Source: Gemmatimonadota bacterium (GTDB lineage Bacteria; Latescibacterota; UBA2968; UBA8231). Taken from it: a stretch of DNA of 63,381 bases. Shown piece after piece: positions 1 to 63,381 of this stretch. Each line of letters opens with the position of its first letter. Position 1 is the first letter of the stretch. The stretch covers positions 1 through 63,381 of the forward strand of contig PATE01000062.1 in the NCBI GenBank assembly GCA_002712305.1. Direction: 5' to 3'. A program made the translations under genes and the position numbers. The notes below the pieces were generated by a model. The model searched no databases. It saw only the letters and a program-made list of their open reading frames with translations, and was not told the DNA's origin.

Positions 1-395
1 GCAACACGCTCGTGGATATCGACGCGGAGCTGGTTTGCGAATACATCGAAATGACGCGTTTCCCCGTGCCCGCCGATGACCCCGCGTACAAAGTGACGGG
101 CACCTTCGCTGGTCTATTGCGGGCGGCGGACTTTATCGGTCAACTCGGTGATCCTGACTATCTACGGAAGATCCCGGCGCTGTTTTTCGAATTCGAACAG
201 CTGGGGACGAATCACAAGATGGGATACAAGAGTCCCACCGATATGCGGCGTGGGTTTGCCACGTTCTTCTGGAAGGAGGTCAGTCCGTACATCCAGGAGG
301 CCAGCCGCTACCTGCAGACCACACAGGACGGCAATCAGTGGCTCGCCAATCTGCATTCGCACGTCTTCCAGGTCGAACACGCCGACGACGACTGA
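1..395 (+). CDS. C-terminal part of HD-superfamily-like protein (5' end outside window)
   Basis: The reading frame is open from the first bases, so the gene begins before the window; a GTG at 12 is in frame but is probably not the start. The visible 131 residues are soluble, with blocks such as GTFAGLLRAADFIGQLGDP, a FFEFEQLG segment and a C-terminal SHVFQVE. From memory these resemble the C-terminal half of cyanobacterial-type metal-dependent phosphohydrolases (HD region), but the HD metal-binding residues would lie upstream and cannot be seen. It ends with TGA just before a convergent gene. The assignment is tentative; it could simply be a conserved hypothetical protein. Confidence 0.5.
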   Translation, partial: NTLVDIDAELVCEYIEMTRFPVPADDPAYKVTGTFAGLLRAADFIGQLGDPDYLRKIPALFFEFEQLGTNHKMGYKSPTDMRRGFATFFWKEVSPYIQEASRYLQTTQDGNQWLANLHSHVFQVEHADDD

Positions 396-419
396 GTTGG
401 GTATAGGCTCTCTCGCCGA

Positions 420-1562
420 CTACGTCTGTTCTGGCCCCACCAGATACATCCCGGCCCCTCGGCGCCGCCCCCAACCAAATCGACCCGCCACATCTACTGC
501 GTGGGCTGCGAGTTTCTCTTCATCGAAGGTGAAGCCGAGACCCGGCTCGTCGTTGAGGACGATGTTCCCGTCGACGATGGGGTGGGTATGGGTTAGAACC
601 GCGTCCCGACCATTATCGAGGCATTCCATCATGATGTGGTTGGGAAGGGCCGCGGCCACGTGGGCGAGGAAATTGGCGGCACAGTTCATCATCGTCACCG
701 GTGTTTCGAAGGCATGAGCGACGGCGGCAATCTGCAAAGCGCCCGTGATGCCACCCGCGCCAAGGCCGACATTCACGACGTCGATGGCACGCTCACGAAG
801 CAGGGGTACGTATTCATCGATCGAGTGAAGATTCTCGCCTGAGGCGACAGCGGCGCGGATCCCATCGCTCACCTGGCGCAGCCCCGCCACATCCCATCGA
901 CGTGCCGGTTCCTCAATCCAGGTGATATCGTACTGCTGCTCGATGACGTGCATGTAGCGAATGGCCTGCTTGGGCGACCAGTATTCATTGACGTCGATGC
1001 ACAACTCCGGTGTGCGACCCGATGCAGCCAGCGCGTCCTTCATGATGCCGATGCGGCGCAGATCGTCATCGAGGCGGAGACCACACTTGAGTTTACCCGC
1101 ACAAACCCCACGCGATGCCATCCCCGCGTAGAACGTGTGGAGTTCATCGTCGGAGAGGGGAGAATCGATTCCTGAGGCATAGGCGCGAACCTGCCCCGAG
1201 GAGGCTCCGAGCGTCCTCCACAGGGGCTCCTGATTTATTCGTGCCTTCAGATCCCAAAGGGCGAGATCGAGGGCAGACACGGCGGCGGCTGATTGCCCCC
1301 TGTGGCCTCCCTTGAACACGTAGTCCACCATCTGGTTCCAGAGTCCCCGTACGCCACGAGGATCTTTGCCCATCAGGACTTGCTCGACCAGTTCGCTCAC
1401 CATGGGGCCACCGCCGAAGGAGATGCCACTCAAACCTTCGTCGGTGTCGAGGAACAACGCCTCAGACGGCATGAGTCGACCGCCATCGGGATTGTTGGCG
1501 TCGCCGATGGGACGGTGCAGTTGGATCTGATAAGGTTGAGTTCGAACGCCTGTGATCTTCAA
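420..1562 (-). CDS. Mandelate racemase/muconate lactonizing family (enolase superfamily) sugar-acid dehydratase
   Basis: 380 residues, normal for the family. The N-terminal capping domain is followed by a TIM barrel with the expected landmarks: a KxK motif (K157, K159 in GKLKCG), metal ligands near D190 (CIDVNE), E217/E218 (WIEEPA) and E243 (ASGEN), and a GGITG turn near 270. Family members abstract the proton alpha to a carboxylate, and many dehydrate aldonic acids. The gene lies 7 bp downstream of a fuconolactonase-like hydrolase on the same strand, so the pair probably forms an operon for a deoxy-sugar acid such as fuconate or rhamnonate. The substrate is inferred from context. The catalytic acid/base on the second half of the barrel is not obvious, so mechanism and substrate stay open. 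Confidence 0.85.
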   Translation of the reverse strand: MKITGVRTQPYQIQLHRPIGDANNPDGGRLMPSEALFLDTDEGLSGISFGGGPMVSELVEQVLMGKDPRGVRGLWNQMVDYVFKGGHRGQSAAAVSALDLALWDLKARINQEPLWRTLGASSGQVRAYASGIDSPLSDDELHTFYAGMASRGVCAGKLKCGLRLDDDLRRIGIMKDALAASGRTPELCIDVNEYWSPKQAIRYMHVIEQQYDITWIEEPARRWDVAGLRQVSDGIRAAVASGENLHSIDEYVPLLRERAIDVVNVGLGAGGITGALQIAAVAHAFETPVTMMNCAANFLAHVAAALPNHIMMECLDNGRDAVLTHTHPIVDGNIVLNDEPGLGFTFDEEKLAAHAVDVAGRFGWGRRRGAGMYLVGPEQT

Positions 1563-1569
1563 TGCGGTA

Positions 1570-2463
1570 TCAATCCAGGCGATAGATGCGGACGGCGTTA
1601 TCGTGGAGCAGTTTCACCTGCTCCTCATCGGGGCGAGACGCGATGATCTGCCGCAGAGCAGTTGCCCACTCAGCATAGCTGGCACCCAGTGTGCAGACGG
1701 GCCAGTCGCCGCCGAACACGACCCGATCTGGGCCGAAGGCGTCGAGACAATGATCGACGGTTGGCGCCAATGTCTGGGCTGACCAACCTTCCTGGGCGCG
1801 GGCGACGATGCCGGAGACTTTGCACACGACGTTCTGCTTCGAGCCGAGTGTTTCCATATCCCTCAGCCACTGCGCGGCTGTGTGCGAGAAGGGATTGTCC
1901 TGCTCGATCTGCGTGTTCTGTTCGGCCACCAGATAGGGATCTGCATTGCCACAGTGATCGAGGATCAGCAGCGTGTCCGGGCAGGCCTCCGCCAGCGCCA
2001 CGGCGTCGGCGATCTCGGCGGGACGAAGGCAGACGTCGAAACTCAGCCCCGCCTTCCCGAGGGCGCGCACGTCTTCGACGAATTCAGGCTGAAGGCACGT
2101 CCCCTGCGGCGTGTCGGGGCCGTGCAGGACCTGGCGGACACCGCGAATGTGGGGGGTGGCGCTGTATCGGCGGATATCCTCGCCAAATTCGTCGCTGCCC
2201 GGGCGGCCGGCGACAACGGCGGCCCGCATCACTTGCTGATCGTCGGCGCTCAAGGCGCTGACATAATCTGCCTCTTCGTAGCGTTGCTCCGGGGTAACGT
2301 CCACCTCCATGTACACGGTCCCCGTCACCTGCAAACCCTCGACGGCTGCCAGGTAGTCCTCGACGAGGAAGCTCCGATTGAGGGGGTCGACCCCGTCCAC
2401 CCAGGGCAGTTGAAAGCGCGACAAATCCCACAGGTGTTGATGGGTATCAAGAATCGGATGCAT
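1570..2463 (-). CDS. Amidohydrolase-2 family, L-fuconolactonase-like hydrolase
   Basis: 297 residues with the full pattern of the COG3618 amidohydrolase family: N-terminal metal motif DTHQHLWD, a strand ending in LILDHCG, the CKVSG strand, and a C-terminal FGGDWPV aspartate motif. Members hydrolyse sugar-acid lactones (L-fucono- or L-rhamnono-1,4-lactone) or related cyclic substrates in the cytoplasm; there is no signal peptide. It is the first gene of a two-gene unit: its stop lies 7 bp before the enolase-superfamily gene, which would dehydrate the acid released by lactone opening. This is the normal order lactonase then dehydratase of non-phosphorylative deoxy-sugar catabolism. The start ATG follows a purine-rich stretch (GAGAAAC on the minus strand). 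Confidence 0.85.
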   Translation of the reverse strand: MHPILDTHQHLWDLSRFQLPWVDGVDPLNRSFLVEDYLAAVEGLQVTGTVYMEVDVTPEQRYEEADYVSALSADDQQVMRAAVVAGRPGSDEFGEDIRRYSATPHIRGVRQVLHGPDTPQGTCLQPEFVEDVRALGKAGLSFDVCLRPAEIADAVALAEACPDTLLILDHCGNADPYLVAEQNTQIEQDNPFSHTAAQWLRDMETLGSKQNVVCKVSGIVARAQEGWSAQTLAPTVDHCLDAFGPDRVVFGGDWPVCTLGASYAEWATALRQIIASRPDEEQVKLLHDNAVRIYRLD

Positions 2464-2477
2464 CTGAGAAGTTTCTC

Positions 2478-3081
2478 CTATTTGAGCAACAACATCTTGC
2501 GAGTCGTCATGAAACCTCGGAAGGCCAAATCAACAGATCCTTGTCCGGCACGATAGAAGTAGATCCCCGATGCTACCGAAGCCCCGTGCTGGTCACGACC
2601 ATCCCACACCAGGGGGTACGTCTCCGCGGGCTGGACGCCCAAGTTGATGACGCGCAGACGCTGACCGGCCACATCATAGATCTCGAGCTGAAGTGGTCCT
2701 GTGACGAAGTGATGAAAATCGATGGTGATCGAGATGTTGAACTGATTCGGCGCATTCTGCTCTACCATTGCGGTCAGTGGCAGGTTGAGGAACTCGACGG
2801 CCTACGGGTCTGGGTCCTCGAGGCAGCTGGTTTCAGTGCCCGGGGCTGTACCAGTCGGGCTCGCTTCTTGGCAAGGGCGCCCGGCCAGACGCCGGATGTG
2901 CCGCGGCGAGCGGCGGGGATAGGTATGCTGCTGCTGGCGACCGGGTGTTGGCGAGCATGGGCAGACATTTTCGCCAGAAGCTCTGCCGTGGCTTCATGGC
3001 GATTGGCACCGATGTCTTGTGCGACAACGAGACCTGCTGCAACGGCGACGAGCAGCACCCCCGAACGGACCTAACGTGACA
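2478..3081 (-). pseudogene. Broken gene for secreted protein with FlgD-Ig-like C-terminal sorting domain
   Basis: A good ribosome site (AGGGG) precedes ATG at 3081, which opens a signal-peptide-like sequence (VLLVAVAAGLVVAQ), but codon 4 is TAG. The final 96 residues read in another frame as a FlgD-like Ig / type A C-terminal sorting domain (VEQNAPNQFN, then LEIYDVAGQRLR, VWDGRDQHG, SGIYFYRA, KMLLLK). That frame carries a further TAG about 15 codons before the domain. Signal peptide and sorting domain are joined by only about 60 codons, so the passenger domain is missing. Such C-terminal domains are common on secreted proteins of FCB-group bacteria. A GTG about 24 nt below the ATG could start a short peptide, but no continuous frame joins the two ends. 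Confidence 0.6.
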
Positions 3082-3168
3082 TGGAAAGTCCCCTGTGTTA
3101 CGTGTATTCTGAGCAGAGTTTAGAGAAGCGATGCGGCGAGACCAACTCGGGGCCCAACCCGGGCTGAT

Positions 3169-3489
3169 TCAGGCCAGTTGACGCTGCCGCCGCAACTGTC
3201 GTATCTGCACATCAGATTTTTGTGATCTCGGGCACCACAAGTACACCCGGGGTCGATCTGATTCGAATATTTCACTGCCAGTTGCGCGGAATCGATAGCA
3301 CCCCGCGACGAGATCGAATGATTTTGAGTGTCGTCCGTCAATTCTTCCGACATTGCGCCAAGTTTTTGAACTGCACAACTGGCGCTAGACGGTGAGGGCT
3401 TCTGTCCCTTCATTTCGCACGAGCATGGTTGAGTTCGGTGAATCCGAGATACATCCGACGAAAAACAGGGCAAGTAGTAGCGGTTTCAT
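3169..3489 (-). pseudogene. Small lipoprotein gene interrupted by an amber codon
   Basis: ATG at 3489 opens a clear lipoprotein signal (MKPLLLALFFVGC, lipobox FVGC). The frame continues for about 34 codons, meets TAG, then runs on in the same frame for about 70 plausible residues (FDLVAGCYRFRATGSE, PRVYLWC) before TGA. The composition after the stop still looks coding, with a GCYRFRATG block like those of small beta-sandwich lipoproteins. One C-to-T change (CAG to TAG) would explain the break. An overlapping frame of 117 codons exists but has no signal peptide. I do not recognise the family. Confidence 0.5.
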
Positions 3490-3612
3490 TGGCTCTCTCT
3501 ACAGAGAGTTAGATTTTTGTTAGACGAAAACTCTCGAGGCAATTGACCCCATCCTGAATCATTGTTTTTACTAGAGTAAAAAGTGTCTGTTCTTTTGTGA
3601 TATACGAACTAC

Positions 3613-4203
3613 ATGTTCGACTATCAGAAGCTCGTCCACATCCCCCTGATCGTCAGCCAGCCCGGAATCGACGACGGCCGTCGACAGGCTCTTACGGCGA
3701 CGATGGATCTGATGCCTACCGTGATGGACTGGTTTGACGCCAAGATACACGCCCACGTTCACGGGCGTTCCCTGCAGCACGTGCTCGATGGCAGTGCCGA
3801 TCATCACGACGCTGTGCTCTACGGCTACTTCGGCAAGGATATCAATCTGACCGATGGTCAGTACACCTATTGCCGGCAAGCCATCGTCGACTCGACGGTC
3901 CATCATCACACGCTGATGCCCGTTGGATTTTCTGACTTTGAGGGGCGCGAGAAACTGGCCTCGGCTGAACTTGGCGTCTTTCTCGAGAACGCTCACGACG
4001 TCACCCACCTGCGTTTTCCCGTCAAGAGTCGTCGTCATCGGGATGCAGTGGACTCCAACCTGATCTATGATATACAGACCGATCCGCAGCAGCAGTCGCT
4101 CGTGAAGGACGATGCCCTTGAGGCACGGCTGGCTCAGCAGATGCGGTCACTACTGAAACGTTTCGACGCACCGCCGTGTCAATACGAACGCATGGGGCTG
4201 TAG
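3613..4203 (+). pseudogene. Truncated sulfatase (C-terminal ~195 residues only)
   Basis: The product aligns by eye with the C-terminal third of arylsulfatase A-type enzymes: KLVHIPLIVSQPG, ATMDLMPTVMDWF, a YGYFGKDINLTDGQYTY strand and the final IYDIQTDPQQ section. The N-terminal domain with the formylglycine cysteine motif and all metal ligands is absent. An in-frame TGA lies four codons upstream of the first ATG, and the preceding 100 bp are unusually AT-rich. A fragment without the catalytic half cannot hydrolyse sulfate esters, so this is a remnant left by a deletion. It is followed 22 bp later by a Gfo/Idh oxidoreductase that may once have been in the same operon. Confidence 0.8.
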
Positions 4204-4225
4204 CCTCAAACCACAGGAGCTTCTC

Positions 4226-5224
4226 ATGTATCGAGTCGGGGTTATCGGTTGCCGAGGCATCGGCGTACGGCACGCAGCGGGGATTGCCATGTTCAACGAC
4301 CCGGACAGAGCGGCAGTGGTGGCCGCCTGCGATCTGGTCACGGACGAGATCGACGCCTTCAAGGGTGAGTTTCCTGACACCGAGATCACAGGTTACACCG
4401 ACCATCGGCAGATGCTGGAAAAGGAAAACCTGGATATCGTCACCGTCGCCACCTCCGACCATGCCCACACGGCACTCGTCGTCGACGCTGCCGAGGCAGG
4501 TGCAAAGGGGATCTTCTGCGAGAAACCCCTGGCTACGACGGTGGAAGATGCCGCGGCCATGGTCGCCGCATGTGAGCGTCATGGGGTGGTCATCTCTGTC
4601 GATCATACACGTCGGTGGACGCCGATCTGGCGCCATGGTAAGGAACTGGTCGACGCCGGAGAGATCGGGCAGGTGCAATACGTGATCGGCGCGCTGAGAG
4701 GTCCCCGGGCGATGCTGTATCGCAATGGAACCCACTGTATCGATTCCACGTGTTGGTTTGCCGGTGGTCGCCCTGTGTGGGTGACGGGAGACTTGGAAGA
4801 GGGGTACGACGACTATACCGAGTATGCAGGTGATGGAGGGCACGTTCCTGCCACAGAGCCTGGAGCCAATGCCTACATCAAGTTCGACAATGGTGTCGGT
4901 GGGTTTTATGTGGGAGGGTCCAAGAAGACACCAGAGCCGAAGTTCGGCACAGAGGTTGTGGGCAGCAGCGGTCGACTGATCATCGACAGCAACGAGTCGG
5001 CCACCCTCTACCGGGGCACCGAAGCCGAAGTCATCCCGGCGCCCGAATGGCCCGTGAGTGGCATCGAGGCCGGCGTTCAGGATCTGGTGCAGAACCTGGA
5101 ACAAGGCGGCACGGAGTCGATCTCTACAGGACGTGACGGGCAGGCCGTAGTCGAGGTGATCGCTGCCATCCTCGCTTCTCACCAGGCAGGACATGCGCCG
5201 ATTCAGATCCCGCAAGCGCGGTAG
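4226..5224 (+). CDS. Gfo/Idh/MocA family NAD(P)-dependent oxidoreductase
   Basis: 332 residues. The N-terminal Rossmann fold has a glycine motif GCRGIGVRHA near residue 8, and the family signature EKP (FCEKPLATT) follows near residue 100. The C-terminal alpha/beta domain contains an HTRRWTPIW block and a substrate-side GTHCIDSTCWF segment. Enzymes of this family oxidise or reduce sugars, inositols and sugar derivatives with NAD(P). The start ATG sits 8 bp after an AGGAG. The CocE-type hydrolase starts 10 bp downstream, so the two genes are likely co-transcribed. The substrate cannot be read from the sequence. Confidence 0.85.
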   Translation: MYRVGVIGCRGIGVRHAAGIAMFNDPDRAAVVAACDLVTDEIDAFKGEFPDTEITGYTDHRQMLEKENLDIVTVATSDHAHTALVVDAAEAGAKGIFCEKPLATTVEDAAAMVAACERHGVVISVDHTRRWTPIWRHGKELVDAGEIGQVQYVIGALRGPRAMLYRNGTHCIDSTCWFAGGRPVWVTGDLEEGYDDYTEYAGDGGHVPATEPGANAYIKFDNGVGGFYVGGSKKTPEPKFGTEVVGSSGRLIIDSNESATLYRGTEAEVIPAPEWPVSGIEAGVQDLVQNLEQGGTESISTGRDGQAVVEVIAAILASHQAGHAPIQIPQAR

Positions 5225-5233
5225 GAGCCATCG

Positions 5234-6910
5234 ATGACCGAATCGTTTCGTGTAGACCGCCATGTGGACACGAAGGTCCCCATGCGGGACGGTGTTCAGC
5301 TGTCGGCAGATCTCTTTCTACCCCGTGGCGCGGGTCCTCGCCCAACGGTTCTGATGCGCACACCCTACAGCAACAGCCTCGAGGCCACGATCGAGAAGGG
5401 GCAACGGCTGGCCGATGGTGGATACAACTGTGTCATCATGGACTGCCGCGGACGCTGGGACTCGGAGGGGGAGTATGTCCCTTTTCTCAACGAGGGGGTC
5501 GACGGATTCGACACGCAGGAGTGGATCGGGCAGCAGCCCTGGAGTGATGGGACGATCGGCACCGCTGGCGCCTCGTATCTGGGGACCACGCAGTGGCGTC
5601 CTGCCCCGTTGGGGAGTTCCTATCTCAAGTGCATCGTTCCAAGGGTGATCTGTACCGACTACTACTCTGGTCTGCTGTATCCGGGGGGTGCCCTGCAGTT
5701 GAATGTGGCTATGACCTGGGGGATGCGAACCCATGGACGCACAGGTCAGGACATCGAGTTCCATAACTGGACGCAAGCGTTTCGGCATCTGCCGATCCGT
5801 GACATCGACCAGTCAGGTGGTCGAGATCTGCCCTTCTGGCGCGATTGGATCGACCACCCCAGCTACGACGACTACTGGTCGCCCATGGACGACGAGCAGA
5901 GGTGGGATCAGATCAAGGTGCCGGCGTTGAATATGGGCGGTTGGTTCGACCTGTATGCCAACCAGACCTTCACGAACTTCAATGGGCTGCGACTGCACGG
6001 TGGATCCGAGCTCGCCCGGCAGAGCCAACTCATCATCGGTCCATGGCCTCATGCGTTGAGTATGTCGACACGCACAGGTGATATCGACTTCGGTCAGCAA
6101 TCCCTCTACGATCTGGAGGCCCTCGAACTGCGCTGGTTCGATCGCTGGCTGCGGGGCATCGACAATGGCATCGAGAGGGAATCACCTCTGCGTCTGTTTA
6201 TCATGGGAGCCAACCGGTGGCAGGATGAAGACGAATGGCCCCTGGCGCGCACAGACTGGCAACGGTGGTTCCTGCACTCGGAGGGACAGGCAAACTCTGT
6301 CATTGGTGATGGTCGGCTGAGTCTCGAATCACCGGCAGCAGAGGCGGCCGATCAATTCGTCTACGATCCAGACTACCCGGTGCAGACACTGGGTGGAAAC
6401 AACTGCTGCTCGCCGCACGTGGTACCCTGGGGACCCCACGACCAGAGGCCGGCAGAGATGCGAGGCGATGTCCTCTGCTACACAAGCGACCCGCTGGCGG
6501 GGGATCTGCAGGTGATCGGGCCCATCGAGGTGGTTCTGTTCGCCGCCACCGACGGTCTGGATACAGACTGGACGGCCAAACTCGTGGACGTGTTCCCGAA
6601 TGGTTATGCCATGAATCTGTGTGACGGGATTGTCAGGGCGCGATACCGGGAAAGCCGTGAGACACCGTCTTTGTTGGAAGCGGGTACGATCTACGAATAC
6701 CGCATCGAAGTGGGTGTCACAGGGAACGTCTTCCAGGTTGGGCATCGTCTCCGACTGGAGATTTCGTCCTCCAACTTCCCGCGCTTCGACCGGAATCCGA
6801 ACACCGGCAACACGTACGGTGTCGATGCGCAACTACGCGTGGCCCACCAGACCGTCCATCACAGCGCCGACCATCCCTCTCACGTGCGGATTCCGGTGAT
6901 CCCCGCGTAG
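5234..6910 (+). CDS. CocE/NonD family (X-Pro dipeptidyl-peptidase S15-like) alpha/beta hydrolase
   Basis: 558 residues, typical for the family. The alpha/beta core begins with VPMRDGVQLSADLFLP; the nucleophile elbow is GASYLG with Ser114; the catalytic His is expected in GPWPHALS near residue 273; the C-terminal third is the jelly-roll domain (LAGDLQVIGPIEVVLFA, LRLEISSSNFPRFDRNP). Family members cleave acyl esters or peptides (cocaine esterase, glutaryl-7-ACA acylase). There is no signal peptide. It lies directly behind the Gfo/Idh gene and ends within the hairpin it shares with the convergent sulfatase. The natural substrate is unknown. Confidence 0.88.
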   Translation: MTESFRVDRHVDTKVPMRDGVQLSADLFLPRGAGPRPTVLMRTPYSNSLEATIEKGQRLADGGYNCVIMDCRGRWDSEGEYVPFLNEGVDGFDTQEWIGQQPWSDGTIGTAGASYLGTTQWRPAPLGSSYLKCIVPRVICTDYYSGLLYPGGALQLNVAMTWGMRTHGRTGQDIEFHNWTQAFRHLPIRDIDQSGGRDLPFWRDWIDHPSYDDYWSPMDDEQRWDQIKVPALNMGGWFDLYANQTFTNFNGLRLHGGSELARQSQLIIGPWPHALSMSTRTGDIDFGQQSLYDLEALELRWFDRWLRGIDNGIERESPLRLFIMGANRWQDEDEWPLARTDWQRWFLHSEGQANSVIGDGRLSLESPAAEAADQFVYDPDYPVQTLGGNNCCSPHVVPWGPHDQRPAEMRGDVLCYTSDPLAGDLQVIGPIEVVLFAATDGLDTDWTAKLVDVFPNGYAMNLCDGIVRARYRESRETPSLLEAGTIYEYRIEVGVTGNVFQVGHRLRLEISSSNFPRFDRNPNTGNTYGVDAQLRVAHQTVHHSADHPSHVRIPVIPA

Positions 6911-6929
6911 GCCCCCATGCACGGGGGCC
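6910..6929. terminator. Hairpin between convergent genes
   Basis: Perfect inverted repeat with a 7-bp GC stem (GGCCCCC at 6910-6916, GGGGGCC at 6923-6929) and a 6-nt loop. It fills the space between the TAG of the CocE gene and the stop of the convergent sulfatase. There is no U-tract, so it may stabilise both 3' ends rather than terminate strongly. Confidence 0.55.
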
Positions 6930-6930
6930 G

Positions 6931-8385
6931 CTACATCCACCACAACTGTTCCCAGCGATTGCCTCCCGTATTCGCCTGGGGCGCACCTGGTGTTGAGCGG
7001 CCCTCCACCACGTACCTGGTCAGCAACTGCTGGAGTCGCTCCACGACCTCCGGGTGCTGGTCCTGGACATTGCTGCGTTCCCCAATGTCTGCTTCCAGAT
7101 CGTAGAGCTGAATCGGTGGCAGCCCCCGGCTCTCTTCGCCCGGTCGGGGATAACTCCAACCGCCTGACCCCGGACACATCTCCAGTTTCCAGCGACCAGC
7201 GCGGATGGAGAACGAACCGTCCACGGAGTGATGGACGGTGGCCTCCCTCAGGCTTGTGTCGAGGGGTTCACCCTGCCAGAGGGGCAGGTTGCTGACGCTG
7301 TCCTCTCCCGCATCATCGGGCAGGGGGTCTCCCAGGATGTCGGCGACGGTAGCAAGCAGATCGACGAGGCAGACGGTCTGCTCACAAAGGGAGCCCGGTT
7401 CGATCTGCTCCGGCCACCGAATCAGCAGGGGAATCCGATGGCCACCCTCGTAGATATCGGCTTTGTGGCCGCGAAAGACGTAGCTGGGTTTGTGCCCCAC
7501 CGCATCGAGCTCTTCGAAGTCCGCCATCGGTGAACAGCCATTGTCGGAGGCAAAGATGAGGATCGTGTTATCGGCGATTCCATGCTGTTCAAGTTTGGCC
7601 ATCATCTGCCCGACGACGTCGTCAACCATGAGACAGAAGTCACCATACTCGTTCGTGCCCGACGCGCCCTGAAAGGATTCGCTGGGCAGGATCGGTGTGT
7701 GTGGCGCCGGCAATGGGAAGTAGAGGAAGAAGGGCTCGCCGGCGTGATCATCGACGAAATCGAGAGCCTCCTCCGCTAACCGGGGCAGGACTTCCTCATG
7801 TTCGAAGTCGGTGGAGATCGGACCTTCGCGCCAGAACTGCTTGCCCTTGCGCTCCTCGATGCGCCGGTCTGGGGCCATCGTCGGCCGATCGTCATCGATG
7901 TAGAGGTAGGGGGGAATGTCGAGGGAGGCCGCAATGCCGAAGAACCGATCAAAGCCGACCGTTGTTGGTCCGCGACTGATCGGCTGCGATAGGTCCACAT
8001 CCTCTTCCGACAGGTCCCCATCCGGTTCAGGGTGACGCCGACACCAATCCCATCCCAGGTGCCACTTGCCGACACAACCCGTCGAATAGCCGCGCTCGCC
8101 AAGATACGAAGCGACGGTCATGCGATCTGGTTCGATCACGGGGGGCGACCAACTCCAGGCGACGCCGCGCTTCATCCAGGATCGCCAATTGTATCGTCCC
8201 GTCAGGATACCATACCGAGAAGGGGTACAGACGGCGGAGGTGGCATGGGCGTCGGAGAATCGCATCCCTCCCGCGGCCATTGTGTCCAGGTGGTGGGTAC
8301 GAATCTTGGACGTCTCGTTGAGGCACGACAGATCACCGTAGCCCATGTCATCGGCTAGGATGTATACGATGTTGGGTTTGCTCAC
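6931..8385 (-). CDS. Sulfatase (arylsulfatase A family)
   Basis: 484 residues. The N-terminus MSKPNIVYILADDMGYGD supplies metal-binding aspartates, and VCTPSRYGILTGRY carries the maturation motif C-x-P-S-R with Cys53 as the residue converted to formylglycine. Further sulfatase blocks are GKWHLG, FLYFPLPAPHTPI, FASDNG and the C-terminal LYDLEADIGERSNV. There is no obvious signal peptide, so it is either cytosolic or starts upstream. The family hydrolyses sulfate esters of carbohydrates or small molecules; the maturation enzyme is not in this window. Its 3' end faces the CocE gene across a shared hairpin. Confidence 0.92.
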   Translation of the reverse strand: MSKPNIVYILADDMGYGDLSCLNETSKIRTHHLDTMAAGGMRFSDAHATSAVCTPSRYGILTGRYNWRSWMKRGVAWSWSPPVIEPDRMTVASYLGERGYSTGCVGKWHLGWDWCRRHPEPDGDLSEEDVDLSQPISRGPTTVGFDRFFGIAASLDIPPYLYIDDDRPTMAPDRRIEERKGKQFWREGPISTDFEHEEVLPRLAEEALDFVDDHAGEPFFLYFPLPAPHTPILPSESFQGASGTNEYGDFCLMVDDVVGQMMAKLEQHGIADNTILIFASDNGCSPMADFEELDAVGHKPSYVFRGHKADIYEGGHRIPLLIRWPEQIEPGSLCEQTVCLVDLLATVADILGDPLPDDAGEDSVSNLPLWQGEPLDTSLREATVHHSVDGSFSIRAGRWKLEMCPGSGGWSYPRPGEESRGLPPIQLYDLEADIGERSNVQDQHPEVVERLQQLLTRYVVEGRSTPGAPQANTGGNRWEQLWWM

Positions 8386-8551
8386 CGGGTCTCCTCGCAG
8401 GTCTCCTCGTTTGGGATTCGAAGATAGACCCCCCCTCCTGACTCGGCGAATGGGCGCCGAGGCCTACCGACAGCAGGCTGAGAATCGATAAAAGACGCCA
8501 GTTTTGGTTGGCGCCTTCGTTTCGTACCTTCAGCCCTGAGGAGCGCTACGC

Positions 8552-8861
8552 ATGACTGAGTCGGCCCTGCTGCCTGATACGAATACGATCGCCCTTTGGA
8601 TGCTGGTCGCGATTACGATCGTGATTGCGGCCAAGGTTGTGACGGGCGTCCTGTTGGGTCAGCGACGCAAGGAGATCTACAAGATCCGCGAAAAGTTGTT
8701 CGTCACGCGGCAGGAAAGACCTCCACCACCAGATCGAGATTACAAAGGCAGATCTTGCGGCTCACGAAGCTGAGGAGGTAGGCGATGAGGAGGAAACCGA
8801 CCGCGGCGATCCGACGATCCCCGCTCACATGCGCCTGCGGGAAGAAGGACTGTTCGAGTAG
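8552..8861 (+). pseudogene. Small single-pass membrane protein, frameshifted
   Basis: ATG at 8552 opens an N-terminal segment of about 15 residues, one hydrophobic helix (IALWMLVAITIVIAAKVV) and a basic helix (RRKEIYKIREKLFV). In this frame it ends after 73 codons with a low-complexity tail. Moving one base at the A-run near 8714-8717 gives a much better continuation: QEDLHHQIEI, then an acidic stretch and a conserved-looking end HMRLREEGLFE with TAG at 8859-8861. I read it as one gene of about 102 residues with an extra A in the A-run (or two missing bases). No family recognised; a short anchored regulator or adaptor is possible. The PhyH gene follows 49 bp later. Confidence 0.55.
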
Positions 8862-8910
8862 GGGCGGTTGGTTCCAACTCGACGCTAATCCCAACTAACA
8901 AGAGCATCGG

Positions 8911-9750
8911 ATGAATGAGACTGAGACCTACCTCTTCGACCTGCAGGGGTACCTCGTCGTACCGCAGGTCCTGACCGAGGCCGAGGTCGCCCTCTGTAAC
9001 GAAGCCATCGATCATCACGCCGACCAGATCAACGAGCGCGTCGGCGATCTGTCGCTCTCCAGCGATTCATCGACGCTGCAGGGGATTACCGGCCGTGGTG
9101 ATCTGGGCGGGCTGCTCGGTTGGGATCCGCCGTGGCGGGATCCCTTTCGCTCGATGTTGTGTCATCCTCGTCTGGTTCCTTACCTGCATGCCATTCTCGG
9201 CAAGGGTTACCGCCTCGATCACAATGCGGGGCTGATTTCGATGCGCAAAGGCACAGAGGGACACACCTTTCACGGCTCCTCCGGTCCTGGTTTCGACCCG
9301 AACCAGTACTACATCTGGCAGAACGGTCGCATGCACAACGGCCTCACTGTCGTCGCCTGGCAACTGGCCGATGTCAACCCAGGGGATGGTGGACTCATCG
9401 TGATCCCCGGTAGTCACAAGGGCAACGTTTCCTGCCCGACCCCCATCCGCAAATGGGAAGCTCACCATGACATCGTGAAACACGTGACCTGCAAAGCAGG
9501 GGATGTCGTCATCTTCACCGAGGCGGTCACGCACGGAACGATTCCCTGGACGGCGGATCACGATCGTCGATCGGTGCTCTTTCGCATGTCCCCGGCCAAC
9601 GTCGCCTACGCCCGCGGATATGACCCATGGCCAGAGCATATGCTTGTGGGGATGACGCCGGCGCAACGAGCAGTGGTCGAGCCACCTTACCATCCACGAC
9701 TTGACCGGCCGTCGCTGGACGACGAGGGCAACGTAGCGGGCGGTTCTTGA
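8911..9750 (+). CDS. Phytanoyl-CoA dioxygenase (PhyH) family protein lacking the usual iron-binding carboxylate
   Basis: 279 residues with the PhyH double-stranded beta-helix fold: N-terminal FDLQGYLVVPQVLTE, core VNPGDGGLIVIPGSHKGN, distal histidine TEAVTHGT (H208) and a following arginine block DRRSVLFR. In most PhyH enzymes the first metal motif is HxD; here the equivalent position reads H121-G-S, with no Asp or Glu two residues on. Loss of this carboxylate is known in Fe/2-oxoglutarate halogenases, where chloride takes its place, and in inactive homologues. The HG form seems common in a PhyH subgroup of uncultured bacteria (from memory). Function is therefore open: hydroxylase with another ligand, halogenase-like, or non-catalytic. 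Confidence 0.85.
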   Translation: MNETETYLFDLQGYLVVPQVLTEAEVALCNEAIDHHADQINERVGDLSLSSDSSTLQGITGRGDLGGLLGWDPPWRDPFRSMLCHPRLVPYLHAILGKGYRLDHNAGLISMRKGTEGHTFHGSSGPGFDPNQYYIWQNGRMHNGLTVVAWQLADVNPGDGGLIVIPGSHKGNVSCPTPIRKWEAHHDIVKHVTCKAGDVVIFTEAVTHGTIPWTADHDRRSVLFRMSPANVAYARGYDPWPEHMLVGMTPAQRAVVEPPYHPRLDRPSLDDEGNVAGGS

Positions 9751-9765
9751 CCCGTTCGCTTTCCT

Positions 9766-10714
9766 ATGGCCGATGTCTTGAAGGCTGACCCTCTGAGGGG
9801 GGTTTCCCGATCCTGGCCACCTGTTTCGACGGGCAGGGCTCGATCGACTACGGCAGTCAGGAGCGGTTGATCGAATTCTGTATCGAGGCGGGGACGCACG
9901 GTCTGGTCGCTTTGGCCAACGCGTCTGAGGGGCACCTGCTGTCGGAGGAAGAGAAGCAGCAACTGCAGCAGTTCGTCGTTCAGCGTGTCGCTGGCCGGGT
10001 ACCGGTGATTGTCACTGTGAATCATCCCTCTCCGATTGTCGCGGCCCGGGCCAGTCGGTTCGCCGAGGAGACGGGCGCCAGCGCGATCATGTCTCTGCCG
10101 CTTTTCTCTGGCCGATGGCGGGCGGGACTGGACGAAATCTCAGCCTACTACGATCAGCTCGACCAGGCTGTATCGATTCCCCTCGTTCTGCAAGACCACG
10201 TTCTCAGTGACATTCAATTGACGACGGACTACCTCGTGGGGCTGTCGCAGGCCTGTGAGCATCTGACCCACATCAAGCTCGAGTCGGGCAACATTATCCA
10301 CAAAGCGCGCAATTTATCCACAAAGTACGCAATTTCGCCCCGCCTTGGGTTTATCGCTCGCGGGGGTCTTTGGTGGCAACAGTGGAATCTTCCTGCCCGA
10401 AGAGATCGAAGCCGGATGCTGCGGCACCATGCCAGCTTGCTACATGCCAGATGTCTTCCGGCGGACATGGGACCTGATCGAAGCCAGCCAGTTCGATGAG
10501 GCGATGGATTTTTTCGCACCCTTTTCGAGACTCGCTGCGTATGAGAAATAGGTGTGCAATCGATGTGTCTGGAAGACGCTGCTTGTCGAACGGGGTGTGA
10601 TCGAGTCAGACTTCGTAAGAGAGCCTGTTCCGGCCTTCGCCACGGATTGGCAGAAGCAGCAACTGTTGCGTGTCGCGGGACAAGCAGGTCTGTTTGACCT
10701 CACGAGGGGTTGAT
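9766..10714 (+). pseudogene. Dihydrodipicolinate synthase (DapA) family gene with frameshifts and an amber codon
   Basis: The pieces reconstruct a DapA-family TIM-barrel aldolase/lyase of about 310 residues. ATG 9766 starts MADVLKADPLRGV; one missing T near 9808 moves to the main frame (ILATCFDGQG onwards, LANASEGHLL, HIKLESG with the likely Schiff-base lysine). A 20-bp tandem duplication at 10294-10333 plus another shift disrupts the next part. The frame from 10345 gives AGVFGGNSGIFLPEEIEAG and the C-terminal helices. TAG at 10549-10551 interrupts AYEK/VCNRCVWKTLL, and the true stop is TGA at 10712-10714. At least three lesions make this a pseudogene unless the assembly is at fault. The family cleaves or condenses 2-keto acids; the substrate is unknown. 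Confidence 0.8.
10294..10333 (+). repeat. 20-bp tandem duplication with two TTATCCACA (DnaA-box-like) sites
   Basis: Two near-identical 20-bp units lie head to tail (10294-10313 and 10314-10333), differing only at two bases (CG versus TA). Each starts with TTATCCACA, identical to the consensus DnaA box, at 10294-10302 and 10314-10322. The unit length is not a multiple of three and the duplication lies in the broken DapA gene, so the second box is most simply a by-product of duplication. Confidence 0.6.
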
Positions 10715-10760
10715 ATACTTCGACCACTCGACGAGTGGTTTCACTGAGCAGGGCAAATAA

Positions 10761-11570
10761 GTGCCTACAGGAGATGTCAGGATCGTGCTACCCAATCAGT
10801 TGAGTGAGCAGCAGTGGAAGACGTTCCAGGAGCAGGGGTATGTGCACCTGGGCAAGGTCGATGCCGTCGAACTCGCCGCCCTGCAGCAGCGCATCGACGA
10901 CATCATGATGGGCACAGCCGACATCGACTACGACCGGATGATGATGCAGTTGGATCGAGCCGACGGGCCTGGTTCGAAGCCCGGCCCCCAGTCGCCAGGC
11001 CACAAGGAAGCGAGTCTCAACTACCGCAAGATCCAGGATCTGGAAATGGATCCGCTGTTTCTGTCCTATCTGCAGAAGCCACTCTACCGTGAGATTTGCG
11101 AACGCGCCTACGGCACCCAGACAGATGTGGCCTGTCTTCGTGCCATGTTCATGAACAAGCCCTCCGGTCTTGGGTCTTATCTCGTGTGGCACCAGGATCG
11201 GTGGACGAATCTGGATCGCGACCCAAAGATCACAATCTGGACCGCCCTGGATCCGGCCACGAAGGAAAACGGCTGCGTGCAGGTCATTCCCGGTTCACAC
11301 GACAAGCTCCTGAATCCCGATCACGGATCAGGATTTCTCAGCGACGAGATGGTGGAGGAAGTCTCCAAACGAGAGGATTCGATCTATCTCGAACTGGAGG
11401 CCGGTGAGGTCGTCCTGTTGCACAACTGGCTGCTGCATACATCTGATGTGAATCGTTCGAAGCAGTCGCGACGCGCCTTCAGTGTCTGCTATATGGAGGC
11501 TGCCACCGTCGCCAACAATGACGCGACCTATCCCGTCGTGTTCGGTCAGGGCGCTCTGACTGTTGCCTGA
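10761..11570 (+). CDS. Phytanoyl-CoA dioxygenase (PhyH) family oxygenase
   Basis: 269 residues from GTG 10761 (an ATG four codons on is an alternative). It has a complete Fe(II)/2-oxoglutarate set: HxD motif WHQDRW (H144, D146), distal histidine LLHTSDVN (H226) and the 2-oxoglutarate arginine in SRRAFSVCY (R238). The core strand CVQVIPGSH is typical. The family hydroxylates lipids, small acids, nucleoside or sugar derivatives. It stands alone between the broken DapA gene and another, convergent PhyH gene. It is clearly divergent from the neighbouring PhyH, so this is not a recent tandem duplication. Confidence 0.87.
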   Translation: MPTGDVRIVLPNQLSEQQWKTFQEQGYVHLGKVDAVELAALQQRIDDIMMGTADIDYDRMMMQLDRADGPGSKPGPQSPGHKEASLNYRKIQDLEMDPLFLSYLQKPLYREICERAYGTQTDVACLRAMFMNKPSGLGSYLVWHQDRWTNLDRDPKITIWTALDPATKENGCVQVIPGSHDKLLNPDHGSGFLSDEMVEEVSKREDSIYLELEAGEVVLLHNWLLHTSDVNRSKQSRRAFSVCYMEAATVANNDATYPVVFGQGALTVA

Positions 11571-11690
11571 GGTGGTTGGCTCACGTGGCAGTTTCTTATC
11601 AAGAAGGCCGATCGTGAGGACGTGTTAGAGGGCGAGGAGGATGCCCACGCGGGGGCTTCGGCCTGAATACGTCTAAATCAGGCCAACCAT

Positions 11691-11724
11691 AGACCCGATC
11701 GCAAAACAGACCCGATCACAATAC
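11691..11724. repeat. 17-bp tandem direct repeat (two copies)
   Basis: AGACCCGATCGCAAAAC (11691-11707) is followed directly by AGACCCGATCACAATAC (11708-11724), 15 of 17 bases identical. It lies in the 160-bp gap between two convergent PhyH genes. The role is unknown; it could be a chance slippage product. Confidence 0.55.
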
Positions 11725-11730
11725 AGGGGT

Positions 11731-12465
11731 CTAGATGGCCCAGTATTTCCACAGATCTTCGGGGACGTCGTATTTCATCTCCTCTCGATCTGCATGGTGC
11801 CAGCGTGAGAACACGGCCTGACGCGGTCTCGATCGAACATTCGTCGATCCTGTGTGGCACAGGAAGCAGTGCCACAAGATGAGGTCCCCTGCCTGCCCGG
11901 TGAATTCGACAGGATCTGTCGGTGATCTATCACTGAACATCCCCCATTTCCGGTCCTCCCAGTCATCGCGCTCGGTGAAGCTGCCGGCCAGCTGATCGGG
12001 AAACTCATGGAAGAAATCGTGCACGCCGTGATGACTCTTCGGCCAATAGACGAATCCACCGCCCTGCTCTTCCACGGGTTCCAGATACGTTGTGGCGCCG
12101 AGCATGAACCCTCCGCTCCATCCTCCCGGGCCATATCCATCGATGTGTCCCGCTTCGGGCATCTGCCAATTCGCACGAGTTGACTTTGGCCACTGAACGA
12201 GCATGGATCCGCCACCACCGGTGAAGGATCCGCCGCCGATCTGATCCACGATGACCTGCATCTCTGGCAGTTCGCCCAGGCGAGGGCTTACAGAAAAATC
12301 CCCGATGACATACTCGTCGGGCCACGTGGTCGAGTCCTGGGCATCGGCGTCGATGTGAGCCCAGAACTGCTCGTGCCAGGAAGCGATCTGCTCGGCTTCG
12401 ACGAAACCGGGCAGAATGAGATAGGCGTTGTCTTTGAAGGACTCAAGCTGTTCGGGCGTGAGCAC
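11731..12465 (-). CDS. Phytanoyl-CoA dioxygenase (PhyH) family oxygenase
   Basis: 244 residues. Metal motif GHIDGYG (H107, D109), distal histidine LCHTGSTN (H204) and a downstream arginine in RPRQAVFSRW indicate an intact Fe(II)/2-oxoglutarate site. The N-terminal motif SFKDNAYLILPGFVE is the usual start of the fold. A WPKSHHGVHDFFHEF block follows the core strand and differs from the IPGSH pattern of the other paralogues, so it represents a separate subfamily. It lies downstream of the DEAD-box helicase on the same strand, separated by a hairpin, so it probably has its own promoter. No partner gene suggests a substrate. Confidence 0.85.
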   Translation of the reverse strand: MLTPEQLESFKDNAYLILPGFVEAEQIASWHEQFWAHIDADAQDSTTWPDEYVIGDFSVSPRLGELPEMQVIVDQIGGGSFTGGGGSMLVQWPKSTRANWQMPEAGHIDGYGPGGWSGGFMLGATTYLEPVEEQGGGFVYWPKSHHGVHDFFHEFPDQLAGSFTERDDWEDRKWGMFSDRSPTDPVEFTGQAGDLILWHCFLCHTGSTNVRSRPRQAVFSRWHHADREEMKYDVPEDLWKYWAI

Positions 12466-12497
12466 GGATCATCCTTGGATGGCTGCGATTTTGTGGT

Positions 12498-12521
12498 GGC
12501 GCCGGCAGGAGTGCCGGCGCC
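12498..12521 (-). terminator. Terminator-like hairpin downstream of helicase
   Basis: Perfect 10-bp inverted repeat GGCGCCGGCA (12498-12507) / TGCCGGCGCC (12512-12521) with a 4-nt loop, between the helicase stop and the start of the next minus-strand gene. There is no clear U-tract on the minus strand. Confidence 0.5.
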
Positions 12522-12608
12522 GCGCAGGAAGATAATCCGGGTGTGATTTCAGGTCGACCGGTGGGACCATGGAAGACCAATGCAGACAGCAAGCGTCTCA
12601 GGTCAGGA

Positions 12609-14126
12609 TCAGGCTGCCGGGCGGCGTCCTCGTCCGAATTTCGCCGCCCTGTTTACGGTCTTGCTGCTGATCGAATTCTTCGAGGCCGGCGTCGATGGGG
12701 ATTCGGTGGTGGTGCTGGTCGGGTTGCCATTGTGCCTCGACGCTCCGCGCTGCGGTTTGCCGGATTCATCGCTACGCGACGACCCATGGCGGGCACCATT
12801 GGGGCGATTGCCCGACGGTGAATTCTTCGCTGTCGCCGCCTGTTTGTTTCCACGACCCCGGCGTCGCGAACGGTTTCCATCGCTGCGACCGTTGCCGGAG
12901 GCACGATCGCTGTTGGGGCGACGATTCGACGAGCCACTCGATCGGGTCGTCGCACCGGACTTACTCGCGCGCAGTGTGGCGATCCGATCGGAGTGAAAGC
13001 GGTGGTCATCGGCAGACTCCAATTCGATGCCGGTCAGACGTTCAATGGCACGAACGTAGGGCAGTTCGTCTTCCTCGCAGAAAGACATGGCAACACCTTC
13101 AGCGCCGGCACGGGCGGTTCGTCCAATCCTGTGCACGTAGGACTCGGGCTCGTTGGGAATCTCGAAATTGATCACGTGGGTGATGTCATCCACGTCGATG
13201 CCGCGAGCGACGATGTCCGTCGCCACCAGGACTCGGACTCGGCCTGCATCGAAATCGCCCAGAGCTCGCTGACGAGCACCCTGGCTCTTGTTGGAGTGGA
13301 TGGCGTCTGCACTGATCCCACTCTTCACCAGATCGCGCGCGACCCGGTTGGCCCTGTGTTTGGTGCGGGTGAAGACGATGGCACGATCGATGTCCTGTTC
13401 TTTCAGCACTTCGGCCAGCAAGGCACGTTTGTTCGTCTTTTCTACGAATAGCACCTGTTGCTCGATGTTGTCGGCCACCGCCGAGGTGGGGGCTACGGCG
13501 ACGCGAGTTGGATCGTGTAGCATCTCGTTGGCCAGCTGGGTGATTTCCTTGGGCAACGTCGCCGAGGCGAGGAAGGTCTGCCGCTTTGCAGGAAGAGAAG
13601 ACACGATGCGTCGCACATCGCGAATGAATCCCATGTCCAACATTCGATCCGCTTCATCGAGGACTGCGATTTCCACCGCGTCGAGTCGAACCTCGCCCTG
13701 ACCCATCAGGTCGAGCAAGCGACCGGGGGTGGCGACCAGAATCTGTGGTTTGCGCCGCAACTTGGCGATTTGGGGGCCCGCTGCAACGCCGCCGACAATG
13801 ACGGTACTCTTCAGCGGAAGATGACGACCGTACGCTTCGAGATTCTCTTGAATCTGCAGAGCCAGTTCGCGCGTAGGTGTCAGAATGAGGGCACGCAGGT
13901 TCTTGCCACGTGCGGGAGTTTCATGCAGATGCTGAAGCATCGGCAGCGTAAAAGCAGCTGTCTTGCCGGTACCCGTCTGGGCTGTGGCGAGAATGTCCCG
14001 GCCTGCAAGGGCATCGGGAATCGCGTCACGTTGAATCGGCGAAGGTGTGGTGTAGCCCTCATCGTCAAGGGCACGCAGAAGCTGCGGGATGAGCGCCAGG
14101 CACTCGAAGGTTGTTTCCGTATCCAT
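12609..14126 (-). CDS. DEAD-box ATP-dependent RNA helicase, RhlE type
   Basis: 505 residues with all core motifs in order: Q motif (TTPSPIQRDAIP), Walker A AQTGTGKT (49-56), PTRELA, TPGR, DEAD (157-160), SAT (188-190), and the C-terminal RecA domain with ATDIVARGIDV and HRIGRTAR (about 332-339). Residues after about 390 form a 110-residue low-complexity tail rich in Ser, Asn, Gly and Arg, typical of RhlE-like helicases that bind structured RNA. It unwinds RNA in ribosome assembly and mRNA decay. It is divergent from the PLP-enzyme gene across a 270-bp gap, and a hairpin follows its stop. Confidence 0.93.
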   Translation of the reverse strand: MDTETTFECLALIPQLLRALDDEGYTTPSPIQRDAIPDALAGRDILATAQTGTGKTAAFTLPMLQHLHETPARGKNLRALILTPTRELALQIQENLEAYGRHLPLKSTVIVGGVAAGPQIAKLRRKPQILVATPGRLLDLMGQGEVRLDAVEIAVLDEADRMLDMGFIRDVRRIVSSLPAKRQTFLASATLPKEITQLANEMLHDPTRVAVAPTSAVADNIEQQVLFVEKTNKRALLAEVLKEQDIDRAIVFTRTKHRANRVARDLVKSGISADAIHSNKSQGARQRALGDFDAGRVRVLVATDIVARGIDVDDITHVINFEIPNEPESYVHRIGRTARAGAEGVAMSFCEEDELPYVRAIERLTGIELESADDHRFHSDRIATLRASKSGATTRSSGSSNRRPNSDRASGNGRSDGNRSRRRGRGNKQAATAKNSPSGNRPNGARHGSSRSDESGKPQRGASRHNGNPTSTTTESPSTPASKNSISSKTVNRAAKFGRGRRPAA

Positions 14127-14286
14127 GAAATCCTGTCAGGAATGGTAAAAAGAGACTACCCGAGACTCGTTGCGGCTCTCGTCCGGGTGTCAGGTGCGGA
14201 GGCACTCTTGGACAGGCACGGATACTGAGAAATACGCTGAAATCTTGGGGGGATATACATACTGAGGCTTTATGCAAGCTAACCGA

Positions 14287-14300
14287 GAATTCCCGAATTC
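14287..14300. promoter_or_regulatory. Possible operator: paired GAATTC palindromes in a divergent promoter region
   Basis: The 271-bp gap between the helicase (minus) and the PLP enzyme (plus) must hold both promoters. It contains two GAATTC palindromes separated by CC about 100 bp before the PLP-enzyme start. This is a weak observation; no -10/-35 pair stands out. Confidence 0.2.
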
Positions 14301-14397
14301 GCAATGTATAAGCTGCCATGATGTTTTGCTCTGGGTGGTGAACACCATTTCTTACGCGAGCAGAAAACGTCTCAATCCTGCAAGAGAGAAGGGAAGT

Positions 14398-15600
14398 ATG
14401 AGCTCCGAACTACCCGATCTACACGCCAAGTATGGTCTGACAAACATCATCAATGCCTGTGGGAAGATGACGCACCTCGGTGGTGCCATCGTATTGCCAG
14501 AGATTCGCCCCCAGGTGTCATCCAGTCTCGGTCACTTTTTCGACCTGGATGAGATTCAAACACGCGCCGGTGAAACGATTGCGAAGGCCTTTGGCGCCGA
14601 GTGGGGTTGCGTGACTGCCTGTACCGGTGCCGGCATTGCCCTGTCCGTCGCCGCCTGCATGACGGGGAAGGACGCCGGCCGCGTCGCCCAATTGCCTGAC
14701 ACGACAGGAATGAAGAATCGCGTTGTCCTGCAGAAGGGCCATGCCGTCAATTTCGGCGCCCCGGTCACACAGATGTGCAGACTCGCCGGTGCCAGTGTCG
14801 TGGAGATTGGGACCGTGAATGGGTCGACGGAGGTTCATTTACGACATGCCATCGACGACAATACGGCAGCTGTCGTCTTTGTCGTTTCGCACCACACCAC
14901 ACGCTTTGGCAGCATTCCCCTCACACGCGTGGTCGAGATCGCCCACGAATCAGGGGTACCGGTGATCGTGGATGGGGCGGCGCAGTCCTTCGTGATGGCG
15001 AAGATCATCGCCGCCGGTGCCGACTTGGCCATCTGCTCCGGGCACAAGTTTCTGTGTGGAACGACGGCCGGTGTCGTCGCCGGTCGCCGCGAACTGGTGG
15101 AAGCCGTGTATGCACAGAATCGTGGGGTCGGCCGACCGATGAAAGTTGGAAAGGAGGGGATCTTTGGAGTTCTCGCGTCACTAGAGACCCGAATGGCGAC
15201 CGACATCGATCAGTGGCAGGCGCAGCAGGACGCCAAGCGGGACCGCATCCATGAGCGACTCAGGGGGATCGACGGGGTAGGTCTGGACGTAGAAAACGAT
15301 CCCAACGGCAATCCCTTCAGCCGTGCGCAGATTCGCATCGACCCGACGCGCGCCAGGATTTCAGCGGCTGTTGTGGCCTCCGCACTGGAAGCGGGGAATC
15401 CGTCGATCAGAGTGCGCGCACATCATGTGGACGAAGGATGGTTCACCGTCGATGCCAACGAGTTGACCGGCGACGACGTCGAACTGGTCTGCGACCGAAT
15501 GCTGGATGTGCTCCAGGCGTCGCCCGAGGAAAAGGCAAGGCTCACGAAGATGTACGGAGGAGGGAGGGAAGGCGTGCCCGAGTTCAGTTGGCTCAGCTGA
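14398..15600 (+). CDS. PLP-dependent enzyme of the SelA / D-glucosaminate-6-phosphate ammonia-lyase fold
   Basis: Start ATG 14398 follows GAGAAGGGA; a longer frame begins at 14272 but lacks a ribosome site. 400 residues. An N-terminal INACGKMTHLGG block, a central FVVSHHTTRFGSI segment, a PLP-phosphate region VIVDGAAQSF and the Schiff-base lysine in ICSGHKFLCGTTAGVV place it in the L-seryl-tRNA(Sec) selenium transferase-like group. That group also includes ammonia-lyases of amino-sugar acids and diaminopropionate-type lyases. No selB, selC or selD is visible, so a catabolic lyase or aldolase role is more likely than selenocysteine synthesis. No neighbour fixes the substrate. Confidence 0.8.
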   Translation: MSSELPDLHAKYGLTNIINACGKMTHLGGAIVLPEIRPQVSSSLGHFFDLDEIQTRAGETIAKAFGAEWGCVTACTGAGIALSVAACMTGKDAGRVAQLPDTTGMKNRVVLQKGHAVNFGAPVTQMCRLAGASVVEIGTVNGSTEVHLRHAIDDNTAAVVFVVSHHTTRFGSIPLTRVVEIAHESGVPVIVDGAAQSFVMAKIIAAGADLAICSGHKFLCGTTAGVVAGRRELVEAVYAQNRGVGRPMKVGKEGIFGVLASLETRMATDIDQWQAQQDAKRDRIHERLRGIDGVGLDVENDPNGNPFSRAQIRIDPTRARISAAVVASALEAGNPSIRVRAHHVDEGWFTVDANELTGDDVELVCDRMLDVLQASPEEKARLTKMYGGGREGVPEFSWLS

Positions 15601-15619
15601 GAGGGAACCAGCCACCACA

Positions 15620-15822
15620 TCAGCATAACAAGCACCTCTGACCATACGTCGACGGCTCAGCTGGTTGCGCCTTGACGAAGATGCGTTCGCCCTGATTCAG
15701 GCGCTTCCAGGCCGACTCCTGCATTTCTTGTCGAGCAGATCTCGATTCAGGATCCGTCGTACATCACTTTCGGTGAGAATCGACGGAGCATCCGTGCCGG
15801 GGCGGTGTAACTGGAAGGGCAT
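15620..15822 (-). pseudogene. Small (~67 aa) hypothetical protein with one-base frameshift
   Basis: ATG at 15822 has a GAAGG six bases upstream. It reads HRPGTDAPSILTESDVRRI and NRDLLDKK, then ends early. If the AAA near 15720 is restored to AAAA, the frame continues as MQESAWKRLNQGERIFVKAQ and ends at TGA 15620-15622. The joined product is a basic, soluble protein with an IL(T/S)xSDVRRIL helix. No family recognised. This is the only coding signal I see in the 290-bp gap between the PLP enzyme and the membrane protein gene. Confidence 0.4.
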
Positions 15823-15890
15823 GCGTCGCCTTCGTCGGGTTTCTGATCGTAACCACGGCCAGTCTAACCGGTCGACAAGCAGGGAGCCAA

Positions 15891-16523
15891 CTACAACTCG
15901 ATGTTGGTCTCCACAGCCTCGTCCGAGTCTAGTGACGGCTGTCGGCGGCGGTAAGCGATGGCGCCTACGACCCCCATCAGTACGAGCAATCCCACACCCA
16001 TCCAGGGGCCATGCTGCCGGGCCAGTTCGAGCCCTTCGGCGCCGAATTGCATGCCCAGATAGCCACCCATTCCATACCGCATTGTGCGTCCGATGAATGT
16101 GCTCAGAACAAGAGGCACGGGACGCATACCGAAGACGCCGGCGCAGAGAATGAACAGTTTTGTGGGGTAGGGCGGGGGCGCCATGACAGCGAGTAAGATG
16201 ACCCAGGGCCCATGCAGGCTCAGACGGCGTCGAATGGATTCGATCCGCTGTTCAGAGAATCTGCGAAGGGTCACACGACCACTTCGTCGACCCACGCCAT
16301 ACAGGAACAGGCATCCGATTGTGGACCCCACCGCCGCGATCAAGGTGAGGATGGCGACGGAGGTCATGCTGTCGGTCACGGAGGCCTGGAGTACGAGCAG
16401 CACATCCGGACCCCCACCGGTAGGGATTCCTGCGGAATCGGCGACCGACAGCAGGGCCAGACCCACCGAGCCGGCCGCCTTGGCAAGTAGCTGCACCCAT
16501 ACGATGAAGTCCGGGGGTGTCAC
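15891..16523 (-). CDS. DedA/VTT-type (SNARE-associated) membrane protein
   Basis: 210 residues from GTG 16523. It has about five hydrophobic segments: residues 12-28, 55-80, 108-125, 133-150 and 177-195. The re-entrant-type block LHGPWVILLAVMAPPPYPTKLF is typical of the VTT/DedA domain, with conserved prolines before a hydrophobic helix, and is followed by FIGRTMRYGMGGYLG. Family proteins transport or scramble lipid carriers and support proton-motive force. The gene follows the Cys-rich peptide gene on the same strand but a strong terminator separates them, so expression is probably independent. Confidence 0.78.
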   Translation of the reverse strand: MTPPDFIVWVQLLAKAAGSVGLALLSVADSAGIPTGGGPDVLLVLQASVTDSMTSVAILTLIAAVGSTIGCLFLYGVGRRSGRVTLRRFSEQRIESIRRRLSLHGPWVILLAVMAPPPYPTKLFILCAGVFGMRPVPLVLSTFIGRTMRYGMGGYLGMQFGAEGLELARQHGPWMGVGLLVLMGVVGAIAYRRRQPSLDSDEAVETNIEL

Positions 16524-16542
16524 TGACGGTCAGAACAAGAAA

Positions 16543-16565
16543 AGCCCCCGGCAATGCCGGGGGCT
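16543..16565 (-). terminator. Rho-independent terminator of the Cys-rich peptide gene
   Basis: Perfect 10-bp GC-rich stem AGCCCCCGGC (16543-16552) / GCCGGGGGCT (16556-16565) with a 3-nt loop. On the minus strand it is followed by TTTTCTTGTTC, a classical intrinsic terminator about 40 bp beyond the stop of the small gene. Confidence 0.88.
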
Positions 16566-16602
16566 GTCCTTGCAGAGAAAGTCATTCGATCGTGAGTCGA
16601 GT

Positions 16603-16812
16603 TCAGGCGCCCGCGGTACTCGTCGGACAAGAGGCTGCCTTGTCCACGGGGCAGGAGGCCGCTGCCGTCTCGTCCAGAGGACAGACGCTGGGGCAGGTCT
16701 CACCGCTATCACTGGCGACACTGGCATAGAGTTCGGTTGCACCCATGCCCAGCACACCGGCGACGGCGAGACCCAGGAATGCGGCCACGATCGACTTGCG
16801 GATATTTGTCAT
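16603..16812 (-). CDS. Small exported Cys-Pro-rich peptide (69 aa)
   Basis: ATG 16812 has a strong GAGGAGG eight bases upstream; the longer frame from 16845 is less likely. The product has a basic start (MTNIRK), a hydrophobic segment (SIVAAFLGLAVAGVLGM), a linker ending near YASVASDSGE, and a short C-terminal module with four Cys-Pro pairs: CPSVCP, then ASCPVDKA and ASCPTSTA, a small internal repeat. It could be secreted or membrane-anchored, binding metal or forming disulfides. The strong ribosome site and perfect terminator suggest a monocistronic, well-expressed gene. No family recognised. Confidence 0.72.
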   Translation of the reverse strand: MTNIRKSIVAAFLGLAVAGVLGMGATELYASVASDSGETCPSVCPLDETAAASCPVDKAASCPTSTAGA

Positions 16813-16955
16813 GTGTTGGTCCTCCTCACAGATACTGGTTGCCACCGATAATGGCGGATCCCAGAGAAAAGGTCAAGTCCAGAGGCCAAGTCCAACGGTC
16901 AAGGGGAATCGATCGAGGCATTCACTCCATCGACCCCATGAGCCATCAGTTCCCT

Positions 16956-17620
16956 CTAAACACGGTTCCACCAGACTCCCTGCCAGTAGTCAGGCAGAGG
17001 ATGATTGTGGGCCTCCCTGTCGAAGCGGGCGTGACGCTCCCGCAGCGTGACCAGGGCCAGTTCGACGATGGCCCCGACATGGGCCTGAGCGGCTGCCTCA
17101 GCCTGGCTTCTTGAAGGGGCCGTGATCTCAAGATCCCTCACCAAGCGTTCCGCGGGCCGATCGAGTTGTCGGGCGCCTATCTCGATCAGGGCGAAGTGGA
17201 TCTGCTCATGCTCCAGTACGTGCCGCATGTGCACGAGTGCGGGTCTGTGGATTCCACCAGGAGCAGTCCGGCAGTATCTGCGCCATGAAGCGCAGATGCC
17301 TGATATGGACCAGGTAGCTGATCTCGCCGTCTTCCGACACCTGTCGTCTGGCCTCAAAACCTGAAGAAGGATTGATACTGATCTGTCCACAAAGGGCGGC
17401 ACCAAGACGGTCAGCGTGTGCCTTCAGGTCCGGGGGGCTCTGCTGCGCCTGGAAATCATCTGGTGTGAGGAGCACGATAGCCGATGGGCGGTGTCTCGGG
17501 GGGCTGTCGGGTCCACATCCAGCCACCGCAGCCGGTGCTCAGGGCGATCAGATAGCAGGCGAGGGCCACTCGACACGACCAGCGCCGCCCCTTCGGCCGT
17601 TGACAGTCGGTGTGAAGCAT
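16956..17620 (-). pseudogene. DUF922-type (HEXXH-like) lipoprotein protease gene with two frameshifts
   Basis: Three frames combine into one protein. ATG 17620 gives a basic start, then a lipoprotein signal (VALACYLIALSTGC, lipobox LSTGC). After a shift near 17470 comes LLTPDDFQAQ and IRHLRFMAQILPDCSWW. A second shift near 17245 leads to LVHMRHVLEHEQIHFALIEI, with the HEQIH motif of the DUF922 Zn-protease-like family, and a C-terminal YWQGVWWNRV. Reading frames resume cleanly, so breaks are few and recent, or are assembly errors. If intact it would be an envelope lipoprotein of unknown proteolytic role. Confidence 0.7.
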
Positions 17621-17714
17621 AGATGAGGGGCGTGAGGGCTGCGAGACCGCTGGCGCACGAGAGGATCGGGCGATACCGTTGTTCCAAAGGTCCGTTTCAC
17701 TACTGGAGATGACA

Positions 17715-19250
17715 ATGTCCGATTCCTGCCTCACCGACACCGATCTGGCGCGTTTCGTCAACGAAGGGCATCTGGTGGTGCGTACGACGCTGCCCCGTGA
17801 ATTCCACAACCGTCTATACGCGAAGATCGATGAGGTCTTCGAAAAAGAGGGTAATCCAGGCAACAACATTCTACCTCGCGTTCCCGAGATCGCCCAAGTT
17901 TACGACGATGTCGCCGTTCGAGCCGCCCTTGGCCGCCTGCTCGGGCCTGGGTATGTCATGAATCCCCACCGCGCCACGCACCTGAATCCACCTGGGAGCA
18001 AGGGACAGTCGTGGCACAAGGACTGCTACGTCTACGACCACAACCTGCGGCATCCTCGTTATCGCTGGGTCATGGCTTTCTACTATCCGCAGGATGTCAC
18101 ACCGGACATGGGTCCCACCGGCGTCATGCCTCATCAACAGTGGTATCAGGATATCTCGGACCCCGATCCATCAAAGGCGACGGAGGAGGCCCAGCCCCTG
18201 GTCGGCGAGGCCGGTACGGTCTCCATCGTCCATTTCGATTGCTGGCACCGCGCAATGGCCAACACCTCCGATCGCAAGCGGTATATGCTCAAGTTTCAGT
18301 TTGCCCGCACGGCTGAGCCGGTGACGGCGGCAGAGCCGATGGCGGTGTCCGATTCGTCTCCGCCATCATGGGACCAACAGGCGGCCATCAGTGACGATGT
18401 CTGGTCGTGGCTCCACGGGACGACGCCCGTACACACCGAAGCCGAGAGCGAGGATGTAAGTTCCCTCGTGGAGGCCCTCGCGTCTCCTGATCCGGTCCGT
18501 CGCCGACAGGCCGCCGACCAGCTGGCATGCTCGGGGGCAGCACAGGACGCCCTGGAGTCGCTGCAGCGAGCCCTGGACGATACCGACGAAGCGGTGCGAC
18601 TGAATGCTGCTTATGCCCTGGCCGACGCCGGAGAAGCTGGTGTATCGTCTCTCGCCGATCGACTGCGACAGGACGCGATGGCTGCCGAGGATCGTGCCAT
18701 GGCAAAGACAGCCGACAACGCCCATGGCACCAACCCCACGGCGCCTGTGGCCGCTCAGGCTTTGGGGGTGGCGCCCAGCGCTGTGGAGCCCCTGGTCCAA
18801 TTGCTCAGCGACGATCATTGGTATGTCCGGGCAAGTGCTGCCGATGCGCTCGCCAATCGTGCGACCCAGGCGCCGGGGGTGACCCCTGATCTCGTGAAGG
18901 CCGCCGCAGATGATCATTGGTGGGTCCGTCGAAATGCCATGGAGGCGCTGGCCCGTGGGAACGATCTGGCTGGTGCCGCCCTGCAGACGGCATCTTCGGG
19001 TCTGCGCGACGAGGACTACCGAGTCCGTCGAAATGCGGCCATCGCCATCCGTCGAGCCGACACACCCGCGGCGGATACGCTCGACGGCCTGGCCCAGATG
19101 TTGAACGACGAAAATCGCTACAACCGATTCTACGCAGTGGACGCCCTGCGGTCTCTCAGTTCGACGACGCCCGAGGCACAGAAGATGCTCATCGATTATC
19201 TGTTCACCGCCCGATGGTGCTCGCTGACAAACGCCGAGAGCACCTTCTGA
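17715..19250 (+). CDS. PhyH-family oxygenase fused to C-terminal HEAT repeats
   Basis: Start ATG 17715 is six bases after GGAG. Residues 1-205 form a PhyH domain with HxD motif SWHKDCYVYD (H101, D103), distal histidine FDCWHRAMANT (H178) and arginine in RKRYMLKFQF. Residues from about 247 to 500 are a series of HEAT/PBS-lyase-like repeats: LVEALASPDPVRRRQAADQL, LQRALDDTDEAVRLNAAYAL, VRASAADALANRA, VRRNAMEAL and VRRNAAIAI. HEAT arrays usually bind proteins or nucleic acid, so the fusion suggests oxygenation of a macromolecular target or recruitment to a complex (inference). 511 residues, about twice the length of simple PhyH proteins. It is monocistronic and convergent with the YcaQ operon. 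Confidence 0.87.
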   Translation: MSDSCLTDTDLARFVNEGHLVVRTTLPREFHNRLYAKIDEVFEKEGNPGNNILPRVPEIAQVYDDVAVRAALGRLLGPGYVMNPHRATHLNPPGSKGQSWHKDCYVYDHNLRHPRYRWVMAFYYPQDVTPDMGPTGVMPHQQWYQDISDPDPSKATEEAQPLVGEAGTVSIVHFDCWHRAMANTSDRKRYMLKFQFARTAEPVTAAEPMAVSDSSPPSWDQQAAISDDVWSWLHGTTPVHTEAESEDVSSLVEALASPDPVRRRQAADQLACSGAAQDALESLQRALDDTDEAVRLNAAYALADAGEAGVSSLADRLRQDAMAAEDRAMAKTADNAHGTNPTAPVAAQALGVAPSAVEPLVQLLSDDHWYVRASAADALANRATQAPGVTPDLVKAAADDHWWVRRNAMEALARGNDLAGAALQTASSGLRDEDYRVRRNAAIAIRRADTPAADTLDGLAQMLNDENRYNRFYAVDALRSLSSTTPEAQKMLIDYLFTARWCSLTNAESTF

Positions 19251-19265
19251 CGACGCCGGCCAAGA

Positions 19266-20489
19266 CTACCCCGGGATCTGCTTGAGGGCCTTTCGCAAGG
19301 GCGAACGCCAGATGTTTGGGCGAACGGCGTCGATACGGATCCGCGGACAGAGATTGAACTGACCAAACCGGTTCAGTTGGTCGGCCAACGCAGGAAGCAC
19401 TGCTTCGATCTGATCGGCGGTGAGGTCGGGTTCGAGGGTCAGCCTGCGGACGGCGAAGGATCCCTTTTTTCGCTCTGCCTTCGCGTCGAGTCGACCGATG
19501 AAGCGGTCACCCCACAACACGGGCAAGCAGAAATAGCCATAGACCCGCTTCTTCGCCGGCACGTAGCACTCGATGGTGTAGTCGAAATCGAAGAGTCGGC
19601 TGAGCCAGGGGCGTCGAATAACGAGGTTGTCGAAGGGCGACAGCAGGTGGGCCTGACCCTGCCGAACGCGCACCGATTTCTGCAGCGAGGATGAGCGGAC
19701 GTAGAGGGGAGGACCTTCGTCTCCAGCGATCCGGACCTCGGACAATCGGCCCTCGTCAAGGGCCTCATCCAACGCCTGGCGCAGGCTCTTGTTGTCTCGA
19801 TTCCAGATGCGCATCTCTCCCACACTGGCCACGCCATGTTGATCCATGGCGCGATCCAGCGCCCAACGGGCCCGCTCCTGCGGTGAGGCCGGGTCCCGTG
19901 AGATGTCACGAGGAAGAACCCGCTCGGTCAGATCGTACAGTCGCTGGAACTGTCGACGCTCGCTGATCATCAGTTCGCCGCTGCTCAATAGAAGTTCCAG
20001 CGCGCCCTTGGCCGGTTTCCAGTCCCACCAGGGGCCACGGTTACCCCCTTCGTCGGCGAAATCCGACGTCCCAAGAGGGCCCTCCGCCCGAATCCGGTCT
20101 CGCACGTGATCGACGATCTTCCGATTCGCGGCGATCCAATCGATGGTCTGCTGTCGCCGCGCATGAGCGTGCATGGCGCCTGCGTAAAATCGGTAATCCT
20201 CCATGGGCAGGAAGGAGGCGGCGTGACTCCACCCCTCGAAGACGCGCCGGTCAACGGCGAGCAGGTGATCAAGATCGGCTTCCCCGTATTGCTTCTGTCG
20301 ACTCCACAGAATGTGGTGGTGAGCACGGGCGATGACGGAGATGGTATCGATCTGTACATACCCGAGCCGGCCAAAGACAGCGGCAGTGCCGTCGGGACCC
20401 GTGTCGGGCGAGAAGGAGCCATCCAGACCCTGTGCCTGGAGGGCGAGTCGGCGGGCCTTTGCAAGGGTGATTCTGGGTGGCGTGCTCAA
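19266..20489 (-). CDS. YcaQ/AlkX-type winged-helix DNA glycosylase (HTH_42 family)
   Basis: 407 residues. The N-terminal half contains GYVQIDTISVIARAHHHIL with the QxD catalytic motif of the interstrand-crosslink glycosylase family; winged-helix segments follow. The C-terminal block has FDNLVIRRPWLSRLFDF, GYFCLPVLWGDRFIGRLDAK and the usual DQLNRFGQ end. Characterised members excise bulky alkylated purines and unhook crosslinks. It is the last gene of a three-gene unit, overlapping the preceding oxidoreductase by 4 bp (ATGA). Functional coupling with two metabolic dehydrogenases is not obvious and may be incidental. Confidence 0.85.
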   Translation of the reverse strand: MSTPPRITLAKARRLALQAQGLDGSFSPDTGPDGTAAVFGRLGYVQIDTISVIARAHHHILWSRQKQYGEADLDHLLAVDRRVFEGWSHAASFLPMEDYRFYAGAMHAHARRQQTIDWIAANRKIVDHVRDRIRAEGPLGTSDFADEGGNRGPWWDWKPAKGALELLLSSGELMISERRQFQRLYDLTERVLPRDISRDPASPQERARWALDRAMDQHGVASVGEMRIWNRDNKSLRQALDEALDEGRLSEVRIAGDEGPPLYVRSSSLQKSVRVRQGQAHLLSPFDNLVIRRPWLSRLFDFDYTIECYVPAKKRVYGYFCLPVLWGDRFIGRLDAKAERKKGSFAVRRLTLEPDLTADQIEAVLPALADQLNRFGQFNLCPRIRIDAVRPNIWRSPLRKALKQIPG

Positions 20490-21628
20490 GTCATTTCTCC
20501 AGCGCCATAACGACCGAAGGATGGTTGGGCGTCGTCGAAACCTGCATCAAAAGCAAGCAGATCTTGGGTCGTGGAGATGATGAGCTCTCGCCCTTCGAAG
20601 CTGCTGCGCCAGAGAAGGGATGAGAGCTGGTAGGTGAGATGAGCGAAGGGCGCGTTGGGAAACCTGGTTGACGTCATCAGCTGTTCGGGCGTCTCATCAA
20701 GCCAATCTGCGTAGGTCCGGAGAACGCCTTCATAGGAACTACCTGCTGGGTTCACCTGCTGATCGACGCCATCGATCACCAGCCTCTTGGCGCCCTCGAG
20801 GAATTCGACCTCGATCTCCCAGCCGCTACCGTCTCCCTGACCGCGAATCACACGCCTCTTGGTCGACGGGGCGCCCGCCTTGAAGTCGGTCCAGCCGTGC
20901 ATCCTCGTCGACCCGAGGCGGATGTCGTAGGTCGTCTTTCCATCCACCATCGTCTCATAGTCAGCTGGATTGGGCGGATCGTAGTGATCAGCCCATGCGT
21001 GGACCTGAATGCCCTGATCGAGAATCGCCTCCGGACATCCGTGGAGATGCCCGAGCAAGCGCAGAACGAAGGCGAAGCAGTGGACGGTCTCCTGATACTG
21101 GATGTGAACCATCCGTTTCGTATTGCGGGGGTTGTCTCTCGCTTCACGATCCTTCGATCGCTGAATGCCGATCTCATCGACGTGAACCTGGTCAAATCCG
21201 TCGAGGAAATGCAGAATCCTCGTCGTCACCGGGTCGAATACCTCGGGAAAGTCGAACAGGAGGATGGGCGGTGGGGAGGCGTGGCTCTGACCCAGCTGTT
21301 GCAGCAGTCTTGAGCAGTCCTGGGGGCGCTGGGGAGCGGCCATCGGCTTTTCGTTGAGAATGGCGACCCCATCCCGGGCAAGTAACCGGTGCAGAGCACG
21401 CTCGCGTGCCTCCGGGTGAAGGGCCAGATGAAACAGGTCGGCCTCCAAGGCCAGGAATGTCTCTTCATCCTTCAAGCACTCCACATCCTGTAATCGTACA
21501 TCTGAAGGCTGCGGGGCCGGATCGAAAACAGAGACACGCCATTCGAGGGCCCGTGCTGCGTCGAGGAACTTGCGGCCGATGTAGCCCCAGGCACCGGCGA
21601 TGGCCAGGTGTCGTTGAAGATGGCTCAC
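20486..21628 (-). CDS. Gfo/Idh/MocA-like oxidoreductase
   Basis: 380 residues. The N-terminus LAIAGAWGYIGRKFLDAA is a Rossmann start with an unusual glycine motif, followed by the NEKPMAAP signature near residue 113 (EKP motif). The C-terminal half is the alpha/beta substrate domain and contains VHIQYQETVHCFAFVLRLLG. No signal peptide. Both ends overlap neighbours by 4 bp (ATGA), with the hydroxyacid dehydrogenase upstream and the YcaQ-type gene downstream, so it is translationally coupled. The weak glycine motif makes cofactor use less certain than in the homologue at 4226. Confidence 0.72.
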   Translation of the reverse strand: MSHLQRHLAIAGAWGYIGRKFLDAARALEWRVSVFDPAPQPSDVRLQDVECLKDEETFLALEADLFHLALHPEARERALHRLLARDGVAILNEKPMAAPQRPQDCSRLLQQLGQSHASPPPILLFDFPEVFDPVTTRILHFLDGFDQVHVDEIGIQRSKDREARDNPRNTKRMVHIQYQETVHCFAFVLRLLGHLHGCPEAILDQGIQVHAWADHYDPPNPADYETMVDGKTTYDIRLGSTRMHGWTDFKAGAPSTKRRVIRGQGDGSGWEIEVEFLEGAKRLVIDGVDQQVNPAGSSYEGVLRTYADWLDETPEQLMTSTRFPNAPFAHLTYQLSSLLWRSSFEGRELIISTTQDLLAFDAGFDDAQPSFGRYGAGEMT

Positions 21629-22557
21629 TTGTTTGGCTGGTCCCGGTCGCTGGTGGGTGGCCGCAACTGTCGGATGATGGCGCTGTTGTCCAGATCACCG
21701 TCACCTGCGGCGATGGCATCGGCGAGCAGACGGGCGTGGACGGGTGTCAGTGGCAGTCGAATCCCTGCGGATCGTGCACAGTCCAGGATCAGATCGACAT
21801 CCTTGGCGTGCTGGCGCAGCCGAGCGGCGGGTGACTCAAAGTCACCGGCCACCATTCGCGGGCCCTTGTGATCCATCTGCCGTGAGTAAGCGGGGGTCTG
21901 CACGAGTAACTCCAAGAACTGCTGCGGGTCGAGCCCAAGGGCCTCTGCGAAGACGAGGCCCTCCGCCAAAACGAGTCGATGCAAGCCAAGCACGAGGTTG
22001 CTGGCGAGCTTCGCACGGCTACCAGAACCGACGGGCCCAAGGTGAACACGATGCTGACCAAGGGCATCCAGCAGATGTGATTGTGCTTCGATGACCCGGT
22101 GGTCTCCGCCGATCATGACCACTGCTTCGTCAGACGCCAATTGTTGCGATGAGCCCGAGATCGTGGCGTCAAGCATCGAAATACCCGCCTTTTCGAGCTG
22201 GTCTGCATTCGCCTGCGTCGCTTCAGGGTCACCGGTTGTGGTGTCGATGACGAGCCGGCAGGCAGATGCCTCGCCGACAGGTTCCTCACCGATCTGGGAC
22301 AACACGGCGGTCACCGCGTGATGGTCGGGAAGGCTGAGGATGACAGTTTCCGCTCTGCCGAAAACATCCCCGACATCGCAGGCCAGCGATATCTCGGCCG
22401 TCATCTTCTGCGTGTGAGCCGGATCGATGTCATATCCGATGACCTGCCAGCCTCTCTCGCACAGTCGCTCGGCGATCACGGCACCCATCAGACCGAGGCC
22501 GACCAGGCCAACCCTCGATGAGTTGGGCTCTCCATTGGTGGTGGAAGGCGTCTTCAT
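21625..22557 (-). CDS. 3-hydroxyisobutyrate dehydrogenase-family (beta-hydroxyacid) dehydrogenase
   Basis: 310 residues. Nucleotide motif VGLVGLGLMGAVIAERL (residues 16-32), substrate motif ATISGSSQQL near 140 and the catalytic lysine in GSGSRAKLASNLVLGLHR (GxxxxxKxxxN pattern). The C-terminal all-helical domain includes FLELLVQTPAYSRQM. The family oxidises beta-hydroxyacids (3-hydroxyisobutyrate, tartronate semialdehyde, gluconate-type substrates) with NAD(P). First gene of the three-gene operon; the promoter must lie in the 108-bp divergent gap shared with the TIM-barrel gene. Confidence 0.88.
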   Translation of the reverse strand: MKTPSTTNGEPNSSRVGLVGLGLMGAVIAERLCERGWQVIGYDIDPAHTQKMTAEISLACDVGDVFGRAETVILSLPDHHAVTAVLSQIGEEPVGEASACRLVIDTTTGDPEATQANADQLEKAGISMLDATISGSSQQLASDEAVVMIGGDHRVIEAQSHLLDALGQHRVHLGPVGSGSRAKLASNLVLGLHRLVLAEGLVFAEALGLDPQQFLELLVQTPAYSRQMDHKGPRMVAGDFESPAARLRQHAKDVDLILDCARSAGIRLPLTPVHARLLADAIAAGDGDLDNSAIIRQLRPPTSDRDQPNK

Positions 22558-22665
22558 GTGGTGAAAGGACGGTCGTCACGTCGCCGCGCGCCACGGTCGC
22601 GATCGCACACTACCTTTCGGTCGTTACTTCTATTTAGACGCTGTGCACCGACGGGAGATCACAAC

Positions 22666-24009
22666 ATGCCTCATCCTCGCCGCCTGATCTGGTTCTGTCA
22701 GACCGAACATGTGGCCAAACAACCTGAGCAACTCGCCCTGCTGCGCGATGAGATCGGTCTGACGACGATCATGCCCGAGAGTCCGATCTGCCATACCTCT
22801 GGTTTTCGTGCAAGCCCGGAGGTGGCGGCGCGAGGACCCTTCGAGGACTGGCGCGAGAGGGGTGAGGCCTGGCCCAAGGTGTCGGAGGGGATCTATCCAC
22901 CTGTGTCAGGTGTGATCGGTGGATTCGACGACACGGATCTGTGTAGGGTGATCGAAGCGGCCTCGGCGGCGGGCATCGAGGTCTGGGGGCACATCGGCTT
23001 GTGGAGCTATGGCGGCGATGTCTATCCCGAACACGCGCTGCGCACAATCGACGGTGCATCCCTGGACACGCGGTACTCGCGCTGGGGGATCGGACTGTGT
23101 CCAAGTCGCGAAGCCATCAATCAATGGACGAAAGACGGGCTGGTCGATATTGCCCAGAGATACGACGTAGACGGATTCTGCGTCGATCACGCACGGTATC
23201 CCCAACCGGCAAGTGTCTCCGCCCTGGCCGCGTGCGGCTGTGCATCCTGTGTCGAGGAAGGCACAACCCTCGGCTTCGATGTGGCCATCTTACATCAAGC
23301 TCTACGCGATACCGTACGTCGGGTGCGCGACATCAAGGGGTCACGTCTTCAGCAGCTTGCGCGAGATCGACTCTCTCCCGAGCAGCTTTGGGCTGCCCTC
23401 GAGATCTCGCCCCACGTAACGGAGTGGTTTCAGATGCGCTCTGCCCTGTTGGCGAAGCAGATGCAGCATTTTCGCGAAGGTGTGCAGCAGATCGATGCAT
23501 CCATGGTTTTCGGCTGTGACATCTTCGCACCGTCGGTCAGCCTGTTCGGCGGCCACGATCTGGCCCTGTGGGAGACGGCAACCGACTACATCACAGGCGG
23601 GAGCTCGGCGGGGGGCGTCGTGGGCTGGGCGACGGCCTCAACGAATGCAGCCTTCGAATGGACCCGTTCGTTGGCCGAGGTCACGCAGGGGGCTGAGGCG
23701 GACTGGCTCGAGCTCACATTGCAGGTGTTGGGGGTCGATGATCTGGCCATTCCACGCGACATCGAGGCTCTGGACCAAGGTCGCGATTTGCCGATCGAAG
23801 AGCTCTACGATCGAGAGATCGCTCGCCTCGTGGCGGACACGAACGACCGCGTGCCCCTGTATCCACCCGTTTCGGCGGGGGGTGACCCCGAACGAACACG
23901 TCGTCTGTGTCGCAGTATCGCTGATCATGGTGGGCACGGTGCGATGATGACCCTCGCGCCAGACCGCAAGGAGACGCTGCGGGCGATTCAGGAAGGGTTC
24001 GGGGCGTAA
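22666..24009 (+). CDS. Uncharacterised TIM-barrel (glycoside-hydrolase-like) protein
   Basis: Start ATG 22666 follows GGGAGATC; an upstream in-frame ATG at 22558 has no ribosome site. 447 residues, soluble. It opens with LIWFCQTEHVAKQ; the segment VWGHIGLWSYGGDVYPEH and the strand RYDVDGFCVDHARYP (with VDHARYP at a barrel strand end) resemble glycoside-hydrolase-like barrels, where an acidic residue follows a GF(C/R)xDxxRYP strand. A CGCASC motif near 186 could bind metal. The end has YPPVSAGGDPERTRR and HGGHGAMMTLAPD. Exact family and substrate are not recognised. Confidence 0.65.
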   Translation: MPHPRRLIWFCQTEHVAKQPEQLALLRDEIGLTTIMPESPICHTSGFRASPEVAARGPFEDWRERGEAWPKVSEGIYPPVSGVIGGFDDTDLCRVIEAASAAGIEVWGHIGLWSYGGDVYPEHALRTIDGASLDTRYSRWGIGLCPSREAINQWTKDGLVDIAQRYDVDGFCVDHARYPQPASVSALAACGCASCVEEGTTLGFDVAILHQALRDTVRRVRDIKGSRLQQLARDRLSPEQLWAALEISPHVTEWFQMRSALLAKQMQHFREGVQQIDASMVFGCDIFAPSVSLFGGHDLALWETATDYITGGSSAGGVVGWATASTNAAFEWTRSLAEVTQGAEADWLELTLQVLGVDDLAIPRDIEALDQGRDLPIEELYDREIARLVADTNDRVPLYPPVSAGGDPERTRRLCRSIADHGGHGAMMTLAPDRKETLRAIQEGFGA

Positions 24010-24087
24010 TCGCTGTCACGTTCGCTGCAGGGGTAGGTCTTTCCCGATAAGCGAAGCATTCATGGTACGCAAAAAGAGGTAGAGATC

Positions 24088-24411
24088 GTGACCGCAACGG
24101 GTCAGCAAGCAACTCCGAAGGAGACAGCGTCGCTGGTAACGGCTGCACGCAGTGGCGACGAGTCCGCCTTTACGCGACTCGTCAACCGCGTCGAGGCAGA
24201 ACAGGAGCGCCAGGGCGTGCTGACCGTCGCCGTCGACAACCAGGAACGAACCATCACCGAGGCGCGGGGTCGCTATAATGCCGTCCCCCACGGCAGCAAT
24301 CGTTCAGCAAAGACCCAGCGGATCGGCAAGGGGTACCTGCAGCTGCTTGAGGCCTCCGCCCAGGTGCCGCGGCAGTGGCAGGATAGGGAGCGTCTGCGCC
24401 GCACAGGGTAG
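24088..24411 (+). CDS. Small ORF with ECF sigma-factor-like N-terminus, probably a remnant
   Basis: GTG 24088 opens 107 codons. Residues 12-36 (TASLVTAARSGDESAFTRLV) match the start of sigma-70 region 2 in ECF factors. What follows (VEAEQERQGVLTVAVDNQER and a basic, low-complexity end) does not look like the rest of region 2 or region 4, and no RNA-polymerase-binding or promoter-recognition helices are seen. It is either a truncated sigma factor or an unrelated small protein. It stands alone between the TIM-barrel gene and a PhyH gene; the 170 bp after it hold nothing recognisable. Confidence 0.35.
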   Translation: MTATGQQATPKETASLVTAARSGDESAFTRLVNRVEAEQERQGVLTVAVDNQERTITEARGRYNAVPHGSNRSAKTQRIGKGYLQLLEASAQVPRQWQDRERLRRTG

Positions 24412-24584
24412 TGCCTCGGCTACTTGCTCGCTTTCCCGGTTGTACCCTAGGTACGGGATAGTCAACGATGATCACCAGATCATCGGCCATCCCTTACTTC
24501 TGCCGGGACGACGAGGATGTGCGAATCACCCGTTCACCTGACATGCCTCATTAGTGCCTCTCCGACGCCTGATCGAGGTCACGC

Positions 24585-25343
24585 ATGAGGTGTGAAGAGG
24601 CGCTCGCACAACTGAACGTATCGCAGGATCTACTCTCGCACGATGAGAAGCAGTTCCTCGACGAGCAGGGGTATCTGCCCCTTCCCGAGATCATGAACCA
24701 TGCCCAAGTCGATGCTCTGCGCACCCGCTTCGACGAGTTGGTCGAAGAAGAGGGCGAGAAGGCGGGGACGGAAGTACATCAGGAAGCCGGCACCAACCGG
24801 TTGTCCAATCTTGTGGACAAGGGGGAGATCTTCGAGATCTGCTTCACGCACCCCCGCGTGCTGGCAGCGATGCGCCACGTCCTCGGCCCCGACTTCCGGC
24901 TCTCGTCTCTCAACGGCCGTGCCGCGCTTCCAGGGCAGGGGCTCCAGGGGTTACACGCGGACTGGGGTACGGGTGTGGAGCCCGGCGACTACTACGTCTG
25001 CAACAGCATCTGGCTTCTGAGTGACTTCACGGAACAGAATGGGGCCACTCGAGTCGTTCCGGGTTCGAATCGTTCCGGACAACATCCCAAGGATGCTCTC
25101 GACGACCCGACAGCGCCTCATCCTGAAGAGGTGATTCTGACCGCGCCTGCTGGCACGGTGGTGGTCTTCAATTCTCACACGTGGCACGCTGGTACGCTGA
25201 ATCGCTCCGACGAGCCACGCTACGGTCTGCATTCCTACTTCACGCGACGTGATCAGCGACAGCAAACCGCTCAGAAGGCCCTCCTTTCAGAGGAAACCAA
25301 GGCTCGTCTCAGTGAGGCGGCGCGTGTCATCCTCGACGTGTAA
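24585..25343 (+). CDS. Phytanoyl-CoA dioxygenase (PhyH) family oxygenase
   Basis: 252 residues, soluble. HxD motif GLHADWG (H124, D126), distal histidine SHTWHAGT (H201) and arginine in PRYGLHSYFTRRD (R212) give a complete Fe(II)/2-oxoglutarate site. The N-terminal FLDEQGYLPLPEIMNHAQVD helix and the ATRVVPGSN strand are canonical. The first 20 residues may be an over-extended N-terminus, as the ribosome site before ATG 24585 is only a weak GAGG. Monocistronic; no clue to substrate. Fourth intact PhyH with a full metal triad in this window, counting the HEAT fusion. Confidence 0.85.
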   Translation: MRCEEALAQLNVSQDLLSHDEKQFLDEQGYLPLPEIMNHAQVDALRTRFDELVEEEGEKAGTEVHQEAGTNRLSNLVDKGEIFEICFTHPRVLAAMRHVLGPDFRLSSLNGRAALPGQGLQGLHADWGTGVEPGDYYVCNSIWLLSDFTEQNGATRVVPGSNRSGQHPKDALDDPTAPHPEEVILTAPAGTVVVFNSHTWHAGTLNRSDEPRYGLHSYFTRRDQRQQTAQKALLSEETKARLSEAARVILDV

Positions 25344-25350
25344 CGGGGCA

Positions 25351-25411
25351 CGAGACATCTTGACCAAATCCGAGATCTCTTGATCGAGTCCCGAGACATT
25401 TTGGTACCAAC
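25351..25411. repeat. Three imperfect ~20-bp tandem repeats
   Basis: CGAGACATCTTGACCAAATC (25351-25370) and CGAGATCTCTTGATCGAGTC (25371-25390) match at 15 of 20 positions; a third, weaker unit starts at 25392 (CGAGACATTTTGG). Periodic sites of this kind occur at ends of some insertion sequences and in operator arrays; no transposase is adjacent. The repeats form the start of the 300-bp gap between a PhyH gene and an SDR gene. Confidence 0.5.
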
Positions 25412-25499
25412 GGCGGCAGGCAGTCGGACGATGTGGCGCCGGAGAGCTTGCAGGGAAGCACTGGTGGTCATCGCAAGTGTGGCGATTCTCGAGATCGGA

Positions 25500-25522
25500 G
25501 GACCACCAGGGTCTGGTGGTCC
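25500..25522. repeat. Perfect 10-bp inverted repeat in intergenic region
   Basis: GGACCACCAG (25500-25509) and CTGGTGGTCC (25513-25522) flank GGT. A third partial copy, CTGGTGGTC, occurs near 25460. No U-tract follows. It may be an operator, a terminator-like element, or part of a dead mobile element together with the tandem repeats at 25351. Confidence 0.55.
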
Positions 25523-25645
25523 ATACCTAGACACGGATGAGGCTCTTTCCAAGTCGAAGCAGATCCTCGATGAACTCTTCTGACGCACAACAGGTGCGCG
25601 GACACTCTGCAGACTATTCTTTCCTTCACAAACGGGAGAGAATGG

Positions 25646-26503
25646 ATGCAGGAGTTCACCGATAGAATCGCAGTCGTCACCGGAGCCGCCGGTGGAATCG
25701 GCCTTGGTCTGACACGAAAATGCCTCGATCAGGGCATGCACGTGGTCATGGCCGACATCGATGAGACACGACTGGCCGAGGTGGCCCGCCAACTTCGCCA
25801 GAACTCGAGCCAGGACTCGAGTTTGGTCACCGTGGTGCCCACCGATGTCTCGGATCGTGCTTCCATCTCAAGACTCGTCGACGTCGTCGAGGGACTCGAG
25901 TCGGAAATCGCGCTGGTCTTCAACAACGCAGGCGTTGCGTCATCTGGCGATCTGGGGCAACTGTGGAACGCCACGCACGATGACTGGCAGAAGCTGATCG
26001 ATGTGAATCTATGGGGCGTCATCAACGGTTGTATGGGTTTTCTTCCCATCTTGATGCAACAGTCATCGCCGAGTCGGATCGTGAATGTCGCCTCCATCGC
26101 CGGCGTCATCACAGCACCGGCGTTGGCCATCTACACGATGACGAAACACGCCGTCGTCAGTCTCGGTGAATCCCTCGATCAACAGTTGCAGGCCGCTGAG
26201 GCCTCCGTCGCCGTCTCTACGGTTTGCCCGGGTTTCGTGCGTACTCATCTGACCGATGGTTTGTCCCTTGAAGGCTCAGATGGTGGAGACGTTTCGCCGA
26301 CCATGCGTGAGAATCTGACATGGTTCGAAGAGCGTGTCCGGGACGGAACCGATCCGGCAGAACTCGCCGATCGGGTTTTTGAGGGTATCACCCATGAGCG
26401 TCGGTATATCTTCACCCATTCCGGATTTCGGGACGCCGTGGTTGAGCGATTTGACACAATCCTGGAAGATCTCGATTCGGCGAGGCCTCACCATGGCGGA
26501 TGA
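25646..26503 (+). CDS. Short-chain dehydrogenase/reductase (SDR)
   Basis: 285 residues. Cofactor motif VVTGAAGGIGLGL (TGxxxGIG), acidic residue after strand two (MADIDE) suggesting NAD(H), NNAG near 90, catalytic Ser in NVASIAGV and the YxxxK motif YTMTK. The C-terminal CPGFVRTHL block is the usual substrate-loop entry. Classical SDRs oxidise alcohols or reduce ketones on many small molecules. An 11-bp overlap with the GNAT gene indicates a two-gene operon. Start ATG 25646 lies after GGGAGAG. Confidence 0.9.
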   Translation: MQEFTDRIAVVTGAAGGIGLGLTRKCLDQGMHVVMADIDETRLAEVARQLRQNSSQDSSLVTVVPTDVSDRASISRLVDVVEGLESEIALVFNNAGVASSGDLGQLWNATHDDWQKLIDVNLWGVINGCMGFLPILMQQSSPSRIVNVASIAGVITAPALAIYTMTKHAVVSLGESLDQQLQAAEASVAVSTVCPGFVRTHLTDGLSLEGSDGGDVSPTMRENLTWFEERVRDGTDPAELADRVFEGITHERRYIFTHSGFRDAVVERFDTILEDLDSARPHHGG

Positions 26504-26957
26504 CCTCCAGATCCGGTTCGCGCAGATCGACGATGCCGCGCAGATCGCCGGCTTCAATCGTGCCCTCGCTCGTGAAACCGAAGACAGGGAGTTAGACCTG
26601 GCGACGGTGACACGTGGGGTCACACGGTTTCTCGAGGGCGTAGGAGCCGGGTTCTACATCGTTGCTGAACGCGGGGATCGGATCATCGGCTGCCTGATGA
26701 TCACGCACGAATGGAGTGATTGGCGCGATGGAAACATGTGGTGGATTCAGAGTGTCTACGTCGTCCATGACGAGCGGAGACGAGGGGTCTTTCGAGCCCT
26801 CTATGAATGGATTGTGGCTCGGGCCGAGACTGAGACGGATGTCTGCGGACTGCGCCTTTACGTAGAGCGCGACAATGAACGAGCGCAGAACACGTATGTA
26901 TCTCTGGGCATGAAGCAGGAACCGTACTGGATCTACGAGATGGCCATCGGCTCCTGA
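26493..26957 (+). CDS. GNAT-family N-acetyltransferase
   Basis: Start ATG 26493 overlaps the SDR by 11 bp; the frame is open upstream but those codons lie inside the SDR. 154 residues with the GNAT order: N-terminal IRFAQIDDAAQIAGFNRAL, central strand WWIQSVYVVHDERRRGVFRA (acetyl-CoA loop R-R-G-V-F) and C-terminal LYVERDNERAQNTYVSLGM. It transfers an acyl group to an amine; substrate unknown. Coupling with the SDR suggests that the two act on the same small molecule. Confidence 0.88.
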   Translation: MADDLQIRFAQIDDAAQIAGFNRALARETEDRELDLATVTRGVTRFLEGVGAGFYIVAERGDRIIGCLMITHEWSDWRDGNMWWIQSVYVVHDERRRGVFRALYEWIVARAETETDVCGLRLYVERDNERAQNTYVSLGMKQEPYWIYEMAIGS

Positions 26958-27021
26958 ACGGCGTTTGGATCTACAACGAATCGTAGGCAAAGCCTCGCGC
27001 ACGAGGCGAAAGGGTTGAACC

Positions 27022-27957
27022 ATGTCACCGAACTACCGTTGGACCTGCGTTCAGGACGAGGCAGCCTTCGCACCTCGAGATGGCGCAGGGGCTCTCGTGT
27101 TTCAGCAGCGCATGTGGTTGTTGGGTGGGTGGAATCCTGATGATCCGACACACTTTCCGAAGGTCTGCAATTCTGAGATCTGGTCCTCTGCCAACGGTGT
27201 TGATTGGGAACTCCATGGACATGCGCCCTGGGAGCCTCGTCACACGGCCGGATATGCCGTCCATGACGACGCCATGTGGATCGTGGGAGGGGACTGCAAT
27301 CAGGGACATTATCAGAATGACATCTGGCGCAGTGAAGACGGGCAGGCCTGGGATCAGGTCTCAGCCGATGTCCCGTGGGCACCGAGAGCCCTTCACTACA
27401 CCGTAGCCTTCGAAGGCTGGATTTGGGTCATTGGAGGTCAGACGATGCCCGAGTTCGCACCTGGTGCTGAGGAACGGTTCCATGCGGATGTCTGGCGCAC
27501 CCGTAACGGGACAGAATGGGAACAGGTCACCGAACAGGCGTCGTGGATGCCCCGTGGGATGATCGGTGCGTCAGCGGTGAAAGACGGCCGCTTGTGGGTC
27601 CTCGGCGGTGGCACCTACGATACACCGACGACGCCTCAACGAATCTTCTACGGCGATGCCTGGTCAACGTCAGACGGTGTCGAATGGAGTTGCCATTCCA
27701 GCGATGGGTTCCCGGCGCGGCAGTATCACGAAGTGGCCGCATGGGACGGGCGCCTCTGGGTGATGGAAGGCTACCATGTCGACACGGGCAATCGGAACGA
27801 TGTCTGGTCCAGTGCGGACGGTGTCACGTGGGAAGAGTTGCCGGATACGCCGTGGGCTCCCCGGCACGCGGCCAGTGTCTACGTCTTCGACGACGCGCTG
27901 TGGATGGTGACGGGCAACAACATGACGTCAGATGCCTGGCGACTGGATCGCATCTGA
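27022..27957 (+). CDS. Kelch-like beta-propeller protein
   Basis: 311 residues made of about six repeats of roughly 50 residues, each with a pattern like MWLLGG...NEIWSS.DG..WE......W.PR. Clear examples are WLLGGWNPDD, WIVGGDCNQG, WVIGGQTMPE, WVLGGGTYDT, WVMEGYHVDT and WMVTGNNMTS. This is the galactose-oxidase/Kelch fold in a form common in FCB-group bacteria. No signal peptide is visible, so it is probably cytosolic. Propellers of this type bind ligands or proteins, and a few are lyases or epimerases. Monocistronic; convergent with the kefB remnant. Confidence 0.82.
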   Translation: MSPNYRWTCVQDEAAFAPRDGAGALVFQQRMWLLGGWNPDDPTHFPKVCNSEIWSSANGVDWELHGHAPWEPRHTAGYAVHDDAMWIVGGDCNQGHYQNDIWRSEDGQAWDQVSADVPWAPRALHYTVAFEGWIWVIGGQTMPEFAPGAEERFHADVWRTRNGTEWEQVTEQASWMPRGMIGASAVKDGRLWVLGGGTYDTPTTPQRIFYGDAWSTSDGVEWSCHSSDGFPARQYHEVAAWDGRLWVMEGYHVDTGNRNDVWSSADGVTWEELPDTPWAPRHAASVYVFDDALWMVTGNNMTSDAWRLDRI

Positions 27958-27973
27958 CGGAGTCAGGTGCGTC

Positions 27974-29453
27974 TCATGCACCGCGTGTGGTTGGCGGCGA
28001 CGGCTCCCAGGCGTGGTCGACGCGGGCGATGAAATCTCGATCATCCTGCTGAATCAACTCGTCGAGTTCGGTGAGATGACTGCGAATCTGTGACGCGTAC
28101 GCCTCTACTCCCTCGTGCATCAGATCGTAGGAGTGCTCGAGGCTGTGACTGCGTGCCAGAATGCGCAGATGCGGATAGTGGTGTCGCACCTTGGCGGCCA
28201 GGTGGGTGGTGTGCTCGGGATCATCGGTGGCCAAGATCAGCAATTTGGCCTGCTCTGCGCCGGCGGCATGGAGTAGATCGAGACGCTGAGCGTCACCATA
28301 GAACACCTTGAGGCCGAAACGACGCACTGCGGCGATCTGATCCGGATCGAGGTCCAGGATCGTCGTCTTCACTCCATTGGCCCGCAGAAGACGGCCCACC
28401 ACGTTGCCGAAGCGGCCGAAGTCAGCCACGATGACGGGTGTCGGCCCGTCGTCGATGGTGTCTGCTTCACGGGCGGCGCCTTTGTCGAGGGCAAACAGAG
28501 GCTGCAGGAGTCGTTCGTTGATGATCATCAACACAGGGGTAAAGGCCATGGACAAGGCCACGACCGCCACGAGTGGATCGACCACTGCCGCGGGCAGGAC
28601 GGAATGTCCGGTGGCAAAAGCAAACAGGACGAAGGCAAATTCACCCCCCTGGGCAAGGGCAAAGGTGAACAACAGACATTCAGGAGCCGGAAGACGGAAC
28701 AGGCGGCTGACGATGGCGAGTGCGATCAGCTTCACGGCCAGCAGGGCGCCCACCAATGATGCGATCAGGCCAAAATCACTCTGCACAATGGGAAATCGAT
28801 GACGGCCCCCACGGAAATAAAGAAGAGACCGAGCAGGAGCCCTTTGAAGGGCTCGATATCACTCTCCAGTTCGTGCCGGTATTCGCTCTCTGCCAGCACA
28901 ACCCCAGCCAGAAATGTTCCCAATGCGGGAGACAGCCCCACCGCCCCCATGGCCAGGGCGATACCGATGAAGAGAAACAGGGCAAAGGCGGTGAAGATCT
29001 CGCGCTGGACTGTGCTGGCGATGAAGCGGAACACGGGGCGCGTCAGCAGTCGGCCGCCAACAATAATGCCGGCGATCATGCCGACGGTGATCAGTCCCTG
29101 CTGCCATCCGGGCAAGTGAGCGACGGGACCGGCGTGGGCATCGGCGCCACCTGTCTGTGATGATACCACGGCTAGCAGGGGCAACACGGCCAGCATGGGG
29201 ATGACGGCAATGTCCTGAAACAGCAGCACAGAGAAGCAGCTCTGTCCGGCCTGAGTCTGCATCAGGCCTTTCTCATTCAGGGCTGCAACACGATCGCCGT
29301 CGATGACAGGGCCAGAATGAGGCCCACAGCCACGGCCTGTTGCCAGATCAGCCCAAGGCCCAGGCCGATAAGGGTGACGAAGATCGCTTTAAGGCCCACC
29401 TGTAAACCGCCCATTCCAAGGATGGGGGCACGCAGACGCCACAACGGAGCAGG
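27974..29453 (-). pseudogene. kefB/kefC-like K+/H+ antiporter gene, 5'-deleted and frameshifted
   Basis: Three frames join into most of a CPA2 antiporter. The first piece covers LWRLRAPILGMGGLQVGL to [10 protein letters not shown]. One missing base near 29280 leads to [30 protein letters not shown] and [13 protein letters not shown]; a missing T near 28795 leads to [15 protein letters not shown] and the C-terminal TrkA-N domain (VIVADFGRFGNVVGRLLRAN). Roughly the first 110 residues (the first membrane helices) are missing, and the remaining 5' end is fused to the kefG remnant. An intact protein would export K+ under electrophile stress. Confidence 0.82.
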
Positions 29454-30037
29454 GCGTCGGTGAGGTAATCGCCCGCTTCGATCCCCGACAGATCGAGGGT
29501 ATCGTCGAGCAGTCCCTGCAAACACGCGCGATACTGCTCGGCAGCGCGCTCAAACATCTGCTCCCCTTCCTGCAGTGTTCCGTGGACGACGAAGGGAGGC
29601 AGATAGTGCATCCCGCAGAAGTTGGCCGTCTGTTCGAAGGGTGTCAGCAATTGACATACATGGAAACGATTGACCCCATCGGGCCCATAAGCGTCCGAGC
29701 CCCCTCCTGTGTTGGTGGCGGAGCAGTTTCTTACCATGCAGAGCGTGGCCACCCTCGCCGAAGGCGAAGCCGTATTGGAGGACGAGATCCTACCATTCTT
29801 TCAACAGGCCGGAGCGCTGTACCAGTAGAACGGATGTTGGAAGACGATGAACTCGTGATCGCGGAGGGCCTGCTGCTCGGCGGCGACGACGTCGATGTTG
29901 AAATCGAGGTATTATTCGTACAGATCCTGAAATGTCACACCCGGCAGATCTCGTACCGCATCGATGAGTCATCGATTGATCCGTGAGCGATGGAAGGCGG
30001 GATGGGCAAACAGCAGGTAGAGTCGCTTGGAAGCCAT
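29454..30037 (-). pseudogene. kefG/kefF-like flavodoxin-fold quinone reductase, multiply broken
   Basis: ATG 30037 opens MASKRLYLLFAHPAFHRSRI, then TGA; after that DLPGVTFQDLYE, then TAA; then [14 protein letters not shown], a small shift, LLKEW, TAG and DLVLQYGFAFGEGGHALHGK. A further shift leads to NTGGGSDAYGP and FCGMHYLPPFVVHGT. These are the conserved blocks of KefF/KefG ancillary proteins in the right order. Two of the three stops fit C-to-T changes of expected Arg/Gln codons (CGA to TGA, CAG to TAG), the third fits CAA to TAA. The 3' end runs straight into a kefB piece, so a deletion removed the gene boundary. Confidence 0.8.
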
Positions 30038-30153
30038 GGCAATCCGGTCGGGTCAAGTCGACCGCAATGGTGCGATCGGGTCAATGGGCCGTCGGTGTTT
30101 GCTGAACATATGCACGACGCAAGCCGACTTCACCGGCTTGATGTGACCGCATC

Positions 30154-31989
30154 TCAAACGCCGGTGATGCGCTCCCAGTCCGGTCCGTCATAGCAGGGGC
30201 GGTGAGCGAATCTTCGTATCTGCAGATGTAGACGGGTTTGAGCACCAGGCCCCAGATCGACGGACAGATGACGATCGTTGACTCCGACCTGCGACGTGAC
30301 ATCGTCTGTCTGTGCGCTCCCACCGGTGAACGAGTGCTCGCCGAAGGCACCGGCCTGCAGCAATAACAGATGGCCGTGTACGTCGTCCGTGTTGACGAGC
30401 ACCACGTCCACGCTCTGGTCATCAACACGTTCGACGCGTGCGGCCATGCCTTCGGGCAGGCCCGGGCGTCGCCGCTCAATATCGTAGTACATCAGATGAC
30501 TCTGCAGCAATCCGCCATTGTAAAGGGCCGCCGGCGTTCCCATCGTCAGTTGAACAAGCCCTTCCGGAACGACGGGATTCATCCTCTGGAAGTGATAACA
30601 TTCCCGGGCCTCCGGATCGCTCTCATCGCTCTCTATCTGTTCGAGAGCCCGGTGCATGGAGGAGAGGGTCGTCTCCTGCACCTGGTCGGGAAATCCGGGG
30701 TTGCCTCCCTCGTTCCAGACGTGCCAGGCCTTTGGGGGGCAGATTCCTGCCTTGCCCGCACCCCAGTTGGGCGGCAGACCGGCAAAATGACTGCGGTCGG
30801 GAAATACCTCGTCGAGCCGGTCGCGATCCTCCGTACTCTGACTCAGATACGCCAAATGGATGTACAACCAAGGATCGGGATCACGAAAGTCGAACCATCC
30901 ACCATCCGAGTGCCGCGCTGGCACTTTCCAGCCCCCATCTTCCTCGCGACGCAGTGCCCACAAACTGTCTAATTGGGATCGGCACAGATCCAGCCATGAC
31001 AGATCACCTGTCATCAAGGCGGCGCAACTGCCGGCGACGAAGGCAGGCTCGGTGATGTTGCGTGCTCCATGCGGCCATCGCCAGCCGTAATACCCACCCC
31101 ACCACTTGCCATCCATGCGTTCGCCGATCTGACCGGAAGGCCCCACGTTGTCAGGGATGATGCCGTCGTTGGCATCGCGACGATCCATCCATGCCTGCAG
31201 GTAATCGAGGACCCACTGGCGATACCGGTCGTCCCCCGTGTGCAGATACGCATGGGTCACCAGGCTCGTGGAACTCAGATTCAACGGCACATCGCCGTGT
31301 GTCATGCGTTCGTTCACGCGCTGCAGGATCTGGTCGAACAATTCGTCGTCGGTCCAATCCACGCAGAAATGGGGGTCTCCCGCATCTCCGCCCGGCAGAT
31401 CTTCGAAGGGGGCCAGATAGTTGGCGAGGATCGGCCGATGGTAGTCCCAATCGGTGAGCGTCGTCTCAAGCCGTGGGCCATGGCTGCCATTCAACGGTGA
31501 TCGCAGCATCTTCCGATCGGCATCCCAGTTCGGGGCCAGTGGATCGTCTCCGATATACATGGCCGCATACGCCCGTGCCCGATCGAGATCGTCAGCGCGA
31601 CCCGGTTCGGACATGGACAGGTAGTAGATGTAGGGATAACTCTCGGAATGATGGAACCAATCGAAGCCGGTCACGAAACCGCGATCCACCGTGCCATAGC
31701 CCTCGTATTGGGCCGTGATGGCCTCCCACTCGCGCCGCGCCGTGGTTCTAATGTGGTCGTCACCCCCCACCAGGTAGAACAGGGGAAAGGACATGAAGGC
31801 TTCGTAGCCATTGTCCGTACCATCCATGCTTGTCCAAACACTGCGCTGCTTCAGAGATCCGTCCTCGCGCGTGGCGTGCCGGACAAAGCTATGGGCGGCA
31901 CGATTCATAGCTCCAATCAGGTGTCGTTGGCCGATCGCCCAGTTCGGGGCGGCGCGCCTTCCTTCGATGCCTACGTGCGCGATATTCAT
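30154..31989 (-). CDS. Large protein of unknown function, probable alpha/alpha toroid (paralogue A)
   Basis: 611 residues, soluble, no signal peptide. Aromatic- and acid-rich helical segments (VDRGFVTGFDWFHHSES, THAYLHTGDDRYRQWVLDYL, ALMTGDLSWLDLCRSQLDSL) repeat about every 50 residues, as in (alpha/alpha)6 barrels of polysaccharide lyases and some glycosidases. Signature blocks shared with the paralogue at 35385 are IIPDNVGPSGQIGE (277-290), WWGGYYGW (296-303), YNGGLLQSH near 492 and LQAGAFGEH near 546. The C-terminal 130 residues look like a beta-sandwich. A carbohydrate-active role is inferred from fold and from the nearby sulfatase. Its start overlaps the upstream phosphatase stop by 4 bp. 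Confidence 0.7.
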   Translation of the reverse strand: MNIAHVGIEGRRAAPNWAIGQRHLIGAMNRAAHSFVRHATREDGSLKQRSVWTSMDGTDNGYEAFMSFPLFYLVGGDDHIRTTARREWEAITAQYEGYGTVDRGFVTGFDWFHHSESYPYIYYLSMSEPGRADDLDRARAYAAMYIGDDPLAPNWDADRKMLRSPLNGSHGPRLETTLTDWDYHRPILANYLAPFEDLPGGDAGDPHFCVDWTDDELFDQILQRVNERMTHGDVPLNLSSTSLVTHAYLHTGDDRYRQWVLDYLQAWMDRRDANDGIIPDNVGPSGQIGERMDGKWWGGYYGWRWPHGARNITEPAFVAGSCAALMTGDLSWLDLCRSQLDSLWALRREEDGGWKVPARHSDGGWFDFRDPDPWLYIHLAYLSQSTEDRDRLDEVFPDRSHFAGLPPNWGAGKAGICPPKAWHVWNEGGNPGFPDQVQETTLSSMHRALEQIESDESDPEARECYHFQRMNPVVPEGLVQLTMGTPAALYNGGLLQSHLMYYDIERRRPGLPEGMAARVERVDDQSVDVVLVNTDDVHGHLLLLQAGAFGEHSFTGGSAQTDDVTSQVGVNDRHLSVDLGPGAQTRLHLQIRRFAHRPCYDGPDWERITGV

Positions 31990-32714
31990 TGTTGAGCCTG
32001 CTGTCCCTGCTGTGAGGCTAGGACCTGTTCGCGTGTCTGGGCATTGGATGTGATCGCTTCATCGGGCAGGTGATCGGTGTCCTGCCGGCAGACCAGCTCA
32101 ACCTGACCATCGACGCCCCGGCAGCGGAAGGTGGACAGCGAGCAATTCCATCCAGGGATGGGTGGTCCGATCAACTCCGGCGCACAGCGGCGAAGTAGAT
32201 GGTCGATGACGCCGCCCGTGGAGGCCCCGTGACCTACGAGCAGAACATGGGATTCACTGTCCGGCTTGTCTTGTCGCAACAGGTCGTCTACAAGAGCGGC
32301 CACCCTCTGCTCGATCTCGGCGTCGCTTTCGGCCTGCATCGTCCACCACATGTCAGCCAAGTCCGGCGAAGTCTCGACCCTGGGATGCAGTTGCCCCAGC
32401 TCGAGGGTGGTGAGTCCGACGAAATGCTCCATCTGTTCCACCCGCTTAACGATCTCGCGCATGGCGGGTGCTGGGTGCACGGTGGTGTCCACGATCTCTG
32501 CTACGCCACAGGCGGTCTCCATCGTCCGTCTGTACGGAGAGGCGTAGATGGGGCCGGTGAACTCCAGAGCTTTGAGGCGATGTCCCAATAGCACCGCCTG
32601 ACGAAGCCCCAGGGCACTGAGAGGGCCATCTCCTGGAGGATAGTCGGCGTGCGTCCAGCTCTCGTCACTGGCGGGAAGAACCTGTCCATGGCGTGTGATG
32701 TGTAGGATGATCAT
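31986..32714 (-). CDS. Histidine phosphatase (phosphoglycerate mutase-like) family protein
   Basis: The best start is ATG 32714 (MIILHITRHGQV), placing the catalytic RHG at the N-terminus; a longer frame from 32732 adds six residues. Other landmarks are the YASPYRRTMETA block (second Arg), and the second catalytic His in HVLLVGHGASTGG. About 242 residues. The family dephosphorylates sugar phosphates, nucleotides or other small phosphoesters. The C-terminal 25 residues are Gln-rich. It is the first gene of a coupled pair with large paralogue A (ATGA overlap), suggesting that its substrate is a product of that pathway. Confidence 0.87.
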   Translation of the reverse strand: MIILHITRHGQVLPASDESWTHADYPPGDGPLSALGLRQAVLLGHRLKALEFTGPIYASPYRRTMETACGVAEIVDTTVHPAPAMREIVKRVEQMEHFVGLTTLELGQLHPRVETSPDLADMWWTMQAESDAEIEQRVAALVDDLLRQDKPDSESHVLLVGHGASTGGVIDHLLRRCAPELIGPPIPGWNCSLSTFRCRGVDGQVELVCRQDTDHLPDEAITSNAQTREQVLASQQGQQAQQ

Positions 32715-32737
32715 GGACGTCAGCGTAGGCAAAACGA

Positions 32738-33829
32738 TTGATGGCGTCCACCGATTCTCATGGCCCGAATCTCAGGCGCGTCTCTATCTTGGCGAGATGG
32801 ATGTTGGGTGGGTGGAACGCTCTTGAGGCACCCGCGTCTGACCAGATAACAAGCTACGAGGTCCGCCATTCGTCTAGCCCTGCGGCTCCTGCTGATCCCG
32901 CCCTGAAGCTCACCGTCCTGTGCAGCCCGATCTCAGCGGGGCACATGGTCGTCACTGTCGTCGACTCGCTCAGTGGCGAGCCGGTAGAGGGCGTGGAGGT
33001 GCGTCTGCTGCCACGGGGCTCCCAGAACGCGGGGGCGCCGTCGGTGGTTGGGAAGCGCGTGCCCTGCACGCCAACACTTCTGACGAGTGGTTGGTGTTGC
33101 CGCGTGTGCGGCTCGGGCGACAACACGGGTCGCGGCGATGGGTGATGGCCGCCGGCTGTCGGCGCAGCCGGCTCAGTACAAGCAGCTGGCCGTCTCCGGG
33201 CAAGACACGTCGAAGGCCCAGAAGGGCGGTGACGCCTTCCTCGAAATCGAACACCAGCGTCCCCGTTTTCGCTTGCGTGGCACCGGCTTCGTTCGCCGCG
33301 GATGGGATCGAATCTCCTGGACGACGCAGGATGTGGAGGTCCAGTACGCATCCACCAACGACAGTCGCAGCCGAGCCTGGGGAGCGGAACTCATGCTTCG
33401 GGGCCAGGTTGGGTGCCCACGGCCAGCGACCAACGTCATACGGCGACGCTCTATCTCGAGGACCAGATGAATCTCAGAGGAGGGTGGATGGAGGCGTCTC
33501 GTTTTCACATCCGTGCTCTCTACGGGTCGGGCTTCCCCTTAACACCGAGACTTCCCGTCCTCGATGCGGACGGCCAGATCGTCGGATTCACGTCGGGCGA
33601 TCGCCATGCAAGCCGGGACGATCCCTACATCCGTTTCGATGTGGGCACGACACAGGTCTTTTCGGTGGCGGGTCTGCAGATCGAAGTCCGTGAAGAGGTG
33701 GCCAACCTCTTTGATGAGTTCAACGCCGTGGGTTACCGGCAACTGCCCACGCCAGATGGATCGATGGCTCTGCTACCGCGTGGTCTGGGTCGCCGTGTCT
33801 ATCAGGGCGAGGTCAGCGTCAAATTCTGA
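32738..33829 (+). pseudogene. TonB-dependent receptor (outer-membrane) remnant
   Basis: Pieces in two or three frames. The 5' part has AGHMVVTVVDSLSGEPVEGV, a carboxypeptidase-regulatory-like plug-proximal domain. The middle frame (from about 33135) has YKQLAVSGQDTSKAQKGGD and WGAELMLRGQVG. The 3' part from about 33440 is the last beta strands of a barrel (HTATLYLEDQMNLRGGW, IRFDVGTTQVF, EVREEVANLFDEFNAVGYRQ and a terminal SVKF). A full receptor has 700 or more residues; only about 350 codons remain, so most of the barrel is gone. It once probably imported an oligosaccharide or siderophore, consistent with the adjacent sulfatase. Confidence 0.68.
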
Positions 33830-33908
33830 ATCTCGGCTCTGTCTTACGCATGGGATTCGAACGATGTTTGCGGTCCCAAAATGAAACGACGATCTGCGGA
33901 GATCTGAT

Positions 33909-35354
33909 GTGGATGCGACCAACACCCTCTTCATTCTTTCTGATCAACACACTCGTTCTGGGTTAGGCTGTTACGGCGGGATCGCGCAGACGCCGAACCT
34001 GGATCGGCTGGCCGAACGTGGTACTCGCTTCGATACGGCCTACACCAACTGTCCCATCTGTGTCCCCGTGCGGGCAAGTCTGGCGACGGGAAGATGGGTC
34101 CACCAGGCCCGCTACTGGGACAATGCATTCCCCTACGATGGGCAGATCCCCAGTTGGCATCATCGCCTGCGCGATCAGGGGTTTCACGTCGACTCGATCG
34201 GGAAACTCCATTTCAGTACAGAGCAGGACGACCACGGGTTCGCTGATAGAGTGGAACCCCTGTATGTCGTCGACGGCATCGGCGACGTCCTGGGCTGTCT
34301 GCGCGACGATGGACCCGTACGGCGCAAACGTGGTGGCATTCTCGAGGCGGGTCCGGGTGACTCGACCTACCTGCAGTATGATCGCCGCAATGCCGACCAC
34401 GGCGTGGAATGGCTGGAGGCGCATGGGCAGCAGGACAAACCCTGGGCCCTCATGCTCAGTTTCGTCTGTCCTCACCCGCCGTACATCTGCCCGCCGGAGT
34501 GGTTCGAGTACTATGCGAACCGTGATCTGCCCATGCCCCCCCAGTGGCAGCAGGCCGATTGGCCAACCCATCCCGTCGTCGACCACTTCCGGCGGTTCTT
34601 TGACCTTCATCCACAGTTCGAAGAAAAGCAGATCCGTCGACTGCTGGCTGCCTACTACGGAGCCTGCAGTTTCCTGGATGAGCAGATCGGACGTGTTCTG
34701 CATCGGCTGGAGACGTTGGGTCTGACCGATCGGACCCGTGTCATCTACACCTCCGACCACGGCGAGCACCTGGGTGCACGAGGGATCTATGGAAAGCTCA
34801 GTCTCTACGACGAATCGGCGGGAGTTCCGATGATCGCAGCGGGGCCGGACGTGCCGCACGGGCACGCATGTCACACACCCACATCACTGATCGACCTCTA
34901 TCCATCGATCATCGAATCGGTCGGTGCCAGGTCGTACGATGACGATGCCGGGCTTCCGGGTCGGTCTCTGTGGGCGATCGCCAACAACGCGGATGCGCAA
35001 CGGACGGTGCTGTCAGAGTATCACGCGGTGGCGTCGAAACACGGCTCGTACATGCTTCGCGACGAGAGGTTCAAGTACAACCACTATGTGGGGGCGCCAC
35101 CCCAACTGTTTGACATGCGAAGTGATCCGCAGGAGTTGCGTGATCTGGCGGGTGATCCCGCGCATGCTGAGCAATTGAAGGCATGTGAGCAGAGACTGCG
35201 TCAGATCCTGGATCCGGACGAGGTGGATGCCATGGCCAGGGCCGATCAGGCAGCACGGGTCGAAGCACTCGGTGGTGAAGCGGCGATCCGACAACGCGGC
35301 GCCTTCGACAACTCACCCGCCCCTGGAGAAGCGCCTGCCTTCCGACTGCACTGA
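33909..35354 (+). CDS. Sulfatase (choline-sulfatase / phosphonate-hydrolase-like subgroup)
   Basis: 481 residues from GTG 33909. The N-terminal LFILSDQHTRSGLGCYGG supplies the Asp metal ligands. Maturation motif CPICVPVRASLATGR has Cys51 as formylglycine position (C-x-P-x-R), a variant found in this subgroup in place of CxPSR. Other blocks are GKLHFS, FVCPHPPY, TSDHGEHLGARG and the C-terminal LFDMRSDPQELRDL. No signal peptide. It hydrolyses a sulfate (or phosphonate) ester; substrate unknown. It lies between a TonB-receptor remnant and the two-gene unit with large paralogue B, suggesting a degraded polymer-utilisation locus. Confidence 0.9.
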   Translation: MDATNTLFILSDQHTRSGLGCYGGIAQTPNLDRLAERGTRFDTAYTNCPICVPVRASLATGRWVHQARYWDNAFPYDGQIPSWHHRLRDQGFHVDSIGKLHFSTEQDDHGFADRVEPLYVVDGIGDVLGCLRDDGPVRRKRGGILEAGPGDSTYLQYDRRNADHGVEWLEAHGQQDKPWALMLSFVCPHPPYICPPEWFEYYANRDLPMPPQWQQADWPTHPVVDHFRRFFDLHPQFEEKQIRRLLAAYYGACSFLDEQIGRVLHRLETLGLTDRTRVIYTSDHGEHLGARGIYGKLSLYDESAGVPMIAAGPDVPHGHACHTPTSLIDLYPSIIESVGARSYDDDAGLPGRSLWAIANNADAQRTVLSEYHAVASKHGSYMLRDERFKYNHYVGAPPQLFDMRSDPQELRDLAGDPAHAEQLKACEQRLRQILDPDEVDAMARADQAARVEALGGEAAIRQRGAFDNSPAPGEAPAFRLH

Positions 35355-35384
35355 CGTCGATCTGAGGCTCAGCCGCTCTACGAC

Positions 35385-37283
35385 CTACTTTGGTGGTGCG
35401 TAGGAGGGGGTCCGGCAGAAGCGGTGCAGGCCGAGATCCATCCGAATCGAGGTCCCCGGTGGAAGACAGACCTCCACCATCGGGGCGTCAATCTGTTGGG
35501 TGGTCTGGTCGATGTCGGGGATCTCACGCAGCCATCGATAGGAGCTTTCGCGCAGCATGGTCACGTCCTGATGGTTGTGTTCGACCGTCGTGAACCGATG
35601 CTCACCGAAGGCGCCTGCCTGGACGGCGAGTTGTCGGGTTGCCCCTGAATGGGTATTCACCAACTCGACACCGACCCGATCAGCCGCCAGATCAACCACC
35701 AGAGCCGCTACATCCTGGGGTAGGCCCGGGCGCTGCCGATCGCGATCCCAATAGCGTACGGTGGAGCGCAGCAGCCCCCCATTGTAGACCGTCTGCGGAG
35801 ATCCCGTCGTGACCTGGGTCAGCCCCTTCGTCACGACCGGATTCGGTGGCCATTCGTTGGCTTCCAGCAGTTGCTCGTGTGTCCGTGAATCAGCCAGGAT
35901 TCGCTCCAGATGGGCACGTGCGTACAGGCCTTCAGCACGCAGAATTCGTTCGGGCCAGTCGGGGAGGCGATCCGCATAGTATTCGTAGCGTGCGGTTTCG
36001 CAGGCCTGAATCCGTCGGTCGGCGGCGGGTACGATGTGCCCCCAATCGTCGCCGATGGCACCTGATCGCAGTTGTTCGATCATGGCCAGATCATCGGCGT
36101 CGAGGGAGGCGTGATAGAGATGGGCAAACTCGAGCAGGCGGGGAGGCGCAAAGTCGATCCACCCGTCAGGACCATATCGTTTTGGCACCTCGAGGCGGCC
36201 GTCCTCTGCCGTGCGTGCATTCTCAAGGAGCATGGCCAATTGGGATCGAAGCAGATCGAGATAACCCAGATCGCCTGAGATCAGGGTCGCGCACTCGGCA
36301 GCCACCGTGAGTCCGCCAAAGTTGATATCGGCTGCCCAACGGCTGTTCCATCCGTACAGACCACCCCACCACTGACCCTCTCGGTGCTCGCCGATCTGTC
36401 CCGTAGGGCCCACGTTGTCTGGCAGCATGCCGTCGTTCTTGGCGATGCGCTCCATCCAAGCTTCCGTGTAATCGAGAACCCAGCGCCGATACCGTTCTTG
36501 TCCGGTGTAGAGGAAGGCATGAGTCACCAGCCCCGTTGCCGTCAGATTGGTGGGTGTGTCGCCGTCGAGGATGAGATGGTCGAAGAGGCGGACGATCTCC
36601 ATCGCCCGCGCCTTGTCATTCCACCACCCATCTTCCAACCGGTCGACGATGGGAAACAGGGAGGCCCGATAGGCGACACCGCCACCTCCGTACCCTGGTG
36701 CCAGGATCATGCGCACAAAGTCGGTGGCATCCCCATGGCCCCAGCCGTCACCGGCCCTCAGCAGGGGGCCGGCGCTCGAGGGAAAGGGAGAACGAATTAC
36801 GCGGTGAGCGGCGTCGTAGTTGGCACTGTTCGGTCCCGCAAGCAGATCCGCGAATCGCGCACTGTTTCGTGCCTGCTCCTCATGGTGAGGGTCAGCAACA
36901 CCGAATTCGTACAGAGATTGATTGCCTTCGCCCTGGTGAAACCACTCGAAGGCCTGGCCGAGATTGTAGTACCCGTCTCGAAGTTGCCCCACATACTCGG
37001 CATGCTCCCGACCAGGACCCGCTTGATCGTAGAGCCGACTGGCGCTCGTCCAGTCTTGATGGTGGAGGTCGAGCAGATCATCGGCGCCACCCAGGGCGTA
37101 GAGAAGGCCCCGCCCAGCGCGAGATTCGTAGACGTCGTCTACATCATGTGTGAATGTGGGGGTGCCGTCGGGCAGACTGTAGCGATCTGCCGCAGCACGA
37201 GCCGCCTCAGCAAGCGTGTCGAACAGATCACGCTGAATCAAGGCCCAACCGGGCGGAGCCGTGCGAACCGAAGCGGTGATCAA
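35385..37283 (-). CDS. Large protein of unknown function, probable alpha/alpha toroid (paralogue B)
   Basis: 632 residues, paralogous to the protein at 30154. It shares LPDNVGPTGQIGE (287-299), WWGGLYGW (305-312), THAFLYTGQERYRRWVLDYT near 255, NPVVTKGLTQVTTGSPQTVY then NGGLL (about 481-505) and QAGAFGEH (555-562). Overall identity is low except in these blocks, so the duplication is old. The N-terminal 100 residues differ. No signal peptide. Coupled to the PhyH gene upstream by a 4-bp overlap. A glycan-related enzyme is plausible but unproven; invariant Asp/His in the shared blocks are candidate catalytic residues. Confidence 0.7.
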   Translation of the reverse strand: MITASVRTAPPGWALIQRDLFDTLAEAARAAADRYSLPDGTPTFTHDVDDVYESRAGRGLLYALGGADDLLDLHHQDWTSASRLYDQAGPGREHAEYVGQLRDGYYNLGQAFEWFHQGEGNQSLYEFGVADPHHEEQARNSARFADLLAGPNSANYDAAHRVIRSPFPSSAGPLLRAGDGWGHGDATDFVRMILAPGYGGGGVAYRASLFPIVDRLEDGWWNDKARAMEIVRLFDHLILDGDTPTNLTATGLVTHAFLYTGQERYRRWVLDYTEAWMERIAKNDGMLPDNVGPTGQIGEHREGQWWGGLYGWNSRWAADINFGGLTVAAECATLISGDLGYLDLLRSQLAMLLENARTAEDGRLEVPKRYGPDGWIDFAPPRLLEFAHLYHASLDADDLAMIEQLRSGAIGDDWGHIVPAADRRIQACETARYEYYADRLPDWPERILRAEGLYARAHLERILADSRTHEQLLEANEWPPNPVVTKGLTQVTTGSPQTVYNGGLLRSTVRYWDRDRQRPGLPQDVAALVVDLAADRVGVELVNTHSGATRQLAVQAGAFGEHRFTTVEHNHQDVTMLRESSYRWLREIPDIDQTTQQIDAPMVEVCLPPGTSIRMDLGLHRFCRTPSYAPPK

Positions 37284-38083
37284 CCGTAGGCGCCCTTTTC
37301 GTGTCGGCCCAGCAGGCGGGCCAATCTTGGCGGCACGCCTTCCCAGACGTGCTCAGGCATCTGGTAGTCGACGAAGGGATAGAATCGCTGGGCGATGAAT
37401 CGTCGGGAATAGGTGACACCCCCAAGAATTCTGGGGTCAGGAGATTGGTTCTTGGCGCCCTGATGCCAGATCTGATTGTTGAAAACGTAAGCCTCGCCCG
37501 CTTTGGCCTCGATAGATACGGGGCCTCGGTCCCGGAAGGTTAGTTCGCCCTCGGAGGGTGGGCGATGACCCGAAAGATGACTCCCAGGAACGACTTGTGT
37601 GCAACCCGCCTCGCCATCCATGTCGGTGAGAGGGGTGAAGATCTGCAACACCAGACAGGGCGGCGGCTGTCGTGGGTCGTGTCCGTCACTGCCTTCGGGA
37701 AGGGGAAACTGGAGTGCGTCGTCTACGTGCCATCCCCCTCCCTGACCCTCCTCGTAGATCAGGGCATTCTGTGACATCATGTGGCAATCATCTCCCAGAA
37801 CCGCTTCGGCGAGGCCTACGAAGGGCTCGCGCTCGATCAAGTCGCGAAAGACGTTGTCATACTCGAACATCCGCATGAGGCTGATGCCGCGGATGTGATC
37901 GCCGTCGGGGTCACTGAGGATGTCTGGATCGGTTGACTTGCGTACCACGGCCTCGCGCAGCGCAGCCACTTCCTCCTCGCCGAGTACCGGTCCAAGGTGA
38001 GCGTAGCCTTCGGTGACCAAAGCTTGCATGATCTGCGACATCTGGTCGGCGGAATAGGCGTGGCCCGTCGAAATCGCGCTCAT
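37280..38083 (-). CDS. Phytanoyl-CoA dioxygenase (PhyH) family oxygenase
   Basis: 267 residues. HxD motif GWHVDDAL (H119, D121), distal histidine NQIWHQGAKN (H207) and an arginine after it (PDPRILGGVTY) complete the Fe(II)/2-oxoglutarate site; core strand TQVVPGSHLSG is canonical. First gene of a two-gene operon: its stop overlaps the start of large paralogue B (ATGA), the only case here where a PhyH gene is tightly coupled to another gene. This suggests that it acts on the same substrate class as the toroid protein. Separated by 8 bp from the 3' end of ettA, so it may be read from the ettA transcript. Confidence 0.87.
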   Translation of the reverse strand: MSAISTGHAYSADQMSQIMQALVTEGYAHLGPVLGEEEVAALREAVVRKSTDPDILSDPDGDHIRGISLMRMFEYDNVFRDLIEREPFVGLAEAVLGDDCHMMSQNALIYEEGQGGGWHVDDALQFPLPEGSDGHDPRQPPPCLVLQIFTPLTDMDGEAGCTQVVPGSHLSGHRPPSEGELTFRDRGPVSIEAKAGEAYVFNNQIWHQGAKNQSPDPRILGGVTYSRRFIAQRFYPFVDYQMPEHVWEGVPPRLARLLGRHEKGAYG

Positions 38084-38091
38084 AAGAATCG

Positions 38092-39771
38092 CTATCGCGT
38101 CAGTTGTCGATACTTGATGCGCTGTGGCTGGTCGGCGGCATCACCGAGACGGCGGTGCCGATCCTCGTCGTAGTCGGTCCAGTTGCCTTCGATGAACACG
38201 GCATTGGAATCCCCCTCGAAGGCGAGGATATGTGTGGCGATACGATCGAGGAACCAACGATCATGACTGATCACGATCGCACACCCGGCGAAGCCCAGCA
38301 GGGCTTCTTCGAGAGCACGCATCGTGTTCACATCGAGATCGTTGGTCGGTTCATCTAAAAGCAGAACGTTGGCACCCTCCTTGAGGATGCGAGCAAGATG
38401 CACGCGATTGCGTTCACCGCCGGACAGATCGCCCACCAGTTTCTGCTGATCGCCACCGCCAAAGTTGAAGCGACTGACGTAGGCGCGCGAGTTGACCTTG
38501 CGTTCACCCAGTTCGAGCTCTTCCTCGCCACCGGAGATCTCCTCGTAGACCGTTTTTTCCCCCGACAGCACGTCGCGACTCTGATCGACGTAGGCGAGTT
38601 TGACCGTTTCACCGACGCGAATCTCGCCATCGTCCGGTGACTCCTGGCCGGTGATCAGGCGGAAGAGGGTTGTCTTGCCCGCACCGTTGGCACCGATCAC
38701 GCCGACGATCCCTCCCGGGGGCAGCATGAAGGACAGATCGTCGAACAGCAGCTGATCGTCGAATCCCTTGCTGACCGCCTTGGACTCGATGACCACGTCG
38801 CCGAGGCGTGGGCCCGGTGGGATGTAGATCTGCAGATCCCGATCCTGTTGCGAACGATCCTGGTTCAGCAACTCCTCGTATGCACGCACCCGTGCCTTGT
38901 TCTTCGTCTGGCGGGCCTTGGGTGCCATGCGCACCCACTCGAGCTCCCGCTGAAGGGTCCGCTGACGGTCTCCCTCGGTCTTCTCCTCTTGGTTGAGTCT
39001 ATTCTGTTTCTGATCCAACCAAGAGGAATAGTTTCCCTTGAAAGGGATTCCCTCACCGCGATCGAGTTCGAGGATCCAGCCCGCCACATTGTCGAGAAAG
39101 TAACGGTCGTGTGTCACGGCAATCACTGTGCCCTCGTATGACTGGAGATGGTGTTCGAGCCAGGCGACGGACCCCGCGTCCAGGTGATTTGTCGGTTCGT
39201 CCAAAAGCAGAATATCCGGCTTTCTCAGCAGGAGCCGACAAAGAGCCACACGACGACGTTCGCCGCCGGAGATCGTGTCGACGACGGTATCCTCGTCCGG
39301 GCAGCGCAGCGCATCCATGGCTTGCTGAAGCCGCGCATCGAGATCCCAGGCATTGGCCTGCTCGATCTTTTCCGCCAATTGCGTCTGTCTCGCGATGAGG
39401 TCATTCATCTCATCATCCGACATCGGTTCGGCGAACTTCTCGTTCACCTGCTCGTATTCCTTGACCAGATCGACCGTCTCCTGCAGCCCCTCTTCGACGA
39501 CCTGGCGCACCGTCTTGCCCGCCTCCAGATGTGGTTCCTGCTCCAGCAGGCCGATCGTGTGACCCGGCGCAATGTGGGTCTCTCCGTCGAAGTTGTCATC
39601 GGCACCCGCCAGAATTCGCAGCAGCGTGCTCTTGCCGGACCCGTTCAGGCCGAGGACACCGATCTTCGCGCCATAGAAATAGGAGAGAGAAATGTCCTTG
39701 AGAATCGTCTTGCGGTTGATGGTCTTGGAAACGTGGACCATGGAGTAGATGATTTTTTCAGCTTCTGACAT
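38092..39771 (-). CDS. ettA: ABC-F translational throttle protein EttA
   Basis: Start chosen at ATG 39771 (MSEAEKIIYSMVHVSKT); the frame is open further upstream but the extra 96 residues are not EttA-like. 559 residues, normal for EttA. Two ABC domains: Walker A GLNGSGKST and GANGAGKTT; signatures SGGERRRVALCRLLL and SGGERNRVHLARIL; Walker B LLLDEPTNHLD and LLLDEPTNDLD. Between them lies the P-site tRNA-interaction linker (LNQEEKTEGDRQRTLQRELE, APKARQTKNKAR). It binds the ribosomal E site and gates elongation according to the ATP/ADP ratio. It follows the ppx gene and its terminator on the same strand. Confidence 0.95.
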   Translation of the reverse strand: MSEAEKIIYSMVHVSKTINRKTILKDISLSYFYGAKIGVLGLNGSGKSTLLRILAGADDNFDGETHIAPGHTIGLLEQEPHLEAGKTVRQVVEEGLQETVDLVKEYEQVNEKFAEPMSDDEMNDLIARQTQLAEKIEQANAWDLDARLQQAMDALRCPDEDTVVDTISGGERRRVALCRLLLRKPDILLLDEPTNHLDAGSVAWLEHHLQSYEGTVIAVTHDRYFLDNVAGWILELDRGEGIPFKGNYSSWLDQKQNRLNQEEKTEGDRQRTLQRELEWVRMAPKARQTKNKARVRAYEELLNQDRSQQDRDLQIYIPPGPRLGDVVIESKAVSKGFDDQLLFDDLSFMLPPGGIVGVIGANGAGKTTLFRLITGQESPDDGEIRVGETVKLAYVDQSRDVLSGEKTVYEEISGGEEELELGERKVNSRAYVSRFNFGGGDQQKLVGDLSGGERNRVHLARILKEGANVLLLDEPTNDLDVNTMRALEEALLGFAGCAIVISHDRWFLDRIATHILAFEGDSNAVFIEGNWTDYDEDRHRRLGDAADQPQRIKYRQLTR

Positions 39772-39834
39772 GCGTGGAGTCGTTGCCTCGAATAAGTCGT
39801 GGATGAATCGATGAGGTGTGTGGAACTGAGTCTT

Positions 39835-39866
39835 AAAAGAAAGGCCCACTTCCGCTGATGCGGAAG
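39835..39866 (-). terminator. Rho-independent terminator downstream of ppx/gppA
   Basis: Stem CTTCCGC (39849-39855) / GCGGAAG (39860-39866) with a TGAT loop, followed on the minus strand by TGGGCCTTTCTTTTAAG, a T-rich tract. It ends the ppx transcript before ettA. Confidence 0.7.
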
Positions 39867-39901
39867 GGGCTGACAGGCTCGCCGTGGCGTCGTTTCCGTT
39901 C

Positions 39902-41312
39902 CTAGTCGGCAGGCGCCGCCATGCTGTCGATGGTGACCCGTCGGTTGAAGGCGCTCTCCAGCAGGGGAACTGCATTGCGCTGTGACTCCCAGATTTCCAC
40001 AGCGGGATGTTCGTCGCCCACGAGTGTAATTCGCAGCGTGTCATCATCCCACTGGGCACTGACGTCGCTCACGGCGGCATTGCGACCCCGTTCCAGAAAC
40101 TCAGCCATGCGAAGAATCCCGGCGAGTGAGACAAGCGTCTTCTCGTCCTGTGCGTTGAGGACCGTTTCATACCCCTCGATATCGGGCGTACCCTTACGGT
40201 GATATCGCGTCAGCAGGGCGATGAGGCAGATCTCCCGTCGAGAATAACCTGCGAGCCCATTGTAGTGGATGAGCGTCTGCGAGTGTTTGTGGTGGCCGTC
40301 GTAGGCGATGATCGTGCCCAGATCGTGGAGCAGGGCTGACGCGTCGAGCAATTCACGATCGGCGGCACTGCAGCCGTGATGACGGGATCGTCCAGGTGAT
40401 CCCAGAAGTACTCGAGGAAGATGCCTTCGCGCAGACCGCCGGTGGAGATCGATAACTCCTGTACGCCGATCTGGTCGAGGACCGCTGCCACCACAAGGCC
40501 ACCGGCAAGGATGATGTCAGCCCGCCGATTCGCTGACGTTTGGCGAGTGGAAGTCGCCGGAAGTCGCCCATGCTCTTTTCGAGTGAAGCCCGAGTCAGTT
40601 TGAATCCATGGAGTGTGCTCAGAGGGCTGGTCTGCCGCATCGTTTCGATCTTCGCCAGGTTTCGTATCGTGCCGCCCAGGCCGACCAGCCGTTGCCCGCG
40701 GACCTCGGATAGCCAGGGAATCGTCTCCAGCTGCTGCAGGATCTCCTTGTTGAGCCGCGCCACCTGCTTGTCTGACGCAGGATCCTTGTCGATGAACCGC
40801 TCCGTCAATGCCAGTGCACCGAGGGTCAACGATACGCCACCTTCGTACTTGCCGGTGCGGATGCGGCTCAATTGCGCACTGCCTCCACCGATGTCCAGGA
40901 TGACACCCTCGTCGAGGGGGACTTCGTTCAAAGCCCCGATGACGCCATAGAAGGCCTCGCGCTCACCATCGAGGATTCGCAGATCCAGGTTTAGCTCCTT
41001 GCGAACCCGGTCGACGAATTCAGCCCCATTGGCCGCGTCACGAACCGCACTGGTCGCGGTGGCGAGGACGATGTCGGTTCCTGTGCTGTCACAGAATCGA
41101 CCATAGAGCCGCAGCGTCGAATAAGCTCTGTCGATGGCTTCGTTACTGAGGCCCGCTTCCGTCATGCCCTGGTGAAGTCGTACGACTTCACGGATTTCGT
41201 CGACAAGGCGGTAGGCAAATCCCGGCGTGGCCTCTATGACGATGAGACGGGCCGTGTTGGAGCCGAGATCGATCACGGCGATTCGCTGTGGGGTTGCAGC
41301 ACGAGCACTCAT
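39902..41312 (-). pseudogene. ppx: Exopolyphosphatase / pppGpp phosphohydrolase (Ppx/GppA) with two one-base frameshifts
   Basis: ATG 41312 starts MSARAATPQRIAVIDLGSNTARLIV, the ASKHA ATPase-fold start of Ppx/GppA; ILDIGGGSAQLS and GLGGTIRNLAK follow. Near 40528 one missing G (GGG for GGGG) moves the frame to ADIILAGGLVVAAVLDQ and STGGLREGIFLEY. Near 40370 another missing base moves it to AADRELLDASALLHDLG, the HD-like C-terminal domain ending at 39902. Reassembled length is about 470 residues, as expected. All conserved blocks are present, so this may be a functional gene with assembly indels. It degrades polyphosphate or pppGpp. Start overlaps the VanZ-CBM9 gene by 4 bp. Confidence 0.88.
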
Positions 41313-43204
41313 AGATCCGTCGTCTCTGGGCCGATAAATTCGACCACGCCGAAATGTCCGGGCTGACGAAGATCGAGGAACGTCGGCGACCAGGCCTGCA
41401 GGCGACCACAGCGCCGGACGCTTTCTCCCCACACCCTCGATCCGGCGATGTTGCCGTCAGCGTCGACGTCCCATCCGGATGACTGGATCAGATCCTCCCA
41501 CTCGCCGGGTGCAACCCCGAGCTGCGCCCGGGCCGCCTCAGCCGACACCTGACCCGGCAGCGACTCCCGTGGTCGGGGGATCTCTCTGCGGTACAGGCCG
41601 AGGCGCCACAGCTGGCCCGGTTCAGGAGGTATTCGAAGGAGGGCACTGTTGCTCGAACCCGTCGTCGAGGTACGGAAGACTTCCCAGGGGATGCGCAACT
41701 CGGCCGTATACCCCTCGTCCGGCGGGCTGGTCACCGGGGAGTAGCTGGATGTCACTGTTTCCAGGGAGCCCCGAACGTCGACCGCCGTTTCTACCTGGGT
41801 CGCGTCATATCGAAGCCAACCGATGGAAGGAGACCAGGGATCGAAGTCGAAGGGCGCACCAGCGATGAACTGCAGCTGATCGACGACCCGGTTCGCCGGT
41901 GACAGATCGAACTCGTAGAAGACGACCTCGTCTCCTCCATCGTCGATGAAGATCCGCAACCCTTCATCTGAGAGGAGGCCGCCGTGGTCACGCGGAAGAT
42001 CGCGAGCCCAGACATCGTCATCGACGACTTCCACCAGCAGATAGAGAGCTTCACTGGACCACAGAATACGTGCTTCCGTCGCCGGCAGGGCTCGTCGGTC
42101 GGCGCACTCGTCGGCGACGGTCTGCCCCGTCAGATTGTCGACAAATGGACCGAGCCGCGTGGCCGTCTCCCAGACGGGTTCAGGTTTTCCGTCGACGATG
42201 ATGGACCCTACCGAGACGGAGGTCACCTTCGCCCGGGCGACGGGTTCATGAACCGGCATGGCCGTCGACCGTGACAGAGGCTGAATGGCGAGACCGACGA
42301 GCAAGAGACAGATGGCAAGGACCGCCACCGATGGAGTGCGTCGGATCGGATCCAGACAGCTACCCACCAGCAGCAGAAATGCGGGGATGAGGGGAATCCC
42401 CTCGTAGGGCGTGACCCAGTGAACGGGTTTGAGGTTGGTGTGCTCGTCCCAGAACGGATAGTATGAGTAGCTGCCAAACCAGGATGACAGCGTGGCCGGT
42501 CCAACCAGCAACAGGGGAAACAGGATGAGGGCCGAACCGGCGGCAGTCAGGTAGATGATGTGCCGTTGAGAGGTCCCCGTTTCACGGATCCACAGCCAGC
42601 TTGCTGCGGGCAGGGTGCCCGCAAAGGCACCGACGCCATTGAGGAAGGGGTCGCTCCAATCCAGATAGTGAGTGCGCTCTCCCATGAGCCACACATGCAG
42701 ACCATAGTGCTGCCACACCTCGTCCAACATGCCGAGGCCGAAGGTGATGACGAAAGCCAACTGTGGACGACGACCCCGTCCCAGAGCGACACTGAAGAGG
42801 GCCCCAACCAGGGCGTATTGAGCGAAGTGCACCAATTCGGTGGTATAGACGATAATCATCTTCCAGGCGAGCCAGCCCAGGACACCACACAGAAGCCACG
42901 CCGGCACGGCGCCGATCAGGGCCAGTGCGCCGAAGACCATGGCCCGTCGTATGAAGATGATGATGGCGAGGAATCCACACAGACCCAGGGTTCCAGCAAG
43001 GATCCTCTCGCCAACCAGGAAACCTGCCTGGCCACCTTGCTCGCTCACCGTTCCGGGAAGACGAACCCATTCCACCAGGACGGTGACCACATCGAGACCC
43101 GTACCGTGACCCAGACACAACATGGCCCATACACCCAGGGCCAGGACTAGCCACGGGTGCTGCACCGTCGTCGCGTGATCAGTCTGGGAATCAGGCTCGG
43201 CCAT
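41309..43204 (-). CDS. VanZ-like membrane domain fused to a CBM9-like C-terminal domain
   Basis: 631 residues. Residues 1-310 are hydrophobic with about eight membrane helices; the segment VYTTELVHFAQYALVGALFS and GMLDEVWQHY resemble the VanZ-like E...H..Y...L / DE..Q pattern. Residues from about 325 (VDGKPEPVWETATRLGPF, TEARILWSSEALYLLVEV, AELRIPWEVFRT, WRLGLYRREI) form a CBM9-like beta-sandwich, probably outside the membrane. Such a fusion could sense or bind a sugar or polymer at the cell surface (inference). Divergent from the GT-C/TPR gene (62-bp gap) and coupled to ppx downstream by a 4-bp overlap. Confidence 0.78.
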   Translation of the reverse strand: MAEPDSQTDHATTVQHPWLVLALGVWAMLCLGHGTGLDVVTVLVEWVRLPGTVSEQGGQAGFLVGERILAGTLGLCGFLAIIIFIRRAMVFGALALIGAVPAWLLCGVLGWLAWKMIIVYTTELVHFAQYALVGALFSVALGRGRRPQLAFVITFGLGMLDEVWQHYGLHVWLMGERTHYLDWSDPFLNGVGAFAGTLPAASWLWIRETGTSQRHIIYLTAAGSALILFPLLLVGPATLSSWFGSYSYYPFWDEHTNLKPVHWVTPYEGIPLIPAFLLLVGSCLDPIRRTPSVAVLAICLLLVGLAIQPLSRSTAMPVHEPVARAKVTSVSVGSIIVDGKPEPVWETATRLGPFVDNLTGQTVADECADRRALPATEARILWSSEALYLLVEVVDDDVWARDLPRDHGGLLSDEGLRIFIDDGGDEVVFYEFDLSPANRVVDQLQFIAGAPFDFDPWSPSIGWLRYDATQVETAVDVRGSLETVTSSYSPVTSPPDEGYTAELRIPWEVFRTSTTGSSNSALLRIPPEPGQLWRLGLYRREIPRPRESLPGQVSAEAARAQLGVAPGEWEDLIQSSGWDVDADGNIAGSRVWGESVRRCGRLQAWSPTFLDLRQPGHFGVVEFIGPETTDL

Positions 43205-43266
43205 GGGAGGCAGCCGGATCTTTCATCGCGTCATAAATGGAATGGGTTTCGTAGGGTGGAAGGCCA

Positions 43267-45513
43267 ATGAGGAACACCGAGCCGCGGTGGTCAAGCTGGG
43301 TGGCCCTCATCCTCGGGCTGGGGTTGCTGGCCTATCTGCCCAGTTTCGACGGGGTCTTCGTCTTCGACGACCTGCAGTGGATCGTCGACAACGACGATCT
43401 GCACCGCCTGTGGCCGCCGTGGGCAGCCGCCCGCGGGACGCTTCGGCCACTTCTGTTTTTCACCCTCGCCATCAATCATGCCATCAGTGGCCTGGCTCCC
43501 TGGTCCTACCATCTGATGAATCTGGGGATCCATCTGACGACGGCCTTGTTGTTGTTCGGGTCGCTGAGAAGACTCCTCAGAACGTGGCACTCGTCCTCCC
43601 ATGGCCACGGCCAGGGCTCGGTCGAGCAATCCATCGCAGGCGCCACCGCCTTGCTCTGGGCCGTCCATCCTCTCACGACACAGGCTGTGACCTACGTCAT
43701 ACAGCGGGGAGAGTCGTTGGCCAGTCTCCTCTATGTGCTGTGTTTCTACGGATTGCTGCGAAGTATCGATTCGAACAGGCACCGCCTGTGGTGGGGCGTC
43801 ATCGTCCTCAGTTGGTGGGGGGCCATGGCGACCAAGCTGATCGCCGTCACCCTGCCGGTCCTGCTGTTTGCCTTCGACTGGCTCCTGCTCAGTGGAGGCT
43901 TCGCTCATCTGTGGCAGCGGAGACGGTCCCTCTACCTGGCCCTTGGGGTGCCCGTCCTGATCGGTGTGGTGATTCTGCTTTTCATGGCGCCGCACCTTCT
44001 GGCTGCCCAGGTTCGTGGCGATGCCGAGGCGTTTGGCCGTCTCGACTATCTCATCACCCAGCCTGGTGTCATCCTCCACTATTTGCGCCTCGTCGTGTGG
44101 CCTCGACCACTCCTCATCGATCATGGCTGGCCCGTTTCGTCCTGGGCACTGGCTCTTGTTCCGCTCGCACTGGTGAGTTCGGCTCTGGTTGCCATCCTCA
44201 TCGGACTGATTCGGCGACGAGCGTGGAGTTTCGTCGGTCTCTGGTTTGTGGGGATCCTCGCCCCTACGTCCAGTTGGGTGCCGCTGCGTGATCTGCTCGT
44301 CGAACACCGTATGTATCTGCCTCTGGTGGCGCCCCTGTTCGTGCTCGTCTGGCTTGGGGCCACGCTCCCGGCTCGGGGGCGCCTCTGGGCGCTGGCTGCC
44401 CTCGTCGGATCTCTGGCGCTGATGACGGCGGCTCGCAATCAGGACTACCACAGTGAACTGTCGCTGTTTGCCTCCGCAGCACACGAAACGAGCAACACCC
44501 GCAGATTCTACAACCTGCAACTCGAGTTCGTCTTCGACGAGGGAGGCGTTCTTGATGGCCCCCTGCTGTGTGCGCTCGAAACGGGCCCTGCCCTGCGCCC
44601 CGTCGCTCGACGGATTCAACAAGCCGACACAGACGGGGCCCTGCGGGATCTTGAAGGAATCAGGACTGTATCGGCGGCCAATCTGCGTGGCCTGGCGTTT
44701 TGGTTGAGGGGACAACGGCAGGAGGCGGCCTCGCAGTGGACCCAGGCACAGAATCTGCCCACTGCGCGGGTGAATCTCGCCATTGCCTCCTGGCTCGGCG
44801 GCGATCCGGGACGCGCCGAGCAATTGCTGGTCAACCCGCCGGATCCCACGTTGCCCGAGGCACATTACAATCTCGGAGCGTTGTGGGCAGCTCAGGGGAA
44901 GCTGGCAGAAGCCCGGGTTCTGCTGCAGCAGGCGCTCGCCCTGCGGCCGAATTGGGCGGAGGCGCTCAACAACCTCGGAGCCATCGCCGAAGCCAATGGG
45001 GAAATGGCAGAGGCTGGCCAACGATACGAGGATGCCATCGCACTGGAGCATCCAACGTCCACACTGAATCGAGGGTTGCTCCACATTCGTCAGCGTCACT
45101 ACCGCGAGGCGCTTCCGCTGCTGGACCAAGTCATTCGCAAGTCCGGTGGGGAGCACCCTCGGGCCTCGTCGGCGAGGTCGGTGGCACGGTATTTCACAGG
45201 AGAGTTGTACGAGGCCGTCGAAGATCTGCGAAAGGCCCGGCGGCTTGGGGGGGCCACTGCCGCCCTCGACAACAATCTAGGCTGCCTAAATCTGGCACTC
45301 GGCGATCTACGACAGGCACGCAGCCTCTTCGAACAGGCCCTGGCCAAAGACCCCCAACAGACGGCGGCCAACCACAATCTTGGCAAGCTGCTGGTTATTG
45401 TCGGGCAGCCGGGGCCGGCGGTGGCGCACCTGCAGCGGGCGGCTGATCGAAGGCCGGACGACAAGGTGTTGGCGGCCAATCTCCGAGAGGCGAGACGTCT
45501 GGCCTCTCGCTGA
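43267..45513 (+). CDS. TMTC-like membrane protein: GT-C-type multi-pass domain plus TPR repeats
   Basis: 748 residues. The N-terminal 400 residues contain about ten membrane helices, with FDGVFVFDDLQWIVDNDDL shortly after helix one (the acidic DD motif of GT-C/DUF1736 mannosyltransferase-like proteins), PLTTQAVTYVIQRGESLAS and LVEHRMYLPL. From about residue 480 come TPR units such as EAHYNLGALWAAQGKLAEAR, LQQALALRPNWAEALNNLG and AANHNLGKLLVIVGQPGPA. The architecture equals that of TMTC and bacterial TPR-GT-C proteins, probably protein or glycolipid glycosylation at the membrane. No sugar donor gene is adjacent. An antisense frame of 621 codons on the other strand is a shadow. Confidence 0.82.
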   Translation: MRNTEPRWSSWVALILGLGLLAYLPSFDGVFVFDDLQWIVDNDDLHRLWPPWAAARGTLRPLLFFTLAINHAISGLAPWSYHLMNLGIHLTTALLLFGSLRRLLRTWHSSSHGHGQGSVEQSIAGATALLWAVHPLTTQAVTYVIQRGESLASLLYVLCFYGLLRSIDSNRHRLWWGVIVLSWWGAMATKLIAVTLPVLLFAFDWLLLSGGFAHLWQRRRSLYLALGVPVLIGVVILLFMAPHLLAAQVRGDAEAFGRLDYLITQPGVILHYLRLVVWPRPLLIDHGWPVSSWALALVPLALVSSALVAILIGLIRRRAWSFVGLWFVGILAPTSSWVPLRDLLVEHRMYLPLVAPLFVLVWLGATLPARGRLWALAALVGSLALMTAARNQDYHSELSLFASAAHETSNTRRFYNLQLEFVFDEGGVLDGPLLCALETGPALRPVARRIQQADTDGALRDLEGIRTVSAANLRGLAFWLRGQRQEAASQWTQAQNLPTARVNLAIASWLGGDPGRAEQLLVNPPDPTLPEAHYNLGALWAAQGKLAEARVLLQQALALRPNWAEALNNLGAIAEANGEMAEAGQRYEDAIALEHPTSTLNRGLLHIRQRHYREALPLLDQVIRKSGGEHPRASSARSVARYFTGELYEAVEDLRKARRLGGATAALDNNLGCLNLALGDLRQARSLFEQALAKDPQQTAANHNLGKLLVIVGQPGPAVAHLQRAADRRPDDKVLAANLREARRLASR

Positions 45514-45523
45514 ACTCTCCCGC

Positions 45524-46237
45524 CTACACGAGTACTTCTGCCAGCTGGGTGAAGTCTTCGACCACGACGTCGGGCCGATACACTGATTCGTCGTACGGGA
45601 GTTGATTTCGATTGACGAAGGCCCCGCGCAGCCCACAAGCGCGGGCGCCTACGATGTCGAAGGAATTCGCTGAGATCATCATGCACTGCCCCACCTCCAG
45701 ACCCAGCCCCGCCGTGGCGCGCCGGTAGACCGATGGATGTGGTTTGAAGGCACCTGCCTCCTCTACGGAGAGCACCTTGTGGAAAGGGGTTCCTTCGACC
45801 TGGTGCTCGAGCAGGTGGGCAAGGAATTCGGGATCCCCATTGGACAGCACGACCAGGCGATAGCGCCGCCCCAGTGCTTCCAGCGCATCAGCGACTTCGG
45901 GGAAGGGACGCAGATGAGGCCAGGCCTCCATCAGTTCCAGCACATGGGATGGCCCATGGGGCAGATGGTGCAAGGCGAGGGTATACACGATGGCCCGCCG
46001 TACGGTCTCCAGATATCCGCCATGTCCCAGGTCCAACAGGGTGTCCATGAACTGTTCGTGGCGCTGCCGGGCTCGCCAGGACTCCCAGAGAGTGACCGCG
46101 TCGATCGATGATTCCCGCGTCGACAGGAATCTCTCGATGGCAGGCAGCAAGCTGGTCTTGAGATCGAGTACGGTGCCAAAAAGGTCGAAGGTCAGCGCCT
46201 TAATGGCGGCGGTGTCGAAATGATGCGTCTGCTTCAT
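45524..46237 (-). CDS. HAD-superfamily hydrolase, haloacid dehalogenase type II-like
   Basis: Start ATG 46237 (MKQTHHFDTAAIKALTFDLFGTVLD); the frame extends upstream without family similarity. 237 residues. Motif I DLFGT (nucleophile Asp, no second Asp, as in haloacid dehalogenases), cap-domain helices, motif II VVLSNGDPEF, motif III Lys in EAGAFKPHPSVYRRA, motif IV SANSFDIVGARACGL. Members remove halide from 2-haloacids or phosphate from small substrates. Convergent with the TPR gene, 10 bp apart. Confidence 0.88.
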   Translation of the reverse strand: MKQTHHFDTAAIKALTFDLFGTVLDLKTSLLPAIERFLSTRESSIDAVTLWESWRARQRHEQFMDTLLDLGHGGYLETVRRAIVYTLALHHLPHGPSHVLELMEAWPHLRPFPEVADALEALGRRYRLVVLSNGDPEFLAHLLEHQVEGTPFHKVLSVEEAGAFKPHPSVYRRATAGLGLEVGQCMMISANSFDIVGARACGLRGAFVNRNQLPYDESVYRPDVVVEDFTQLAEVLV

Positions 46238-46420
46238 CCCTCTGCTCTCGTTCCAGGTTGGTCTCGCGGCGCAAAGTAGAGCACCCAGCGAGTCCAACCA
46301 AGCGCTAGCAAGCGATGGAAAGAGGAGCCAAACGAGACGAAACGGTAGAGGAATCGCCAAACGCGCCGATGTGCCGATGTACCGAAGGCGAAACGCACAC
46401 AACCTTCACTCCCCGAAGGG

Positions 46421-47461
46421 ATGAGTCTCATGGCGATTCATGCCGGCGACGACAAGGATCAGTCTGAGGAAGAGGATCCTGTCCTCCATAAAGTGGCCAT
46501 TCTCATGGTCGCCCTCGGTGAGGATGCGTCCAGTCAGGTGATGAAGTTTCTAAGCGACTACGAGATCGAGGAAATCACCCAGGCCATCGCCAGTCTCGGA
46601 ACCATCAGCTCCAAGCTCATCGACACGGTGCTTGAGGACTTCCAACATTATCTGCTCGCTGGGGAGTGGCTGGCCCAGGGTGGAACCGACTTTGCCCGCG
46701 AGGTACTCGAGCGCGCCGTGGGGCCGCGCAAGGCGCAGGAGATTCTGGATCGCGTCAACACCAAGGTGAGTTCCGGGTTCTACATCTTGAAGAATGTGGC
46801 GCCCCAGCAGATCGCCCCCTTCATCGCCAACGAACATCCCCAGACCATCGCACTAGTTCTGTCTCAACTCGATGCTGATCCGGCGGCGGGGATCCTGTCT
46901 CACCTGCCCGAATTCATGCAGGCCGATGTAGCCTATCGAATTGCGTCGATGGAGAATCTCACGCCCAATGTCCTGAAGCAGATCGAGGAGAGTCTTGAGT
47001 CCTCGCTCAAGGACATTCTGGGAGGCAACCAGGATGTGGGTGGCACGAAGGTTGTGGCCGACATCCTCAACCTCACGGGAACCTCGGTCGAGAAAAACGT
47101 CCTCGACATCATGGATGGCACCGATCCCGAGATCGCCGAAGAGGTTCAGAATCAGATGTTCGTCTTCGGCGACCTGGTGAAGCTTACGGACCGCGAACTC
47201 CAGTTGCTGATGAAGGAGGTCGAGCAGAAAGACCTCGTCGTGGCCATGAAACGCGCCGAAGAGGAACTGAAGGACACGATCCTCGGCAACATGTCCGAGC
47301 GCGTGAGAACGTTCATCACCGAAGAGATGGAATTTCTGGCCCCCATGCGTCTGAGTGAGGTGGAGGAGGTCCAAGTGCGTATTGTCCAACAGTGCCGCCA
47401 GCTCGAAGATCAGGGGCAGGTCGTGATCACACGCGGCGACGCCAACGAGCAGTTCGTCTAG
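46421..47461 (+). CDS. fliG: Flagellar motor switch protein FliG
   Basis: 346 residues, full length. N-domain KVAILMVALGEDASSQVMKF, middle-domain EHPQT motif (138-142) in IANEHPQTIALVLSQL, the MFVF motif (MFVFGDLVKL, 246 on), and the C-terminal torque-generating domain with charged residues (LMKEVEQKDLVVAMKRA, MSERVRTFITEEMEFL, RLSEVEEVQVRIV). An acidic N-terminal extension (GDDKDQSEEEDP) is unusual. FliG joins the MS ring to the switch complex. It is alone: no fliF, fliM, fliN or mot gene in the window, and its neighbours are a HAD hydrolase and manA. Confidence 0.93.
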   Translation: MSLMAIHAGDDKDQSEEEDPVLHKVAILMVALGEDASSQVMKFLSDYEIEEITQAIASLGTISSKLIDTVLEDFQHYLLAGEWLAQGGTDFAREVLERAVGPRKAQEILDRVNTKVSSGFYILKNVAPQQIAPFIANEHPQTIALVLSQLDADPAAGILSHLPEFMQADVAYRIASMENLTPNVLKQIEESLESSLKDILGGNQDVGGTKVVADILNLTGTSVEKNVLDIMDGTDPEIAEEVQNQMFVFGDLVKLTDRELQLLMKEVEQKDLVVAMKRAEEELKDTILGNMSERVRTFITEEMEFLAPMRLSEVEEVQVRIVQQCRQLEDQGQVVITRGDANEQFV

Positions 47462-47588
47462 GCATTTTCTCGTTAGATCATATAGGCATTTGAGTCTGTG
47501 GTTCCGCAGGACAGGCTGTTCATGTGCGTTGGAGAGAGACTGCCTCTACATTCTCTCTCGTCGCCCGTAACCTCGCCTCCATTGACCG

Positions 47589-48563
47589 ATGTCGATGCCA
47601 CCTCTGCCAGAACTCCTCCCCCTGACGCCCTATCTGCGAGAGATGGTGTGGGGTGGTCGTCGCCTGGGCAACCTCTACGGCAAGCCGCTGCCTGCGGGGC
47701 AGTCCATTGGTGAGTCCTGCGAACTGTCAGCCCTGCCCGGAAGAGACACCGTTGTCGCGGACGGCCTGATGGCCGGTCGAGGCCTGCTGAGTCTACACCG
47801 CGAATTTGGAGCCCAACTCGTCGGCGAAGAGGTCTCGGAGCGCTACGGCTCTGATTTTCCACTCCTGATCAAACTCATCGACGCGCACGATGATCTGTCC
47901 ATTCAAGTCCACCCCGATGACGCGTATGCGCAGTCTCGCGACCTGGGCGTTTTTGGGAAGACCGAAGCATGGGTCGTTCTCCATTCAGAGGATGGACGCA
48001 TTGCCCTCGGCCTGGAGCCCGGTGTCGATGAAACGGCACTGAGACAGGCCATCGGGGACGGCGAAGCCGAGCGTGTTGTTCGTTTTCAGGCGGTCTCCGC
48101 AGGCGACGTGGTCTATCTGCCTGCGGGAACCGTTCACGCTCTGTGTCGAGGCGTTCTGATCTACGAGGTACAGCAGTCGAGTGACATCACATTCAGACTC
48201 TACGACTATGATCGTGCGGGTGTTGATGGTGAGAAACGAGAGCTCCATATCGATCACGGGTTGGCCGTCACCGATTTCGATGCCCATCCCGAACCTACGC
48301 GAACACCTTCTGATTCATCACGTACCACACTCCTCGACGCCGAGTACTTCCGCCTGGAGCTCTTTCAAGGTGAGCCAGGGGTCATCGAGACAGGGGCGAG
48401 TTTCGCCGCCGTCACGGTCGTTGAGGGTGGGGTGACACTGGAGGGGAGTGAGCAGTCTCATCTCCTGGCTGTAGGCGGCTCTGCCATGATCCGTGCCGGG
48501 ACCCGGGTCCGTGTCATTCCGGCGTCCGGTGCCCGTTGTCTGGTGGCAACACCAGCGGTGTGA
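47589..48563 (+). CDS. manA: Mannose-6-phosphate isomerase, type I
   Basis: 324 residues, the short bacterial class. Zn ligands are in SIQVHPDD (Q106, H108), GKTEAW (E126) and GTVHALCRGVLIYEVQQ (His near 180). Further markers are VWGGRRLGN at the N-terminus and YDYDRAG near 213. It interconverts fructose-6-phosphate and mannose-6-phosphate. Followed 83 bp later by mannose-1-phosphate guanylyltransferase, so the pair feeds GDP-mannose synthesis; the phosphomannomutase step must be encoded elsewhere. Confidence 0.92.
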   Translation: MSMPPLPELLPLTPYLREMVWGGRRLGNLYGKPLPAGQSIGESCELSALPGRDTVVADGLMAGRGLLSLHREFGAQLVGEEVSERYGSDFPLLIKLIDAHDDLSIQVHPDDAYAQSRDLGVFGKTEAWVVLHSEDGRIALGLEPGVDETALRQAIGDGEAERVVRFQAVSAGDVVYLPAGTVHALCRGVLIYEVQQSSDITFRLYDYDRAGVDGEKRELHIDHGLAVTDFDAHPEPTRTPSDSSRTTLLDAEYFRLELFQGEPGVIETGASFAAVTVVEGGVTLEGSEQSHLLAVGGSAMIRAGTRVRVIPASGARCLVATPAV

Positions 48564-48646
48564 TGACGCCGAAAGAAGCCAGCCTGCGTACCAGCAGCAC
48601 CAGTAGTCTGCAACTGAGCAACACTGAACCCAACAAGGGAGAACAC

Positions 48647-49762
48647 GTGTCCCAGGGACTCAAATTCGTGATCCGTGCCGGCGGTGTAGGTACTCGCCTC
48701 TGGCCATATAGCCGTCAGGCGCGACCGAAGCAGTTTCACGCCATGGCAGGAGACCGCACGATGTTGCAGGAGGCCGTCGATCGAATCCTGCCCATCGCCG
48801 GGATGGATGACATCTTCGTCTCCACCGGAACCGCACAGGCCCATCTGGTCCGTCAGCAATTGCCGCAGCTACGCGATGATCATCTGATCGTCGAACCCGC
48901 CTTGCGAAACACGGGGCCCGCCGTGGCACTCGAATGCGCCCTGCTGGCGGCCCGTTGGCCGGGGTGCACGATCGCTTCGCTCGGATCCGATCACTACATC
49001 GGCAAGCCCGACGAGTTCTGTGGACTGCTGGAGGCGGCATTCGCAGCCTGCGAAGAGCATCCGGAGTATCTCTACACGATCGGTGTGAAACCTGTGCGAC
49101 CCGAGACGGGGTACGGTTATATCCGCAAGGGCCAGGTCATGTGCCGGGCCACGGGTCTGGCGGGTCTGGGCGGCGAGACTCCCGTCTATGAGGTGACGGA
49201 GTTCACCGAGAAACCGGACGAGGCGACGGCTGTTGGGTATGCGAACAGTGGGGAGTATCTGTGGAACACGAATATGTTCGTCTGGCGGGCCGACACCGTG
49301 ATGGATCTATTCGCTACCCATGAGCCCGACATTCACGAGCGCGCCCTCCGGATTGGCGCCGCCAGTGGCGAGGCGAGGGCGCTCACGGAGGTGATCGAAC
49401 GTGAATACCCACAGATGAAGGCCATCGCCGTCGATAACGCCATCATCGAACCGGCACCTCATGTGGCGACGCTGGAAGGCGAACTCAACTGGGGGGACAT
49501 CGGCAGCTGGGCGGCGCTGACGGATGTGCTGGCCGCCGACGAAGACGGGAATCTGCTGAAAGGCAATGTGGTCACCATCGACAGTGGCAATGTTACCGTC
49601 TACGGTGGAAGCGACGAGAAGGTCGTCGCTCTGGTCGGTGTCGACGATCTGGTCGTCGTGGACACCCCAGATGCCCTGCTCGTTTGCCGCAAGCAGGACG
49701 CCCAGCGTGTCCGGGATGTTCTGGATCGACTTCAGGATGGAGATCAGTCCAGGTTCGCCTAA
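48647..49762 (+). CDS. manC: Mannose-1-phosphate guanylyltransferase
   Basis: The start is most likely GTG 48647, five bases after AAGGGAG; the frame is open to 48536, overlapping manA. 371 residues: a nucleotidyltransferase domain with RAGGVGTRLWPYSRQARPKQ, SLGSDHYIGKPD and EFTEKPD, then a left-handed beta-helix-like tail (LLKGNVVTIDSGNVTVYG). The usual AGG(x)GTRL motif is present. No C-terminal isomerase domain, consistent with separate manA. It makes GDP-mannose for glycan or GDP-fucose synthesis. A hairpin lies just after its stop. Confidence 0.92.
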   Translation: MSQGLKFVIRAGGVGTRLWPYSRQARPKQFHAMAGDRTMLQEAVDRILPIAGMDDIFVSTGTAQAHLVRQQLPQLRDDHLIVEPALRNTGPAVALECALLAARWPGCTIASLGSDHYIGKPDEFCGLLEAAFAACEEHPEYLYTIGVKPVRPETGYGYIRKGQVMCRATGLAGLGGETPVYEVTEFTEKPDEATAVGYANSGEYLWNTNMFVWRADTVMDLFATHEPDIHERALRIGAASGEARALTEVIEREYPQMKAIAVDNAIIEPAPHVATLEGELNWGDIGSWAALTDVLAADEDGNLLKGNVVTIDSGNVTVYGGSDEKVVALVGVDDLVVVDTPDALLVCRKQDAQRVRDVLDRLQDGDQSRFA

Positions 49763-49779
49763 CCTGGCCCCTGGGCCGG

Positions 49780-49808
49780 GCAGCCGGGACGTCGACGACC
49801 CCGGCTGC
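49780..49808. terminator. Hairpin between convergent manC and aminotransferase genes
   Basis: 9-bp GC-rich inverted repeat GCAGCCGGG (49780-49788) / CCCGGCTGC (49800-49808) with an 11-nt loop; the right arm reaches the aminotransferase stop. No U-tract on either side. Confidence 0.5.
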
Positions 49809-50971
49809 TAGCGGGCAGCAGCTTTCTCTTGAACCATCGCACAGATTCTCTCGACACCTTCCCGAACCATGTCATCGGGAGAGGCGATGGAGATTCGCAC
49901 GTGGTCGGCACACATCTGTCCAAAGGTGCTGCCCGGCGCCACGGCGACCTTGTGTTTTGCGATGAGTTCCATGGCAAAATCCCGCGATTCCATTCCCGAC
50001 GCTGAGATATCGATCAGGAGATAGAAGGCGCCCCCGGGTGTGTAGCGATACATGTCGTGGGCCCGCAGAACCTCCAGGGCGATATCGCGGCGGCGTTGAT
50101 AGGCGTCGCGCATCTCGACGACACACTCCTGCGGGCCATCGAGCGCGTCGGCGGCGGCCATCTGCGAGAAACCCACACCACAGGAGACCAGCGGCTCCTG
50201 CAGCTTGCTGGCCATTTCCACATACTCGGTGCAGGCCCGGGTGAAACCGACTCGGTAGCCCGTCATGGCATACGACTTCGACATGCCCGTCACGAGCAGG
50301 ACCCGTCCATCAGGATCATGGGCAGCGGCACTGACGTGATCGACGCCGTCAAAGATGATCTCTCCGTAGATCTCATCGGCCAGAACCCACAGATCATGGC
50401 GACGTGCCAGATCCATTAACTGTTGGGTCAACTCCTCGTCGTACACCTGTCCTGTCGGGTTCGATGGGCTGCACAACAAGAGCAACTTCGTTCGCTCGGT
50501 GATCAAGGACTCGATCTGTTCTACATCGGGCAGGAAGTTGTTCTGGGCCGTCAGATTGTAGAACACGTTGCTGCCGTGAAAGAGGGGGACCGCCATGGAG
50601 TAGTTCGGCCAACCGGGATCGGGCAGCAACACTTCGTCCCCCGGTTCCACCAGGGATAGAAAGGCGGTGGCGACACTCAGCACCGCCCCCTGCGTGACCA
50701 GAATGTTCTCTGGTTCGGTGGTCACACCGGTCTTGCCCTGCACGTACCGCGCAACGGCGTCGCGCAACTCGTTGGTCCCCGCATTGGGGACGTACCGCGT
50801 GTGGCCGGCCCGCGCGTGCCGACAGGTGGCCTCGACAATGTGAGGAGGGGTGTCGAAGTCGGGTTGCCCCACCTCGAGGTGGATGGCGCCTGGCGTCGCC
50901 CAGGCGATATCCATGATCTCACGGATTCCAGAACGGGGAATGGCGGTCGGTGCCGCAGCAAAGGGCTTCAT
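49808..50971 (-). CDS. PLP-dependent class I aminotransferase
   Basis: Start ATG 50971 (MKPFAAAPTAIPRSGIREIM) overlaps the upstream stop (ATGA); the longer frame to 51310 is antisense overlap. 387 residues. HLEVGQPDFDTPPHIVEA at the N-terminus, YVPNAGTNELRDAVARY, CSPSNPTGQVYDEEL (PLP-ring Asn), LADEIYGEIIFDG (Asp/Tyr), the Schiff-base lysine in GMSKSYAMTGYRVG, and a C-terminal VRISIASPDDM carboxylate-binding arginine. Aspartate/aromatic-type fold I aminotransferase. Operon with the aspartate-dehydrogenase-like gene, suggesting that the two handle the same amino acid or keto acid. Confidence 0.92.
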   Translation of the reverse strand: MKPFAAAPTAIPRSGIREIMDIAWATPGAIHLEVGQPDFDTPPHIVEATCRHARAGHTRYVPNAGTNELRDAVARYVQGKTGVTTEPENILVTQGAVLSVATAFLSLVEPGDEVLLPDPGWPNYSMAVPLFHGSNVFYNLTAQNNFLPDVEQIESLITERTKLLLLCSPSNPTGQVYDEELTQQLMDLARRHDLWVLADEIYGEIIFDGVDHVSAAAHDPDGRVLLVTGMSKSYAMTGYRVGFTRACTEYVEMASKLQEPLVSCGVGFSQMAAADALDGPQECVVEMRDAYQRRRDIALEVLRAHDMYRYTPGGAFYLLIDISASGMESRDFAMELIAKHKVAVAPGSTFGQMCADHVRISIASPDDMVREGVERICAMVQEKAAAR

Positions 50972-51762
50972 CAGCGCAGGTGAATCCCTGGCCCCGTGGA
51001 CCCGATCATCTGCACCGTATTGTAGATCGAAGCCGGCGTGCTGGCTCCCGTGACTCCTGTGATGGCTTCCACGCGCTCCACGTGCAGCTCCACACCGGGC
51101 GCCTTGGCATGGATGGCGACGGTCGCGTCGCTCCAGGCCGGATCCACGAGCAGCAACGAGTGCGTGCGATCGAAGCCGATTCCTGCATACGCGATGGCTG
51201 CATGGGTATTCACATTGCGGGGGAACATGGGACAGATCCCCCGAGTTGGCCCGTCGTAAAGACAGGTCTCTTCCGTGATACTGTCTGGATCGACGCCTGC
51301 GGCGGCGCAATCAACGTTCTTCGGCGGCTTCTTCATCACCACGTCGACGCTTTCCCAGATGTCACGATTTTCCAGCAATGCATCCATGCCCACGACGCCA
51401 CCATGGGGGACGAAGGCACGCGTTCCATATTTGGCGGTGGCCTCCTCGATCCCGGTCTCCACCTCTCGGTCGGCCAGTGCGGTGACGGAGATGAACATGT
51501 AGTTCGTCTTCTCGAGGATTGTCGTCCCCCATTTACGGGTGACATCGGGATGGGCCATCTCCACGACGAGGTCTGCGCCACGGCTGTCGAAGTCAGCGAG
51601 ATCCGTCAAGGCTAGGTCCCCAAGATCGTCCAGTCTGCTCGTATCCGCGTCATGGATGAAAACCACCTCCATGCCGTTATCGTTCGAGGTAATCATGTCA
51701 CGTACCGCCTGACCGATCAGGCCGTAGCCGACCAGACCGACACGCGTCGTTGTCGCTGCCAT
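50971..51762 (-). CDS. L-aspartate dehydrogenase-like (NadX/DUF108) NAD(P)-dependent enzyme
   Basis: 263 residues. Rossmann start VGLVGYGLIGQAVRDMI; DLVVEMAHPDVTRKWG; HGGVVGMDALLENRD; the typical C-terminal block FPRNVNTHAAIAYAGIGFDRT with the conserved His region; final GVTGASTPASIYNT. Family members reversibly deaminate L-aspartate to oxaloacetate (via iminoaspartate for NAD synthesis). No nadA/nadC nearby. The coupled aminotransferase suggests an amino acid interconversion pathway rather than NAD synthesis (inference). The promoter lies in the 231-bp divergent gap up to 51994. Confidence 0.87.
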   Translation of the reverse strand: MAATTTRVGLVGYGLIGQAVRDMITSNDNGMEVVFIHDADTSRLDDLGDLALTDLADFDSRGADLVVEMAHPDVTRKWGTTILEKTNYMFISVTALADREVETGIEEATAKYGTRAFVPHGGVVGMDALLENRDIWESVDVVMKKPPKNVDCAAAGVDPDSITEETCLYDGPTRGICPMFPRNVNTHAAIAYAGIGFDRTHSLLLVDPAWSDATVAIHAKAPGVELHVERVEAITGVTGASTPASIYNTVQMIGSTGPGIHLR

Positions 51763-51993
51763 CTTCTTCTCCTCTATTTCTCTTAGGACGCCGGACGCGG
51801 TCGCTATCGCTCTTGTCCGGCATCGGGATTGCTCAATGCGGAGGGCTGAGGAATATACATGCAGTCGTGCGTACTCGTCGAATCATGGCGGCTCACAAGA
51901 TGTTGTGTTCAACCTCGCATCGGTACACAAAAAAGTATCGTAACTGTAAAGACCGCAAAGTCTTAGCCGATATAAGGAGCGAAGGTCTACACT

Positions 51994-52869
51994 GTGACCT
52001 TCAGACAGAAACAGAAGATGGCAGGCCTGGTCGGCGCTGTCGGAGGCGTGCTCTTACTCGTCGCCGTCGGTGGTCTGATCGGCCGATGGGTGCTCACCCC
52101 TGCTCAACCAGCTCGGGTGGCCGACGTATCGGAAGAAAGGTCCGTTGAGGCGGGCACAGATTCCCATACGACGGCGTCAGGTCTCCGTACAACGGCGTCA
52201 GGGGCACCTGTTCTCGCCATCCCGCGGCCAAAGCCCATACAGGCGGCGGCGATGGCGGGGGTGATGGGTGCCGCAACGGCACCATCAGAGATGGCGGCGG
52301 ACACCGTCACGATGAGGAGCACAGCGTCAAGCGGGACCGATGAAATGGCCCACTACCCACTCGGGGTGGGGCGCTACTGGGTTTATCTTTACCACGAGCG
52401 TGACACAGAGGTGGTCACCGAGGTAGAGCGCCAGATCGTGCGTCAGGAAGCCAGACAGGGCGCCAGCGATCTGTTTTTCTTCGCCGATGGCACCATCGCC
52501 TACGCCGAAGAAGGCAAGATCTACGAGATGGGGTCGAATGGCGGGGTGAACATCATCCCCATTGAGAAGCCATCGGCCAGCGGCCCCATCAGATACCGCA
52601 GCCAGGGGCTGCAGATTGAGAAGTGGGTCGCAGCGAACGATACAGCCGTCGTCATCGACGGTCATCGTTTCGAACGTTGTCTGGAGGTGGTCACCAGATT
52701 TCGCCCTGATGAGTCAGGTGGAAACGAGGTGTCCTACTCTTCTTTTTACGCCTCCGGGATCGGCCTGGTGGGGCGCCAACAGTGGCCAACGGATGCTTCG
52801 GGCACCCTGGCCGTGACCTTGAGTGAGTACGGAACTCGCCAACCGCCATCCACCGACGGACAATTATGA
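51994..52869 (+). CDS. Membrane-anchored protein of unknown function (first gene of envelope operon)
   Basis: 291 residues from GTG 51994; an AAGGAGCGAAGG stretch lies upstream. One N-terminal helix (AGLVGAVGGVLLLVAVGGLIG), then a Thr/Ala/Pro-rich linker (residues 35-110), then a compact domain: HYPLGVGRYWVYLYHERDTE, DLFFFADGTIAYAEEGKIYE, FERCLEVVTRFRPDESGG and VSYSSFYASGIGLVGRQQW. The last blocks recall periplasmic beta-rich domains in which GxGLV precedes the end. It is probably anchored in the inner membrane and exposed to the periplasm. Its stop overlaps the next gene by 4 bp. No family recognised with confidence. Confidence 0.72.
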   Translation: MTFRQKQKMAGLVGAVGGVLLLVAVGGLIGRWVLTPAQPARVADVSEERSVEAGTDSHTTASGLRTTASGAPVLAIPRPKPIQAAAMAGVMGAATAPSEMAADTVTMRSTASSGTDEMAHYPLGVGRYWVYLYHERDTEVVTEVERQIVRQEARQGASDLFFFADGTIAYAEEGKIYEMGSNGGVNIIPIEKPSASGPIRYRSQGLQIEKWVAANDTAVVIDGHRFERCLEVVTRFRPDESGGNEVSYSSFYASGIGLVGRQQWPTDASGTLAVTLSEYGTRQPPSTDGQL

Positions 52870-54017
52870 TGTCACATCCTCCCCATCCAGTTGCCAGACC
52901 CCCGGCTCGTGGTCTATGCACGATCCAGGCCGGTGTCTCCTGGCTTGCCCGCTCATCGGGGCTCCACGTCGCGACACTGTGGCTGTTGTCACTGGCGCTC
53001 GGGTTTCTCCCTGCCGAGACGTCCGCCTCCACGGCGATCGCAAAAGTGAGTGCCGTCGATGGTGCCGAGGTGATCATTGATGCAGGTCGCGCAGACGGGC
53101 TGACCGAAACCGCCAAGGTGACCTTGCTGCGCGAAGGCGACCCCATCGCCCATCCCCTGACCGGCGAAGTGCTGGGCATCCCCCAGGAGCCGGTCGGCAC
53201 GGTCCACATCTATGAGGTGGACGATCACAGTGCCCGTGGTGGTCTGGTGAAAATGTATTCCGATCCACTCGTGGGTGATCTCGCCGAGTTCAAGCCGACC
53301 ATGGTCGCGGCGAAACCCGCACCTGCTCCGGAAGTGGAGCAGGTCAAGGAGCGGGTCGAGAAGCTAAGTCAGAACGTGGAGGAGTATCGCCGCCGCAGCG
53401 AACAGAGGCTGGGCACGTATCCAGATTTCGCCCGACGCGTCCTCGATGAGATCGCGGCGATGAAATCGTATCTGGTCTCTCTCGACGGGCGGATGGTAGA
53501 GCTCGAGGAACAACAAAACGAGCATCACTTCCGGCTGTCTTCGGTTCTCAGCGGCGAGTATCGCCAGGAGGACATGAAAGAATTCACCATTCGGTACGCT
53601 CCTGACACGCAGGTTCGGCTGCGTGCAGCGGGCAAGACGCTGATGATCGACGTCGTGGCCGACTCACTTCGCATGACCCCTGTCCCAGGGGAATCAGTCG
53701 CCATGGCCGACAGTGAAGCCGATGGCGATGGTCCGGGCCTGTTGAGCATGTTTTTCGGTAGCGATGACGAGCCCGAATCCATCGATGATGTGGAGATGTC
53801 CACGGAAACACCGATGGACATGGGTGACGCCGAGGTGCCCTGGTACACGAGTGTCTATCATCTCGCCGCGGGCGTTGGGTTGATCCTGGCACTCCTCATC
53901 ATGGTCTTCCTGGTGATCAAGCGCCGATACTCAGATGTGGATGGACTCGATGATTTCGACGACGAATACGAAGGGTATCTGGACGACGAGGAGGAGGAGG
54001 ATAAAGATGAATACTAG
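52866..54017 (+). CDS. Envelope protein with FlgT-C-like domain, coiled coil and C-terminal membrane helix
   Basis: 383 residues. Signal or anchor helix near 33-50. Residues 57-142 (VSAVDGAEVIIDAGRADGL, VTLLREGDPIAHPLTGEVLG, GTVHIYEVDDHSARGG) resemble the small beta domain found at the C-terminus of FlgT and in other envelope proteins. A Pro/Ala hinge (APAPEVE) leads to a coiled coil (about 155-222) and a short beta domain. A second helix (331-352, YHLAAGVGLILALLIMVFLV) is followed by an acidic cytoplasmic tail (DDFDDEYEGYLDDEEEEDKD). Middle gene of the translationally coupled trio, with 4-bp and 11-bp overlaps. Confidence 0.72.
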   Translation: MMSHPPHPVARPPARGLCTIQAGVSWLARSSGLHVATLWLLSLALGFLPAETSASTAIAKVSAVDGAEVIIDAGRADGLTETAKVTLLREGDPIAHPLTGEVLGIPQEPVGTVHIYEVDDHSARGGLVKMYSDPLVGDLAEFKPTMVAAKPAPAPEVEQVKERVEKLSQNVEEYRRRSEQRLGTYPDFARRVLDEIAAMKSYLVSLDGRMVELEEQQNEHHFRLSSVLSGEYRQEDMKEFTIRYAPDTQVRLRAAGKTLMIDVVADSLRMTPVPGESVAMADSEADGDGPGLLSMFFGSDDEPESIDDVEMSTETPMDMGDAEVPWYTSVYHLAAGVGLILALLIMVFLVIKRRYSDVDGLDDFDDEYEGYLDDEEEEDKDEY

Positions 54018-54954
54018 TCGAGTGATCCTCTCCGGGCGATTCCTCTTTGCCCGCCTCGTTTGCCTGGCCATGGTGGCGAGTCTGGCCTATTTCGGGCCGG
54101 CAGTGGCCGATGAGATGACGGAGCCGGGCATGAACTACGTCATAAAGGTGACACCCACCCTGGCCTATCTGGACGTTGGCCAAGCGACAGGCGCCACCAT
54201 CGGTGCAGAATACGTCGTAATGCGAGTTGATGATGACGACGACGACATGATGATGGTCGTCGGTGAGGTCAGGGTCCTTCGCGTTTACGCCAGCTTCTCG
54301 ATCGCTGAGATCACATCTATCGAGCCGAACCAGGAAATCGCTGTTCTTCAGCGAGTGGTCCCGCGCGGTGATGCGATGGCGATGGAAGCGATGCACCGCG
54401 GCGACGACCAGATGGAGGGTCCGGCTCGACCCCGGCGCGATCCGGGTACACTGACCCGATCTCTCGTGCTGCTGGGTGGAATGGATCTGTCGAAGAGCTC
54501 TGATCTGACGTGGCGTGTGAACGCGTTGGCAAAGGCAGAAGACGTGTCCGGTCCCGCCATCGCCGTCCGACTCGGCCGGATGCTCAACAACAAGCTCCGT
54601 CTGGCACTGACATACCGACTCTCCGGTGAGCACCTCGGCCCGTCGGATGCGGAAGTGACACAGTTGTCGGCGGAACTCGATGCCCACATCCTGTTCCGTG
54701 GTGTCGGCAAGGCAGGCCCCTACATCGGTTTCGGTGGCGGATTGCACCTGCTCAGCTGGGATGCGCCGAATGACGCGATCGACGATAGCGCCATCAAGAC
54801 CGGATTCAACGCGCTTGGGGGTCTCGATATCCCTGTTGGTGACGGTAGCTGGAGCGTGATCGCCGAGGGTGGCTATCAGGGCGTGACGAAATGGGCAGCT
54901 ATGCTCGACGCGAGTCACGTACGCGCCTACGTCGGACTGGGACGCAACTTCTAA
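54007..54954 (+). CDS. Outer-membrane beta-barrel-like protein with FlgT-C-like N-terminal domain
   Basis: Start ATG 54007, preceded by GAGGAGGAGG, overlaps the previous gene by 11 bp. 315 residues. Signal peptide to about residue 35 (FARLVCLAMVASLAYFGPAVA). Residues 45-115 (KVTPTLAYLDVGQATGATIG, VVMRVDDDDDD, GEVRVLRVYASFSIAEI) repeat the pattern of the beta domain in the upstream protein. Residues 175-315 are alternating amphipathic strands (LRLALTYRLSGEH, GPYIGFGGGLHLLS, VIAEGGYQG, VRAYVGLGRNF) ending in Phe, as outer-membrane barrels do. Last gene of the operon, followed by a strong bidirectional terminator. Confidence 0.74.
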   Translation: MNTSRVILSGRFLFARLVCLAMVASLAYFGPAVADEMTEPGMNYVIKVTPTLAYLDVGQATGATIGAEYVVMRVDDDDDDMMMVVGEVRVLRVYASFSIAEITSIEPNQEIAVLQRVVPRGDAMAMEAMHRGDDQMEGPARPRRDPGTLTRSLVLLGGMDLSKSSDLTWRVNALAKAEDVSGPAIAVRLGRMLNNKLRLALTYRLSGEHLGPSDAEVTQLSAELDAHILFRGVGKAGPYIGFGGGLHLLSWDAPNDAIDDSAIKTGFNALGGLDIPVGDGSWSVIAEGGYQGVTKWAAMLDASHVRAYVGLGRNF

Positions 54955-54972
54955 GCTCCGTCGATGTCAGAA

Positions 54973-55023
54973 GAAAAAAGGCTCTCCAGGTCGCATCGCA
55001 CGATGCACCTGGAGAGCCTTTTT
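54973..55023. terminator. Strong bidirectional Rho-independent terminator
   Basis: 12-bp stem GGCTCTCCAGGT (54980-54991) / ACCTGGAGAGCC (55007-55018), extended after one bulged base by GCATCG/CGATGC around a CA loop. An A-run lies on the left and TTTTT on the right. It serves both the envelope operon and the convergent lnt-tatC gene. Confidence 0.92.
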
Positions 55024-55054
55024 CCGTTCTACCTTGTGATGAATGCCATAGACG

Positions 55055-57793
55055 TCACGTGAGCGTGTCTGGTGGTCCGGCTCTTTCATCGTCGTCAGAA
55101 GGTGGGGGTGGTTCCGACTCGGGATCGTCGTCGTCATCGTCGAAGGAGACCGGCTTGCGTTGGGCAAGATGCGACACGCCGATACTGATCTCGTAGAGCA
55201 CCATCAACGGCAAAGCCATCAACAGCTGCGAGATCGGATCTGGTGGCGTGAACACGGCAGCCACCAGGAAGATGCCGACAACGGCATAACGACGAACACG
55301 TCGTAGATAGTCTGGTGTCAGCAGCCCCAACCGCGACAGGAACAGACTGACCACGGGCATTTCAAAGACGACCCCGAAACCCAGCAGAAGGCGCAGGACG
55401 AATCCGATGTATTCGTCGACGGCCCATTGGGAGATCATGTCTGCCGGCTCAAGACTCAGGAAGAATCTCAAGCCCAGGGGCAGCACGATCTGGTGAGCGA
55501 CGGCAGCACCCAACAGAAAGCAGAAGACACTCAAGCCAATGATGGGCAGCACGAGTCGTCGTTCTCTGTTGAGCAGTCCAGGTGCAACGAATCGCCACAA
55601 CTGGTAGAAGACGATGGGTGATGCAAGGATCAGACCGCCCAGGAGGGCCACCTGCAGGCTGACGATGAACCAGGTCATCACACGCAAGGACTGTAGTTGA
55701 CGTCGATAGGGAAGGACCTGTTTTGAGTCCTCGCCCTCGCCTTCAACCGACGGAACGTCGGCTGAATCGACAACCGTAGTCCCCGATGATTCGCCAGATG
55801 ATTGGTCAACTGATTGGTCAGATGATTCTACCGGCGAGTCACTGACGCGAACCCTTAGTTCCTCCACCCAGAGGCGGATCGCCGTGGCCGGCCCCGGCGA
55901 GTTCTGTTGCTGAAGACTGATCACCGCCTGCTCATAGGGCTGCGTCAGCAAATGGAGCAATGGGTCGGCGTAGGCGAAACAAACGGCGGCACCCACGAGC
56001 AATGCCCCAATCGCCTTCAGCAGGCGCCAGCGCAACTCCTCGAGGTGGTCGAGAAAAGGTATTTCGCGGGCCGGTTCCGCATCCGACCGGCCATCGTCGA
56101 TAGCCATGTTGTCTTGTGAAATCAGAGTGTCATCCGTCGACGTAGAACCACCGTGTGCCGTGCGCCCACCATCGGAAGCGGGCGCGTAGAATCTCAGGGC
56201 GAACAGAGCCAGGACGCCAAGGGCCAGACAGATCTGTGCGAACCAGTCCCCATACCGCGTATAGAAGGTCGGCTCTGCGCCGTGCAAAGCAACGCTACCC
56301 ACATTCACCGCGGTGGTACCAAACTGTGTATGGGCTGTGCTGCGTCCGTAGGCGTCCACGAAGAGGCTGACTCCGTTGGTTGCACAACGGGCGATGGGGC
56401 GGCGATTCTCCACAGCGCGCATGGCGGCGATTTGCGCGTGTTGGAAGGGGCCGGAGGTCGCACCGAACCACGAGTCATTGGTGATGATCACGAGTAACTC
56501 GGCGCCCTGAGCCACGTGCCGGCGGACAAGATCCGGGAAGACCGACTCGAAGCACACAAGGGGACCGATCCACTTCCTGTGATTGCCCAGTGGGCGACCG
56601 GGATTTCCCGTGGGGCGATCGGAATCGCCCCTGATCGGGAAGAGAGTCCGCTTCTGACCCCTGGCAAACTGCGCCGGTGCCAGGTCTCCAGTCAGGGCGG
56701 TCCAGTCGATGTTCCGCAGTCCGGGAATCGCATCGAGATACGGTGTGCGCTCGCCAAAGGGAACCAGGTGCATCTTGGCATAGGTCAGCAGCGTATCGTG
56801 GTTCGGCTGCACGTAGTAGACGGCATTCAGGGGTTCGCCCCTGGCCTTGTCGATGCCGGGAGCGCCGGTCAGCACACGAACATCGAATTCGTCAGCCAGA
56901 GACTGGATGGAGCGACGGCACGAGGCGCGCTGGCTCAGATCACAAGGGACCGCCGTCTCCGGCCAGATCAGCAGATCGACGTGTTCTTTGCCCAGGGCCT
57001 CACGAGAGAGCGAATCGAGACTGTGAATGCTCTTCTGGAGGCCGCCCGGCCTCCACTTGACTCGACCCAGGTTGTTCTGAATCAGGCCGATTCCGACGGT
57101 CTCGCCCTCGTCTGTAAGTGCTTGCGACAGCATCCACCAGCCCGTCCCGTACAACGTGCCCACGATCATCACACCAGTGACACATCCCGGGATCCGCAGG
57201 CTGTTGTCGAGGATCGCCAGGCTGAGGCAAGCGCTCACGGCAACGACGGCAAAGCTGATCCCGTATACGCCGGTTAAGCTCGCCGCCTGAATGAGCGTCG
57301 GGACGTCCGCCTGGCTGTGACCGAGCAGGAGCCAGGGGAATCCCAACTGCCCCAGAGACATCAGATACTCGACTGCCGTCCACAGCACTGGCGCAGCGAG
57401 GACACCGCGTGTTCCCCACCTGCGGATGACGCCAAACTGTACCATCGCGAACAGGCCCGTGAACACCGCCAGGTAGGCGGCACCAAGACCGGTTCCAGCG
57501 ATGACGGCGGGGCCCCCGCCCTGCGTGTATCCCACCCAGTACAGGCAGATCAGGTTGCCCACAAAACCAGCGGTCCATCCACGTCGAAACGCTGAGGCCT
57601 TGCTCGTTGCCGAGTGTAAGACCAGCAGCAACGGGATCCATGCGATCCACGCCCACACCGGGTGGAAGAGGAAGGCCACAGCAAGATCCGGGTGGCAGGG
57701 GAAGGACAGACCAAACAGCAGTCCTGCCAACAGGCATAGAGCAGTGACAGGACGCAGGGTCTGACGGCGGAGGATGAGAAGTTGGTTGATCAC
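55055..57793 (-). CDS. lnt-tatC: Apolipoprotein N-acyltransferase fused to Sec-independent translocase TatC (Lnt-TatC)
   Basis: One open frame of 912 codons from GTG 57793; the frame is open 42 codons further up (GTG 57919), without Lnt-like sequence. Residues 1-555 are Lnt: about seven membrane helices around a nitrilase domain with the triad E279 (LIWPETAVP), K340 (YAKMHLVPFGER) and C414 (LVCFESVFPD). After the last Lnt helix (AQICLALGVLALFALRFYA) comes a short linker, then TatC from about 575: PFLDHLEELRWRLLK (579 on), FYQLWRFVAPGLLNRERR, VFEMPVVSLFLSRLGLL, VFTPPDPISQ and an acidic C-tail. The first periplasmic loop of TatC has a Ser/Asp/Glu-rich insert (about 649-693). An internal ATG at residue 563 could allow separate TatC, but no ribosome site is seen. 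Confidence 0.9.
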   Translation of the reverse strand: MINQLLILRRQTLRPVTALCLLAGLLFGLSFPCHPDLAVAFLFHPVWAWIAWIPLLLVLHSATSKASAFRRGWTAGFVGNLICLYWVGYTQGGGPAVIAGTGLGAAYLAVFTGLFAMVQFGVIRRWGTRGVLAAPVLWTAVEYLMSLGQLGFPWLLLGHSQADVPTLIQAASLTGVYGISFAVVAVSACLSLAILDNSLRIPGCVTGVMIVGTLYGTGWWMLSQALTDEGETVGIGLIQNNLGRVKWRPGGLQKSIHSLDSLSREALGKEHVDLLIWPETAVPCDLSQRASCRRSIQSLADEFDVRVLTGAPGIDKARGEPLNAVYYVQPNHDTLLTYAKMHLVPFGERTPYLDAIPGLRNIDWTALTGDLAPAQFARGQKRTLFPIRGDSDRPTGNPGRPLGNHRKWIGPLVCFESVFPDLVRRHVAQGAELLVIITNDSWFGATSGPFQHAQIAAMRAVENRRPIARCATNGVSLFVDAYGRSTAHTQFGTTAVNVGSVALHGAEPTFYTRYGDWFAQICLALGVLALFALRFYAPASDGGRTAHGGSTSTDDTLISQDNMAIDDGRSDAEPAREIPFLDHLEELRWRLLKAIGALLVGAAVCFAYADPLLHLLTQPYEQAVISLQQQNSPGPATAIRLWVEELRVRVSDSPVESSDQSVDQSSGESSGTTVVDSADVPSVEGEGEDSKQVLPYRRQLQSLRVMTWFIVSLQVALLGGLILASPIVFYQLWRFVAPGLLNRERRLVLPIIGLSVFCFLLGAAVAHQIVLPLGLRFFLSLEPADMISQWAVDEYIGFVLRLLLGFGVVFEMPVVSLFLSRLGLLTPDYLRRVRRYAVVGIFLVAAVFTPPDPISQLLMALPLMVLYEISIGVSHLAQRKPVSFDDDDDDPESEPPPPSDDDERAGPPDTLT

Positions 57794-58025
57794 GGTAGGG
57801 CGAATATATCCCCCCGCATCGGTGGGCGACAGATTGCCGTCGGAGGAATGGCGGGTTGGCACGCCACGTGCAATCTCACAGAGCTTGAGGCGAACCCTCT
57901 CTCCGACACGACCGATCACTGTGTCGAAACGTTATCGCTGCCGTCTCCTTCTCGACTCAGCAACAACACTGGATGCAACCAACCTGGATCCAATTCCCTT
58001 GAATTCGACAACAGATGAGAGCCCG

Positions 58026-58712
58026 ATGATGAGCGCAGCCACTCCCCTCAGACCGACCCGTGCCTCAGAGGATCTTCCACGGGAGCGACTGGCTCGATGT
58101 GGTGCCTCGGCGCTCCGCGATGATGAATTGCTGGCGATCGTGTTGGGCACCGGCGTGCGCGGCACGACCGTCATGGACGTAGCAACATCGATCCTGCATC
58201 GTCATCCGGCAGAGGCGCTGGTGAGTCTTGAACTTGACGCCCTGCAGGACATCCGTGGATTGGGAAGGGCGAAGGCGGGAATCCTGGTCGCTGCCTTCGA
58301 ACTGGCCCGGCGTGGCCTGCGTCAGGGGTTGGGTGTGCTACCTTGCATCGGAGGGCCCGCAGATGCCCTGCCCCTGTTGACGGAGATCAAGGACCAACGC
58401 AAAGAGTTTTTCCTCTGTCTCTATCTCAATGCGCGCAATCAGGTGATCCATAAGGAGGTCGTCTCGATCGGATCTCTCAGCGCATCGATCGTCCACCCCC
58501 GTGAGGTCTTCCAGGTCGCCGTTGCCAAGTCGGCGGCCAGCATCGTGCTGGCTCACAATCATCCCTCTGGAGATGTCTCACCGAGCCGAGACGATGTCGA
58601 TGTCACGCGGCGCCTTCAGCGAGCCGGTGATATCATGGGTGTTGATATCCTCGATCACCTGATCATCGCCGCGGATCAGTTCCTCAGCCTAAAGGAACAG
58701 GGATACATGTGA
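58026..58712 (+). CDS. radC: RadC family JAB1/MPN-domain protein
   Basis: Start at ATG 58026 or 58029; the frame is open upstream to 57774 but those codons are not RadC-like. About 228 residues. N-terminal helix-hairpin-helix region (RLARCGASALRDDELLAIVL, LQDIRGLGRAKAGILVAAFE), C-terminal MPN domain with the JAMM metal motif AHNHPSGDVSPSRDD (H177, H179, D190) and DHLIIAADQFLSLKEQG. Long linked to DNA repair; the biochemical role is still unsettled. Divergent from lnt-tatC; the 232-bp gap holds both promoters. Confidence 0.92.
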   Translation: MMSAATPLRPTRASEDLPRERLARCGASALRDDELLAIVLGTGVRGTTVMDVATSILHRHPAEALVSLELDALQDIRGLGRAKAGILVAAFELARRGLRQGLGVLPCIGGPADALPLLTEIKDQRKEFFLCLYLNARNQVIHKEVVSIGSLSASIVHPREVFQVAVAKSAASIVLAHNHPSGDVSPSRDDVDVTRRLQRAGDIMGVDILDHLIIAADQFLSLKEQGYM

Positions 58713-58792
58713 CTCACGCCCTTAGCTCACCTTGATTTGAGGAGTCGATCCGGTATATTTGTGGCAGCCGCAGCATACCTGCGGCAACGACT

Positions 58793-59536
58793 ATGCGCAA
58801 AGCGAAAAACGAACATCTCATCCCGGTACAGATCTGGCGGATCTATCCCTATCCAGATGTGACGCCGCCAGAAACCTTCCTCGTTGTCCTCAAAGGGGAG
58901 GAAGGGAAGTTCGTACCTATCTCGATCGGTTGCCCCGAAGGCCAGTATCTGGTCATGGCGATGCAGCAGGTCTCCTTTCCGAGACCCCTGACACACAACC
59001 TCATTCAGAATCTGCTCGACAAGGTCAAAGGAAAGGTCCATCAACTCGTCATCCACACCCTCAAGGATGAGACCTTCCATGCCTATCTGCTGATTCAGAC
59101 GCAGGATGAGGTCTTCTACCTCGATTGCCGACCAAGCGACGGCATGATTCTGGCCACGCTCATGAACATTCCGATCTTCATGAGCCCTGAGGTCATGGAG
59201 GAAGCGGGCCGCGAGTTGAACAGCATGCTCAACCTGAATGAACTGGGTGAGGAACTGTCCGGTGCCGATGAGGACGAGGCAGATTCAGAGGATGAGGAAG
59301 CCGAACTAGAGGCCACCATCGATGTCGTGGCCCCCGTCGTGGAGCCGCCCGAACCGGAAATGATTGAAGAAGAGGCCCTGCCTCTGCTCCCCGTGATCAG
59401 CGAAAGTGATGGCGAGCCCACTCGCATCGGCGCTTTGCGTGCGCAGCTCCATCGTCTGGTGGCCGAAGAGGCCTACGAGGAGGCTGCACGTGTCCGCGAT
59501 CTGATTACAGAACTCGAGGCCGATGGCGACGGCTGA
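58793..59536 (+). CDS. Bifunctional nuclease (DUF151) with C-terminal UVR motif
   Basis: 247 residues. Residues 10-140 form the BFN/DUF151 domain: VVLKGEEGKFVPISIGCPEG, VHQLVIHTLKDETFHAYLLI and DCRPSDGMILA (the RPSD motif). An acidic linker (DEDEADSEDEEAELEA) joins a C-terminal UVR helix pair (LRAQLHRLVAEEAYEEAARV and RDLITELE), as in UvrB/UvrC. This architecture is common in FCB-group bacteria. DUF151 proteins have been reported to have DNase and RNase activity. An intrinsic terminator follows. Confidence 0.9.
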   Translation: MRKAKNEHLIPVQIWRIYPYPDVTPPETFLVVLKGEEGKFVPISIGCPEGQYLVMAMQQVSFPRPLTHNLIQNLLDKVKGKVHQLVIHTLKDETFHAYLLIQTQDEVFYLDCRPSDGMILATLMNIPIFMSPEVMEEAGRELNSMLNLNELGEELSGADEDEADSEDEEAELEATIDVVAPVVEPPEPEMIEEEALPLLPVISESDGEPTRIGALRAQLHRLVAEEAYEEAARVRDLITELEADGDG

Positions 59537-59561
59537 TCGAATCGCGATCGCACCGAACAAA

Positions 59562-59594
59562 ACAACCCGCCAACGATCTTCGTCGGCGGGTTGT
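59562..59594 (+). terminator. Hairpin terminator after the bifunctional nuclease gene
   Basis: Inverted repeat ACAACCCGCC (59562-59571) / GGCGGGTTGT (59585-59594) with an inner ACGA/TCGT pairing. Lies between the plus-strand nuclease and the convergent lactonase, so it can serve both. The flanking TTGTTGTCGTTCT is moderately T-rich. Confidence 0.7.
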
Positions 59595-59627
59595 TGTCGT
59601 TCTGGTCAGTCGCCTCGTCGGTAGTGA

Positions 59628-60461
59628 CTAACGTTGTGCCAGTTGCCATTCGCGGCCGGGTGCGTCCACACGGAAGGTTTCCACGTTGCCCTCGTCCTGA
59701 AGCATCACATATGCCGTGCATCCATCTGGACCACCGAAGGCGATGTTACTCGGCAGCTTTCCCGTCAACTCGACCTCCAGTAAGACGTCGCCTGCCGGCG
59801 ACAACTTGGCAACCGTCCCCTTGCCGTGGCGGGTGACATAGAGATTGCCCTCCACGTCACAGCGCATGCCGTCCATGCTGAAATCGGGAAACTGAATGAG
59901 TAGGCGTTTGTTGGTCACGGCGCCGGCCTGCAGGTCATAAACCCACACATTCTTCTGGTTCGATTCATTGACATACAACAGATCTTCACCCGGGGAGACT
60001 TCGATTCCATTGGTGGTGCCCATATCCGCTTCCAGCAGGTGGACACTGCCATCTGTTTCGACACGCCACATCTGCCCCGTCGACGCTGACCAGTTCGGGT
60101 CGCTCGCGTAGATGACATCGTCGGCGCCGATGGCGATATCGTTGGGTTGATTCATCGAGGGCTCGTGGGCGAAGACCTCGATCTGTCTCGTCGACATATC
60201 CACGCGCAGAACGTTGTGTCCTGTGTAGTCGGCAATATACATGCGTCCCGCCGAGTCAAATCGGATGCCATTGCCCGTGCTGCTTTCGGGGAGTTCGAGG
60301 AAGAGGCTGCACTCCCCATCGGGTGTCACCCGTCCGATTGTGTGTTCCCGCTCGAAGTTGACGGCATAGAGATTCCCGTCACCATCACACCCCGGCCCTT
60401 CAATGCCGCGAGTGAATCCACCTCGCTCGGTGAAAACGCGGCTCACATACGCTTCGCTCAT
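59628..60461 (-). CDS. SMP-30/gluconolactonase-family lactonase
   Basis: Start ATG 60461 (MSEAYVSRVFTERGG) after GGAGTCAAAG; the upstream frame to 60524 is less likely. 277 residues, six-bladed propeller. Metal ligands: Glu in GIEGPGCDGDGNLYAVN, Asn in STGNGIRFDSAGRMYIADYT, Asn in NQPNDIAIGADDVIYASDP, Asp in SMDGMRCDVEGNLYV. The family opens sugar lactones (gluconolactone and others) in the cytoplasm. With the fuconolactonase-like gene at 1570 it adds to the sugar-acid theme; no direct partner. Confidence 0.88.
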   Translation of the reverse strand: MSEAYVSRVFTERGGFTRGIEGPGCDGDGNLYAVNFEREHTIGRVTPDGECSLFLELPESSTGNGIRFDSAGRMYIADYTGHNVLRVDMSTRQIEVFAHEPSMNQPNDIAIGADDVIYASDPNWSASTGQMWRVETDGSVHLLEADMGTTNGIEVSPGEDLLYVNESNQKNVWVYDLQAGAVTNKRLLIQFPDFSMDGMRCDVEGNLYVTRHGKGTVAKLSPAGDVLLEVELTGKLPSNIAFGGPDGCTAYVMLQDEGNVETFRVDAPGREWQLAQR

Positions 60462-60581
60462 CTTTGACTCCGATCTTTCGCGTGCAGTTGCCTGGCTTTC
60501 AACGGCCGGATACAATAGGACCAACCCAACCTGAAGATGCCAAACGAACTTGATTCATCACTTGCCTAGGAGATGTGTGTC

Positions 60582-61037
60582 ATGCGAGGTCTGATTCTGA
60601 CGCTGGCCGCCGGCGTCGTACTTGTCGCTGGTACCCGTGCTGAAGCACACTGCGAGATTCCTTGTGGAATCTACGGTGACGAGCTGCGATTTTCGATGCT
60701 GCAGGAAGACATCACGACGATCGAGAAATCGATGAAAAAGATCGTCGAATTGGCGGCCGATCCTGCCGAGAATGCGAATCAGATCGGTCGTTGGGTGCTC
60801 AACAAAGAGCAACATGCCGATCACATCCGGGAGATCGTGACACAGTACTTCATGACGCAGAGAATCAAGCTGCCAGATGAGGGTGACAAGGCCGCCGTCG
60901 CTGCCTACACCGAACGTCTTACGTTGCTGCACAAGATGCTCGTGTACGCCATGAAGAGCAAGCAGACGACGGACACCATGTGGACTCAGAAGTTGCATGA
61001 AACTGTGCATGTCTTCGAGGACGCCTACAAGAACTAG
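60582..61037 (+). CDS. sodN: Nickel superoxide dismutase with N-terminal signal peptide
   Basis: Start ATG 60582, nine bases after AGGAG (an ATG at 60573 is too close). 151 residues. MRGLILTLAAGVVLVAGTRAEA is a Sec-type signal; the next residues HCEIPCGIY are the nickel hook (canonical HCDLPCGVY) with H23 as the axial ligand, C24 and C28 as thiolates. The rest is a four-helix bundle (QEDITTIEKSMKKIVELAA, LNKEQHADHIREIVTQYFM, LLHKMLVYAMKSKQTTD). Signal cleavage after AEA would free the His amino group, which Ni binding requires. No sodX protease is next to it. It removes superoxide, presumably outside the cytoplasm. A hairpin follows. Confidence 0.88.
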   Translation: MRGLILTLAAGVVLVAGTRAEAHCEIPCGIYGDELRFSMLQEDITTIEKSMKKIVELAADPAENANQIGRWVLNKEQHADHIREIVTQYFMTQRIKLPDEGDKAAVAAYTERLTLLHKMLVYAMKSKQTTDTMWTQKLHETVHVFEDAYKN

Positions 61038-61059
61038 GCGTCTTCAGCCACGTCCCAGT

Positions 61060-61093
61060 GGTCCTTCTCCGTCTGTTAGACCGGGGGAGGACC
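61060..61093 (+). terminator. Hairpin downstream of sodN
   Basis: A long imperfect stem GGTCCTTCTCCGTCT ... AGACCGGGGGAGGACC (61060-61093) with a GTT loop, one bulge and several G-U pairs. The following sequence is GTTGTTG-rich but has no clean U-tract. Likely the sodN 3' end; the PorV-like gene lies on the other strand beyond it. Confidence 0.5.
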
Positions 61094-61196
61094 CGTTGTT
61101 GTTGGTGTGGTCGCTGGGCTTTGGCTAGGTAGATCTGCGCCAGGGCGCATGCTGGGACCATCATCGGCGTAGAGGTTACCGCGCTACTGTCAATCG

Positions 61197-62132
61197 CTAC
61201 AGGCGTCGACTCAGGGATACTCGATGCACATCGCCCAGATCTGGGAAGGAGGAGAAGGCGTAGTCGACGCGATAGCTCCTCAGCTCGAGGCCGCCTCCGG
61301 CGGACAACCCGAGTGTCTCGTCTCCCGCACTGCCACCCTGCTGCAGGCTGTACCCGGGCCGCAAGGTCAGACCTCCTCCGAACTCAATCTCGGCGCCGAA
61401 TGTGGCGTACGCGTCGTTGTCGTTCGGGACGGTGAAATCAGCCACGATCAGCAACGGCACCGGAAAGTGTGCGGGACGGTGAGCGATCCCGGCCCGAAGC
61501 AGAACGGGCAGCGAGTCATCAAACCCATCGGTGTAGCCACTATAGACAGAACCGAGGTTGGCAATGGACGCACCCAGCGTCATTCCCTCCAGGGGGCCCA
61601 TGAACAGAAGGCCGAGATCGAAGGCCAATGCGGCGGCGGAGTAGTCGTCGATACTGGAGTGGATGGATTTGATGCTGCCACCGGCCGACAGGCGGCCACC
61701 AAACAGTGACTGGGTTGCTGTGACGGCGGCGGCCAGGTCGCTCGCACTGAACGTACCCAGATCCTGCCCATCGGCATCGGTTCGATGAAGGTCGCCGTAG
61801 TTGAAGTAGTTCACACTCACGCCAAAGGTGCGATCGCCACCAGGCATGGCAAAACTGAGAAAGCCCGCCTCCGTATCCACGAGATAGCTGGTGTAGGCAA
61901 GCGAGGCTGTGCGCGCCTGCAGTCCATGAAGCCCGGCTGGGTTCCACGCAGGTGCTTCGATATCGCTGCGAATCGCCGTAAAGGCGCCGCCCAGGCCCGC
62001 GGCACGGGCGCCGACGCCAACCTTGAGGAAACTGAAACCCGTCGTGCCGGCGCTGTCATTGATTGCGTGAACGTTCTGTGACAACAATGCGCTCAGGGCG
62101 ACAGCCAGGAGGGTGATACGTGGCATCCTCAT
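61197..62132 (-). CDS. PorV/PorQ-type (UPF0164) outer-membrane beta-barrel protein
   Basis: Start ATG 62132 (MRMPRITLLAVALSALLSQNVHA signal peptide). 311 residues. After cleavage: GFSFLKVGVGARAAGLGGAF and WNPAGL, the PorV hallmark (GxxAxxMGGA...NPA), then FGVSVNYFNYGDLHRTD, AAAVTATQSLFGGRLSAGGS, FDLGLLFMGPLEGMTLGASIANLG and a C-terminal barrel ending RVSLSRRL. In FCB-group bacteria this family serves type IX secretion or similar export of proteins with C-terminal sorting domains; such a domain occurs on the broken gene at 2478. It starts 31 bp after gatA ends, probably co-transcribed. Confidence 0.85.
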   Translation of the reverse strand: MRMPRITLLAVALSALLSQNVHAINDSAGTTGFSFLKVGVGARAAGLGGAFTAIRSDIEAPAWNPAGLHGLQARTASLAYTSYLVDTEAGFLSFAMPGGDRTFGVSVNYFNYGDLHRTDADGQDLGTFSASDLAAAVTATQSLFGGRLSAGGSIKSIHSSIDDYSAAALAFDLGLLFMGPLEGMTLGASIANLGSVYSGYTDGFDDSLPVLLRAGIAHRPAHFPVPLLIVADFTVPNDNDAYATFGAEIEFGGGLTLRPGYSLQQGGSAGDETLGLSAGGGLELRSYRVDYAFSSFPDLGDVHRVSLSRRL

Positions 62133-62163
62133 CGATTCTATCCAGTCGGAGCCGAAGCTCGAT

Positions 62164-63381
62164 TCAAGCGGTCTGTTCAATGTGATGGGCGGCACGAAGC
62201 AGCGTTTCCTCCGCGAAGGCAGGGGCCAGCAGTTGAGCACCGATGGGCAGGCCGTTCTGGGCGGTTGCCACGGGCACTGATACACCGGGAAGCCCAGCGA
62301 GATTCGCTGTCACCGTGTAGATGTCATTCAGATACATCTGCAGCGGGTCGTCGATCTTGTCTCCCAGGCAGAACGCCGTCGTCGGTGAGACGGGCCCCAG
62401 CAACAGGTCACAATCGGTGAAGGCGCGGGAGAAATCTTCGCGAATCAAGGTTCTGACCTTTTGCGCCTTGAGATAATACGCATCGTAGTACCCGGCGCTG
62501 AGTACGTACGTTCCGAGCATGATTCGGCGTTTGACCTCATCCCCAAAGCCTTCACTGCGGCTTTGATGGTACATCTGCTGCAGGTCGGATGCCTCGCCAG
62601 AGCGATAACCGAAACGGACACCGTCATAACGAGACAGGTTCGCCGACGCCTCTGCAGTGGCGACCACATAGTATGCACCGATGCAGTATTCGGCATGTCC
62701 TGCCACGGGCAGTGAGACGTTCTGCAGTTTTGCTCCTGCCGATTCCAGTCGACTCGCCGTTGCCTCGATCGCAGCGGCCGTCTCTGCGTCGAGACCTTCG
62801 CCAAAGAACTGCTCCGGCAGTCCGATGGTTAGACCCCCGACCCCCGCTCGAAGTTTCTGGCAATAATCAGGTACTTCCACATCCGCGCTGGTTGCATCTG
62901 AGGCATCATGCCCCGAGATCACACCCAAAAGCAGGGCAGCATCCTCCACATCCTTGGTCAGGGGGCCGATCTGGTCGAGGGAACTGGCAAAGGCAACCAG
63001 TCCGTAACGAGAGACACGGCCATAGGTCGGTTTCAGTCCGACGATGCCGCAGTATCCAGCGGGCTGGCGCACGGAGCCTCCCGTATCAGATCCCAGCGCT
63101 GCGATCGCCGTGTCTGCGGCGACGGCGGCGGCGGAGCCACCACTGCTTCCGCCAGGAACTCGGTCGAGATCGCGAGGATTCCGGGTCGGGCCGAAATGGG
63201 AGTTTTCATTCGACGAGCCCATGGCGAACTCGTCCATATTCGTCTTGCCCAACAGGACGGCATCCGCCGCACGGAGTTTGGCGACAGCCGTCGCATCGTA
63301 CGGAGCGACATAGTCGGCGAGGATTCGCGAACCGCACGTCGTGCGACCACCGCGAACACACATCACATCTTTGATGGCTAT
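62164..63381 (-). CDS. gatA: Asp-tRNA(Asn)/Glu-tRNA(Gln) amidotransferase subunit A (5' end outside window)
   Basis: The frame runs off the window end, starting in the catalytic lysine motif IAIKDV; about 75-85 N-terminal residues are missing. 405 residues seen. Amidase-signature triad: Lys in IAIKD, cis-Ser in [15 protein letters not shown] and nucleophile Ser region [15 protein letters not shown]. GatA blocks [40 protein letters not shown] and [11 protein letters not shown]. It liberates ammonia from glutamine to amidate misacylated tRNA, with GatB and GatC, which are not in view. Followed by the PorV-like gene. Confidence 0.95.

What the first reader, a model, noticed from the sequence alone, without database searches (positions are those of the whole stretch)
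55055..57793. Lnt and TatC encoded as one polypeptide
A single uninterrupted frame carries a complete apolipoprotein N-acyltransferase (triad E279, K340, C414) followed by a complete TatC. The order fits topology: Lnt is expected to end in the cytoplasm and TatC to begin there. The linker is short and TatC has an extra Ser/Asp/Glu-rich loop of about 45 residues on the periplasmic side. Lnt finishes lipoprotein maturation and TatC exports folded proteins, some of them lipoproteins, so the fusion could couple Tat export to lipidation. I know of Lnt-Ppm1 fusions in actinobacteria but not of Lnt-TatC. No tatA is next to it.
Basis: partly seen in the sequence, partly recalled or inferred. Interest (0 to 1): 0.88.

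Follow-up and report, generated by a model that had tools for sequence, protein, structure and literature searches.

The report
Fused lipoprotein acyltransferase and Tat translocase
In one class of uncultured bacteria, the enzyme that finishes lipoproteins (Lnt) and the core of the folded-protein export machine (TatC) are encoded as a single protein that is the only TatC found in those genomes, which suggests a physical link between two pathways usually studied apart.

Summary
One uninterrupted minus-strand frame (55055-57793, 912 aa) carries LNT_N, CN_hydrolase and TatC domains, each far above the Pfam cut-offs, with active-site and Tat motifs intact. It is not an assembly error: the same fusion is in 29 of 47 class genomes (a 30th is cut at a contig end), including four single-contig assemblies. 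Eleven more carry lnt and tatC as adjacent genes, mostly frame-offset. Outside the class the two genes lie apart. In the genes' tree the fused state needs at least four changes, and one origin within the window's family is rejected, so separate fusions of a neighbouring pair look likeliest. Wherever TatC was found it is one copy, so the fusion must do that genome's Tat export; the f3/f4 families have no other Lnt. The window's linker has no plausible internal start. About 40% of detected Tat signals in fused genomes carry a lipobox, against 0 of 24 in unlinked genomes of the phylum (confounded), so coupling of Tat export to lipoprotein maturation is plausible but unproven. Correction: tatA lies about 5.8 kb upstream, just beyond the contig edge. 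I found no published Lnt-TatC fusion; the nearest precedent is mycobacterial Lnt-Ppm1.

The parts
55055..57793 (-). lnt-tatC fusion gene, 912 codons from GTG 57793, stop at 55055-55057
57227..57727 (-). Lnt membrane domain (Pfam LNT_N, residues 23-189)
56297..57040 (-). Lnt periplasmic nitrilase-like catalytic domain (CN_hydrolase, residues 252-499; E279, K340, C414)
56177..56233 (-). last Lnt transmembrane helix (hydropathy peak, residues 521-539)
56063..56176 (-). acidic, Ser/Thr-rich linker (residues 540-577), predicted cytoplasmic; no start codon with a Shine-Dalgarno sequence; the conserved relatives' ATG before PFLDHLEEL is ATA here
55208..56050 (-). TatC domain (Pfam TatC, residues 582-862; F735, E744, E811, D852)
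55709..55846 (-). Ser/Asp/Glu-rich insert in the first periplasmic loop of TatC (residues 650-695); an f1 family trait, not tied to the fusion
55058..55150 (-). acidic C-terminal tail after TatC (residues 882-912)

Best explanation
The gene makes one bifunctional inner-membrane protein: an active apolipoprotein N-acyltransferase (8 helices plus periplasmic catalytic domain) whose cytoplasmic C-terminus runs through a flexible linker into an active TatC (6 helices), working with the single TatA as a minimal Tat system. It arose by in-frame joining of an adjacent lnt-tatC pair, most likely more than once. Likely role: the linker keeps Lnt at the Tat receptor/translocon, so lipoproteins that leave by Tat are N-acylated next to their exit site, while the same Lnt domain still serves Sec lipoproteins. 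Shown: one frame, intact motifs, recurrence in the class, single-copy TatC and TatA where found, Tat signals with lipobox in these genomes. Inferred: translation as one chain, activity of both halves, and the coupling.
For: Domains and motifs intact. The same three domains are in one frame in representatives of g7, g9 and g12; 29 fused genes, including single-contig G018, G024, G027, G030. TatC single-copy where found (G028's two matches are one gene cut by contig ends) and TatA single-copy in most genomes. No second full-length Lnt in f3/f4 or in G000. Split relatives keep lnt and tatC adjacent, though the f1 and f3/f4 flanks differ. Both halves are under purifying selection; in g9 the linker is as constrained (dN/dS 0.18) as the domains. 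No usable internal start in the g1 or g7 linkers. Lipobox in 12 of 30 Tat signals in five fused genomes, 4 of 19 in split, 0 of 24 in unlinked genomes (Fisher p 0.0005 fused v. unlinked).
Against: Coupling is circumstantial: fused and split genomes do not differ significantly in Tat-lipobox share (p 0.22), the unlinked sample is dominated by one family with very many Tat substrates, and two of the 30 fused-set signals look spurious. Lnt acts after Lgt and LspA (established pathway), so TatC-Lgt would be the more obvious partner. Linkers in g7 and g12 evolve almost freely (dN/dS 0.82, 0.55). Several f1 genomes have a second, lone Lnt. No expression data; the AlphaFold2 model was unusable.
Confidence: 0.5

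Rival explanations
1. The fusion is real and made as one chain but has no special coupling role: a neighbouring, translationally coupled gene pair lost its stop repeatedly, and the fusion was kept because it is harmless or fixes a 1:1 ratio.
For: Split relatives have overlapping or abutting genes; the fused state needs at least 4 changes on the tree and one clade within f1 is rejected; linker sequence and length are unrelated between groups and nearly unconstrained in g7 and g12. Other TatC frames run into unrelated genes elsewhere: TatC-LptD_2 in G124, TatA-TatC in G086, RnfB-TatC in G062.
Against: No reversal is needed in the f3+f4 clade of 19 sequenced rows; the g9 linker is as constrained as the enzymes; Tat signals with lipoboxes are common in these genomes.
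Confidence: 0.38
2. The frame is continuous but two proteins are present in the cell, by internal initiation at a conserved ATG before PFLDHLEEL or by cleavage of the linker.
For: An ATG codon stands directly before PFLDHLEEL in nearly all relatives; weak to good Shine-Dalgarno-like sequence in a few (G015, G046, G045, G035).
Against: That Met also stands there in split TatC genes that start upstream, so it is a conserved residue; in the window it is ATA; no candidate start in the g1 and g7 linkers; the Shine-Dalgarno score at the internal ATG is like the background of internal ATGs in most genomes. Cleavage was not testable.
Confidence: 0.1
3. Sequencing or assembly artefact that removed a stop or shifted the frame.
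For: The window comes from a 146-contig assembly.
Against: Congener G001/L032 has the same fusion at 73% protein identity; 29 fused genes, four in single-contig genomes.
Confidence: 0.02

Closest known systems
Lnt-Ppm1 fusion of slow-growing mycobacteria (Rv2051c / BCG_2070c; PMC3850990, PMC3460810)
   Same: N-terminal Lnt joined to a second envelope-biogenesis enzyme; partners are separate adjacent genes in M. smegmatis and C. glutamicum and fused in M. tuberculosis/BCG; a functional link between the partners was reported
   Different: The partner is a polyprenol-phosphate mannose synthase, not a protein translocase
Canonical Lnt (E. coli, PDB 5n6h; NCBIfam TIGR00546)
   Same: Fold-defining domains, triad motifs, 290-bit equivalog match
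   Different: C-terminus continues into TatC; Phe at the position of Y388
Canonical TatC (PDB 4b4a, 4hts, 9e02; NCBIfam TIGR00945)
   Same: Full TatC domain with functional motifs
   Different: N-terminus attached to Lnt; enlarged P1 loop in f1 (an insert at the same place is also seen in 9e02)
TatA-TatC single frame in G086 (seen here)
   Same: TatC preceded by another membrane protein domain in one frame
   Different: The partner is a Tat component

Membership tests
Apolipoprotein N-acyltransferase (Lnt) | LNT_N plus CN_hydrolase domains, equivalog score over cut-off | tested here: met
Apolipoprotein N-acyltransferase (Lnt) | Glu-Lys-Cys triad and other essential residues | tested here: met
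   E279, K340, C414, E348, E416, W247 by motif; Y388 position is F415
Apolipoprotein N-acyltransferase (Lnt) | N-acylates lipoproteins | not testable with these tools
   needs an assay
TatC | TatC domain over cut-off with conserved cytoplasmic Glu and TM residues | tested here: met
TatC | a TatA partner in the genome | tested here: met
   one tatA on C113, about 5.8 kb upstream
TatC | Tat substrates in the genome | tested here: met
   TIGR01409 and PF10518 hits in G000 and relatives
TatC | transports RR-signal proteins | not testable with these tools
   needs an assay
Lnt-Ppm1 fusion | Ppm (glycosyltransferase) domain joined to Lnt | tested here: not met
   only LNT_N, CN_hydrolase and TatC in Pfam

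The most novel reading that the evidence does not exclude
Lnt-TatC forms a single export-and-lipidation machine in which the Tat translocon carries its own N-acyltransferase, and this arrangement evolved several times within one class because Tat-exported lipoproteins are an important substrate group there.
Probability: 0.33. Interest if true: 0.82.

Novelty: new variant of a known kind. Interest (0 to 1): 0.6.

Why it matters
Tat export and lipoprotein maturation are studied as separate steps. A natural, repeatedly evolved single-chain link between TatC and Lnt gives a testable case that the two can be physically coupled, a ready tool for Tat-lipoprotein studies, and a fusion-based hint that TatC and Lnt may lie close together in other bacteria. 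It also warns annotators that a missing tatC or lnt in this class is in fact a fused gene.

Tried and rejected
Artefact: rejected by relatives and single-contig genomes. Internal TatC start: no consistent Shine-Dalgarno sequence, ATA in the window. P1 loop as part of the fusion: rejected, also in split f1 TatC. Tat-lipoprotein scan by regex on 400 kb each of G018, G027 and G049 was too small to be useful; replaced by HMM hits. AlphaFold2 with a two-row alignment gave pLDDT 35, not used. Genome-contig scan found only the congener. Plasmid tblastn found no record covering 80% of the query. Paper searches found no Lnt-TatC fusion. Domain-wide sample of 227 genomes outside the phylum: no listed TatC was seen in a frame with Lnt; only long frames were inspected and weaker matches were not listed, so this is not exhaustive.

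Full report
What is there. The frame 55055-57793 lies on the minus strand, begins with GTG at 57793 and codes for 912 residues without a stop. Pfam gives LNT_N 23-189, CN_hydrolase 252-499 and TatC 582-862, all far over their cut-offs; NCBIfam calls both an lnt equivalog (290 bits) and a tatC equivalog (207 bits). Relatives with solved structures are Lnt of E. coli and other bacteria and several TatC entries. The last Lnt helix is about 521-539 and TatC homology starts at about 578, leaving a linker of about 38 residues rich in Asp, Ser and Thr.

How general it is. All TatC matches of the phylum were listed with their open frame and the lnt and tatC frames were mapped in each locus. In the window's class 47 genomes are held: 29 have one frame with both domains (G000, G001; G015; G016, G018, G020-G024; five f4 and fourteen f3 genomes), and G028 is cut by a contig end in the same arrangement. 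Eleven have adjacent same-strand genes (G002, G003, G004, G007, G008, G009, G011, G013, G014, G017, G025). Six have no or only fragmentary tatC, four of them with no match in assemblies of 73-85% estimated completeness. G018, G024, G027 and G030 are single-contig assemblies and fused, which excludes an assembly accident for the lineage. In seven genomes from other families of the phylum, lnt and tatC were found on different contigs or loci. In a sample of 227 genomes outside the phylum no listed TatC was seen in a frame with Lnt, though the weakest matches were not printed.

Origin. On a tree of concatenated Lnt and TatC without the linker, the fused state needs four changes; forcing the fused members of family f1 into one clade is rejected (p-AU about 1e-69). 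Most split pairs have tatC in a different frame from lnt, overlapping or abutting it, which is how an ordinary coupled pair looks and not how a fusion broken by a stop looks; four (G007, G013, G008, G014) are in the same frame with one stop codon between. Linkers of the groups are unrelated in sequence and length. I therefore favour repeated fusion of an old neighbouring pair over one fusion and repeated fission, but counts of changes cannot prove the direction. The pair has different neighbours in f1 (radC side) and f3/f4, so its linkage does not depend on the surroundings.

Is it made as one protein? Both halves show dN/dS of 0.05-0.18 in the three closely related groups. In g9 the linker is as constrained (0.18) as the domains; in g12 and g7 it is loose (0.55, 0.82). 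A separate start for TatC is unlikely in g1 and g7: no ATG/GTG/TTG with a Shine-Dalgarno sequence is in their linkers, and the ATG that precedes PFLDHLEEL elsewhere is ATA in the window. That Met is conserved in split genes that start upstream too, so it is a residue rather than a relic start. Cleavage after synthesis cannot be excluded.

What it must do. TatC is single-copy wherever it was found in the class (G028's two matches are the two ends of one gene) and TatA is single-copy in nearly all; so if Tat works in these genomes, the fused protein does it. In f3/f4 and in the window's genome no second full-length Lnt was found, whereas several f1 genomes have a second lone Lnt (G000 is 91% complete). 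tatA lies about 5.8 kb upstream of lnt-tatC in the window's genome, next to gatA on contig C113, which overlaps the window's end; the same order holds in G001, G002, G003 and G015.

Does it couple Tat export and lipidation? Twin-arginine signals found by TIGR01409 were checked for a lipobox: 12 of 30 in five fused genomes, 4 of 19 in split and 0 of 24 in unlinked genomes; fused v. unlinked p 0.0005, fused v. split p 0.22. Examples with lipobox are an ActB-like oxidoreductase (LTNC in G000, LSGC in G018) and a solute-binding protein (LAGC in G027 and G041); these functional names are my reading of the sequences. So these bacteria appear to send lipoproteins through Tat, which gives the fusion a purpose, but the comparison is confounded by kinship and by the very Tat-rich f6 genomes, and Lnt is the last of three enzymes. 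I put coupling somewhat above the neutral rival but not by much.

Compared with what is known. The closest precedent is Lnt joined to Ppm1 in M. tuberculosis and M. bovis BCG, whose partners are neighbouring separate genes in M. smegmatis and C. glutamicum (PMC3850990; PMC3460810). No paper found in the library describes Lnt with TatC; subscription papers are not held and database domain-architecture listings were not available, so automatic annotation of such fusions may exist. Each half is an ordinary member of its family; the combination and its recurrence are new to me. The congener's record (L032) is labelled a Gemmatimonadetes MAG by NCBI; the phylum by GTDB is not known here.

Limits. 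All evidence is sequence-based. The structure prediction had two rows and failed. Tat signals were found with an HMM of limited sensitivity, and two of the thirty in the fused set look spurious.

Noticed in passing
L294 (G000 contig C113) 81-2804; window end 61197-63381: Contig C113 of the same assembly overlaps the last 2.2 kb of the window with a few differences and continues it: gatA, then tatA (2493-2804, minus).
   Followed up: yes
L295:980-4591 (G124, another phylum): TatC (28-239) and an LptD_2 outer-membrane domain (504-967) in one 1204-aa frame: another TatC joined to an envelope-biogenesis protein, or a read-through of abutting genes.
   Followed up: partly
L299:2596-4254 (G062, f5): An RnfB-like iron-sulfur protein runs in frame into TatC (553 aa); the join is abrupt, next to a CxxCGxC motif, and could be a rearrangement.
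   Followed up: partly
L296:2342-3832 (G086): TatA and TatC in one 497-aa frame with a long Ala/Pro/Glu linker.
   Followed up: partly
L080, L081, L073, L074 (G007, G013, G008, G014): lnt and tatC lie in the same frame separated by a single stop codon; read-through or recent fission could be tested.
   Followed up: no
G048, G052, G056 (family f6 of the same phylum): 68-95 Tat-signal hits per genome against 2-14 in the window's class, almost none with a lipobox in the sample read.
   Followed up: partly
window 55709-55846 and f1 relatives: The first periplasmic loop of TatC is 40-70 residues longer in the f1 genomes measured, fused or split; role unknown. PDB 9e02 TatC has an insert at the same place.
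   Followed up: partly
G001:C96:19224-20711 and f1 relatives: A second, lone Lnt (about 33% identical) is present in several f1 genomes, so they have two Lnt types.
   Followed up: partly
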